37,713 nucleotides of DNA from Oscillospiraceae bacterium (GTDB lineage: Bacteria; Bacillota; Clostridia; Oscillospirales; Oscillospiraceae), in assembly GCA_902768805.1 (NCBI GenBank), contig CACXMX010000007.1, positions 1-37,713 of the forward strand, given 5' to 3'. The position numbers and the translations under genes are program-made. The notes below the pieces were generated by a model that searched no databases, was not told the DNA's origin, and worked only from the letters and a program-made list of their open reading frames with translations. Positions 1 through 37,713 of the stretch are shown in pieces; the stretch's first letter is position 1, and each line of letters begins with the position of its first letter.

Positions 1-175
1 CGGTGCCAAAGCCGATGTCCAAGACAACAGCGTTCGCTTTCTTCATAATGGTCTTATAGATAGTTCCCAGCACATCCTTATATCCGGCAAAGGGATATGT
101 GTTTTCTTCATCCGATACGCCTACAGTTTTATCATATCCATCTGCCCATAAGTCGAAACCTTTATTGTCAAGCAT
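1..175 (-). CDS. SAM-dependent methyltransferase, N-terminal fragment (runs off left edge)
   Basis: Reading the minus strand from an ATG at 175 gives 58 codons without a stop up to the window edge. The last visible residues, AVVLDIGFGT, are motif I of class I SAM-dependent methyltransferases (the glycine-rich SAM-binding loop), preceded by a typical helical lead-in with GFDLWADGYDKTV near the start. A GGAGG ribosome binding site sits 4 bases before the ATG. The substrate cannot be told because the rest of the protein lies outside the window. Its composition is clearly more AT-rich than the genes to the right, as is the acetyltransferase remnant just upstream. It starts 12 bases after that remnant's stop, so the two were probably once co-transcribed. 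Confidence 0.75.
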   Translation of the reverse strand, partial: MLDNKGFDLWADGYDKTVGVSDEENTYPFAGYKDVLGTIYKTIMKKANAVVLDIGFGT

Positions 176-187
176 AAAGCCTCCAAA

Positions 188-304
188 TTAACTTTCACAC
201 TTTAAGATCATCCTGATTTCCGTGGCTCCGATATTTGAACTGACCAGTTCCTCTCCGGTTGGGACGAAGCCGCACTTCTCATAGAAGCGGATCAAACGGA
301 CTTT
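188..304 (-). pseudogene. GNAT acetyltransferase remnant (C-terminal tail only)
   Basis: On the minus strand the stop codon at 188-190 closes a frame reading back through IRFYEKCGFVPTGEE and ending ILKCES. RFYEKCGF is the classic last-helix and strand segment of GNAT acetyltransferases, which transfer acetyl from acetyl-CoA to amines. The frame meets an in-frame stop at about 302-304, immediately before the recognisable homology, and the upstream sequence to 445 has no GNAT character in any frame I read. Only about 37 residues of an expected 140-180 remain, with no start codon or RBS, so this is a truncated relic. Confidence 0.65.
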
Positions 305-445
305 TTACGTTCTGTCATCCTCTGATTTTTCCCTCAATTTTTAACTAAAAGGGGTCTGAAACGGGCGGTTCCCTCAGTATTAACTACTTTTTTCTCGCCA
401 GAATTCGTCAGATTTTGTCAAAACAAATCAAAAAGATTTTGGAAA
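305..445. other. AT-rich gene-free stretch with a short direct repeat
   Basis: No coding frame is supported here. It contains two imperfect copies of a 17-18 base element, TCCCTCA followed by a short T/A-rich spacer and TTAACTA, at 330-347 and 370-386. The stretch lies between the GNAT remnant and the rpsI terminator and is noticeably more AT-rich than the rest of the window. Confidence 0.5.
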
Positions 446-484
446 GAAAAAACCCCGGAAACGTTGAATTTCCAGGGTTTTTTG
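446..484 (-). terminator. Rho-independent terminator after rpsI
   Basis: On the minus strand the arms AACCCTGGAAA and TTTCCGGGGTT form a stem with one G-U pair and a short loop, followed by TTTTTTC. It lies 19 bases past the rpsI stop and ends the rplM-rpsI transcript. Confidence 0.85.
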
Positions 485-502
485 CATGTCTCTTGGTCTC
501 GA

Positions 503-913
503 TTATCTCTTCGAGAACTGCGGAGCACGACGTGCAGCTTTGAGACCGTACTTTTTGCGCTCTTTCATGCGCGGGTCGCGGGTCAGGTAACCGGCGGCCT
601 TGAGGGGGGCGCGGTAGCTCTCGTCCACGAGCAGAAGGGCACGGGCGATGCCGTGGCGGATGGCGCCGGCCTGACCGGTGACGCCGCCGCCGGCGACAGT
701 GGCTTCCACGTCGTACTTATCCACGGTTCCGGTGGTGACCAGGGGCTGACGCACGATCAGCTTCAGGGTCTCCAGTCCGAAATAATCGTCCAGGGTACGG
801 CCGTTGACGGTGATGGCGCCGGTGCCGTTGGGGATCAGGTGCACGCGGGCGGTGGAGGACTTCCTGCGGCCGGTGCCGTAGGTGTAGGGGCGCTTGCTCT
901 GATAAGTAGCCAT
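503..913 (-). CDS. rpsI: 30S ribosomal protein S9
   Basis: S9 of the small ribosomal subunit; its C-terminal tail reaches the ribosomal P site and contacts tRNA. The 136-residue protein has the family pattern: the [11 protein letters not shown] start, a [19 protein letters not shown] core and the signature basic end [10 protein letters not shown] use the ATG at 913 because a GGAGG lies 9 bases before it and [10 protein letters not shown] aligns with known S9 starts. An in-frame ATG 30 bases further upstream lacks an RBS and would run into rplM. It follows rplM by 17 bases in the standard L13-S9 operon and is closed by the terminator at 446-484. Confidence 0.97.
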
Positions 914-930
914 TATGTTGTTCCTCCTTC

Positions 931-1359
931 TTACTCTTCCCAAGCCTGGGGCTTCTGGGCGGCGTGCTTGTGCTCGGGGCCGGCGAAGACCTTCAGACGG
1001 CGAAGCTGGTGCATCTGGGTGGGGTTCTTGGCCAGCATGCCCTTGACGGCCAGCGTCATGGCCAGCTCGGGACGGGTGGCCATCAGGCGGTCGTACCGGG
1101 TCTCCTTGAGACCGCCGGCGTAGCCAGAGTGGGTGCGGTAAAACTTCTGGGTCAGCTTGTTGCCGGTGAGAACGGCGTCTTTGCAGTTGACGATGATGAC
1201 GAAATCGCCGCCGTCAACGTGGGGGGTGTAGTCGACCTTGCGCTTGCCGCGCAGCAGATCGGCAGCGAGAGCGGCGGTCTTGCCCAGGGGCTTGCCGGCC
1301 GCGTCGAGAACATACCACTTGCGCTGGACGTCCTCGGTCCTTACCATGGTAGTGGACAT
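931..1359 (-). CDS. rplM: 50S ribosomal protein L13
   Basis: L13, an early assembly protein of the large ribosomal subunit. The 142-residue length equals that of E. coli L13. Recognisable segments are [17 protein letters not shown], the [22 protein letters not shown] core with its bound-RNA loop, [10 protein letters not shown], and [23 protein letters not shown] near the end. The ATG at 1359 is preceded by GGAGG. It is first in the rplM-rpsI operon, transcribed from the promoter at 1437-1465 through a leader of about 70 bases that can fold into a hairpin. Confidence 0.97.
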
Positions 1360-1398
1360 GAATTTGCCTCCAATATCAGTAATTTTTCATCATTTTGG

Positions 1399-1430
1399 GC
1401 GCACGGAGCCGATTAGGCCCTCAAACGCGC
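1399..1430 (-). promoter_or_regulatory. Candidate L13-type mRNA leader hairpin
   Basis: Just after the predicted transcription start, GCGC arms (1427-1430 and 1399-1402) enclose an inner stem in which GAG and GCC pair with GGCTC around a TAATC loop. Leaders before rplM-rpsI in Firmicutes are known autoregulatory RNAs (L13 leader family). Assigning this hairpin to that family is inference from position and fold only. Confidence 0.35.
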
Positions 1431-1436
1431 TTTATT

Positions 1437-1465
1437 TTTATAGCACAGCCCCTCCGCGGTGTCAA
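1437..1465 (-). promoter_or_regulatory. Promoter of rplM-rpsI
   Basis: On the minus strand, TTGACA (1460-1465), a 17-base spacer and TATAAA (1437-1442) make a near-perfect sigma-A promoter, fitting high ribosomal protein expression. Start expected near 1430. Confidence 0.85.
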
Positions 1466-1554
1466 CACAAGATTTCATCTTTTTTCGATTACCGATCTCA
1501 TAACTCCGATTTTCTTCATTTTTCTCGTTTTTTCTCCGTTTTACTCATTTTCAA

Positions 1555-1593
1555 ATTTAAAAAAGAGCTTTCTCCCCGAGAGGAAGAAAGCTC
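1555..1593 (-). terminator. Rho-independent terminator after the SHOCT-like gene
   Basis: Minus-strand arms GAGCTTTCT and AGAAAGCTC pair perfectly around a loop of about 11 bases and are followed by TTTTTT. It lies 17 bases past the stop of the gene at 1610-1975. Confidence 0.88.
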
Positions 1594-1609
1594 TGTACAT
1601 CCAATGGAT

Positions 1610-1975
1610 TCAGTTCATGTAGGAATCGTAAAGCTGGTCCTGCCTGGTATAGCGCTCAAGCATCTCATTATACTCCTTCTTGTCGATGAGTCCGGCATCC
1701 AGATAGCCCTTGAGCTGCGCGACGCGTTTTTCGTTCTGATGGGAATACCGGTGGTTGACCTCGCCGTAGTCGCAGTCGTCATCCTTTTTGGAGTGGCGGT
1801 TTGCCAGCGACGGGATCGTGGGAGTGGGACGGTCTGCCCGTACGGCCGTCTGCCGGTTCGCGGCGGACGCGCCGCTGCCGGAGCTTGAGGTGTTTTTCTT
1901 TTTGCGGCCGCTGAACAGGCTCACCGCGATAATATAAATAATGAAAATGATCAGCGAAGAGGAAAACCTTGGCAT
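1610..1975 (-). CDS. Small membrane-anchored protein with SHOCT-like C-terminus
   Basis: A 121-residue protein of unknown function. Residues 6-22 form one hydrophobic segment (LIIFIIYIIAV), followed by a basic stop-transfer RKKK, a Ser/Ala/Pro/Thr-rich linker, and a C-terminal segment of about 30 residues (RVAQLKGYLDAGLIDKKEYNEML). That segment matches the short SHOCT oligomerisation motif, in which a leucine-rich helix is followed by aGlID..Ey. The ATG at 1975 is chosen because GGGAGG lies 7 bases upstream and the promoter's -10 box covers 2008-2013. An in-frame ATG at 2005 lies too close to the predicted transcription start to be used. Monocistronic, with its own promoter and terminator. 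Confidence 0.65.
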   Translation of the reverse strand: MPRFSSSLIIFIIYIIAVSLFSGRKKKNTSSSGSGASAANRQTAVRADRPTPTIPSLANRHSKKDDDCDYGEVNHRYSHQNEKRVAQLKGYLDAGLIDKKEYNEMLERYTRQDQLYDSYMN

Positions 1976-2007
1976 AGACGCCGCCTCCCTGTCATACGGA
2001 TACATAC

Positions 2008-2037
2008 ATCATAGCACAATACGCCGCGGCGTGGCAA
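2008..2037 (-). promoter_or_regulatory. Promoter of the SHOCT-like gene
   Basis: Minus strand TTGCCA (2032-2037), 18 bases, TATGAT (2008-2013). The predicted start near 2001 supports translation from the ATG at 1975. Confidence 0.6.
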
Positions 2038-2041
2038 GCGG

Positions 2042-2530
2042 TCACCGATAGAGAAGTCCGGAGGGAAACAGAAACAGATACGGCGCGGTGAAGACCGCCA
2101 GATTTCGGGCCGCGCGCCGCGCCTTGCCCGGGTCCAGCCCGGCGCGGCGAAGGATCCGTCTGTCCAGAAGGAAGATCGCTCCGGCGGAGAGCACCAGGGC
2201 TGTGAGAGTGACCGCAAGGGCGGCGGCGTTCCCGAAGGGCGCGTAGGCGAGATTATAGGAGAGAGGATCTCCCGGAGTGAAGGCATAGACGGCAAACAAA
2301 AGCGCGCTGCCGAGAAAGTCGGACGCGAAGCCGGCCAGACAGATCTTCCACGTATGCTTCCGCACAAATGCCGCCCTGTCCGTATCGGCGGGGAGACTCA
2401 GGCGCAGCACCAGGGCGTCGATACCGTAATTGAGCGGGATCAGCGCCAGCCAAAGCCACGAGGGCCACCAGACGAGCATCCATAAGGGAAACATCACGTT
2501 ATACACTCGGACGCCGGTTCTCTTTTCCAT
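2042..2530 (-). CDS. Small integral membrane protein, unknown
   Basis: A 162-residue protein with about four hydrophobic segments: the Trp-rich MFPLWMLVWWPSWLWLALIP, then ICLAGFASDFLGSALLFAVYAF, AALAVTLTALVLSAGAIFLL and a last NLAVFTAPYLFLFPSGLL. Short charged loops such as RRILRRAGLDPGKARRAAR face one side. I do not recognise a family. The ATG at 2530 has AAGGAGGAG just upstream and starts MEKRTG; an in-frame ATG 51 bases earlier has no RBS. It diverges from the beta-helix lipoprotein gene, and an inverted repeat lies immediately behind its likely promoter. Confidence 0.6.
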   Translation of the reverse strand: MEKRTGVRVYNVMFPLWMLVWWPSWLWLALIPLNYGIDALVLRLSLPADTDRAAFVRKHTWKICLAGFASDFLGSALLFAVYAFTPGDPLSYNLAYAPFGNAAALAVTLTALVLSAGAIFLLDRRILRRAGLDPGKARRAARNLAVFTAPYLFLFPSGLLYR

Positions 2531-2553
2531 TTCGCTCCTCCTTTCCTGTTCCC

Positions 2554-2581
2554 GATATACAGACGGACCCGGGAAGGACAA
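2554..2581 (-). promoter_or_regulatory. Possible promoter of the membrane protein at 2042-2530
   Basis: Minus strand TTGTCC (2576-2581), 16 bases, TATATC (2554-2559). A moderate match to consensus, abutted on its upstream side by an inverted repeat. Confidence 0.4.
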
Positions 2582-2603
2582 GGTTCACCCGGCCGAGTGA
2601 ACC
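2582..2603. promoter_or_regulatory. Operator-like inverted repeat between divergent genes
   Basis: GGTTCAC, 8 bases, GTGAACC: a perfect 7-bp dyad spanning 22 bases, the size of a dimeric helix-turn-helix operator. It directly adjoins the -35 box at 2576-2581 and lies 57 bases before the lipoprotein start. No regulator gene is adjacent. Confidence 0.4.
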
Positions 2604-2659
2604 GCCGCACAGGAAGGGACGTCATATGGGTATAAACCACTCGAAAGGAATTGACCCTT

Positions 2660-4738
2660 ATGAAAAGATTCCTGATCCCGATCCTTGCGCTGGCCCTTTT
2701 GCTGACAGGCGGCTGCGCTTCGGCCGGGAAAATCGAAGAAACCGCCTCAGACCCGACAGCGGAGCCGGTCGCCGCGGAAGAAGACGTCCTGCGCGTATCC
2801 ACTTTGGATGAGCTGTTTGCGGCAGTCGCGCCGGGCGCCGTGATCGAACTCGGCGAAGACGTTTTCACACTGACCCCGCCCGAAAACGCCGGAGAGATCA
2901 ATCCCTACTGCCGCTGGGTGGATATCTACGACGGATATGAGCTGGAGATCCACGACGTGGATAACCTGACGATCCGGGGCTCCGGCGCGGACAAAACCAC
3001 GGTCAGCGCTCTGCCGCGCTACGCCAATGTGCTCACGTTCCGCAACTGCAGGGGCCTGACCGTAGAGGACCTGCGCGCGGGCCACACGGAAGAGCCCGGC
3101 GCCTGCTCCGGCGGCGTTTTGTATCTGTACGGCTGCCGCGGCGCCGCGGTGCGCTCCTGTGCTCTTTACGGCTGCGGCACTGTGGGTGTGCAGGGCGAGG
3201 AGTGCGCGGACCTGACCGTACAAAGCACACGCATCTACGAGTGCAGCTACGGCGCCGTTTCGGCGTGGAACTGCGGCGTGGTGCATATTTACGACTGCGA
3301 TATTGACAGCTGCGGGGCAAAGGAGACCGGTCCTGCCTTCGGCCTGTTCGAGGTGAACGGGACCGACATCTTCACCGTGGCCGATTGCCGGATCACCGAC
3401 AATGCCGCCATGTCCCTCGTTATCGCCAACAACGGCAGCAATGTCAAGTTCCTGTCCAATGATGTGAGCGGCTGCCGGTTCGATGCTCCGGTGTTCGACC
3501 TGAACCGTTCCGCCGCCGCGGTGGACGGATGCTCCCTGGTCAGCAACAGCTATCTGCAGTGGTCCGGGACGATCCGGCCCGTGGACGCGGAAGGCGCCGT
3601 GCTCAGCGACGAGGCTCTCGCGGCCATGACGCTGCGCCCGATCGACCCGCAGTCCGTAAGCGTTCATCCTCCGTTGACCGAAGCCGCGGAGGTGGAGCCG
3701 GGCGGAGAGCTGCGCGTTTCAACCGTAGACGAATTTCTGTCCGCCATCGGCCCCGACCGTACCGTGATCCTGGCCCCGGGAGTCTATGATCTGTCCGCCG
3801 CGGCCGGGTACGGCGGCTTCGGCGGGAAGCACTTTTACTGGCAGGACACCTATGACGGCCCCGAGCTGGTGATCGACGGCGTTTCCGGCCTGATGATCCG
3901 CGCCGAGAGCGACGATCCGCGCGACACGGTGATCACCGCCGCGCCCCGTTACGCCAACGTGCTCTCCTTCCGCGGCTGCAGCGGCGTCGGCCTGACCGGC
4001 TTCACCGCGGGCCACTCCGAGGGGATCGGAGAGTGCACGGGCGGGGTGATCAGCCTGCAGAACAGCTCTTACGCCGTGATCGACAGCTGCCGCCTCTACG
4101 GCTGCGGCACCTCGGGCGTGAACGCCTGGCAGTGCTCCTCCGTAACCGTGACCGGCACCGAGATCTTCGAGTGCTCCTGGTGCGCGGCCTATCTGTATGA
4201 GTGCGATACGGTCGCTTTCCGCGGCTGCAATATCCACGACGTGCCGAGCCCCGCGCTGACGTTCGACTCCTGTGCCGGCGTGCAGTGGAACGGAGCGACG
4301 GCGGCCAACGGCCAGTATAACGTGTCCGGCGACGTCCTGAAGAGCTGGACCTGGGGAGAGGAAGAAGGCGGATACATCGCCGGAACGCCTTTTCGCGCGG
4401 ACAGCCCGGAGCTGGCCTTCGCGCTGAAGGTGCAGGGCATTTTCGCTTTGGGAGACTGGGCGGAGCTGGCGAAGACCGTCAATTATCCCCTGCGGATCTA
4501 TACCGCCTCCGGCACTTATGTTTTCGACGGACCGGAGGGCATGCGCGCCGAGCTGCTCGACGAGCTCCTGGACAGCGATTTCCGCAGACTGCTGGCCTGT
4601 TCACCGCTGGACGAATACATACCGACGGCTTACGGCAGCGTTTTCGCCGGCGGGCGGGCGGCTTTCGAGCATTTTTCCACGGCCGACGGAACGGAGCTGC
4701 GCCTTACGGCGATCTCCGCGACAGGGTCGCTGTACTGA
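2660..4738 (+). CDS. Secreted lipoprotein with two tandem right-handed beta-helix domains
   Basis: A 692-residue predicted lipoprotein. The MKRFLIPILALALLLTGGC start is a type II signal peptide with the lipid-anchored Cys at 19. Two homologous halves follow, each opening with RVST[LV]DE and then a series of short strand-turn repeats typical of pectate-lyase-like parallel beta-helices. The halves match at landmark points: RYANVLTFRNC versus RYANVLSFRGC, the AGHTE/AGHSE turn, and LYGCGT near rung five of both. A non-helical tail of about 150 residues closes the protein. Such folds commonly bind or cleave polysaccharides, but no catalytic signature is evident. The ATG at 2660 is chosen over an in-frame TTG at 2651 because AAAGGA is well placed and the signal peptide starts cleanly. 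Confidence 0.8.
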   Translation: MKRFLIPILALALLLTGGCASAGKIEETASDPTAEPVAAEEDVLRVSTLDELFAAVAPGAVIELGEDVFTLTPPENAGEINPYCRWVDIYDGYELEIHDVDNLTIRGSGADKTTVSALPRYANVLTFRNCRGLTVEDLRAGHTEEPGACSGGVLYLYGCRGAAVRSCALYGCGTVGVQGEECADLTVQSTRIYECSYGAVSAWNCGVVHIYDCDIDSCGAKETGPAFGLFEVNGTDIFTVADCRITDNAAMSLVIANNGSNVKFLSNDVSGCRFDAPVFDLNRSAAAVDGCSLVSNSYLQWSGTIRPVDAEGAVLSDEALAAMTLRPIDPQSVSVHPPLTEAAEVEPGGELRVSTVDEFLSAIGPDRTVILAPGVYDLSAAAGYGGFGGKHFYWQDTYDGPELVIDGVSGLMIRAESDDPRDTVITAAPRYANVLSFRGCSGVGLTGFTAGHSEGIGECTGGVISLQNSSYAVIDSCRLYGCGTSGVNAWQCSSVTVTGTEIFECSWCAAYLYECDTVAFRGCNIHDVPSPALTFDSCAGVQWNGATAANGQYNVSGDVLKSWTWGEEEGGYIAGTPFRADSPELAFALKVQGIFALGDWAELAKTVNYPLRIYTASGTYVFDGPEGMRAELLDELLDSDFRRLLACSPLDEYIPTAYGSVFAGGRAAFEHFSTADGTELRLTAISATGSLY

Positions 4739-4757
4739 ATAGTAACGACCGGAAAGG

Positions 4758-4788
4758 AAAGCGCCGCGGCTTTGGCCGCGGCGCTTTT
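4758..4788. terminator. Bidirectional hairpin terminator between convergent genes
   Basis: AAAGCGCCGCGGC (4758-4770) pairs perfectly with 4775-4787 around a 4-base loop, with a T run on the plus strand. It ends the lipoprotein gene and probably also the convergent URO-D operon. Confidence 0.85.
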
Positions 4789-4804
4789 GCTGATTTGGGT
4801 CGGG

Positions 4805-5797
4805 TTATCGGAATACTTCCCTGCTGTAGGCGTCGATCTCTTCGGTGGTGGCGTCGTACACGCCGGGGAAGGTGCTCATGGCCAGACCCTGGCTGGCACC
4901 GGGGATGAAGTAGAGCTTGCCGCACTCGTCGCAGCAGCGGCGGACCTCGGCGCGGACTTTCTCGCGGGTCCAGCCGGGGAAGTCGATGGCCGCGGAGTCG
5001 ATGCCGCCCATAAAGCTGATCTGAGGACCGTATTCTTTGATCAGGGCGGGAATATTGTTGCTGGTCATTACGCCCTGCCAGATATCGATGCCCATCTCGA
5101 TCATCTGCGGCACCAGCGTGGCGGCGTAGGAGTCGGAGTGGTGAACCACCAGTTCCACGCCGTGGTCGCGGTAAAAGCCGTAGATCTTTTTGTAGGGCTC
5201 CAGATAGAACTCGCGGAACATCTCGGGGGAGATGAAGGTGCTGGTCTGGGAACCCCAGTCGTCGTGGTGGAACAGCGCGTCGGGCTTCAGGTATTTGCAG
5301 ACCTCGGCGGCATAGTCCAGCTCGAACTGAGTGAGAACCTCGATCAGCTCGTGCATCTCGTCGGGATACTCATAGAACGCCACCAGGCAGTTTTGGATCT
5401 CCATCAGGTAATGGCACTGCTCGAAGAGACCCGGGGCCACAAAGGCCATGCAGAACTGCTCATTCCGGTCGACGGCGTTGGCGCGCTCAATGAAGGGCTC
5501 CCATTCGGAGGCGTCATAGACCACGTTGGGGACCTTGACATAGTCCTGCCAGTGTTCCATATCCTTGATGACGATCTTGTCGGGGGTGTGCACGGGGAAG
5601 GCACCGGGGACGTTCTCGGGGAAGGACTTGGTGATGCCCCAGGCGTTAACCACGTTCATCTGGCCTCGGGCCGGGTTGGCGTTGCGCAGACCGAAGGGCG
5701 TGCCGATGATCATGCCGAACGCCTCATACTGGTTGACGAAGCGCTCGGGCTTGCCGCCGTGAATGGTCTCAAGAAGATTCTGTCTCGGAGTCAGCAT
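4805..5797 (-). CDS. URO-D/MtaA-like protein (uroporphyrinogen decarboxylase superfamily), second gene of pair
   Basis: A 330-residue TIM-barrel protein of the URO-D superfamily. This includes HemE and, in anaerobes, the methylcorrinoid:coenzyme or tetrahydrofolate methyltransferases (MtaA, MtbA and relatives). Visible family marks are the LLETIHGGKPERF start, LFHHDDWGSQ at about 175-184, MIEMGIDIWQG near 233-242 and a late PGVYDATTEEIDAY. MtaA-type enzymes use a zinc site with a His-x-Cys pair; here the matching segment reads VVHHSDSY (217-224), with no Cys. It shares its architecture with the gene upstream at 5836-6933, 38 bases away, so the two are co-transcribed paralogues. A true HemE role is unlikely given the DDWG form. 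The substrate is unknown; a methyltransferase or methyl-binding role is inference. Confidence 0.8.
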   Translation of the reverse strand: MLTPRQNLLETIHGGKPERFVNQYEAFGMIIGTPFGLRNANPARGQMNVVNAWGITKSFPENVPGAFPVHTPDKIVIKDMEHWQDYVKVPNVVYDASEWEPFIERANAVDRNEQFCMAFVAPGLFEQCHYLMEIQNCLVAFYEYPDEMHELIEVLTQFELDYAAEVCKYLKPDALFHHDDWGSQTSTFISPEMFREFYLEPYKKIYGFYRDHGVELVVHHSDSYAATLVPQMIEMGIDIWQGVMTSNNIPALIKEYGPQISFMGGIDSAAIDFPGWTREKVRAEVRRCCDECGKLYFIPGASQGLAMSTFPGVYDATTEEIDAYSREVFR

Positions 5798-5835
5798 GCA
5801 TATCCCTCACTTTTCGCTGCAGGGTCCGCGTCTTC

Positions 5836-6933
5836 TCAGCCGCGGCCGTAAAGTTTGTTATAGAAGGCCAGGGAGTAGTTGTAGAGCTCGTCGGCGGCGA
5901 TGGCGCCCTGCTGAGGATCGCGGAAATCGGCCTGGATGGAAGCCAGAATGCGGCCGTTCACGCCGTAGTGATCCACCCATTCGTCCACCGTGCGGCGGAT
6001 CTCCTTTTCGCTGGAGCCCGGCTTGATGACCAGCGGGAAGGCAAAGGACATCTGCTTGTTGTAGTTGTCGAACATCCAGTCGATGTCGTTGGCGTTGGCC
6101 TGCGGTCCCCACATGTCGATGCCCATCTCGATCATCATCGGGATGTACTGCTGGTTCCGGCCGCAGGAGTGCAGCTCCAGGAACTTGCCCTGCCCCTTGA
6201 TGAAATCGGTGAGGCGCTTGGTGGCGGGCATGAGCTGCTCACGGAACATCTCGTTGGAGAAGAATCCGGCGCGCTGGGTGCCCCAGTCGTCGTGATAGAG
6301 CACGCCGTCCACCCGGCCGTAGTACTTGAAGATCTTGTCGCAGGTCTCGATCTTGTAGTCGGCCATCTTCTGGAAGAATTCCTCCAGCAGCTCGGGCTCC
6401 TCATAGAAGGCGATCAGCGACTCGTCAAACGGGATCATCTCGTGCAGGCGCTCGAAGATGCCCTCCACGCACTCATAAATATGCACGCGGTCGGGGTCCA
6501 GATTGGTCTGGATCTTCTTGCCGTCGGCCTCAAAGTCCACCAGAGACATGTCGGGCCACTCCAGCTCTTCCTTCCAGTTGGCGAACTCACTGAAGGTGCG
6601 GGTGCCGGGCTTGGTGATCATGCCGCCGGCAACCTCGGCCATGATCCAGTTGACGCCCCACCAGTCCCAGCCGTCGACCTCGGGCACGGGGTGCTCTTCC
6701 ATGGCGTCGGGCCAGATGATGTTGCTGTCGGTGAAATACTGCGGGATCCAGTAGGGCTGCTGGCCGCGGACGGCACGCTCATAGTTCTCCCTCGTGGGGA
6801 TCGGACGCGCGGAATCGGGGGGATTCAGCGGGGGCTTGGCCTGCTGGAACATCCAGGGGAACGTGCCGGGCTTCTGCCACCACTGGGAATAATCGCGCTC
6901 GGCGGCCTGCTTCATAAACTTACCAACACTCAT
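5836..6933 (-). CDS. URO-D/MtaA-like protein (uroporphyrinogen decarboxylase superfamily), first gene of pair
   Basis: A 365-residue URO-D superfamily protein, paralogous to the next gene. LYHDDWGTQ lies at 212-220 and ELHSCGRNQQ at 253-262, so the His-x-Cys part of the MtaA-type zinc site (H255, C257) is kept. No further Cys follows it, so the full His-x-Cys...Cys set is incomplete. MIEMGIDMWGPQ at 267-278 repeats the motif in its partner. The ATG at 6933 is used because GAGGAGG lies just upstream; the open frame extends far beyond it into a non-coding region with no homology. It is transcribed divergently from the PucR-type regulator, its probable controller. No corrinoid-binding protein gene is adjacent, which one would expect for a complete methyltransfer system. 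Confidence 0.8.
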   Translation of the reverse strand: MSVGKFMKQAAERDYSQWWQKPGTFPWMFQQAKPPLNPPDSARPIPTRENYERAVRGQQPYWIPQYFTDSNIIWPDAMEEHPVPEVDGWDWWGVNWIMAEVAGGMITKPGTRTFSEFANWKEELEWPDMSLVDFEADGKKIQTNLDPDRVHIYECVEGIFERLHEMIPFDESLIAFYEEPELLEEFFQKMADYKIETCDKIFKYYGRVDGVLYHDDWGTQRAGFFSNEMFREQLMPATKRLTDFIKGQGKFLELHSCGRNQQYIPMMIEMGIDMWGPQANANDIDWMFDNYNKQMSFAFPLVIKPGSSEKEIRRTVDEWVDHYGVNGRILASIQADFRDPQQGAIAADELYNYSLAFYNKLYGRG

Positions 6934-7214
6934 TTTGTACCTCCTCAATATCGGCTGATTATGCTTATTACATACGGACAAATCTGTACATATATCATTA
7001 TATGGGATAAGCCGTCCTTTCCCATGTGCCGCACGCACAAAAAAGAAAGGGTCCCGCCGAGTTGAATTTTCCTCTCCCGGGAGCGGAAGAGTTTCCCCCG
7101 GGAACGCCTGCCCAAATCCGCACAAATTTCCGATTGAATTTTTGTGCGGAAAGGATTAATATTATTGAGAGAAACTGTATTCTTTTGCGGACATCACATC
7201 CGGGGGGATCCGAT
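6934..7214. promoter_or_regulatory. Divergent regulatory region between URO-D operon and its regulator
   Basis: This 281-base gap serves both directions. On the minus strand TATAAT (6997-7002) lies about 64 bases before the URO-D start but has no good -35, as expected for an activator-dependent promoter. The plus half holds an inverted repeat at 7117-7150, a CTCCCGGGAG palindrome at 7074-7083 and a second CCCGGGA 21 bases further on. TTGAATTTT occurs twice. Confidence 0.55.
7117..7150. promoter_or_regulatory. Perfect 10-bp inverted repeat upstream of the regulator gene
   Basis: TCCGCACAAA (7117-7126) and TTTGTGCGGA (7141-7150) are exact reverse complements separated by 14 bases. The arm centres are 24 bases apart, about two helical turns. 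It lies 65 bases before the regulator's ATG, so it is a candidate autoregulatory operator, or a leader hairpin if transcription starts upstream. Confidence 0.5.
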
Positions 7215-8666
7215 ATGAAACTCAGTATGTGGATGATCGCCAACCGCCTCTCGCCGCTGATGGATATAGCGACCAACATCCGTATGGACGCCAAGCCCAT
7301 TCTCAACAGCGCTCGGGTGGCCTACTCCACCAATACCGCTCACGTTTACCAGAGCGGGCGCAACGTGATCGTGGAGGGCGAGGGCGGCGACCATATCACC
7401 CTGTTTGATATCCAGCTCAAGGAGGCCTTTGAGATCATTCAGGGCGTGTTCGACTACTATCAGGACTGGGAGACCGAAATGGAGGAGGCCGTCGCGGACG
7501 GGGATTACCAGCGGGCCGTGGACACCAGCTGGCTGGTGTTCAACAACCCCATGATGATCCTTGACGGCAACAGCCGGCTGCTGGCCATCACCCGCGATCC
7601 GGAGCTGGGCAAGATGGACCCGGAGTGGGACTACCTGTGCAAATACGGCTACTCCTCTCTCAACAGCATCCGGGCCATGCGCTACGACAACAGCAATGTG
7701 GACTTCACCCATTACGGGTCTCAGAGCTTTCAGTTCCAGCGCAGCAACACCATGCTCTACGGCGGCATCAGCTACTGCATGATCTTCAACGAGGGGGTAT
7801 GCGGGCGCATTACGCTGCTGGAAAAGAACCGCAAGCTCAACGCGGGAGATTCCCAGCTCATCGAGCGTCTGGCCAAGCTGCTCGAGCCCCGTCTCGGACG
7901 GCCGAGCTCCGGGAACAATTCCCATGTCAACGTGTTCTTCAAGCTGCTCAGCCAGCAGGCCTACAGCGAAAAGGAACTGAGCATCCAGCTGGCCTATTAT
8001 CAGTGGCTGCCGGAAGACCCGTATCAGCTGTGCACCATCAAGCCCGCGGGCGAGAGCGGGGACATGTCGCTGCACATCCTGTCGCAGACGATCACGCGCC
8101 ATCTCCAGAACGCCATCGTCCTGGAGAAAAACGGATGCGTGCATGTCATCAGCAACCGGGACATGTACAACGATCCCGTTCACCAGCAGTTCCGTGAGAT
8201 CCTCCTGGCCAACAACTCGCTGCGCATAGCGTTCAGCCTCTGCGTGCCCAATGTGAACTACCTGCCTCTTCTCGAGCGGCAGACGGATTTTGTCCTCAGC
8301 AATTCGGAGAGCGCGGAACCGGGCGTTTACACCTTTGCGGATCACGGGCTGAACTTCCTGCTCTCGAGCCACTCTGCCCGCGAGGTCTACAGCGCCTGTC
8401 ACCCGGTGGTGATCTCCCTGTGGGAGAAAGCGCGCGGCGGCAACAGCGATCTGTACGATACGCTCAAAACCTATATCGACTGCGAGCGGTCCCTGAGCCA
8501 GACGGCCGCGGCGCTGTATACCCACCGGAACACGGTGCTCTACCGGATCCGCAAGTGTCAGGAGATGCTCGGCGACGATCTCGACTCGCCGGCCAAACGG
8601 CTGTATATCCGCATTTCCATGCAGGCGCTGGAACTGTACGGAGACGAACTGAAAAAGAAAAGCTGA
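7215..8666 (+). CDS. PucR/CdaR-type transcriptional regulator
   Basis: A 483-residue regulator. The last 60 or so residues carry the PucR C-terminal helix-turn-helix: a CERSLSQTAAALYTHRNTV helix pair followed by LYRIRKCQEMLG (about 423-455) and a final RLYIRISMQALELYG helix. The long N-terminal region has no recognised enzyme motif and presumably senses a ligand. The ATG at 7215 is chosen from a GGGGGG box 8 bases upstream and the clean MKLSMWMIANRLSPL start; the frame is open further upstream but that part is non-coding in character. Divergent placement against the two URO-D-like genes suggests that it controls them. PucR-family members commonly activate catabolic genes in response to substrate. 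Confidence 0.8.
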   Translation: MKLSMWMIANRLSPLMDIATNIRMDAKPILNSARVAYSTNTAHVYQSGRNVIVEGEGGDHITLFDIQLKEAFEIIQGVFDYYQDWETEMEEAVADGDYQRAVDTSWLVFNNPMMILDGNSRLLAITRDPELGKMDPEWDYLCKYGYSSLNSIRAMRYDNSNVDFTHYGSQSFQFQRSNTMLYGGISYCMIFNEGVCGRITLLEKNRKLNAGDSQLIERLAKLLEPRLGRPSSGNNSHVNVFFKLLSQQAYSEKELSIQLAYYQWLPEDPYQLCTIKPAGESGDMSLHILSQTITRHLQNAIVLEKNGCVHVISNRDMYNDPVHQQFREILLANNSLRIAFSLCVPNVNYLPLLERQTDFVLSNSESAEPGVYTFADHGLNFLLSSHSAREVYSACHPVVISLWEKARGGNSDLYDTLKTYIDCERSLSQTAAALYTHRNTVLYRIRKCQEMLGDDLDSPAKRLYIRISMQALELYGDELKKKS

Positions 8667-8686
8667 TTTCCCGCACATAAAAAGAA

Positions 8687-8720
8687 GGCCCCCGAGGGAA
8701 GACGATCTTCCTTCGGGGGC
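8687..8720. terminator. Hairpin terminator between convergent regulator and larE
   Basis: Arms GCCCCCGAGGGAAGA and TCTTCCTTCGGGGGC pair with one G-U around a 3-base loop. The T-rich tract is better on the minus strand (CCTTCTTTTT), so it mainly ends the larE transcript but can serve both genes. Confidence 0.75.
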
Positions 8721-8740
8721 TTGCTGTATGCCGCGGCGGA

Positions 8741-9565
8741 TCACCGGGAACGGTTTCCGATCAGAGCGTCGTTCATGCTGCCTGTACGGTATCCGGCCAG
8801 GTCCAGCGTTACGCGGGAGAATCCGAGAGAGCGCAGTCTTTCGTTCACCGCCCGGGCCGTGTCCGGAGCGGCGATGAGAGACATCGCCTCCGGTTCGACC
8901 TCGATGCGGGCGGTCGAGCCATGAACGCGGACCCGAAGCTGCCTCAGGCCCAGCGAGCGCAGGTATTCCTCGGCCGCGTCCACCATGGCGAGCTTCCGCG
9001 CGGTCAGCTCCTCGCCGTAGGCGATCCGGGAGGCGAGACAGGCATAGGAGGGCTTGTCCCAGGTGGGCAGACCCAGCTCACGAGACAGCGCGCGGATCTC
9101 ACTTTTGGAAAGCTCCGCGACGCGCAGCGGACTCTCCACGCCCAGCTCCTCTACGGCGCGCATGCCGGGGCGGTAGTCGCCCAGGTCGTCGGTGTTGGAG
9201 CCCTCCAGCAGGTGCTCCGCGCCGTTTTGGCGGGCTATTTCGAAAAGACGGGTAAACAGCGCCCTCTTGCACAGATAGCAGCGGTCGGGAGGGTTATCCC
9301 GGACTCCCGGCACGGCGAGGACATCCACTGTCTCGACGATATGGCGGATGCCCTCGCCGGCGCAGAAGGCCGCCGCCTCGTCTCCCTCACGGTCGGGACA
9401 GAAAACCGAACGTACCGTTACGGCAAAAGCCCCGTCTCCCAGCGCCTCATGGGCGGCCTTCAGGAGAAAGGTGGAATCCACGCCGGCGGAAAAGGCTACG
9501 GCGGCGCTCCCTATGGCTCGCAGATCGCCGAGCAGACGGGCGTATTTTTCATGCAGTTCGGACAT
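8741..9565 (-). CDS. larE: LarE-like ATP-dependent sacrificial sulfur transferase
   Basis: LarE thiolates the pyridinium carboxylate precursor of the nickel-pincer cofactor of lactate racemase, in the characterised enzyme by giving up its own cysteine sulfur. The 274-residue protein shows the PP-loop SAGVDST (26-32) of the adenylating domain, CYLCK with Cys96 and Cys99, EGSNTDD (121-127), and KPSYACLASR. In the last of these, Cys176 coincides in number with the sacrificial Cys176 of the Lactobacillus plantarum enzyme. The C-terminal half (about 200-265) is the usual alpha/beta domain. It is the last gene of the minus-strand run, 47 bases after radC. The other pathway genes, larB and larC, are not in the window. 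A LarE-family enzyme thiolating another target remains possible. Confidence 0.85.
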   Translation of the reverse strand: MSELHEKYARLLGDLRAIGSAAVAFSAGVDSTFLLKAAHEALGDGAFAVTVRSVFCPDREGDEAAAFCAGEGIRHIVETVDVLAVPGVRDNPPDRCYLCKRALFTRLFEIARQNGAEHLLEGSNTDDLGDYRPGMRAVEELGVESPLRVAELSKSEIRALSRELGLPTWDKPSYACLASRIAYGEELTARKLAMVDAAEEYLRSLGLRQLRVRVHGSTARIEVEPEAMSLIAAPDTARAVNERLRSLGFSRVTLDLAGYRTGSMNDALIGNRSR

Positions 9566-9612
9566 TGGGATCCTTCCTTCCGGATATGACGGGGTTTTTG
9601 ATTTTACAATAC

Positions 9613-10284
9613 TTACATGAGCTCCGCTTCGCGCAGGGAGACATAGTCGGTCCCCGCCACGATGATGTGATCGCTCAGCTCCACGCCCAGCACCGACAGC
9701 GCCTCACCGAGTCTCGCGGTGAAGGCGACGTCTTCCTCTGAGGGCAGCGCGTTTCCGCTGGGATGGTTGTGCGCCACGATCACGGAGCTTGCCCGGCGCT
9801 CCAGACACAGCGACGCCAGCTTCCGGGCGCTGATCTGGGCCGCGTCCACCGTGCCGCGGCCGATCTCCCGGCACAGGATAGGCCGGCGGCGGGCGTCCAG
9901 CAGCAGCGCCATGACGACCTCGTCCGTCTCGTAGAGAAAGCGGGGCAGAAAATACCGCCCGGCCAGCGTGGGGCTGTCGACCGGCTCGGAGTCGGGCGTC
10001 TTGCTTACGATGTAGCGGCGGCTCATCTCCGGGATCAGGCGCAGGAGCCCCGCAATGCTCTCACCGACGCCGTCCACGGAGAGAAGATCCGCCGCGGAGG
10101 CGTCCAGCACCCCGGCCAGGGAGCCGAACCGGTCCAGAAGAGCGTGCGCCAGAGCATTGGTGTCCTTGCGGGGCAGCGCATAGAAGAGCAGCAGCTCCAG
10201 CGCGTTGACGTCGTCGAAGTTGTCCAGCCCGTGTTCAAGAAACCGTTTTTTCATGCGCTCGCGATGCCCGTCGTGAATGCCCAT
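9613..10284 (-). CDS. radC: RadC family protein (JAB/MPN domain)
   Basis: A 223-residue RadC-family protein. An N-terminal helix-hairpin-helix region is seen around LLSVDGVGESIAGLL (67-81). The C-terminal MPN+/JAB domain carries the complete JAMM metal motif HNHPSGNALPSEED (172-185: His172, His174, Ser182, Asp185), so a metal-dependent hydrolase site is intact. The family is named for an old repair phenotype, but its true role is unsettled. The ATG at 10284 has AAAGGAG upstream. It lies 103 bases after tsaD on the same strand; I see no clear terminator in that gap, so read-through is likely. Confidence 0.92.
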   Translation of the reverse strand: MGIHDGHRERMKKRFLEHGLDNFDDVNALELLLFYALPRKDTNALAHALLDRFGSLAGVLDASAADLLSVDGVGESIAGLLRLIPEMSRRYIVSKTPDSEPVDSPTLAGRYFLPRFLYETDEVVMALLLDARRRPILCREIGRGTVDAAQISARKLASLCLERRASSVIVAHNHPSGNALPSEEDVAFTARLGEALSVLGVELSDHIIVAGTDYVSLREAELM

Positions 10285-10387
10285 CCCCGCGTCTCCTTTC
10301 TCAGATTCGGGAAGCGATGCCGGGAAGGGATCCCCCTGCCCGCCTCGGCCCGAGCGAGTATCCCGGCCCGAAACACCGTTTTTTCGG

Positions 10388-11389
10388 CTACAGCTCCATG
10401 GTGGCGTAGGCGTTCAGATCGGTGCCGGCGGTATGCCCGGCCAGATATTCGTAATACCCCTGTGACCCGATCATGGCGGCGTTGTCTCCGCACAGGCGCA
10501 GCGGAGGGATGTACAGCGCGGCGCCGGCAGCCTCCGCGGCCTTCTGAAAGTCGGCGCGGATGCGGGAATTGGCGGCCACTCCACCGGCCACGGCGATTTT
10601 TTTATAACCGAGCTCCGCGGCGGCGGCCATGGTCCGGCTCACCAGCATTTCGCTTATGGCCCTGCACAGGGAAGCCGCCAGTCCGGGAGCGTCCAGCGGC
10701 TCCCCGGTCTGCTCGGCGTGGTGGGCCAGATTGATCACGGCCGTCTTCAGGCCGGAAAAGCTCATGTCGTAGGGATTCTCGCCCACGGCGGGGCGGGGCA
10801 GGACATAGGCGTCGTCCCTGCCGGTACGGGCAAGAGCGTCGATCGGCGCGCCGCCGGGATAGGGAAGGCCCAGCACACGGGCGGATTTGTCGAAGCATTC
10901 CCCCGCCGCGTCGTCCCGGGTCCGGCCCAGTACGCGCATATCCGTATAGTCGCGCACGTCCACCAGCATCGTATTGCCCCCGGAGATGGCCAGACACAGG
11001 AACGGAGGCTCAAGCTCCGGAAAGGCGAGATAGTTGGCGGCAATATGGCCGCGGACGTGGTGCACGGGGATCAGGGGGATATCCAGAGCCATGGCCGCGC
11101 TTTTGGCGAAGTTCACTCCCACCAGCACGGCGCCGATCAGCCCCGGAGCGTAGCTCACGGCGATCGCGTCCAGATCGTGTTTTCCCACTCCCGCGGTCTC
11201 CACGGCCCGGTCGGCCAGACGGGAGATGACCTCCACATGGCTGCGTGAGGCGATCTCGGGCACCACGCCGCCGTACACCGCGTGCAGGTCGGCCTGGGAG
11301 AATATCTGATCGGTCAGCACCCTGCGCCCGTTTTCGGTAACGGCTACGGCCGTCTCGTCGCAGGTGCTCTCCACAGACAGAATGAGCAT
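10388..11389 (-). CDS. tsaD: tRNA N6-adenosine threonylcarbamoyltransferase TsaD
   Basis: TsaD, with TsaB and TsaE, transfers the threonylcarbamoyl group from threonylcarbamoyl-AMP to A37 of tRNAs that read ANN codons. The 333-residue protein has the ASKHA fold: MLILSVESTCDETAVAV at the N-terminus, the metal ligands in VHHVRGHIAANY (His111 and His115, numbering equal to E. coli TsaD), SGGNT at 136-140, and a late VAGGVAANSRIR and CGDNAAMIG containing the third ligand Asp. It follows rimI by 26 bases. TsaB and TsaE are often next to rimI-tsaD in Firmicutes but are absent here; polA occupies that place instead. Confidence 0.96.
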   Translation of the reverse strand: MLILSVESTCDETAVAVTENGRRVLTDQIFSQADLHAVYGGVVPEIASRSHVEVISRLADRAVETAGVGKHDLDAIAVSYAPGLIGAVLVGVNFAKSAAMALDIPLIPVHHVRGHIAANYLAFPELEPPFLCLAISGGNTMLVDVRDYTDMRVLGRTRDDAAGECFDKSARVLGLPYPGGAPIDALARTGRDDAYVLPRPAVGENPYDMSFSGLKTAVINLAHHAEQTGEPLDAPGLAASLCRAISEMLVSRTMAAAAELGYKKIAVAGGVAANSRIRADFQKAAEAAGAALYIPPLRLCGDNAAMIGSQGYYEYLAGHTAGTDLNAYATMEL

Positions 11390-11415
11390 GGATCGATTTC
11401 CTTCTTTTCTTTGTG

Positions 11416-11874
11416 TTATTCCTCTCCGCCTGAGGGGCGGGGGAAGGTCTTCGTCATCAGCACCGCGTTCTCGCGGGGCTTTTCGTAGTAGTTTTTCCGC
11501 ACGCCCACCGGGAGAAAGCCGCTGCTCTCATATAGGCGCCGGGCGGCCGAATTGCTCTCGCGGACCTCCAGAGTCAGGAACGCGAGCTCCCGGCGTTCGG
11601 CTTCGGCGCACATCGCGGCGATGAGCGCCCGGCCGATCCCGCGGCGCCGGCGGTCGGCCCGAACGGCCAGATCGCCCACATATCCCTCGTCCAGTACGGA
11701 CCGGAAGTAGACGTAGCCGAGAAGCGTCCCGTCCTCAACGGCGCACAGGATCGGGCAGCCGGGGTCGGAGCGCATCCGCTCCAGCGCGGAGGCGTCCGCC
11801 CCGAGAGAAAAGGTCTCCGCCTCCAGCGCGGCGACGGCGGGGATGTCTTCGGGGAGAGCCTTTCGTATTTCCAT
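11416..11874 (-). CDS. rimI: Ribosomal-protein-alanine N-acetyltransferase RimI-like
   Basis: A 152-residue GNAT acetyltransferase. The acetyl-CoA binding loop is RADRRRRGIGRALI (about 74-87), followed by LAFLTLEVRESNSAARRLYESSGF, the RimI-type E-V-R-x-S/N-N-x-A motif, and YYEKPRENAVLMTK near the C-terminus. RimI acetylates the N-terminal Ala of S18 in E. coli, and bacterial RimI enzymes can modify other N-termini. Its position directly before tsaD is the common conserved pairing and supports the name. The ATG at 11874 is one base from the polA stop, implying translational coupling. Confidence 0.9.
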   Translation of the reverse strand: MEIRKALPEDIPAVAALEAETFSLGADASALERMRSDPGCPILCAVEDGTLLGYVYFRSVLDEGYVGDLAVRADRRRRGIGRALIAAMCAEAERRELAFLTLEVRESNSAARRLYESSGFLPVGVRKNYYEKPRENAVLMTKTFPRPSGGEE

Positions 11875-11875
11875 A

Positions 11876-14545
11876 TCAGTGCGCGTCGGCCCAGGTCCGG
11901 CCCCAGCGGGCCTCGGCGATCAGGGGGACGGAATAATGCACGGCGTTCTCCATTTCCTCCTGAAGCAGTGCCGCGGCGCGCTCCTTTTCCCCGTCCGGGC
12001 ACTCTACGATCAGCTCGTCGTGGACCTGCAGGATCAGCCGGGCGGCCAGACCCTCGTCGCGGAGCCTGCGGTCCACGTTGACCATAGCCAGCTTGATCAC
12101 GTCCGCGGCAGTTCCCTGGATAGGCATGTTCAACGCCACGCGCTCGCCGAAGGAACGCATGGTGAAGTTCCCCTTGAGCTCGGGCAGGTACCGCCGCCGC
12201 CCAAAGAGCGTGGACACATAGCCGTCGGCTTTGGCCTGTTCGACGATGCTTTTCTGGTAATCCCGAACACCGTGGAAGCGGGAGAGATAGGCGTCCATAT
12301 ACTCTTTGGCTTCGGTCACCGTCACGCCGATATCCTGGCTGAGCGAGAAAGCGGATATCCCGTAGACGATGCCGAAATTGACGGCCTTGGCGCGGCGCCG
12401 CTCCTCGGAGGTCACCTCTTCAAAGGGGATGCCGAAGACCTGGGAGGCGGTGACGCGGTGCACGTCCTCACCGGAGAGAAAGGCCGAGCGCATATTTTCA
12501 TCGCCCGAGATATGCGCCAACAGGCGAAGCTCGATCTGGGAGTAGTCCGCGTCGATGAGCACGCTGCCCGGTCCGGCGGTGAACATTTTCCTCAGCTCCG
12601 CGCCGAGCTCCCGGCGAACGGGGATATTCTGCAGATTCGGCTCCGTGGAGCTGAGCCGTCCCGTGGCGGTAACGGTCATCTGGAAGTTGGTGTGGATCCG
12701 CCCATCGGGTCCGATGACCTTCAGCAGGCCGTCGGCGTAGGTGGATTTGAGCTTGGTCAGCTCCCGGTATTCCAGCACATCGCGGACGATCGGCGCGAAA
12801 CGCAGCTTTTCCAGCGTGTCGGCGTTGGTGCTCCAGCCGGTCTTCGTCTTCTTCCCGCCGGGCAGACCCATCTTTTCGAAAAGGATCGTGCCCAGCTGCT
12901 TGGGAGAGTTGATGTTGAACTCCTCACCGGCGGCGGCCCAAACGGCGTTCTGAAGCTCGCCGATGCGCCCGACCAGACTCTCGCCGAAACGGAGCAGAGC
13001 CTCGCGGTCGGCAAGAAAGCCCCGGTGCTCCATGCCGGAGAGCACCGCGCACAGGGGCATCTCGATCCGCTCAAACAGCTCTTCCATGCCGTTGGCCCGA
13101 AGCCGGGGCATCAGCGCCTCCTCCAGAGCCTCCGCGGCCGCGGCGCGGGAGGCGAGGATCGCCGCCCGCCGGGCAAGGGGGACACCGCCCTCCTCTCCGC
13201 CAAGGTCGAGACTCATCTGGCCGGACTCTCCGCTGCCGGCGGACAGGGGCTCAAAACCGCAGAAGGCCGGACAGAGCCGCTCGAGCTCATAGCCCGCGGC
13301 GGTGGAGTCGAGCAGATATGCCGCGATCGCCGCGTCGAACACCCAGCCTTCGCCGGCGTCCACGCCCCGTTCAAGCAGGGCTCGCTGCAGGGTCTTCACA
13401 TCGTGCCCGCCCTTCCGGAAGGACGGGGCAAACATCAGCCGCAGTGCGGGGGCAAAATCGTCCCGGTAGATCTCCGGCGAGAGAAACACCGCCGTTCCCT
13501 CCTTCTCCGAGGGGGAGAAGTGCACTGCGAACTCGTTTCGCTCTCCGTCGAAGGCATAATACACGTTTTTCCCGGCCGCGGCGGAAAGGGCTTTTCGCAG
13601 TTCCTCCTCCGTCTCCGGGGTCAGACTCGTAACGGTCCCCTCAAATACCGGAGCGGGGGCGGCAGCCTCACCCGGAGCGAGGCCCCATTTCTCTATGAAT
13701 TTCTGGAAGCCCAGCCGTTTGAACACATCGTAAAGGCCGCTTCCCCACGACGCCGGAAGGAGCATGCCGGCCGGGTCGGCCTCCAGAGGAGCGTGACGGT
13801 CAATGGCAGCCAGATAATAACTGTCGTAGGCGGAATCCCTTCCCGCCTCCAGCTTGGCCCGGACGCCCTTTTTGATGAGAGCGTCGTCCAAATGCGCGTA
13901 TACCCCGTCCAGCGAGCCGAAATGCCGGATCAGGTCCAGCGCGGTCTTCTCTCCCACACCGGGCACGCCGGGGATGTTGTCGCTGCTGTCGCCCATCAGG
14001 GCTTTGAGATCCACCATTTTCGGCGGGTCGAAGCCGTATTCCCCGCGGAACCGCTCCGGTGTATAGTCGACGGTCTCCGTCTGGCCCATGCGGGTTTTGA
14101 CGTTGAGCACCCGTACCTGTCCGTCCACAAGCTGCAGAGCGTCCTTGTCGCCGGTGACCACCACGCACTCGATGCCCTCGCCTGCGGCGCGAAGGCTCAG
14201 GGTGCCGAGGATATCGTCGGCCTCCCAGCCCGGGAGCTCGCAGCGCACCACTCCCATGGCGTCGAGGACCTCCTTCATCACAGGCATCTGCGCGGCCAGC
14301 TCCTCGGGCATGGGCCGCCTCGTGGCCTTGTACGCGGCGGAATGCCGGTGACGGAAGGTAGGCTCCTTGCGGTCAAAGGCAACGGCCAGACCGTCGGGAG
14401 CCTCATCCTCAAGCAGCTTCTGCAGTATGGCCAGGAAACCGTAAACGGCGTTGGTGGGCGTTCCGTCCGGCGCGTTGAGCGGTCTCACGCCGTAAAAAGC
14501 GCGGTTGATGAGGCTGTTGCCGTCGAGAAGCATGAGTTTTTTCAT
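11876..14545 (-). CDS. polA: DNA polymerase I
   Basis: An 889-residue polymerase I for Okazaki fragment processing and repair synthesis. The N-terminal 5'-3' nuclease domain shows LLDGNSLINRAFY, AFDRKEPTFRH, GWEADDILGTL, VVTGDKDALQLV, MGDSSDNIPGVPGVG and GEKTALDLI. The family A polymerase domain shows motif A DADYSQIELRLLAHIS, motif B RRRAKAVNFGIVYG and motif C QVHDELIVE (841 on). In the middle 3'-5' exonuclease region the first acidic motif (DTETT-like) is replaced by YYAFDGERNE, so proofreading is probably lost, as in other Firmicutes Pol I. The ATG at 14545 has AAAGGAG upstream. It lies 48 bases after the MATE gene. Confidence 0.96.
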   Translation of the reverse strand: MKKLMLLDGNSLINRAFYGVRPLNAPDGTPTNAVYGFLAILQKLLEDEAPDGLAVAFDRKEPTFRHRHSAAYKATRRPMPEELAAQMPVMKEVLDAMGVVRCELPGWEADDILGTLSLRAAGEGIECVVVTGDKDALQLVDGQVRVLNVKTRMGQTETVDYTPERFRGEYGFDPPKMVDLKALMGDSSDNIPGVPGVGEKTALDLIRHFGSLDGVYAHLDDALIKKGVRAKLEAGRDSAYDSYYLAAIDRHAPLEADPAGMLLPASWGSGLYDVFKRLGFQKFIEKWGLAPGEAAAPAPVFEGTVTSLTPETEEELRKALSAAAGKNVYYAFDGERNEFAVHFSPSEKEGTAVFLSPEIYRDDFAPALRLMFAPSFRKGGHDVKTLQRALLERGVDAGEGWVFDAAIAAYLLDSTAAGYELERLCPAFCGFEPLSAGSGESGQMSLDLGGEEGGVPLARRAAILASRAAAAEALEEALMPRLRANGMEELFERIEMPLCAVLSGMEHRGFLADREALLRFGESLVGRIGELQNAVWAAAGEEFNINSPKQLGTILFEKMGLPGGKKTKTGWSTNADTLEKLRFAPIVRDVLEYRELTKLKSTYADGLLKVIGPDGRIHTNFQMTVTATGRLSSTEPNLQNIPVRRELGAELRKMFTAGPGSVLIDADYSQIELRLLAHISGDENMRSAFLSGEDVHRVTASQVFGIPFEEVTSEERRRAKAVNFGIVYGISAFSLSQDIGVTVTEAKEYMDAYLSRFHGVRDYQKSIVEQAKADGYVSTLFGRRRYLPELKGNFTMRSFGERVALNMPIQGTAADVIKLAMVNVDRRLRDEGLAARLILQVHDELIVECPDGEKERAAALLQEEMENAVHYSVPLIAEARWGRTWADAH

Positions 14546-14593
14546 AATGTCTCCTTTATACGTCGGTCGGGGACGGGGTCGGGTCCCTGCGGG

Positions 14594-15994
14594 TCACCCG
14601 GGCAGCCGGTCTCCGGCTTCGGCCGCCCTGAGCTCCCGGCGAAGGGGAAAATACACGGTGACAAGCATGGTGATATAGGCGGCCAGTCCGCCTATGACGT
14701 CGCTGACCGGCTCGCTCCAGAACACGCCGGCCGCGCCGAAGCCCCAGCGGGGCAGCAGCACCATCAGCGGCGCCTCGATCACGACCTTGCGGAACAGAGA
14801 GAAAAACACGGCGTGCCGGGCTTTCCCGAGACCGGTAAACACGCTCTGGCCCACAAGCTGCAGCGACATGAAAAAGATCGCGCAGTAATAGATGCGAACG
14901 GCGGGGACGGCGATATGGATCAGGGCCTGTTCCCCGGTGAAGATCCGCACGAAAGGCTCGGGTATCAGTTCGAGAAGCAGCCATGTCATCAGCATGAAGC
15001 CGACCCCGACGGCTGTGGCGAAACGGATGCACTCCAGCACTCTGTCGCGCCGGTTCGCGCCGTAATTATATCCGATCACCGGCTGCATGGCCGAGGATAC
15101 GCCCATGATCACCTGGAAAAACGCGGTGCGCAGAGCGTTGATGATCGTCATCGCCCCTATGTACAGCTCGCCTCCGAAAAAGCTCAGCTCCCGGTTGCCC
15201 ACGGCCTGGATGATCGAGTTGGTCCCCTGCGCCATAAAGGTGGATATACCCATGCTCACGATACGCCGGACGATATCGGGCCGAAGCCCCATGTTCCGCC
15301 TCCGCAGCGGGATCGCGGCCCGCCCGCCGCGCAGGAAAGAGGTGCACCATACGGCGCTGACGGCCTGAGAAAGGACCGTGGCCAGCGCCGCGCCGCGCAC
15401 GCCCATTCCGAACACGAATATGAAAAGGGGGTCGAGGGCGATGTTGGTCAGCGCGCCGAGCAGGACGGTCATCATTCCCCGCTTGGCGAAGCCCTGGGAG
15501 TTGACGTAGGGGTTCATGCCCAGCGTAACGAATACCAGAGGCGTTCCGATCAGGTAGACATGCAGGTAGTCGAGCGCGTAGCCCAGCGTGTTCTCTCCCG
15601 CGCCGAGAGCGAGCAGCGCCGGCCGCGAGATCATCCGCGCGAGCACCGCGAGCACCGCCGAGGAGATGAGCAGCAGCGACATGGAATTGCCCATGATGCG
15701 CCCCGCCTGCTCCTCGTCGCCGCGTCCCCGGGCGATGGAAAACAGCGGCGCTCCGCCCTGGCCGAAAAGACCCGCGAAGGCCGAGAGGATCGTGATCATC
15801 GGCAGAGCCACGCCCACGCCGGTCAGCGCGTGCGCGCCAACGGCAGGGATATGGCCGATATAGATGCGGTCCACGATGTTGTAAAGCACGTTCACGAGCT
15901 GCGCGGCGATCAGGGGCACGGCCATGCCCGTGATCACCCCGGGGATCTTTCCCTGAGTGAAATCCCCGGCCCGGCCTGTCGACGGGCGCGTCAT
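14594..15994 (-). CDS. MATE family efflux transporter
   Basis: A 466-residue, 12-helix multidrug and toxic compound extrusion protein that would export a drug or metabolite using a Na+ or H+ gradient. The family's N-terminal pattern is clear ([33 protein letters not shown]), with the second-half repeat at [22 protein letters not shown] and the conserved [14 protein letters not shown] turn. Its ATG overlaps the uvrB stop by four bases (ATGA), so it is translationally coupled to uvrB and shares its promoter. The substrate cannot be inferred. Confidence 0.92.
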
Positions 15995-17949
15995 TTCTCA
16001 CCCCGCAGCCTGATCAGCTCGTCGCGGAGAACCGCGGCGTACTCATACTCGAGCATCTTCGCGGCCTTGCGCATTTCTTTCTCCAGCCGCTCGATCTCGG
16101 CTTTGCGCTCGTGCTCCGTCATCTTCACGCCGCGCTCGTTTTTGGCGGCCGGCCCGCTGATCTCGATAAGATCGCGGATGCTTTTGCGGATGGTCTGGGG
16201 GACGATGCCGTGCTCTTCGTTATACGCGCTCTGGATGGCGCGGCGGCGGTCGGTCTCGTCGATGGCCGCGCGCATGGAGGGGGTCACGGTGTCGGCGTAC
16301 ATGATCACGGTGCCTCCCGCGTTGCGGGCGGCGCGGCCTATGGTCTGTATCAGACTCGTCTCGCTTCGCAGAAAGCCCTCCTTGTCCGCGTCGAGGATCG
16401 CGATAAGCGACACCTCCGGCAGGTCCAGACCCTCGCGCAGCAGGTTGATGCCCACCAGAACGTCGAACTCGCCCCGGCGCAGATCGCGGATGATCTCCAT
16501 GCGCTCGATGGCGTTGACGTCGTGGTGCATATAACGGGTCCGGATGCCCGCGTTGGACAGATACGCGGTCAGATCCTCCGCCATGCGCTTGGTCAGAGTG
16601 GTCACCAGAGTGCGCTCGTTTTTCTCTGTACGGGCGTGGATCTCGTCGATGAGATCGTCGATCTGATCCTGAGTGGGACGGACCTCGACCTTCGGGTCGG
16701 TAAGGCCGGTGGGACGGATGATCTGCTCGGCGATCTGCCCGGAGCGGGCGCGCTCGTACTCGCCGGGCGTGGCCGAGACATAGATCACCTGATTGAGCCG
16801 CTGCTGAAATTCCTCAAACTTCAGCGGGCGGTTGTCGAAGGCGGAGGGGAGGCGGAAGCCGTACTCCACCAGGGCCTCCTTGCGCGCCCGATCGCCCCGG
16901 TACATGGCTCTCACCTGGGGAAGGGTGACATGACTTTCGTCCACGAACAGCAGAAAGTCCTTCGGGAAGTAATCCAGGAGCGTCATGGGCGGGCTTCCCG
17001 CCGGACGATTGCCGATGATCCGGGAATAGTTCTCAATGCCCGAACAGTAGCCCAGCTCCTGGATCATCTCGATGTCGTAATTGACGCGCTGGGAGAGCCG
17101 CTCCGCCTCGAGGGGCTTTTCCATCCGCCTGAAATACTCCACCCGCTCATCGCATTCGCGGCGGATCTCCCTGACGGCGCGGGCCATTTTCTCCGGCGGC
17201 GTGACGTAATGACTGGCGGGGTAGATCGCTATATGACTGAGGACCCGTTCGGCCTTGCCGGTGAGAGGATCGATCTGGCTGATGCGCTCGATCTCATCAC
17301 CGAAGTATTCCACGCGCACGGCCCGGTCCTTGTAATAGGCCGGATAGATCTCCACCGTATCTCCGCGGACGCGGAACATATTGCGCTCGAAAGCAATGTC
17401 GTTGCGCTCATAGCGGCTCTCGATGAGCTTGAGCATCAGGGTCTCCTGAGGGAGCTCGGTTCCCGGGCGCAGGGAGATGGCCATGCGCGCGAAGTCGTCC
17501 GGCTCGCCCAGACCGTAGATGCAGCTCACCGAAGCCACCACGATCACGTCGCGGCGCTCCAGCAGCGAGAACGTGGCGCTCAGGCGCAGACGGTCGATCT
17601 CGTCGTTGGTAGAGGCGTCCTTTTCGATATAGGTGTCCGTGTGAGGAATATACGCCTCGGGCTGATAATAGTCGTAATAGGAGACGAAATACTCCACCGC
17701 GTTGTCGGGGAAAAATTCCTTGAACTCGCTGCACAGCTGGGCTGCCAGCGTCTTGTTGTGAGCCAGTACCAGCGTAGGCCTGCGCACGCGCTCGATGACC
17801 TTGGCCATCGTGTAGGTCTTGCCCGAGCCGGTGACGCCCAGCAGCGTCTGCTCGCTCAGTCCCAGTTCCACGCCCCGGGCGAGCGTGTCGATCGCCTGCG
17901 GCTGATCCCCCGCCGGGGAGTATTCGCTTACCACATGGAATTCTGCCAT
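15991..17949 (-). CDS. uvrB: Excinuclease ABC subunit B
   Basis: UvrB, the damage-verification helicase-like subunit of nucleotide excision repair. The 652-residue protein contains Walker A GVTGSGKT (38-45), the damage-probing beta-hairpin region [12 protein letters not shown] (about 92-103), [10 protein letters not shown], helicase motifs [23 protein letters not shown] and QTIGRAARN, and a C-terminal UVR motif (about 612-648) for UvrC contact. The ATG at 17949 follows CGGAGG. It heads the minus-strand run, from the promoter at 18004-18032. I see no LexA-type CGAAC...GTTCG box, so SOS control is not evident. uvrA and uvrC are not in the window. Confidence 0.97.
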
Positions 17950-18003
17950 GATTTCCTCCGGGAACGCCGCGCTATGGGCGGCAGGTTCAAAAAGCCGGAT
18001 AAT

Positions 18004-18032
18004 ATTATATCACTCCGGACGGCTGTGTACAA
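18004..18032 (-). promoter_or_regulatory. Promoter of the uvrB operon
   Basis: Minus strand TTGTAC (18027-18032), 17 bases, TATAAT (18004-18009), about 55 bases upstream of the uvrB ATG. Confidence 0.8.
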
Positions 18033-18098
18033 TCCTTTCCGGCGGGATTCCGTCCGGAGAGCGCGCGGCTCCGAGGCGGTTTTTTCCGCGCGGGAGGC

Positions 18099-18127
18099 TT
18101 GTGCCGGCACGCCCCGCGGCTTATAAT
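18099..18127 (+). promoter_or_regulatory. Promoter of the psuK operon with overlapping palindrome
   Basis: TTGTGC (18099-18104), 17 bases, TATAAT (18122-18127). The perfect palindrome GTGCCGGCAC (18101-18110) overlaps the -35 box, where a repressor could block RNA polymerase. Confidence 0.75.
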
Positions 18128-18189
18128 ATAGCAGACAGAATATCGGACGGGATCACCTCCGGCATTCCGCGCAAAAGGGGGGAACGGCG

Positions 18190-19131
18190 TTGACGTTCGG
18201 CGAACTGAGCCCGGTGAGAGCGGCCGTGGTGGGCGGCGTGAACATGGACATATGCGGCCGGCCCGACCGGTCGCTGATCCCGCGCGACTCCAATCCCGGC
18301 CGGGTCCGGCTCAGCCCGGGCGGCGTGGGGAGGAACATCGCCCATAACCTGGCGCTGATGGGCGTGGAGACGAGCCTGATCACCGCGCTGGGCGGGGACC
18401 TCTATGCCCGGCAGATCGAGGCGTCCTGCGCCGAGCTCGGTATAGACCTGAGCGGGGCGGTCCGCGTCCCGGGGGAGAACACGTCCGTCTACCTGTATAT
18501 TGCCGACGCGGACGGAGATATGGCGCTGGCGATCTCGGACATGGAGATCTGCCGGCACCTTTCTCCGGAGGCTCTCGAGCCGCGGCTCGGCCTGCTGGAG
18601 AGCGCCGGCGCGGTCGTGCTGGACGCCAACCTGCCGGCCGAAAGCATCCGCTTTCTCTGCGAGCGCCTGAAAGCGCCGGTTTTCGCGGACCCGGTAAGCG
18701 TTGCCAAGGCCGAAAAGCTGCGCGGCGTGCTCGGCAGGATCGACACGCTCAAACCCAACCGGGCGGAGGCTGAGCTGCTCTCCGGAGTAACGATCCGCGA
18801 CCGGAGCGATCTGCGCCGGGCGGCGGAGGCCCTTCTGTCCGCGGGGCTTCGCCGTGTATTCATCTCGCTGGGAGCGCAGGGCGTGTATGCCGCGGATGAG
18901 AACGACCGGCAGCTGTTTCCCGCCATGGGCGCGCTTCCGGTTAACACCACGGGCGGCGGAGACGCCTTTATGGCGGGGCTCGTGTGGGCCGCTCTCCGCG
19001 GAGCGGATCTTTCCGGCAGCGCCCGCGCGGGGCTCGCTGCGGCCGCCGTCGCCCTGGAGAGCGAGGAGACGGTCAATCCCGCCATGAGCGGAGCGGCTCT
19101 TATGCGGCGCATGGAACAGAACATAGAATAA
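18190..19131 (+). CDS. psuK: Pseudouridine kinase (PfkB family)
   Basis: A 313-residue ribokinase/PfkB-family sugar kinase. An N-terminal VVGGVNMDICG and SPGGVGRNIAHNLALMG form the first family signature, and VNTTGGGDAFMAGL contains the second, with the catalytic base Asp258 in GGGD. The kinase subtype is inferred from the next gene, psuG: PsuK phosphorylates pseudouridine to pseudouridine 5'-phosphate, which PsuG splits. The start is TTG at 18190, 7 bases after an AAAAGGGGGG box; no ATG gives a complete N-terminal strand. It is first in a five-gene plus-strand cluster behind the promoter at 18099-18127. Confidence 0.85.
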   Translation: MTFGELSPVRAAVVGGVNMDICGRPDRSLIPRDSNPGRVRLSPGGVGRNIAHNLALMGVETSLITALGGDLYARQIEASCAELGIDLSGAVRVPGENTSVYLYIADADGDMALAISDMEICRHLSPEALEPRLGLLESAGAVVLDANLPAESIRFLCERLKAPVFADPVSVAKAEKLRGVLGRIDTLKPNRAEAELLSGVTIRDRSDLRRAAEALLSAGLRRVFISLGAQGVYAADENDRQLFPAMGALPVNTTGGGDAFMAGLVWAALRGADLSGSARAGLAAAAVALESEETVNPAMSGAALMRRMEQNIE

Positions 19132-19155
19132 AGATAATACGGAGGACAGGGATCC

Positions 19156-20076
19156 ATGGAATTCAACTCTCATCTGGATACGGCGGAGGAAGTGTCCGAT
19201 GCACTGGCGGCCGGACGGCCCGTCGTGGCGCTCGAAAGCACCATCATCTCCCACGGCATGCCGTACCCGAAAAATGTGGAGACCGCGCTGCGGGTGGAGC
19301 AGACGGTCCGCGACAACGGCGCCGTGCCCGCCACGATCGCGGTCATCGGAGGACGGCTGAAGGCCGGGCTGAGCCGTGAGGAGATAGAATATCTGGGAAG
19401 GACCGGACGGGGCGTGGCCAAGGCCAGCCGGAGAGACCTTCCCGCGCTGGTCGCGCGCGGCGCCGACGGCGCCACCACCGTGGCCACCACCATGATCATC
19501 GCGCATATGGCCGGGATCAGCGTATTTGCCACCGGCGGCATCGGAGGCGTGCATCGCGGAGCCGAGGTGACGATGGACATCTCCGCCGACCTGGAGGAGC
19601 TCGCGCACACGCCCGTGATGGTGGTGTGCGCCGGGGCCAAGGCGATATTGGATCTCGGCCTTACGCTGGAATATCTGGAGACCCGCGGCGTTCCGGTGAT
19701 CGGATTCGGAACGGACGAGCTGCCCGCGTTTTATACCCGCGGATCCGGCTTCGGCGTGGATTACCGCGCGGACACGCCCGAGGAGCTGGCCGCCATGTTC
19801 TGCGCCCAGCGTGAGCTGGGCTATCCGGGCGGGATGCTGGTGACCAATCCGATCCCGGAGGAATATGCCATGGACAAAACGGTGATCGACGCCGCCATCG
19901 AGACCGCTCTCGCCGACGCGAAGGAGCGGGGGATCCGCGGCAAGGAGACCACGCCCTTCCTGCTGGCCCGGGTGGTGGAGCTCACGGGAGGAGACAGCCT
20001 TGAGAGCAATATCCGCCTGGTGCTCAACAATGCCCGCGTGGCCGCGCTGACGGCCGCCGCCCTGAGCGGAAAATAA
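19156..20076 (+). CDS. psuG: Pseudouridine-5'-phosphate glycosidase
   Basis: PsuG reversibly cleaves the C-C bond of pseudouridine 5'-phosphate to uracil and ribose 5-phosphate. The 306-residue length is normal. Family motifs include ALESTIISHGMPYPKN (Glu27 is a likely catalytic acid), RDLPALVARGADGATTVATTM, FATGGIGGVHRGAE, VVCAGAKAILD (Lys162 corresponds to the Schiff-base lysine of the E. coli enzyme) and late KEKTTPFLL-like and NAR-containing segments. It starts 24 bases after psuK with GGAGG upstream. Together they form a complete pathway for salvaging modified nucleosides from RNA turnover. Confidence 0.93.
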   Translation: MEFNSHLDTAEEVSDALAAGRPVVALESTIISHGMPYPKNVETALRVEQTVRDNGAVPATIAVIGGRLKAGLSREEIEYLGRTGRGVAKASRRDLPALVARGADGATTVATTMIIAHMAGISVFATGGIGGVHRGAEVTMDISADLEELAHTPVMVVCAGAKAILDLGLTLEYLETRGVPVIGFGTDELPAFYTRGSGFGVDYRADTPEELAAMFCAQRELGYPGGMLVTNPIPEEYAMDKTVIDAAIETALADAKERGIRGKETTPFLLARVVELTGGDSLESNIRLVLNNARVAALTAAALSGK

Positions 20077-20092
20077 CGCGGAGGAAAGCGCG

Positions 20093-20866
20093 ATGATCGC
20101 CAATTACCACACGCACACCTTCCGCTGCGGGCACGCGGAAGGGGACGAGAGCGAATATGCCCGCGCCGCGGCGGACAACGGGTTTGAGATCCTGGGCTTT
20201 GCCGACCACACCCCTTACGATTTCTTCGATTTCGGACCGCGGGACCGGCCCATGCGCATGAAGCCCGAAGAGCTGGAGGGCTATGCCGAGTCGGTACGCG
20301 CACTGGCCGCGGAGTATTCCGGCCGGATGGAGATCCTGCTCGGCGTGGAGGCGGAGTACTATCCGAAATACTTTGACCGCCTTCTGGAGCTTCTGCGCGG
20401 CGCCGGAGTGCGCTACATGATCCTGGGGCAGCACTTCATCGGCAACGAGGTCGGCGAGGCGTACTGCGGCCGGCCCACCGACGATGAAACGGTACTCGAC
20501 CGGTATGTGTCGCAGTCCGTGGAGGCTCTGCAGACCGGCCTCTTCACGTATTTTGCCCACCCCGACCTGATCCGGTTCACGGGCCCGTCCGACGTGTACG
20601 AGCGGCATATGCGCCGCATATGCCGGGCCGCTGCCGCTGCCGCCGTTCCGCTGGAGATCAACCTGCTGGGCCTGCGCACCGGGAGGAACTACCCCGACGA
20701 ACGGTTCTGGGCGCTCGCGCGGGAGGAGGGGAACATCGCGATCCTGGGCTGCGACGCCCACGCGCCGAAGGACGTATGGCATCCGGACGTCGAGGAAGAG
20801 GCCCTGCGGCTGGCGGAGAAGTATTCTCTTCCGGTCCTCCGCACGGCGGAACTGCGGGATCTTTAA
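20093..20866 (+). CDS. PHP-domain phosphatase, HisJ/HisK histidinol-phosphatase-like
   Basis: A 257-residue PHP-superfamily metallophosphatase. The N-terminal motif NYHTHTFRCGHAEG gives the first metal ligands (His6, His8, His14), FADHTPYD (37-44) the second motif, GVEAEYYPKYF the third, and ILGQHFIG, YFAHPDLIRF and LGCDAHAPKDVW the remaining ligands of a trinuclear site. This pattern matches the HisJ/HisK histidinol-phosphate phosphatases. No other histidine genes are near, and the gene sits 16 bases after psuG, so a role on a sugar or nucleoside phosphate within this operon is possible. That alternative is inference. Confidence 0.8.
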   Translation: MIANYHTHTFRCGHAEGDESEYARAAADNGFEILGFADHTPYDFFDFGPRDRPMRMKPEELEGYAESVRALAAEYSGRMEILLGVEAEYYPKYFDRLLELLRGAGVRYMILGQHFIGNEVGEAYCGRPTDDETVLDRYVSQSVEALQTGLFTYFAHPDLIRFTGPSDVYERHMRRICRAAAAAAVPLEINLLGLRTGRNYPDERFWALAREEGNIAILGCDAHAPKDVWHPDVEEEALRLAEKYSLPVLRTAELRDL

Positions 20867-20883
20867 AAAGGGGAGGGGCGAAC

Positions 20884-22029
20884 GTGGGACTTGTGATTCA
20901 CGATCTGACGCCGGAAGCATGGGAGCCTGTGCGCCGGGATTATGCCGGATGGACCGTGGTTTCCGACACGGGGACCATTCGCCCCTGCACGGGGTGCTTC
21001 GGCTGCTGGAACCGGACGCCGGGGAAATGCGTGATCCGGGACGGGTATGAAAACATGGGCGAGCTGATCCACAAGGCGGACCGGGTGACCGTGATCAGCC
21101 GCTATACCTTCGGAGGCTTTTCCGGTTTTGTCAAGAATGTCTTCGACCGCTGCCTGGGCTATGTGCTGCCGCAGTTCGAGGTCGTCGGCGGAGAGACTCA
21201 TCACAAAAAGCGCTACGAGGAAAACAAGCCCTTCACCTTTGTCTTCTACGGCGCCGCCTTGAGCGAAGAGAAAGAGAACAGCGCCCGCCGCTATGTCAAG
21301 GCGGTGTGCGCCAATATCCGCGGCCATGTCCGGGAGGTGCGGTTCGCCGAGAACGGGCCCGCCGCGCAGAGCGCGCCGCGCCCGGCCCCTTCCGAGGTGG
21401 GAAAGGTCCTGCTTCTCAACGGCAGCATGCGGCACCGCAGCGGGAACTCCGCCGCGCTGGCGGACAGGCTGGCCGCTTCACTCAGCCGCGAAACGCGTTC
21501 CGCCGCGCTGACTGAGCATCTTGCGGATCTCTCCGCCCTGCTTCCCGCTTTGGAGGAGGCCTCGGATCTGGTACTGTGCCTGCCGCTGTATGTGGACGGA
21601 CTGCCCTCCCAGGTCATCCGGTTCATGGAGTGGTCGCTCGGGGAGTACCGAGGCGGGGCGAAACGGGTATATGTGCTCGCGAACATGGGCCTGTACGAGA
21701 GCTCTCAGCTCACAAACCTTTTTGAGGCCGTCCGGCAGTGGTGCGCCGCCATGGGCTTCGAGTACCGCGGCGGCCTCGGCGTCAGCGCGGGGGAGCTGAT
21801 CGGCGCGCTCATCAGGCATACGCCCTTCGGGCTCGGCCCCACCGCCGCCGCGGCCCGGGGGGTGGCGAGGCTGGCGGAAGCCATCGGAGCGGAGACGGAC
21901 GCGGGGGAGATCCTTGCCGGCCCCACCGCCTTTCCCCGCCGGCTGTACATACTTATCGCCAACCGGAACTGGAACCGGACGGCCCGCAAAAACGGCATCC
22001 GCCCGCAGGACCTGTACCGGCGGCTGTGA
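20884..22029 (+). CDS. Tandem flavodoxin-like NAD(P)H:FMN oxidoreductase
   Basis: A 381-residue protein with two flavodoxin-like (FMN_red) halves. The first half (about 1-160) starts LVIHDL and has a Cys cluster CTGCFGC (Cys35, 38, 41) plus Cys49, as in multimeric flavodoxins, then VTVISRYTFGGFSGFVKNVFDRC. The second half begins at about 174 with KVLLLNGSMRHRSGNSAALADRL, the FMN-phosphate loop, followed by LCLPLYVDGLPSQVIRFME and VLANMGLYESSQ. The first half lacks its own phosphate loop. The GTG at 20884, with AGGGGAGGGG upstream, is chosen; an open frame further upstream overlaps the PHP gene and is its shadow. Electron-transfer partner unknown. Confidence 0.7.
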   Translation: MGLVIHDLTPEAWEPVRRDYAGWTVVSDTGTIRPCTGCFGCWNRTPGKCVIRDGYENMGELIHKADRVTVISRYTFGGFSGFVKNVFDRCLGYVLPQFEVVGGETHHKKRYEENKPFTFVFYGAALSEEKENSARRYVKAVCANIRGHVREVRFAENGPAAQSAPRPAPSEVGKVLLLNGSMRHRSGNSAALADRLAASLSRETRSAALTEHLADLSALLPALEEASDLVLCLPLYVDGLPSQVIRFMEWSLGEYRGGAKRVYVLANMGLYESSQLTNLFEAVRQWCAAMGFEYRGGLGVSAGELIGALIRHTPFGLGPTAAAARGVARLAEAIGAETDAGEILAGPTAFPRRLYILIANRNWNRTARKNGIRPQDLYRRL

Positions 22030-22075
22030 GCAGATAACAAAAAAGAGAACAGAATGCGCAGGAGGAAGGATAATC

Positions 22076-23254
22076 ATGGCGAACTTTGATTTTATCGGCA
22101 ACCGTGTCTTTGACGATCTCATCAGCTCCTTCGCGCCCCTGGGTCCGCAGACGCTCTTCAACAGCGACAACCCCTTCATGGGAACGCCGCTGGATACCGG
22201 AGCAAAGGTCCGGCCCAACGGCGACGTACACTTCGGCTTCTACGCCCCAAACGCCGGCAGCGTGGAGGTCTCTTTCGGACTGAAGCCCGAAGAGCCGCTG
22301 AAAATGGAAAAGGGCGGCGACGGCGTATGGCGCGCGACCTTGTCCTGGGATCCGCTCTTCTGCGGTCCCAAGGCTTTCGTGTTCCTCATCGACGGAGCGG
22401 AGGCAGTGAGTCCCTACTGTCCCCAGTATTACAGCCACGGAAAAGCCATCAACTTCGTGGAGATCCCCGATCCCAACGCGCCTTTTGTGCTGATGCGCGA
22501 TGTGCCCCACGGGACGCTGGCCGCCGAGTACTATTGGTCGGACGCCTTCAAAGCCGAGCAGAAATGCTGGATCTATCTCCCTCCGGAGTACTATAAGGGC
22601 GGGGAGTACCCGGTGCTCTATCTCCAGCACGGCGCGGGGGAGAACGAGACCTCCTGGATCTACGACGGGCGTGTCAACCACATCATGGACAACCTGATCG
22701 CCGACGGGCTGATCGAACCGTTCATCGTCGTGATGAACGACGGCATGCAGCGCGCGGAAGGGGAGACCATTTTCGACTCCGGACGGGGTCTTGCCCGGTC
22801 GCTCATCGACAGCTGCATCCCCATGATCGAACGCAAGTACCGGGTCATCGGCGACAAATGGCATCGGGCGATCGCCGGCTTCTCCATGGGCTCGGTGCAG
22901 GCAAGCGTCATCGGACTGAAAAACACCGACGTGTTCGCCTGGATCGGCCTTCTCAGCGGCTTCATGCGCCGGGTCGGCCCCGGGATGGATACGGAGCGTT
23001 CTTTCGAGATCAACGACCACCTGCGCGTCATGGAAGACCGGGAGAGCTTTGAGAAGAGCGTGGCGCTCTATTACCGCGCCATCGGCTCGCTGGACGCCCA
23101 CCGCGAGGCCTTCGACATCGACGATGAGATCTGCGCGGAGAAGGGGTTTTCCGATTATGCCAACGTCGTCCGAAACGTGGTGGAAGGCTATCCCCACGAC
23201 TGGTCGGCTCTGCGCATCATATACCGGGATTTCGCGCTGCGGCTTTTCCGCTGA
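22076..23254 (+). CDS. Alpha/beta-hydrolase, esterase D/enterochelin-esterase-like
   Basis: A 392-residue hydrolase. An N-terminal immunoglobulin-like early-set domain (about 45-130) contains VHFGFYAPNAGSVEVSF and is followed by an esterase D-type catalytic domain with YPVLYLQHGAGENETSW, VVMNDGMQ, and the nucleophile elbow GFSMGS (Ser270). A late GYPHDWSAL supplies the likely catalytic His374. This two-domain arrangement is shared with siderophore (enterochelin) esterases and feruloyl or acetyl-xylan esterases. There is no signal peptide, so it acts in the cytoplasm. It follows the flavodoxin gene by 46 bases. The next gene downstream belongs to the B12-controlled importer but has its own promoter. 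Substrate unknown. Confidence 0.75.
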   Translation: MANFDFIGNRVFDDLISSFAPLGPQTLFNSDNPFMGTPLDTGAKVRPNGDVHFGFYAPNAGSVEVSFGLKPEEPLKMEKGGDGVWRATLSWDPLFCGPKAFVFLIDGAEAVSPYCPQYYSHGKAINFVEIPDPNAPFVLMRDVPHGTLAAEYYWSDAFKAEQKCWIYLPPEYYKGGEYPVLYLQHGAGENETSWIYDGRVNHIMDNLIADGLIEPFIVVMNDGMQRAEGETIFDSGRGLARSLIDSCIPMIERKYRVIGDKWHRAIAGFSMGSVQASVIGLKNTDVFAWIGLLSGFMRRVGPGMDTERSFEINDHLRVMEDRESFEKSVALYYRAIGSLDAHREAFDIDDEICAEKGFSDYANVVRNVVEGYPHDWSALRIIYRDFALRLFR

Positions 23255-23317
23255 CGGGAAGGAAACGCCCCGGCTCCGCCGTTTTCGGAAATAACGTTTC
23301 GGAACACAATAATTAAA

Positions 23318-23346
23318 TTGACAGGAAACGGTTAGCGGAATATAAT
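23318..23346 (+). promoter_or_regulatory. Consensus promoter of the B12-riboswitch operon
   Basis: TTGACA (23318-23323), 17 bases, TATAAT (23341-23346): an exact sigma-A consensus. It lies just before the first riboswitch and is the only good promoter seen upstream of the importer genes. Confidence 0.9.
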
Positions 23347-23364
23347 GGAGATAACCGAATACAA

Positions 23365-23526
23365 GTGAAGGTACGCCCTTCGCCGGGCGTTTAATAAGGA
23401 AACGGGTGAGAATCCCGTGCGGAGCCGCCGCTGTGATGGGAGAGCGGACGCGGAACATGTCACTGGACAGCTGTCCGGGAAGACCTGCCGATGCGATGAC
23501 CCCTGAGCCAGAAGACTTGCCTTCAC
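23365..23526 (+). promoter_or_regulatory. Cobalamin riboswitch 1
   Basis: A closing stem is formed by GTGAAGG (23365-23371) and CCTTCAC (23520-23526). Inside are the family landmarks in order: a GGTGAGAATCCCG element, GCGGAGCCGCCGCTGTGAT, and the B12 box GAGCCAGAAGACTTGCC. Cobalamin riboswitches bind adenosyl- or other cobalamins in mRNA leaders and normally switch the downstream genes off. This one is followed by hairpins at 23537-23566 and 23599-23629. Confidence 0.92.
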
Positions 23527-23536
23527 CGGTGCCGAT

Positions 23537-23566
23537 CCCCCCTCCGCGGACTTTCGGAGCGGGGGC
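23537..23566 (+). promoter_or_regulatory. Hairpin in the expression platform of riboswitch 1
   Basis: CCCCC-TCCG pairs with CGGA-GGGGG around an 8-base loop with a small bulge, followed by a moderately T-rich run. It may be an anti-terminator or a first terminator. Confidence 0.45.
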
Positions 23567-23598
23567 GTGTATCGTTATTCTTTCGGGCAGTGAAAACG

Positions 23599-23640
23599 GG
23601 CTGCCGCCGCTGAAAAAGCGGCGGCAGCCTTTATGCTTTC
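23599..23640 (+). terminator. Terminator of riboswitch 1
   Basis: GGCTGCCGCCGCT (23599-23611) pairs perfectly with 23617-23629 around GAAAA, followed by TTTATGCTTT. It lies between the two riboswitches with no gene in between, so riboswitch 1 must act by stopping or passing polymerase here. Confidence 0.75.
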
Positions 23641-23701
23641 CCGGCCGGACGCCGGAGCGTGCCGGCGATCCCGGCAAACAATAGAAACAATAGAATAACG
23701 C

Positions 23702-23896
23702 CTGCAGTGTCCGCCGCGGCGACCCACCGCGGAAGGAAGAATAGTGAACCGTGTGCGAATCACGGACGGTACCGCCGCTGTATGCGTCCCCGAGCTGTTC
23801 CCGGCGCAAGCCGGTCATTGGAGAGATCCGAGAAGGCAGTGAACAGCGTTCGTTTCCCGGAGAAACGGAGGGCGTGAGTCAGAAGACCTGCTGCAG
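23702..23896 (+). promoter_or_regulatory. Cobalamin riboswitch 2
   Basis: A second, longer aptamer of about 195 bases, closed by CTGCAG arms (23702-23707 and 23891-23896). Landmarks are GGAAGGAAGAATAGTGAACC, GTGTGCGAATCACGG, GGTACCGCCGCTGTAT and the B12 box AGTCAGAAGACCTGC. It starts about 60 bases after the riboswitch 1 terminator, with no recognisable promoter between. The two aptamers differ in sequence and peripheral length, so this is not a recent duplication. Confidence 0.9.
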
Positions 23897-23950
23897 ACCG
23901 AAAAAGCCGCGCTCCGCGATGCTTCGGAGGGCGGTCCGCGAGAATACGGT

Positions 23951-23992
23951 CGTGGTACAGCTATGCCTGTACCACGGCTATTTGTTTTATTA
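23951..23992 (+). terminator. Terminator of riboswitch 2
   Basis: CGTGGTACAG (23951-23960) pairs perfectly with CTGTACCACG (23967-23976) around CTATGC, followed by a T-rich tract to about 23991. The ribosome binding site of the first permease gene begins directly after it. Confidence 0.85.
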
Positions 23993-24006
23993 GGAGCGGT
24001 GAAGCG

Positions 24007-24948
24007 GTGAACAAAACGGTTAAATATGTGATCGGAAGGCTGCTGTTCCTGATCCCGATCATGCTGATCCTGTCCTTTTTCGTTTTCGCGCTGACCTATC
24101 TCTCCCCTTCGGATCCGGTGATGCTGAAATTCCAGCTCATGGGGGAAGTCCCGGACCCGGCGGTGGTCGAGCAGGCCAGAGAAGAAATGGGACTCAACGA
24201 TCCCTTCCTGGTCCAGTACGGCCGCTGGCTGTGGAAGGCGCTGCACGGCGACCTGGGCGAGTCGTACAAGACCGGAGTCTCCGTATGGAAGACGATGCTC
24301 GGCCGGATCCCCAACACCCTGAAGCTCACCGGCGCCACGCTGCTGCTGACGGTGCTCCTGGCAGTCCCGCTGGGCGTTTTGAGCGCGGTGTACCAGAACC
24401 GTTTCGTGGACTATCTGCTGCGTTTTATCTCCTTTTTCGGAGTGTCCATGCCCAGTTTCTGGGTGGGCTTCCTGCTGATGTACCTCTTCGGCATCAAGCT
24501 CAAGCTTCTGCCCGTCATGGGCAGCGGAGACATCCGCCACCTGATCCTGCCGTCTATGACGCTGGCCTTCTGGATGATATCGCTGTACGTGCGGCGTGTC
24601 CGGGGCTCCATGCTTGAGGAGATGAACAAGGATTACCTCAACGGCGGCCTGGCCCGGGGATTGCCCAAGCGGCAGATCATCTTCCAGCAGATCCTGCCCA
24701 ACTCCCTGCTCTCGGTCATCACGATGTTCGGCATGTCCATAGGCGGACTGATGGGCGGTGCCACGATCATTGAGACGATCTTCGAGTGGAAGGGGATCGG
24801 GAAAATGGCCGTGGACGCCATCGCCGTAAAGGACTTCCCCATCATTCAGGGCTATATCCTGTGGATGGCGGTGATTTATGTGGTCATCAATCTGATCGTG
24901 GATCTGCTGTACCGGTTCCTGGATCCCCGGATCCGGCTGGAGGGTTGA
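24007..24948 (+). CDS. ABC transporter permease, NikB/DppB-like
   Basis: A 313-residue inner-membrane permease of the nickel/peptide/opine importer family. It has about six helices, starting VIGRLLFLIPIMLILSFFVFALTYL, and the family's EAA-loop region RGLPKRQIIFQQILPNSLLSVIT, which docks onto the ATPases, followed by MGGATIIETIFEWKGIGKM, a DppB/NikB signature. The start is GTG at 24007, 10 bases after AGGAG. It is the first gene behind two cobalamin riboswitches, so its expression should fall when cobalamin is plentiful. Which metal, corrinoid or peptide it carries cannot be read from the permease. Confidence 0.9.
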   Translation: MNKTVKYVIGRLLFLIPIMLILSFFVFALTYLSPSDPVMLKFQLMGEVPDPAVVEQAREEMGLNDPFLVQYGRWLWKALHGDLGESYKTGVSVWKTMLGRIPNTLKLTGATLLLTVLLAVPLGVLSAVYQNRFVDYLLRFISFFGVSMPSFWVGFLLMYLFGIKLKLLPVMGSGDIRHLILPSMTLAFWMISLYVRRVRGSMLEEMNKDYLNGGLARGLPKRQIIFQQILPNSLLSVITMFGMSIGGLMGGATIIETIFEWKGIGKMAVDAIAVKDFPIIQGYILWMAVIYVVINLIVDLLYRFLDPRIRLEG

Positions 24949-24950
24949 GA

Positions 24951-25826
24951 ATGAGTTACTACGTGAAAAAAGCCCTGAGGGATCCCCAGTTCATGCTGTT
25001 TTTCTGCCTGGCCGTGATCCTGATCCTGATCCCGATCCTGGCTCCCTGGCTCGCACCGAACGATCCCATCGAGAACGACTACGCCAACCTGATGATCGCC
25101 CACAGCGACAAGTATCCCCTGGGCACTGACCAGATAGGCCGCTGTTTCCTGTCCCGGCTGATCTACGGAGGCCGGACGTCGATGCTGATCGTGTTCATCG
25201 TCATCGCCATTTCCGCCAGTATCGGCATCCTCCTGGGCGTCCTGGCCGGATATCTGGGCGGAAAGACGGATACGTTCATCACCCGCTTTACGGACATCGT
25301 CATCGCTGTGCCGCAGACCGTTTTCGTCATCGCGCTCGTCAGCGTTATGGGTCCGAGCCTGCGAAACACGATCCTGGCCATGTCGCTGGTGAGCTGGACG
25401 GAGTATTGCCGCGTCACCCGTGCGCTGGTCCTCAGTCTGAAGCAGAACACGTATGTGGAGGAAGGCCGCATGGCCGGCATGCGGGAAATGCGGCTCGTCT
25501 CCCGGCTGATCCTGCCCAATGTGTTCCCCCACCTGCTGGTGCTCATCACGCAGGATATCGGCGCCAAGCTGCTGACGCTCAGCGGCCTGTCTTTGCTGGG
25601 CCTTGCCTCCCAGCCGCCCACGCCCGAGTGGGGCTACATGCTCAGCGAGGGACGGCAGTTCATGCAGTCCGCGCCGCGGCTGATCTTCCTGCCGGGCATG
25701 ACCATCGTGCTCAACGTCATTATCTTTAATCTTCTGGGCGACAGCCTCAGAGATATACTGGACCCGAGATTCATCAAGAAAAAAACACACAGGAGGCAAC
25801 TGAAACAATGGCTAGAAAACACCTGA
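24951..25826 (+). CDS. ABC transporter permease, NikC/DppC-like
   Basis: A 291-residue second permease. It starts MSYYVKKALRDPQF, then one long helix LAVILILIPILAPWLAP, the family's HPLGTDQ-like motif as KYPLGTDQIGRCFLSRLIYGGRTSM, and the EAA loop GRMAGMREMRLVSRLILPNVFPHLL, ending with LLGDSLRDILDPRF, typical of DppC/NikC. The ATG at 24951 lies 2 bases after the nikB-like stop, indicating coupled translation; an open frame extending upstream lies inside that gene. It overlaps the start of the binding-protein gene by 19 bases. Confidence 0.9.
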   Translation: MSYYVKKALRDPQFMLFFCLAVILILIPILAPWLAPNDPIENDYANLMIAHSDKYPLGTDQIGRCFLSRLIYGGRTSMLIVFIVIAISASIGILLGVLAGYLGGKTDTFITRFTDIVIAVPQTVFVIALVSVMGPSLRNTILAMSLVSWTEYCRVTRALVLSLKQNTYVEEGRMAGMREMRLVSRLILPNVFPHLLVLITQDIGAKLLTLSGLSLLGLASQPPTPEWGYMLSEGRQFMQSAPRLIFLPGMTIVLNVIIFNLLGDSLRDILDPRFIKKKTHRRQLKQWLENT

Positions 25827-27424
25827 AGATCCTTGCCCTCGTACTGGCAGCGATGATGCTGCTCTCCGCCTGCGGAGGAAGCTCCGGCGCGGAGACCCCT
25901 GCTCCCGCGGACAGCGGCGCAAAGCCCGCGGAGTCCTCTCAGAGCACCCAGGCTTCCCAGCCCGCCGCTCCCGCCGCGCCTGCGGCGTCCGGCCCCAAGC
26001 ACCTGAACGCCGCCATCTACTGGACAGCGGCCACCATCGATCCCGCCGTGGACTACGACGGCTGGACCTCCTGCCGCGCCGGCATCACCGAGACGCTGGT
26101 GTGGGTCAATGAAAACCTGGAGCTCAAGCCTTTGCTGGCCGACTCCTGGGAGCAGCCCGATCCCTCCACCTGGGTCATGCACATCCGCGACGGCGTCACC
26201 TTCCACAACGGCAATGCCGTGGACGCCGCGGCCTGCAAAGCCAGCCTGGAGCGCACTATGGAGATCAACTCCCGTGCCGTCACCACTGCCAAGATCGAAT
26301 CCATCGAGGCGGACGGTCAGAATCTGACCATCCATACCAGCGAGCCCTTCGGCGCGTTCCTGTTCTGCTTGTCCGAGCCTCTGTACTCGATCATCGACGT
26401 GAACGATCCCGCCGATCCCGCCACCAACCCCGTGGGCACCGGTCCGTTCAAGTGCCTCTCCTTCAAGGCTGAGGAGCTCATCGAGCTGGAAGCCTACAAG
26501 GATTACTGGAACGGCGCCTCCCCCATTGATACCGTTTCCCTCTACGTTATTTCGGATGACTCCACCCGCGCCGTGGCTTTGCAGGCCGGCCAGATCGACA
26601 TGGGCCAGCGAATTGGCGCTGCCGATATCGAGACGCTGAAAAACGATTCTGACTACGCCGTCTATGAGGCCTCCGGCACCCGTTTACAGGTCCTGGCCCT
26701 CAACCACACCAACCAGTTCCTCTCCGACGTCAACGTGCGCAAGGCCCTGGCCTGCTGCATCAATTACGACGCCATGGTAGCCATTACCGGCGGCCTCTAT
26801 GCTGTGGCCGGCGCGCCCTACCCCGCCTCCGCCCCCTACGGCTACGATCAGCTGGATCGCCAGCACTATGATCTGGAAGCTGCCAAGAAATGCCTGGCCG
26901 ACGCGGGTTTCGCAGACAGCGACGGCAATGGCTATCTGGAGAAGAACGGCAAGGAACTGGCCTTCACTTTGGGCTATGCGGACAAGAGCCTTGCCACCGC
27001 GCTGGAGGCGGTCCAGTCTATGGCCAAAGCTGTCGGCATCAAGCTGACCCTTCAGCCTGTGGATACCGAGCCGGATCTCAATGAGGACAATTTTGAGATC
27101 TTCGCGAAGAACTGGCAGTCCCTGTCCACCGGCGATCCCCAGTGGATGCTCGACAACATGTACAAGACCGGCGGCGTGAGCAATGCCGCTCAGTACTCCA
27201 ACGCCACGGTGGATGCCCTGTGCGATGAACTGACCGGCGCCTTCGAGTTCGCGGATCGGCAGCGCATCACCATCGCCGCCGAGGAGCAGATCCTGACCGA
27301 CTGCGTCCACGTCTACCTGTTCTCGAAGAATAACTTTGTCATGGCCAACAACAAGGTCTCCGGCGTCACCGTATTCCCCATCGACTACTACTTCCTGACC
27401 AATACCATAGACATCAACGGCTGA
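25808..27424 (+). CDS. Family 5 extracellular substrate-binding lipoprotein (NikA/DppA/OppA type)
   Basis: A 538-residue solute-binding lipoprotein for the importer. The signal peptide ends LLSAC (Cys22), followed by an Ala/Ser/Pro-rich spacer to about residue 55. The SBP_bac_5 domain shows LKPLLADSWEQPDPSTWVMHIRDGVTFHNGN, VGTGPFKCLSF, YKDYWNG, LALNHTNQFLSDVNVRKALACCINYDAM and a closing segment TDCVHVYLFSKN. The overall pattern is nearest, by eye, to the NikA-like metal-chelate binding branch, but the binding residues cannot be assigned without a structure. B12-riboswitch control suggests a cobalt chelate, a corrinoid or a precursor. The ATG at 25808 overlaps the preceding gene; AGGAGG lies 12 bases upstream. 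Confidence 0.88.
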   Translation: MARKHLKILALVLAAMMLLSACGGSSGAETPAPADSGAKPAESSQSTQASQPAAPAAPAASGPKHLNAAIYWTAATIDPAVDYDGWTSCRAGITETLVWVNENLELKPLLADSWEQPDPSTWVMHIRDGVTFHNGNAVDAAACKASLERTMEINSRAVTTAKIESIEADGQNLTIHTSEPFGAFLFCLSEPLYSIIDVNDPADPATNPVGTGPFKCLSFKAEELIELEAYKDYWNGASPIDTVSLYVISDDSTRAVALQAGQIDMGQRIGAADIETLKNDSDYAVYEASGTRLQVLALNHTNQFLSDVNVRKALACCINYDAMVAITGGLYAVAGAPYPASAPYGYDQLDRQHYDLEAAKKCLADAGFADSDGNGYLEKNGKELAFTLGYADKSLATALEAVQSMAKAVGIKLTLQPVDTEPDLNEDNFEIFAKNWQSLSTGDPQWMLDNMYKTGGVSNAAQYSNATVDALCDELTGAFEFADRQRITIAAEEQILTDCVHVYLFSKNNFVMANNKVSGVTVFPIDYYFLTNTIDING

Positions 27425-27440
27425 GATTACGATACACACA

Positions 27441-27462
27441 CCTCCCCGCGAAAGCGGGGAGG
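27441..27462 (+). promoter_or_regulatory. GNRA-capped hairpin covering the ribosome binding site of the first ATPase gene
   Basis: CCTCCCCGC (27441-27449), loop GAAA, GCGGGGAGG (27454-27462): a perfect 9-bp stem. Its 3' arm is the GGAGG that serves the GTG at 27471. No T run follows, so it is not a terminator. It could lower ATPase translation or protect the upstream mRNA. Confidence 0.6.
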
Positions 27463-27470
27463 AGATTTGA

Positions 27471-28268
27471 GTGATTGATATGGCAATACTGGAGATCGAA
27501 AACTATTCCATAACGTACGACGGACTGCGCAGCGCGGTGGACAACGTCTCCTTCAGCGTGGAAGAGGGAGAGATCATCGGGATCGTCGGTGAGAGCGGCA
27601 GCGGCAAGTCTACGCTGCTCCACGGCATTCTGGGCCTGCTTCCCCGCAGCGCGGCTACCCGGGGCAGCCTGAAGGTGTTCGGAAAGAACATCCCCTCGCT
27701 GTCGGAGGCGGAGCAGCGCTCCATGCGCGGGACGGACATGGCCGTCATCTTTCAGGACACGGGCCGCTACCTCAACCCCATCGGGCGCATCGGCAAGCAG
27801 TTCTGGCAGTATCTCCGGGTACACGGAGATTACACACCGCAACAGGCGCACGACCTGGCGGTCGAACGGCTCAAGCGGGTGCATCTGACGGACGCGGAGC
27901 GCGTGCTCGGATCCTACCCCTTTGAACTGTCGGGCGGCATGCGTCAGCGCGTTGGCATCGCCATGGCCATGGCGCTCCAGCCCAAGCTTCTGCTGGCGGA
28001 TGAGCCCACCAGCGCTCTGGATGTGACGATCCAGGCACAGATCGTGCGCCAGATGATGGAGTTGCGCCGGGAGTACGGCACCACGATCATCATCGTGACC
28101 CACAACATGGGCGTGGCCTCCTATATGTCCGACCGGATCGGCGTAATGAAGAACGGACGCCTTGTGGAGATGGCCCCGGCGGAGAATGTGATCTATCATC
28201 CGGGGGACGCTTACACCCGGTCTCTGCTGGACGCGGTGATCGAGCTGGACGATGAGAGGATGGCATAG
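27471..28268 (+). CDS. ABC transporter ATP-binding protein, NikD/DppD-like
   Basis: A 265-residue ATPase that powers the importer with its partner. Walker A is GESGSGKST (40-48), the Q-loop follows at VIFQDTGRYLNPIG, the ABC signature is LSGGMRQR (153-160), Walker B is LLLADEPT (173-180), with H-loop THNMGVASYM. The C-terminus is short and lacks the Cys-rich tail found in the other ATPase, as in NikD. The GTG at 27471 is preferred: GGAGG lies 8 bases before it, whereas the in-frame ATG at 27480 is 17 bases away. The RBS sits in a hairpin. Confidence 0.92.
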   Translation: MIDMAILEIENYSITYDGLRSAVDNVSFSVEEGEIIGIVGESGSGKSTLLHGILGLLPRSAATRGSLKVFGKNIPSLSEAEQRSMRGTDMAVIFQDTGRYLNPIGRIGKQFWQYLRVHGDYTPQQAHDLAVERLKRVHLTDAERVLGSYPFELSGGMRQRVGIAMAMALQPKLLLADEPTSALDVTIQAQIVRQMMELRREYGTTIIIVTHNMGVASYMSDRIGVMKNGRLVEMAPAENVIYHPGDAYTRSLLDAVIELDDERMA

Positions 28269-29233
28269 TGGAACAGATGACGGATAATCGACAGCCGATC
28301 CTGGAGCTTCGGCATATCAGCAAGACCTTCCGCACGGACGACGGACGGGAGGTGCGCGCCGTCAGAGACGCGAACCTGGCGGTCTATCCCGGAGAGAGCG
28401 TTGCGCTCGTAGGTGAGAGCGGCTGCGGCAAGAGCACCGTCGCGCGCATGGTCACCCGGCTGATCAGCCCCACCGAGGGCGAGATCATTCTGTGCGGCAG
28501 GGATATATCCAAGCTCGAGGGCAAGGGGCTCCGGGACCTGTACCGGGACATCCAGATGGTCTTTCAGGACCCCTATTCCGTGTTCAGCCCGAGGATGAGC
28601 GTGGGCACCTTCCTGGGCGAGGGGCTCGTCCACCACGGGATCATGAACCGCGCCCAGGCCACGGAAGAGGCGAAAACGCTCCTGGCGCTGGTGGAACTGC
28701 CGACGGAGCTTATGGACCGCATGCCTCACCAGCTCTCCGGCGGACAGCTCCAGCGGGTGGTCGTTGCCCGGGCGGTATCCATCCGGCCCAAGGTGCTGCT
28801 GCTCGACGAAGCCACCAGCGCGCTGGACGTGTCCGTGCAGAAGCAGGTGCTCGCCCTGCTGATGCGGCTGCGGAAGGAACTGGAGCTGACCTTCGTATTC
28901 ATCGGCCACGATCTGGCCGTGGTGCGCGCCATTGCCGACCGGATCGCCGTGATGTACGCCGGCATGATCGTGGAAGAGCTCGGCAGCGAGGACCTCACCA
29001 AAGCCCGGCATCCCTATACTCAGCGGCTGCTTGAGTCCGTGTTCTCCGTCCACGACCGAACCAACCAGAAGGTCATCCGCGTGGAGGACATGAGCATGGC
29101 AGTAAACGCAAACGCCCTTCCGGGCTGTCCCTTCCGCCCCCGCTGCCCCCGCGCCATGGATGAATGTGGAACCGCATGCCCGGCGCTGCGGGAACTGGAG
29201 CCCGGCCACCGGGCCGCGTGCCCGGCCGTATGA
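28268..29233 (+). CDS. ABC transporter ATP-binding protein, DppF/OppF/NikE-like
   Basis: A 321-residue second ATPase. Walker A is GESGCGKST (49-57), the signature LSGGQLQR (156-163), Walker B LLLDEATS (177-184), H-loop IGHDLAVVRAI. The C-terminal oligopeptide-transporter extension has CPFRPRCPRAMDEC and a following ACP, four conserved cysteines that bind an iron-sulfur cluster in related ATPases. Its GTG shares one base with the stop of the previous gene (TAGTG), so the two are coupled. MEQMTDNRQ offers an alternative ATG three codons later. Confidence 0.92.
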   Translation: MEQMTDNRQPILELRHISKTFRTDDGREVRAVRDANLAVYPGESVALVGESGCGKSTVARMVTRLISPTEGEIILCGRDISKLEGKGLRDLYRDIQMVFQDPYSVFSPRMSVGTFLGEGLVHHGIMNRAQATEEAKTLLALVELPTELMDRMPHQLSGGQLQRVVVARAVSIRPKVLLLDEATSALDVSVQKQVLALLMRLRKELELTFVFIGHDLAVVRAIADRIAVMYAGMIVEELGSEDLTKARHPYTQRLLESVFSVHDRTNQKVIRVEDMSMAVNANALPGCPFRPRCPRAMDECGTACPALRELEPGHRAACPAV

Positions 29234-29254
29234 CCGGGCGAGGAGAATCGTGAG

Positions 29255-30301
29255 ATGAAAAAGATCCTGATATTCGCGCTGATGCTTGCCCTTGCGCTGT
29301 CGACGGCAGCCTGCGGTTCGTCAGGCGGAAGCAACGGCGGCGAAAACCCATATGCCGGTCTTAGGACGACCGTACTTACCGGCGGAGACTCCACCGGAGA
29401 GGGTTCCGTAGGTCAGCTTTTCGGGCAGTATTTTTCCGAGCGGGTGACCGACATCACCGAGGGAAGCCTGTCCGTCAACTATCATCCCAACGGGAAACTC
29501 GGCGGCGACCTTGACCTGCTCGGCATGGTGAAGGCCAACCGGATCCAGATCGTCGTATGTCAGACGGCGCCCATGGTCTCCTTCATTCCGGAAATGGCGG
29601 TTTTTGATCTGCCCATGGTTTTCGCCGAATATGACGGGGACAGGATCGACGCGGTCCTCAACGGACATAACGCATTCACCGAGCGGCTTAACGAGGCCTA
29701 TGAAAAGCAGGGCTTCCATCTTCTCGGATTTCTCCAGAACGGGACCTACCGGCTGACGACCTCCAATCGGGACCTCTCGTCGCTTGAGGATTTCAAAGGT
29801 CTGCGCATCCGCACCATGGAGAACGAAAACCAGATGGATTTTTGGTCCGCTCTCGGCGCCGAGCCCACGCCTCTGCCCTGGTCAAAGGTGTACGAAGCGC
29901 TCCGTGACGGGACCGTTGAAGCCCAGGAGAACGCCGCCGACACCATTTACGCCGGATCGCTGCAGAATGTTCAGAGATATCTGGCCTGCACCGATCATCT
30001 TCTGTACTGCAACGTGATCTGCATCAACAGCGATGCCTGGCAGAGCCTCGATCCCGCGTATCGGGCGGCGCTTGAACAGGCTGCCGCGGAGGCCGTCGCG
30101 TACATGCGGCCCCTGATGAAGGATGTCGACGCCTTCCATAAGCAGAAGCTTGTCGAAAGCGGCATGACGCTGATCGAGTACGACGACGAATTCTACGACA
30201 GCGTTCTCGCGCTGGAAGGAGTGCGGGCGCTCCGCTACTACATCGATAAAAACCAGAGCGCCGGGCTCGGCGCCCTGCTCACGGAAGAACTGAACAGATA
30301 A
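29255..30301 (+). CDS. Orphan TRAP-type (DctP family) substrate-binding lipoprotein
   Basis: A 348-residue solute-binding protein of the DctP/TAXI-like TRAP family. The signal peptide ends in STAAC (Cys20), making it lipid-anchored. DctP marks include FSERVTDITEGSLSVNYHPNGKLGGD, MVSFIPEMAVFDLPMVF, FLQNGTYRLTTSNR, LEDFKGLRIRTMENENQMDFWSALGAEPTPLPWSKVYEALRDGTVEAQENA (the conserved R, P and W/EN positions that usually bind a carboxylate) and LLYCNVICINSDAWQSL. No DctQ or DctM membrane partners are present. It starts 21 bases after the second ATPase and shares the terminator at 30330, so it belongs to the B12-controlled operon. How it feeds a membrane carrier is unknown. Confidence 0.85.
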   Translation: MKKILIFALMLALALSTAACGSSGGSNGGENPYAGLRTTVLTGGDSTGEGSVGQLFGQYFSERVTDITEGSLSVNYHPNGKLGGDLDLLGMVKANRIQIVVCQTAPMVSFIPEMAVFDLPMVFAEYDGDRIDAVLNGHNAFTERLNEAYEKQGFHLLGFLQNGTYRLTTSNRDLSSLEDFKGLRIRTMENENQMDFWSALGAEPTPLPWSKVYEALRDGTVEAQENAADTIYAGSLQNVQRYLACTDHLLYCNVICINSDAWQSLDPAYRAALEQAAAEAVAYMRPLMKDVDAFHKQKLVESGMTLIEYDDEFYDSVLALEGVRALRYYIDKNQSAGLGALLTEELNR

Positions 30302-30329
30302 AACCGGGAATACCGGCCCGGAAGCACGA

Positions 30330-30362
30330 ACGGAAGGCCCGCATCCGGGCTTTCCGTTTTTC
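30330..30362 (+). terminator. Terminator of the B12-riboswitch importer operon
   Basis: ACGGAAGGCCCG (30330-30341) pairs with CGGGCTTTCCGT (30346-30357), one G-U, loop CATC, then TTTTCTC on the plus strand. Confidence 0.9.
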
Positions 30363-30389
30363 TCTGCGCGTACGGATCGCAAATCCGTG

Positions 30390-30419
30390 TTGTGGAGGGG
30401 GAGGAGAACGTGCTATAAT
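30390..30419 (+). promoter_or_regulatory. Promoter of the membrane protein at 30460
   Basis: TTGTGG (30390-30395), 18 bases, TATAAT (30414-30419), about 40 bases before the GTG start. Confidence 0.65.
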
Positions 30420-30459
30420 CGCAGCACGATCACTTTTCGGTCAGAAGGAGAAGAATGCC

Positions 30460-31128
30460 GTGAAAGCCCTTTTTCAGGCGATGTGCGTCGCGCTGATCGC
30501 CGCGGCCAGCGTCGTATATATGCGAAGAAACCGCCCCCTGCGCCGGAAGGCCACGCGGGGACAGTACATGCTCGTGTTTTTCCAGATCGTTCTGTGCGGC
30601 TCCTACTTTGTGCTGTGCCTTTCGGATTACCTTGCGGTCCGAACGGGGCCCGATCGGGCAAGGATGATCTCGGATGCGATCTATATCCTGATGTTCCTCA
30701 CCCTGGGGGTGTATTCTCTGCTCCTCTCCCGCCTGAGCAGCGACATGTACATCCGGGGCACTCTGGCGGTCTTCGCGGTGCTGACGGCGGCGCAGTGCTT
30801 TGTTTTCCCCGAGGAAGCACCGGGCACAGCCGGCAGGATCGCCGCGCAGTCCGGAGGAGCATTGGCGGCCGCCACCCTGGTCGCCGCCCTTCTTAGGATA
30901 CGAAGCGCTTCTTTTGTCCGGATGTGCCTGATCGGGATCATAGCGCTGGAGCTGGGCGTCGCGGTGTGGAACCTGCTCTCCTCCGTCCGGATATCCGCGG
31001 ACGAACCCCGGCGCTACGCAGCCTTCTTTATGAGGACGGCTCTGTTCTCCACGCTGGCTCTGGACTACAGGGTCTGGCTGGACCGCCGCGGGATACCGCT
31101 GCACGGGGAGAAGACCGCCGCCCCCTGA
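30460..31128 (+). CDS. Integral membrane protein of unknown function
   Basis: A 222-residue protein with six or seven predicted helices and short loops: ALFQAMCVALIAAASVVYM, YMLVFFQIVLCGSYFVLCL, DAIYILMFLTLGVYSLLLSRL, GTLAVFAVLTAAQCFVF, GGALAAATLVAALL, and MCLIGIIALELGVAVWNLL. I do not recognise a family or catalytic motif. The GTG at 30460 has AAGGAG 11 bases upstream; an ATG at 30454 is out of frame. It has its own promoter and a shared bidirectional terminator, so it is a monocistronic unit. Confidence 0.6.
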   Translation: MKALFQAMCVALIAAASVVYMRRNRPLRRKATRGQYMLVFFQIVLCGSYFVLCLSDYLAVRTGPDRARMISDAIYILMFLTLGVYSLLLSRLSSDMYIRGTLAVFAVLTAAQCFVFPEEAPGTAGRIAAQSGGALAAATLVAALLRIRSASFVRMCLIGIIALELGVAVWNLLSSVRISADEPRRYAAFFMRTALFSTLALDYRVWLDRRGIPLHGEKTAAP

Positions 31129-31140
31129 AAACGGCTCCGA

Positions 31141-31180
31141 CAGAAAAAGCAGCCCGTGCACCGACGGGCTGCTTTTTCTG
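31141..31180. terminator. Perfect bidirectional terminator between convergent genes
   Basis: A 17-base arm (31141-31157, CAGAAAAAGCAGCCCGT) pairs exactly with 31164-31180 around GCACCG. The T runs inside both arms serve either direction. Confidence 0.92.
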
Positions 31181-31193
31181 TGTAATATCGGGC

Positions 31194-32045
31194 TTATGCC
31201 GCGGGATCGAGAGCCTCAACGGCGCCCTCCACGGCCTCTTCCACGGCTTCCTCCACCGTGCCGGGCAGAGCCTCGCCTTTCTCGGCGGCCTCTTTGGCGG
31301 CCCGCGTCACGCAGAAGCTGCACGGATCGGTGTGGTGGCCCTGAGCGACCTCCTCCAAAGCCCCGGAAGCGACGGTGTTGGAGTTCTTCAGCGCCTGGCA
31401 GTCTTCATAGTAGTGGTACTTATAGCCGTACTTGGTGAAATAGACCAGGTCCTCGCTGGTCCAGCCGTTCTCCTCGGCCTCCTGGAGCACCTCGTTCACG
31501 GCGTCCTGAGTGACCGGGTGGTAATCCGCGCTGGCGGCGGAGGCGCCGATGAACACGACGGCCAGCACGGCGGCGACGATCTTCTTGGTTTTCTCGTCGA
31601 TCTTTTCGCTGTTGCGGATCAGGATGATGGCCAGCGGCGCGAAAATCACGCCCGCCATGATCACGCCCAGCTGGTTCCACAGGAACTGTACCACGGGGCT
31701 GTGGGACTTGGTGGGGTGGATGTGGTTGGCCTTTTTCCACAGCTGCGCGGCCAGCACCACCAGCACGCCCGCGACCACGATGTCCACGACGCATTCGGTG
31801 ACACAGTTCATGAACAGCATACGCACCGCGCCGAAGGGGAGATTCAGCTCACCGATAGGCGGGAGATACATGGCCACAGCGGCCAGCGCCCATAAAACGA
31901 AGGCGCCGACACGCAGAAGAGCGGTGTTTTTCTTTTTGCCGGTCTCCTGCTCCTCAAGCTGAGCGGCGGCGGCCAGCAGCGTGGCGGAGGTGGGTTTTTT
32001 CTTCTCCGCCGGAGCCTTCGGTTCGCTTTTTTTATTGTCTGCCAT
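31194..32045 (-). CDS. Polytopic membrane protein with Cys/His C-terminal domain
   Basis: A 283-residue protein of unknown function. A charged N-terminus of about 40 residues (KKSEPKAPAEKKK) is followed by four hydrophobic segments: 43-62, 75-100, 124-144 and 156-173. A soluble domain at 200-246 then reads VYFTKYGYKYHYYEDC, with Cys216, and ends DPCSFC (Cys242, Cys245). The pattern [VY]-x-T-K-x-G-x-x-Y-H-x(4)-C, then P-C-x-x-C, is a small putative metal-binding module found at the ends of assorted Firmicutes surface proteins. A Glu/Ala-rich tail closes it. The promoter is at 32089-32117 and AAGGAGG lies upstream of the ATG at 32045. Confidence 0.65.
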   Translation of the reverse strand: MADNKKSEPKAPAEKKKPTSATLLAAAAQLEEQETGKKKNTALLRVGAFVLWALAAVAMYLPPIGELNLPFGAVRMLFMNCVTECVVDIVVAGVLVVLAAQLWKKANHIHPTKSHSPVVQFLWNQLGVIMAGVIFAPLAIILIRNSEKIDEKTKKIVAAVLAVVFIGASAASADYHPVTQDAVNEVLQEAEENGWTSEDLVYFTKYGYKYHYYEDCQALKNSNTVASGALEEVAQGHHTDPCSFCVTRAAKEAAEKGEALPGTVEEAVEEAVEGAVEALDPAA

Positions 32046-32088
32046 GGTAAAAACCTCCTTTTACCCTTTGCCCTCAAATGTATGCATA

Positions 32089-32117
32089 ATTATAGCAGAG
32101 AGCGGTTAAAAACACAA
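32089..32117 (-). promoter_or_regulatory. Promoter of the membrane protein at 31194-32045
   Basis: Minus strand TTGTGT (32112-32117), 17 bases, TATAAT (32089-32094). Confidence 0.75.
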
Positions 32118-32122
32118 TATCC

Positions 32123-32148
32123 TGTGCCGAGAATCTTGTCCCGGCACA
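32123..32148. promoter_or_regulatory. Inverted repeat between divergent promoters
   Basis: TGTGCCG (32123-32129) and CGGCACA (32142-32148), 12 bases apart, lie between the two divergent promoters. This is a candidate shared operator. Confidence 0.3.
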
Positions 32149-32160
32149 AAAAAGATGTGG

Positions 32161-32194
32161 TTGAAAAACAGGATAAGCGATAGTAAAATATAAT
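32161..32194 (+). promoter_or_regulatory. Promoter of the repeat-protein/clostripain operon
   Basis: TTGAAA (32161-32166), 17 bases, TAAAAT (32184-32189). An overlapping TATAAT at 32189-32194 lacks a matching -35. Confidence 0.55.
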
Positions 32195-32248
32195 AGCAAA
32201 GGTATAAATACGATCACGCGGCATAATATAAAGAAAAGGAGAAACGAC

Positions 32249-32992
32249 ATGGAAATCACCGATATTCTCGACCAGGAAACTCTTGACGCTATTTACGCCG
32301 ACGCCGCCGCCTCCGGCATCAGCGCCTCCGACGTCAAGGCGGTTCTCGGCACTCTCACCGACGATACCCGCGCCCCGTCCCGGTCGGCCAACTCCCAGGG
32401 CGAGCTGATGAGTCTGCTCGACGACGACAAGGACGCGGTCGTGAACGACATCGCCGACGCCACCGGCGTGGAGCGCGGAAAGACCGGCACCATCCTGATG
32501 CTGGCGGCGCCGTTCCTGCTCAAATATCTCTTCAGCAGCGGCTCCTCCGGTAATTCCGGCTCCAACATGAATCTCATGCTGCCTCTGCTGATGGCTCTGA
32601 TGGGCGGCGGCCAGCAGCAGTCCTCCGGCATGGGCCTGCTCGGCTCGCTGCTCGGCGGCGGTCAGCCCAAGCCCCAGCAGAGCTCCCTGCTCGGCGCCCT
32701 TCTCGGCGGCGGACAGCAGCAGTATTATCAGCAGTCGCCGTCCAATTCTCTGTTCTCCAGCCTGCTCGGCGCCCAGCCTCAGCAGAACTACTCCCACAAC
32801 TCCACCACCGCGCTCCTGAACTCCCTGATGGGCAGCCAGACCCAGCAGCAGGTGCAGGCGCAGCAGGTCCAGCAGAGCGGCCTGCTCGATCTGCTCAGCG
32901 GGAACAGCGCCCAGCCCCAGATCCAGCAGCCCCAGCAGAGCGCCGGAGGCGGTCTGCTCAGCGCCCTGTTCAACCTTTTGGGCGACAACTGA
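32249..32992 (+). CDS. DUF937/YidB-like protein with Leu/Gly/Gln repeat region
   Basis: A 247-residue protein. Residues 1-95 resemble the DUF937 family: a MEITDILDQETLDAIYADAAA start, VVNDIADATGVERGKTG, and a hydrophobic ILMLAAPFLLKYLF. From about 108 to the end it is low in complexity, with seven turns of an LL-x-x-LLG-type motif, several followed by GGQQQ (near 110, 130, 147, 168, 189, 212 and 236), separated by Gln/Ser stretches. There is no signal peptide. AAGGAG precedes the ATG at 32249. Function unknown; the repeats look suited to self-assembly. It is co-transcribed with the clostripain-like gene 33 bases downstream, whose product carries the same motif. Confidence 0.7.
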   Translation: MEITDILDQETLDAIYADAAASGISASDVKAVLGTLTDDTRAPSRSANSQGELMSLLDDDKDAVVNDIADATGVERGKTGTILMLAAPFLLKYLFSSGSSGNSGSNMNLMLPLLMALMGGGQQQSSGMGLLGSLLGGGQPKPQQSSLLGALLGGGQQQYYQQSPSNSLFSSLLGAQPQQNYSHNSTTALLNSLMGSQTQQQVQAQQVQQSGLLDLLSGNSAQPQIQQPQQSAGGGLLSALFNLLGDN

Positions 32993-33025
32993 CCGCAAAC
33001 AGAGCCTTCGAAAAGAGGTTTTCCG

Positions 33026-35533
33026 ATGGAAACAGGCAACAATCGGCCCCAGGGCCATAAAAAGAAAGTCGGCCAGGGCAGCGTCAGTGTCGGCAAGAGC
33101 GAAAAGGTCGAAACCGGTCACGGGCCGGTAGGCTCCGGACAGAGACCGTCCGCGCCTCAGGGCGGACGTCCCTCCGGCTCGGGCCGCGCCGTCCGCCGGG
33201 CGGCGGGGGGAGGCGGCTCCACGCTGCTGCTCCTGGTTCTGGCGTGGCTGCTGCTGCGAGGCTGCGGAGGTTCGGGATCGGCGCCGATCTTTACAGACGA
33301 TACCGGAACGGCCGATTCTCAGATCGTTACCGTCACCCAGGCTCCCGCACCCACCCAGGCTCCCGCCGCCGCAACTCCGACTCCGACGCCGAAACCCACC
33401 GCCGCGCCCTCCAATGTGACGGCAGCCGTCCGCCCCAAACGCTACACTCCCCATAAGGGCGACAGCGTAACGATCATGGTGTATATGTGCGGAACGGACC
33501 TGGAGTCCAACTACGGCATGGCCACCAGCGATCTGCAGGAAATGGCGTCCGCCAACATCGCCGACAATGTCAATATCCTTGTGGAGACCGGCGGGTGCAG
33601 GATGTGGAAGAACAAGATCGTCTCCAACAGCACCAACCAGATCTACAAGGTCGAGACCGGCGGCGTGCGCGCGCTGGAGACCAAGCTGGGCAAAAAGGCC
33701 ATGGTGGAGAGCTCCACGCTCACCGAGTTCATCAACTACTGCAAAACCAACTACCCGGCGGATCGGAACATCCTGATCTTCTGGGATCACGGCGGCGGCT
33801 CCATCTCCGGCTACGGATATGACGAGCTCTATAAGAGCGCCGGATCCATGGACCTGGCCGAAATCAGCGCCGCGCTCAAAGCCGCGGACTGCACCTTTGA
33901 CTGGATCGGCTTCGACGCCTGCCTGATGGCGACGCTGGAGACCGCCCTGGTGTGCAACGACTACGCCGACTATATGATCGCCTCCGAGGAGTCCGAGCCC
34001 GGCACCGGCTGGTATTACACCAACTGGCTGAACATGCTCAGCAAGGACACGGCCGTCGACACGGTCACTTTGGGCAAAAAGGTGATCGATGACTTTGTGA
34101 GCACCAGCCTGCAGTCCTCCGCCCGCTCGCAGGTCTCCTTGTCGATCATCGATCTGGCCGAGATGCAGGGCACGGTGCCCCCGGCGCTCAACAGCTTTGC
34201 CACCTCCACCACGGCTCTGATCAAAGGCAATCAGTACAAAACGGTATCCTCTGCCCGGGCCGGCGCTCGGCAGTTTGCCAGCTCGAGCCGCATCAACCAG
34301 ATCGATCTGGTCCACTTCGCGCAGCGCCTGGGTACCGCGGAGGGCAATGCCCTGGCCAACGCGCTGCTCGGCTGTGTGAAGTACAACAAAACCAACATCT
34401 CGAACGCCAACGGCGTGTCGATCTATTTCCCCTATGAGTCCACCGGCGCGGTGAAGACCGCCATCTCCACCTATAATCAGGTGGGCATGGACGCGGATTA
34501 CACAAAGTGCATCTCCAGCTTCGCCTCGATGGCCGGCAGCGGCCAGATGGCTTCTTCGGCCGGCAGCTACGGCTCTGCCTTCGGCGGAGACTCCCTGGAT
34601 ATCGGATCGCTGCTCAATGCCTATCTGGGCGGGGGATCTTCGCAGCAGTCCAACTCGGGCAGCTATTCCTCCTTCGGCGCCTCGCCGCTGGAGGCCCTGC
34701 TGGGCGGCGGCTCCGGCTTCAGCGGGAGCGGGAACTCCGGCTACGGAAGCTCCTCTTCCACGGGCATCGACATGAACAGCATGATGCAGCTTATCGGCGC
34801 GCTGGCCGGCGGCCGCAGCATGCCCGCCGATATGGACTGGTTCGACACGGACACGGTGGCCCAAAACGCCGAATATCTTTCCTCCGTCTATATCGATCCC
34901 GCGGACATCACCCTCACGATCCGCCCCGACGGAAAGCGCGTGCTCTCCCTTACCGCGGAGCAGTGGGAGATCATCAACGCCGTGGAGCTGAACGTCTATG
35001 TTGACGACGGAGAGGGCTTCATCGATCTCGGCCTGGACGACACGTTCGAGTATGACGGGAACGATCTTCTGCTGGACTTCGACGGGACCTGGCTCACCGT
35101 GAACGGACACATTGCCGCTTATTATGCCGACACCAAGGCGGGCGACGAGTTCAGCACCGGCCATATCCCGGCGCGGCTGACCAGGACGGAGGACGGAACG
35201 ACCTTCACCCAGCTCGTCTACCTCGAGGTCGCGTTTGACGATGAGGGCAACGCCGAGATCACCGGCGCTCGGCCCATGTTTGAGGAAGGCTCCGACACGG
35301 TCGCCAAGGGCGGAATCACGATCGGAAAGGGCGACGTGCTGGAATTCCTGTGCGATTACTACAGCCTCGACGGGAGCTTTGACAGCACCTGGACGATGGG
35401 CGAGCCGCTGAAGGTCGGCGCCGCAGGCCTCTCTCTCGAGTATCTGGCGCTGGAGAACACGAACATCAGCGTCACCTACCGCCTGACCGATATCTACGGC
35501 AATCATTTCTGGACCCCGGCCTGGGACTACTGA
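33026..35533 (+). CDS. Membrane-anchored clostripain-like cysteine peptidase (C11 family)
   Basis: An 835-residue protein. A short cytoplasmic N-terminus with Gly/Lys repeats (GQGSVSVGKSEKVETGHGPVGSG) is followed by one membrane helix at 65-77 and a Thr/Pro-rich wall-spanning linker at 100-128. The C11 caspase-like domain starts near 145 (DSVTIMVYMCGTDLES), with catalytic His255 in FWDHGGG and Cys299 in GFDACLMA, and an EESEPGTGWYY loop (321-331). At 503-600 a low-complexity insert contains LLNAYLGGGSSQQ and LEALLGGG, like the neighbour's repeats. Residues 600-835 form a beta-rich C-terminal domain. C11 peptidases cleave after Arg or Lys. It is second in the operon with the repeat protein. 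Confidence 0.88.
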   Translation: METGNNRPQGHKKKVGQGSVSVGKSEKVETGHGPVGSGQRPSAPQGGRPSGSGRAVRRAAGGGGSTLLLLVLAWLLLRGCGGSGSAPIFTDDTGTADSQIVTVTQAPAPTQAPAAATPTPTPKPTAAPSNVTAAVRPKRYTPHKGDSVTIMVYMCGTDLESNYGMATSDLQEMASANIADNVNILVETGGCRMWKNKIVSNSTNQIYKVETGGVRALETKLGKKAMVESSTLTEFINYCKTNYPADRNILIFWDHGGGSISGYGYDELYKSAGSMDLAEISAALKAADCTFDWIGFDACLMATLETALVCNDYADYMIASEESEPGTGWYYTNWLNMLSKDTAVDTVTLGKKVIDDFVSTSLQSSARSQVSLSIIDLAEMQGTVPPALNSFATSTTALIKGNQYKTVSSARAGARQFASSSRINQIDLVHFAQRLGTAEGNALANALLGCVKYNKTNISNANGVSIYFPYESTGAVKTAISTYNQVGMDADYTKCISSFASMAGSGQMASSAGSYGSAFGGDSLDIGSLLNAYLGGGSSQQSNSGSYSSFGASPLEALLGGGSGFSGSGNSGYGSSSSTGIDMNSMMQLIGALAGGRSMPADMDWFDTDTVAQNAEYLSSVYIDPADITLTIRPDGKRVLSLTAEQWEIINAVELNVYVDDGEGFIDLGLDDTFEYDGNDLLLDFDGTWLTVNGHIAAYYADTKAGDEFSTGHIPARLTRTEDGTTFTQLVYLEVAFDDEGNAEITGARPMFEEGSDTVAKGGITIGKGDVLEFLCDYYSLDGSFDSTWTMGEPLKVGAAGLSLEYLALENTNISVTYRLTDIYGNHFWTPAWDY

Positions 35534-35545
35534 GCCGGACAGCAT

Positions 35546-35586
35546 AAAAAAGAAGGAAGACCTATTTGAGGGTCTTCCTTTTTTCT
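35546..35586. terminator. Bidirectional terminator between clostripain and DUF4097 genes
   Basis: AAGGAAGACC (35553-35562) pairs with GGTCTTCCTT (35571-35580) around a short loop, flanked by A and T runs, so it works for both convergent genes. Confidence 0.88.
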
Positions 35587-35597
35587 GCTTTGTCGGT

Positions 35598-36266
35598 TTA
35601 CTCGTTGATCGATACGTCGCCGCTGACCGTATAGGTCTCTATACGGGGCTCTCCGTCCAGGCCCTTTACCGAGCCTCGGATATCGCCGCTGACCGTGGAG
35701 ACGGTCATGGAGTTTACCTTGATCGAGCCGAACCAGACATCGCCGCTCACGCTCTCGATCGTCAGAGAATCGAACTTGCTGTCGTACACGCTCGTTTCTC
35801 CGCTGACAACGGAAAGAGTGACGGAGGCTTCCGGGATGTCCACGTCGCTCATGCTCAGTTCTCCGCTCGCTGAGGAAAGCTCCAGGGTCCCCGCAAAGTC
35901 TTCGGGAAGCCAGATCACCGCGTAATCGTTCCAGTCCTCTTTGGAAAAGCGCGCGCCGGAGCCCGTGACGGAGTCCTCTGTGATCGTCAGCACATTCCCT
36001 TCGCGCTTCACCGAAACGCTCGAACCCGCGCGGCCCGAGACGCTGATCTCCAGCCGCTCGTCGTTGCTGCTCTCATATACGCGCAGCGCGGAGGAGAGCA
36101 TCTCGGCCCGGATCTCGGTGACGCCGCCGTCTTCCGTTTCGTAGAGAGTCCGGTAGTCTGCGGAATCGGGGCGGTAATCCCGTCCCATAACAGCGTCGAT
36201 GATGATCCCCGCGGCGATCAGGATCACCGCAACGGCCAGAAGCAATACCATGGTCGATCTTTTCAT
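35598..36266 (-). CDS. DUF4097-family membrane-anchored beta-strand protein
   Basis: A 222-residue protein with one N-terminal helix (MVLLLAVAVILIAAGIIIDAV), probably a membrane anchor, and an extracytoplasmic part of short repeated strands with the SGE/SGD rhythm of DUF4097: SSASGELSMSDV, SVVSGETSVYDS, ESVSGDVWFGSI, STVSGDIRGSV and YTVSGDVSINE. Related domains occur in LiaX-type envelope stress proteins, but no function can be given here. It starts 16 bases after the mutS stop and is probably co-transcribed with it. Confidence 0.8.
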   Translation of the reverse strand: MKRSTMVLLLAVAVILIAAGIIIDAVMGRDYRPDSADYRTLYETEDGGVTEIRAEMLSSALRVYESSNDERLEISVSGRAGSSVSVKREGNVLTITEDSVTGSGARFSKEDWNDYAVIWLPEDFAGTLELSSASGELSMSDVDIPEASVTLSVVSGETSVYDSKFDSLTIESVSGDVWFGSIKVNSMTVSTVSGDIRGSVKGLDGEPRIETYTVSGDVSINE

Positions 36267-36282
36267 ACAAAATCCTCCGACG

Positions 36283-37713
36283 TCAGTGGGCGTCCGCTTC
36301 TTTTTTGAGCTCGTAGAGCAGTGTGAGCGCTTCTCTCGGCGTCAGACTGTCGGGGTCTACGCCGCGCAGCCGTTCGATCAGCGCCGTGCCGCCCATATCG
36401 GTGAGCGTGACCTGCCCGTCGTCCGCGGGAGCGGCGGGAACGGAGGGCGCCGCTCCCTGGGCCGTCAGCTCCTTCAGGTGGGCCGAAGCGGCGCGGATCA
36501 CCGCATCCGGGACGCCGGCCAGCTTGGCCACTTCGATGCCGTAACTCTCATCTGTGGCGCCGGGCAGGATCTTGCGCAGGAAAACAAGCTTTCCGCCCTG
36601 CTTTTTGGCGCTGATGTTGTAGTTGCGCACGCCCGGAAGGCTCCCCTCCAGCGCGCTCAGCTCGTGGTAATGGGTGGCGAACATGGTCTTGGCGCCCAGC
36701 CGCTTCCGGTCGGCGCAGTATTCGAGCACCGCGCGCGCGATGGCCATGCCGTCGTAGGTGGAGGTGCCCCGGCCGATCTCGTCCAGGATCAGCAGGGAGT
36801 CGGCTGTGGCGTTTTTCAGAATGGAGGCCACCTCGCTCATCTCCACCATGAAGGTGGACTGCCCGCCCGCAAGGTCGTCGCTGGCGCCGATGCGGGTGAA
36901 CACCCGGTCCACCACGCCGACGACCGCGTCCTTCGCGGGGACAAAGGACCCCATCTGGGCCATGAGCACAATGATGGCCGTCTGGCGCATATAGGTGCTC
37001 TTGCCCGCCATGTTTGGTCCCGTGACGATGGCGACGCGGTCGTCGCCGTCGTTCAGGTCGGTATCGTTGGGCACGAACAGAACGTCCGGCTGCATCTGCT
37101 CCACCACGGGGTGGCGGCCCTGAGTGATGTGGAGCTGACGCGAAATCTCGATCTGCGGGCACACGTAGTTGTTTCGCACGGCCACCTCGGCCAGAGAGCA
37201 CAGCGCGTCCAGCTCGCCCACGGCCGCGGCGGTATTCTGAATAGCGTCCACCCGCTCCGCCACACGGCGCAGCACATCCATGAACAGGTCGTACTCCAGC
37301 TGCTCTATGCGGTCCCGGGCGTCGGTGATGTCCTCCTCCAGCTTTTTCAGCTCCGGGGTGAAGTAGCGCTCGGCGTTCACCAGGGTCTGTTTGCGGATAT
37401 ACTCCCCGGGCAGCTCCACATGGCCGGCGGAGTTGGGCACGTCGATGTAGTAGCCGAACACCTTGTTGTAGCTCACGCGCAGCTTTTTTATGCCGGTGCG
37501 CTCCCTCTCCCGGGCCTCCAGCTCCGCCACGCGGCGCGCGCCGTTGGAGCGGATATCCCGCAGCCGGTCCACCTCTTCGCTGTAGCCCTGCCGAAGTATG
37601 CCCCCTTCGCGCACGGAGAAGGGCGGCTCGTCGGCAATGGCCCGGCGCAGAAGCCCGGCCACGTCTTCAAGCGGCTCGGCGCGGGAAACACTCGCGAGCA
37701 TGGCGCTGCGGTA
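36283..37713 (-). CDS. mutS: DNA mismatch repair protein MutS, C-terminal part (runs off right edge)
   Basis: 476 residues of MutS are visible and the frame stays open at the window edge, so the N-terminal mismatch-binding and connector domains lie outside. Present are the lever and clamp regions (KVFGYYIDVPNS, ERYFTPELKKLEEDI), and the ATPase domain with Walker A GPNMAGKST, the DEIGRGTSTYDG Walker B region and ATHYHEL. The C-terminal dimerisation helix ends LYELKKEADAH. An in-frame ATG at 37701 is internal, because the preceding codons continue the same homology. MutS recognises mismatches and recruits MutL, which is not in the window. Confidence 0.97.
   Translation of the reverse strand, partial: YRSAMLASVSRAEPLEDVAGLLRRAIADEPPFSVREGGILRQGYSEEVDRLRDIRSNGARRVAELEARERERTGIKKLRVSYNKVFGYYIDVPNSAGHVELPGEYIRKQTLVNAERYFTPELKKLEEDITDARDRIEQLEYDLFMDVLRRVAERVDAIQNTAAAVGELDALCSLAEVAVRNNYVCPQIEISRQLHITQGRHPVVEQMQPDVLFVPNDTDLNDGDDRVAIVTGPNMAGKSTYMRQTAIIVLMAQMGSFVPAKDAVVGVVDRVFTRIGASDDLAGGQSTFMVEMSEVASILKNATADSLLILDEIGRGTSTYDGMAIARAVLEYCADRKRLGAKTMFATHYHELSALEGSLPGVRNYNISAKKQGGKLVFLRKILPGATDESYGIEVAKLAGVPDAVIRAASAHLKELTAQGAAPSVPAAPADDGQVTLTDMGGTALIERLRGVDPDSLTPREALTLLYELKKEADAH

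Follow-up and report, generated by a model that had tools for sequence, protein, structure and literature searches.

Tandem cobalamin riboswitches behind a consensus promoter precede a putative NikBCADE-type importer locus in an Oscillospiraceae bacterium

The DNA analysed here, a stretch of 37,713 bases from an Oscillospiraceae bacterium (hereafter the window), carries two cobalamin riboswitch aptamers one behind the other, downstream of a consensus promoter and upstream of the genes of a putative NikBCADE-type importer. The two aptamers, the promoter (P1), the expression platform paired with each aptamer, the difference in lineage between the aptamers and the single switches of relatives were all computed here. 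We believe the best overall explanation, to which we would give a probability of roughly 70%, to be that the two elements are OFF switches acting in series on the P1 transcript and that they gate nikBCADE; since the polymerase must pass both switches, leakage would be lower and the response steeper than with one.

The window holds two Rfam matches at gathering level, both to RF00174 (Cobalamin). Aptamer 1 (23352..23538, + strand) scores 127.6 bits (E 6e-32) and aptamer 2 (23688..23909, + strand), which contains a hairpin insertion, scores 65.8 bits (E 3e-14), against a gathering score of 31.5, and model positions 1-189 of 189 are aligned for both. None of the matches listed in a survey of 300 genomes of the family, in which eight candidates per genome were scored, outscores aptamer 1. 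The cmscan alignments contain the B12 boxes GAGCCAGAAGACTTGCC and GAGTCAGAAGACCTGCT; closure of the P1 stem and the L5 and L13 hairpins are likewise present, the latter as the P13-like hairpins described below, and L5 may pair with L13 in both elements. A preliminary description of this DNA had claimed two complete B12 aptamers and had called for an Rfam covariance-model scan to check them; both elements pass that scan at full length, and the stem coordinates first read from the letters agree with the P1 stems found by cmscan. The extra length of aptamer 2 is its hairpin insertion, which is also present in the orthologous element of a congener, G292.

Promoter P1 (TTGACA-17-TATAAT, 23318..23346, + strand) matches the consensus at 12 of 12 positions and scores 17.1 with our home-made matrix. 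It is the sole sigma-70-like match within 22800-24600, for which shuffles gave a mean of 0.4, and it lies ahead of both aptamers, just as the preliminary description had it. The further claim that no gene separates the aptamers also stands: only two + strand open reading frames (ORFs) of at least 80 amino acids start between P1 and nikB (92 and 80 amino acids), each merely overlapping an aptamer, and two riboswitches of the same class share one leader with no ORF between them. The claim that no good promoter lies between the aptamers held only in part. P1 is far stronger than anything there, but the stretch from terminator 1 to aptamer 2 does hold a promoter-like site, CTGAAA-16-TATGCT from 23610, which overlaps terminator 1. 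As the best such site there it scores 7.6 with the same matrix, whereas the best scores in shuffles of the stretch average 3.7 and have 7.4 as their 95th percentile, and we regard it as a marginal promoter candidate. In terms of a shared transcript, there is one strong promoter 5' of both elements and one marginal candidate between them.

This candidate site bears on an alternative in which the locus consists of two independent units, with P1, aptamer 1 and terminator 1 yielding a short attenuated RNA, either a relic or a small RNA, while aptamer 2 would be the sole gate on the importer, whose transcription would start from a weak promoter near terminator 1. A score marginally above the shuffled 95th percentile would be in keeping with such an arrangement, as would the score of 35.6 that terminator 1 retains as a terminator and the separate promoter predicted in the G292 ortholog beside the counterpart of aptamer 2. 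Yet 7.6 is far below not only the 17.1 of P1 but also the best predicted promoters of the three stretches that carry importer orthologs (10.2 for L091, 14.2 for L106 and 13.8 for L107, by the same matrix), and aptamer 1, with the score noted above, is undecayed. We consider it unlikely that the two units work independently.

Downstream of each aptamer come, in this order on the + strand, three hairpins: one P13-like, one antiterminator-like and one terminator-like. The P13-like hairpin of element 1 (23537..23565, loop CGGACTTT) comes from a computed fold and that of element 2 (23907..23934, loop CGATGCTT) was read from the sequence; CGGAC occurs in 17 of 71 stretches downstream of such elements, against 5.6 expected by shuffling. 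The antiterminator-like hairpins, GGCAGT/loop GAAAACGG/GCTGCC at 23586..23605 and CCGCGA/loop GAATACGG/TCGTGG at 23936..23955, each have their 3' arm inside the 5' arm of the terminator that follows. On an approximate d'Aubenton-Carafa-type scale, terminator-like hairpin 1 (23598..23630), which has an interrupted U-tract, TTTATGCTTT, scores 35.6, and terminator-like hairpin 2 (23948..23979), directly 5' of the ribosome-binding site AGGAG (23992-23996), scores a borderline 1.4 against 13.7 for its G292 ortholog. Each aptamer does have its own terminator-like hairpin, as had been claimed, with the qualification that the second is borderline by score and the first is interrupted in its U-tract. 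Taken together, the RF00174 matches, P1 and the paired platforms support the original picture of two complete riboswitches behind one promoter.

The U-tracts of the tandem are weaker than those of the few single-switch relatives compared: element 1 has a U-tract term of 3.18, compared with 5.09, 4.66 and 4.34 for L026, L027 and L036, and element 2 one of 3.11, compared with 3.68 for L091. For L030, an ungapped search for terminators turned up no good one. A second switch would be useful if single terminators leak. We also noticed, by eye, that the 5' arm of terminator 1 (GCCGCCGCTG; hairpin 23599-23629) is a letter-for-letter repeat of a stretch in the core of aptamer 1 (23422-23433); the 3' arm of this terminator could pair with aptamer 1 as an alternative.

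Based on these observations we propose a model for the locus, in which we infer the ligand, the direction of switching and the serial action. Cobalamin riboswitches are OFF switches, and those of Gram-positive bacteria are mostly expected to act at the level of transcription, according to passages of PMC9481103 and PMC12121620. First, a single P1 transcript would bear two independently folded cobalamin riboswitches of class-I type. When the ligand is absent, the antiterminator hairpin, with its loop GAAUACGG (GAAAACGG in element 1), would occupy the 5' arm of the terminator and thereby permit read-through. When adenosylcobalamin is bound, the L5-L13 kissing contact would favour termination. 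RNA polymerase would pass both switches before it reaches nikBCADE, resulting in 'pseudo-cooperative' repression of the importer when adenosylcobalamin is plentiful. By arithmetic, two switches of equal affinity and full efficiency would narrow the 10-90% range from 81-fold to 40-fold.

The two switches might instead be tuned to different corrinoids or to different affinities, in which case the response would have two steps rather than one sharper step. The aptamers are 51% identical and fall into separate clades, and cobalamin riboswitches vary in corrinoid selectivity, as described in a portion of PMC9600662, all of which such tuning would accommodate. Against this, the same Rfam family is the best match for both aptamers, the suggestion derives wholly from their difference in sequence, and the difference in length is the hairpin insertion that aptamer 2 shares with the G292 ortholog. 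Different tuning seems to us decidedly unlikely as the explanation of the pair.

Beyond the tandem itself, a loop of the form (G)A[A/T]ACGG recurs against the terminators of B12 riboswitches in the Oscillospiraceae genomes surveyed. It lies at 23592-23599 and 23942-23949 in the window and is found at further loci (L003, L037, L049, L091/L098, L128, L036, L048, L058, L026, L122, L133, L134 and L027). Among the loci in hand, it abuts the terminator stem in 15 of the 74 stretches downstream of a B12 box, and the motif adjoins 16 of 48 terminator-like hairpins that lie within 170 bases of a B12 box versus 3 of 88 elsewhere. The flanks of the loop pair over 5.3 bp on average, a value reached in 0 of 5000 permutations of the flanks among elements, for which the mean is 3.98, and at least 5 bp pair in 10 of the 15 loop elements (P 0.0014); this test took all elements that fitted the rule, among them L027, which pairs over 2 bp only. 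It is less biased than a covariation test on six sequences picked by hand, a biased choice, in which both partners have changed in 5 of 6 pairs. Pairing of the loop flanks together with changes on both sides is what an antiterminator would be expected to show. On a reading that we think rather unlikely, the loop (G)AAUACGG would be conserved beyond the needs of pairing and might interact with the aptamer, L13 or RNA polymerase.

At E <= 1e-110, NikB has matches in 4 of 400 genomes of the family, namely the window's own, the congener G292 (88%) and two genomes of another genus, G314 (78%) and G276 (76%). In the stretches scanned, each of the three importer orthologs has one RF00174 match upstream (E <= 1 for L091, from G292, and E <= 0.05 for L106 and L107), and a predicted promoter precedes this single riboswitch in each. 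The G292 element (L091:2627-2848, 68.1 bits) has the same hairpin insertion as aptamer 2, and the G292 leader is 82% identical over query positions 394-711 of the 711-base window leader; the G292 riboswitch is, by these comparisons, the ortholog of aptamer 2. The riboswitches of G314 and G276 are 84% identical to each other. They had been considered as further orthologs of aptamer 2 and were dropped, since the G314 element is 48.3% identical to aptamer 2 and 48.6% to aptamer 1, and the G276 element 49.2% and 46.7%, respectively. One switch appears to be the common state at the orthologous importer, and it is one congener, G292, that backs the position of aptamer 2.

The preliminary description had asked for the same tandem leader in relatives, and we found none besides the window among 400 genomes of the family, 394 of the order and 9 of the genus. 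A pattern of two B12 boxes with 322-382 bases between them occurs in 1 of the 400 family genomes, and a version with looser boxes in 1 of the 394 genomes drawn from the order, the window itself in each case; these scans are insensitive, covering one spacing range and exact boxes only, and 21 of 63 aptamers have no near-first-kind B12 box in their last 70 bases. Within the genus, 38 RF00174 matches were obtained in 7 of 9 genomes, and the one same-strand pair within 1 kb is that of the window. The 300-genome family survey listed best matches only and could have overlooked a tandem in which one member is weak. Separately, B12 riboswitches were seen in head-to-head arrangement, separated by a few hundred bases, at G156:C35:44527-45159 (L097) and G300:C1:1804-2458 (L096), with RF00174 matches on both strands, and at G183:C85:2025-2501, G233:C10:18046-18576, G272:C65:64872-65316 and G072:C20:96693-97349, where one or both members are DNA matches to the window leader only.

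The tandem is known from one MAG contig (G000:C7), of which the window is the whole, and its junction was found in 1 of the 400 and 1 of the 394 genomes searched, both times in the window itself, as would be the case if two loci had been joined in a metagenome bin. However, GC is even over the junction (0.623 upstream versus 0.614 downstream) and no long repeat was seen there by eye. Moreover, both halves belong to the genus, since close congener matches exist on each side: the upstream Indigoidine_A family gene is matched at 88% in G302, 88% in G301 and 76% in G292, and downstream nikB is matched at 88% in G292. An assembly artefact is, in our view, very unlikely. Upstream synteny in five congener stretches proved uninformative on the junction, as no homologs of the window's PHP, FMN_red-type and esterase genes were found beside the Indigoidine_A gene and two of these stretches, L148 and L149, end near contig ends.

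The two aptamers represent different riboswitch lineages. They are 51.1% identical, against a median of 50.5% for all pairs among 63 aptamers (fetched loci, largely best-scoring matches and a non-random sample), and FastTree places aptamer 1 with L026, L027, L030 and L036 (support 0.979) and aptamer 2 with L091 (0.852). Given an identity so close to the median and the separate clades, a recent duplication of one aptamer is ruled out. The riboswitches at L026, L027 and L036 each come with a promoter, a P13-like hairpin and a terminator of their own, and the next gene is of the SBP_bac_5 type, such that the aptamer 1 clade heads SBP_bac_5 genes in 3 of 4 cases; the ORF tested 3' of L030 is AstE_AspA. 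A move of aptamer 1 from a locus in its own genome was also considered and is unsupported, the nearest candidate by position, C67:693-868, being a diverged single riboswitch of 51.8 bits. The gene behind this riboswitch encodes an SBP that shares 85% identity with the product of the L036 gene over its first 26 residues. Both at L036 (~1808-1966, in G302) and at L095 (C67, ~440-282, - strand, in the window's genome), the B12 riboswitch is separated from the SBP gene by an ORF of about 50 amino acids (starting MKI.ISFS).

In the simplest history that we infer, a unit of promoter, aptamer and terminator belonging to another lineage came to lie in front of aptamer 2, and the original promoter of aptamer 2 has decayed or disappeared. 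That aptamer 2 was present first is suggested by one congener, G292. Loss of aptamer 1 in G292 is a possible alternative, which would require the gain of a second promoter there. A more elaborate version, which we think rather unlikely, holds that the capture was recent, that the unit from the other lineage replaced the promoter of a B12-gated importer, and that the two switches, with their weaker U-tracts, now form a two-threshold gate whose loop is conserved beyond pairing.

Downstream lie five nik-type genes, all on the + strand, the first two being a nikB-type permease gene (24007..24948; NCBIfam Opp2B, 377.3 bits with a cut-off of 350; Pfam BPD_transp_1) and a nikC-type permease gene (24786..25826 as the listed ORF, with its true start probably near 24948; Opp2C, 287 bits, below the cut-off of 300; Pfam BPD_transp_1). 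These are followed by genes for a nikA-type substrate-binding protein (25808..27424; Pfam SBP_bac_5; Opp5A_nikA, 350.1 bits, below the cut-off of 600), a nikD-type ATPase (27471..28268; Pfam ABC_tran; best NCBIfam matches of oligopeptide/nickel types, 236.4 against a cut-off of 318.7) and a nikE-type ATPase (28268..29233; Pfam ABC_tran and oligo_HPY; nickel_nikE, 249.2 bits, below the cut-off of 332.55), and a DctP protein gene comes after them. NikB alone among the five subunits passes its NCBIfam cut-off. The importer would be of the NikBCADE type, with cobalt or nickel as its probable metal, because of the riboswitch, the presence of CbiK elsewhere in the genome and the cbiK neighbourhood in G276. 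CbiK is the cobalt chelatase of B12 synthesis; the window's genome, a 1.93-Mb MAG of 131 contigs that is 78% complete and has 6 RF00174 matches, contains two CbiK matches, on C60 and C90, and in G276 cbiK and a tetrapyrrole methylase gene adjoin the riboswitch-importer locus. Upstream of the tandem leader, a putative esterase (21914-23254) has a weak relative 3' of nikE in G292 (L091:8275-9588; 24% identity over 263 residues), which is followed there by a DctP gene 61% identical to the window's DctP over 109 residues.

The arrangement has precedents. Passages of Sherlock et al. 2022 (PMC9481103) give 26 AdoCbl doublets and place AdoCbl under 'pseudo-cooperative', with multiple platforms, and contiguous cobalamin riboswitches have already been characterised, according to part of PMC12452182. 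Since same-class B12 doublets have been published, the window locus is a further example of a known arrangement. The doublets, as those passages present them, likewise consist of paired same-class riboswitches that share a leader, with no gene between them and a terminator each; the window locus differs in that single-switch orthologs are at hand here for comparison. Similarly, the tandem TPP riboswitches of Bacillus anthracis tenA (Welz and Breaker 2007, as reported in parts of PMC9481103 and PMC12121620) comprise two serial riboswitches for the same ligand, each able to terminate transcription, but they concern another ligand and gene and were tested experimentally, whereas the window tandem is known from its sequence. 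In the metE SAM-I/AdoCbl tandem (Sudarsan et al. 2006, as outlined in a section of PMC9481103), a cobalamin OFF switch also stands in series with another OFF switch; in contrast to the window pair, which are both of the B12 class, the two respond to different ligands and form a NOR gate. Nearer to hand, the RF00174 riboswitches before nik/opp-type importers at L091, L106, L107, L026, L027 and L036 resemble those of the window in family, style of platform and kind of downstream gene, but each of these loci has one riboswitch in the stretch scanned.

The tandem and the loop motif leave general knowledge of riboswitches unchanged. Nevertheless, the locus points to a recurrent antiterminator loop in the B12 riboswitches of the Oscillospiraceae. 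If the serial reading is true, the window would offer a same-ligand tandem whose single-switch orthologs survive, and the acquisition of a second switch, along with its benefit for leakage and steepness, would be open to study by comparison of these leaders.
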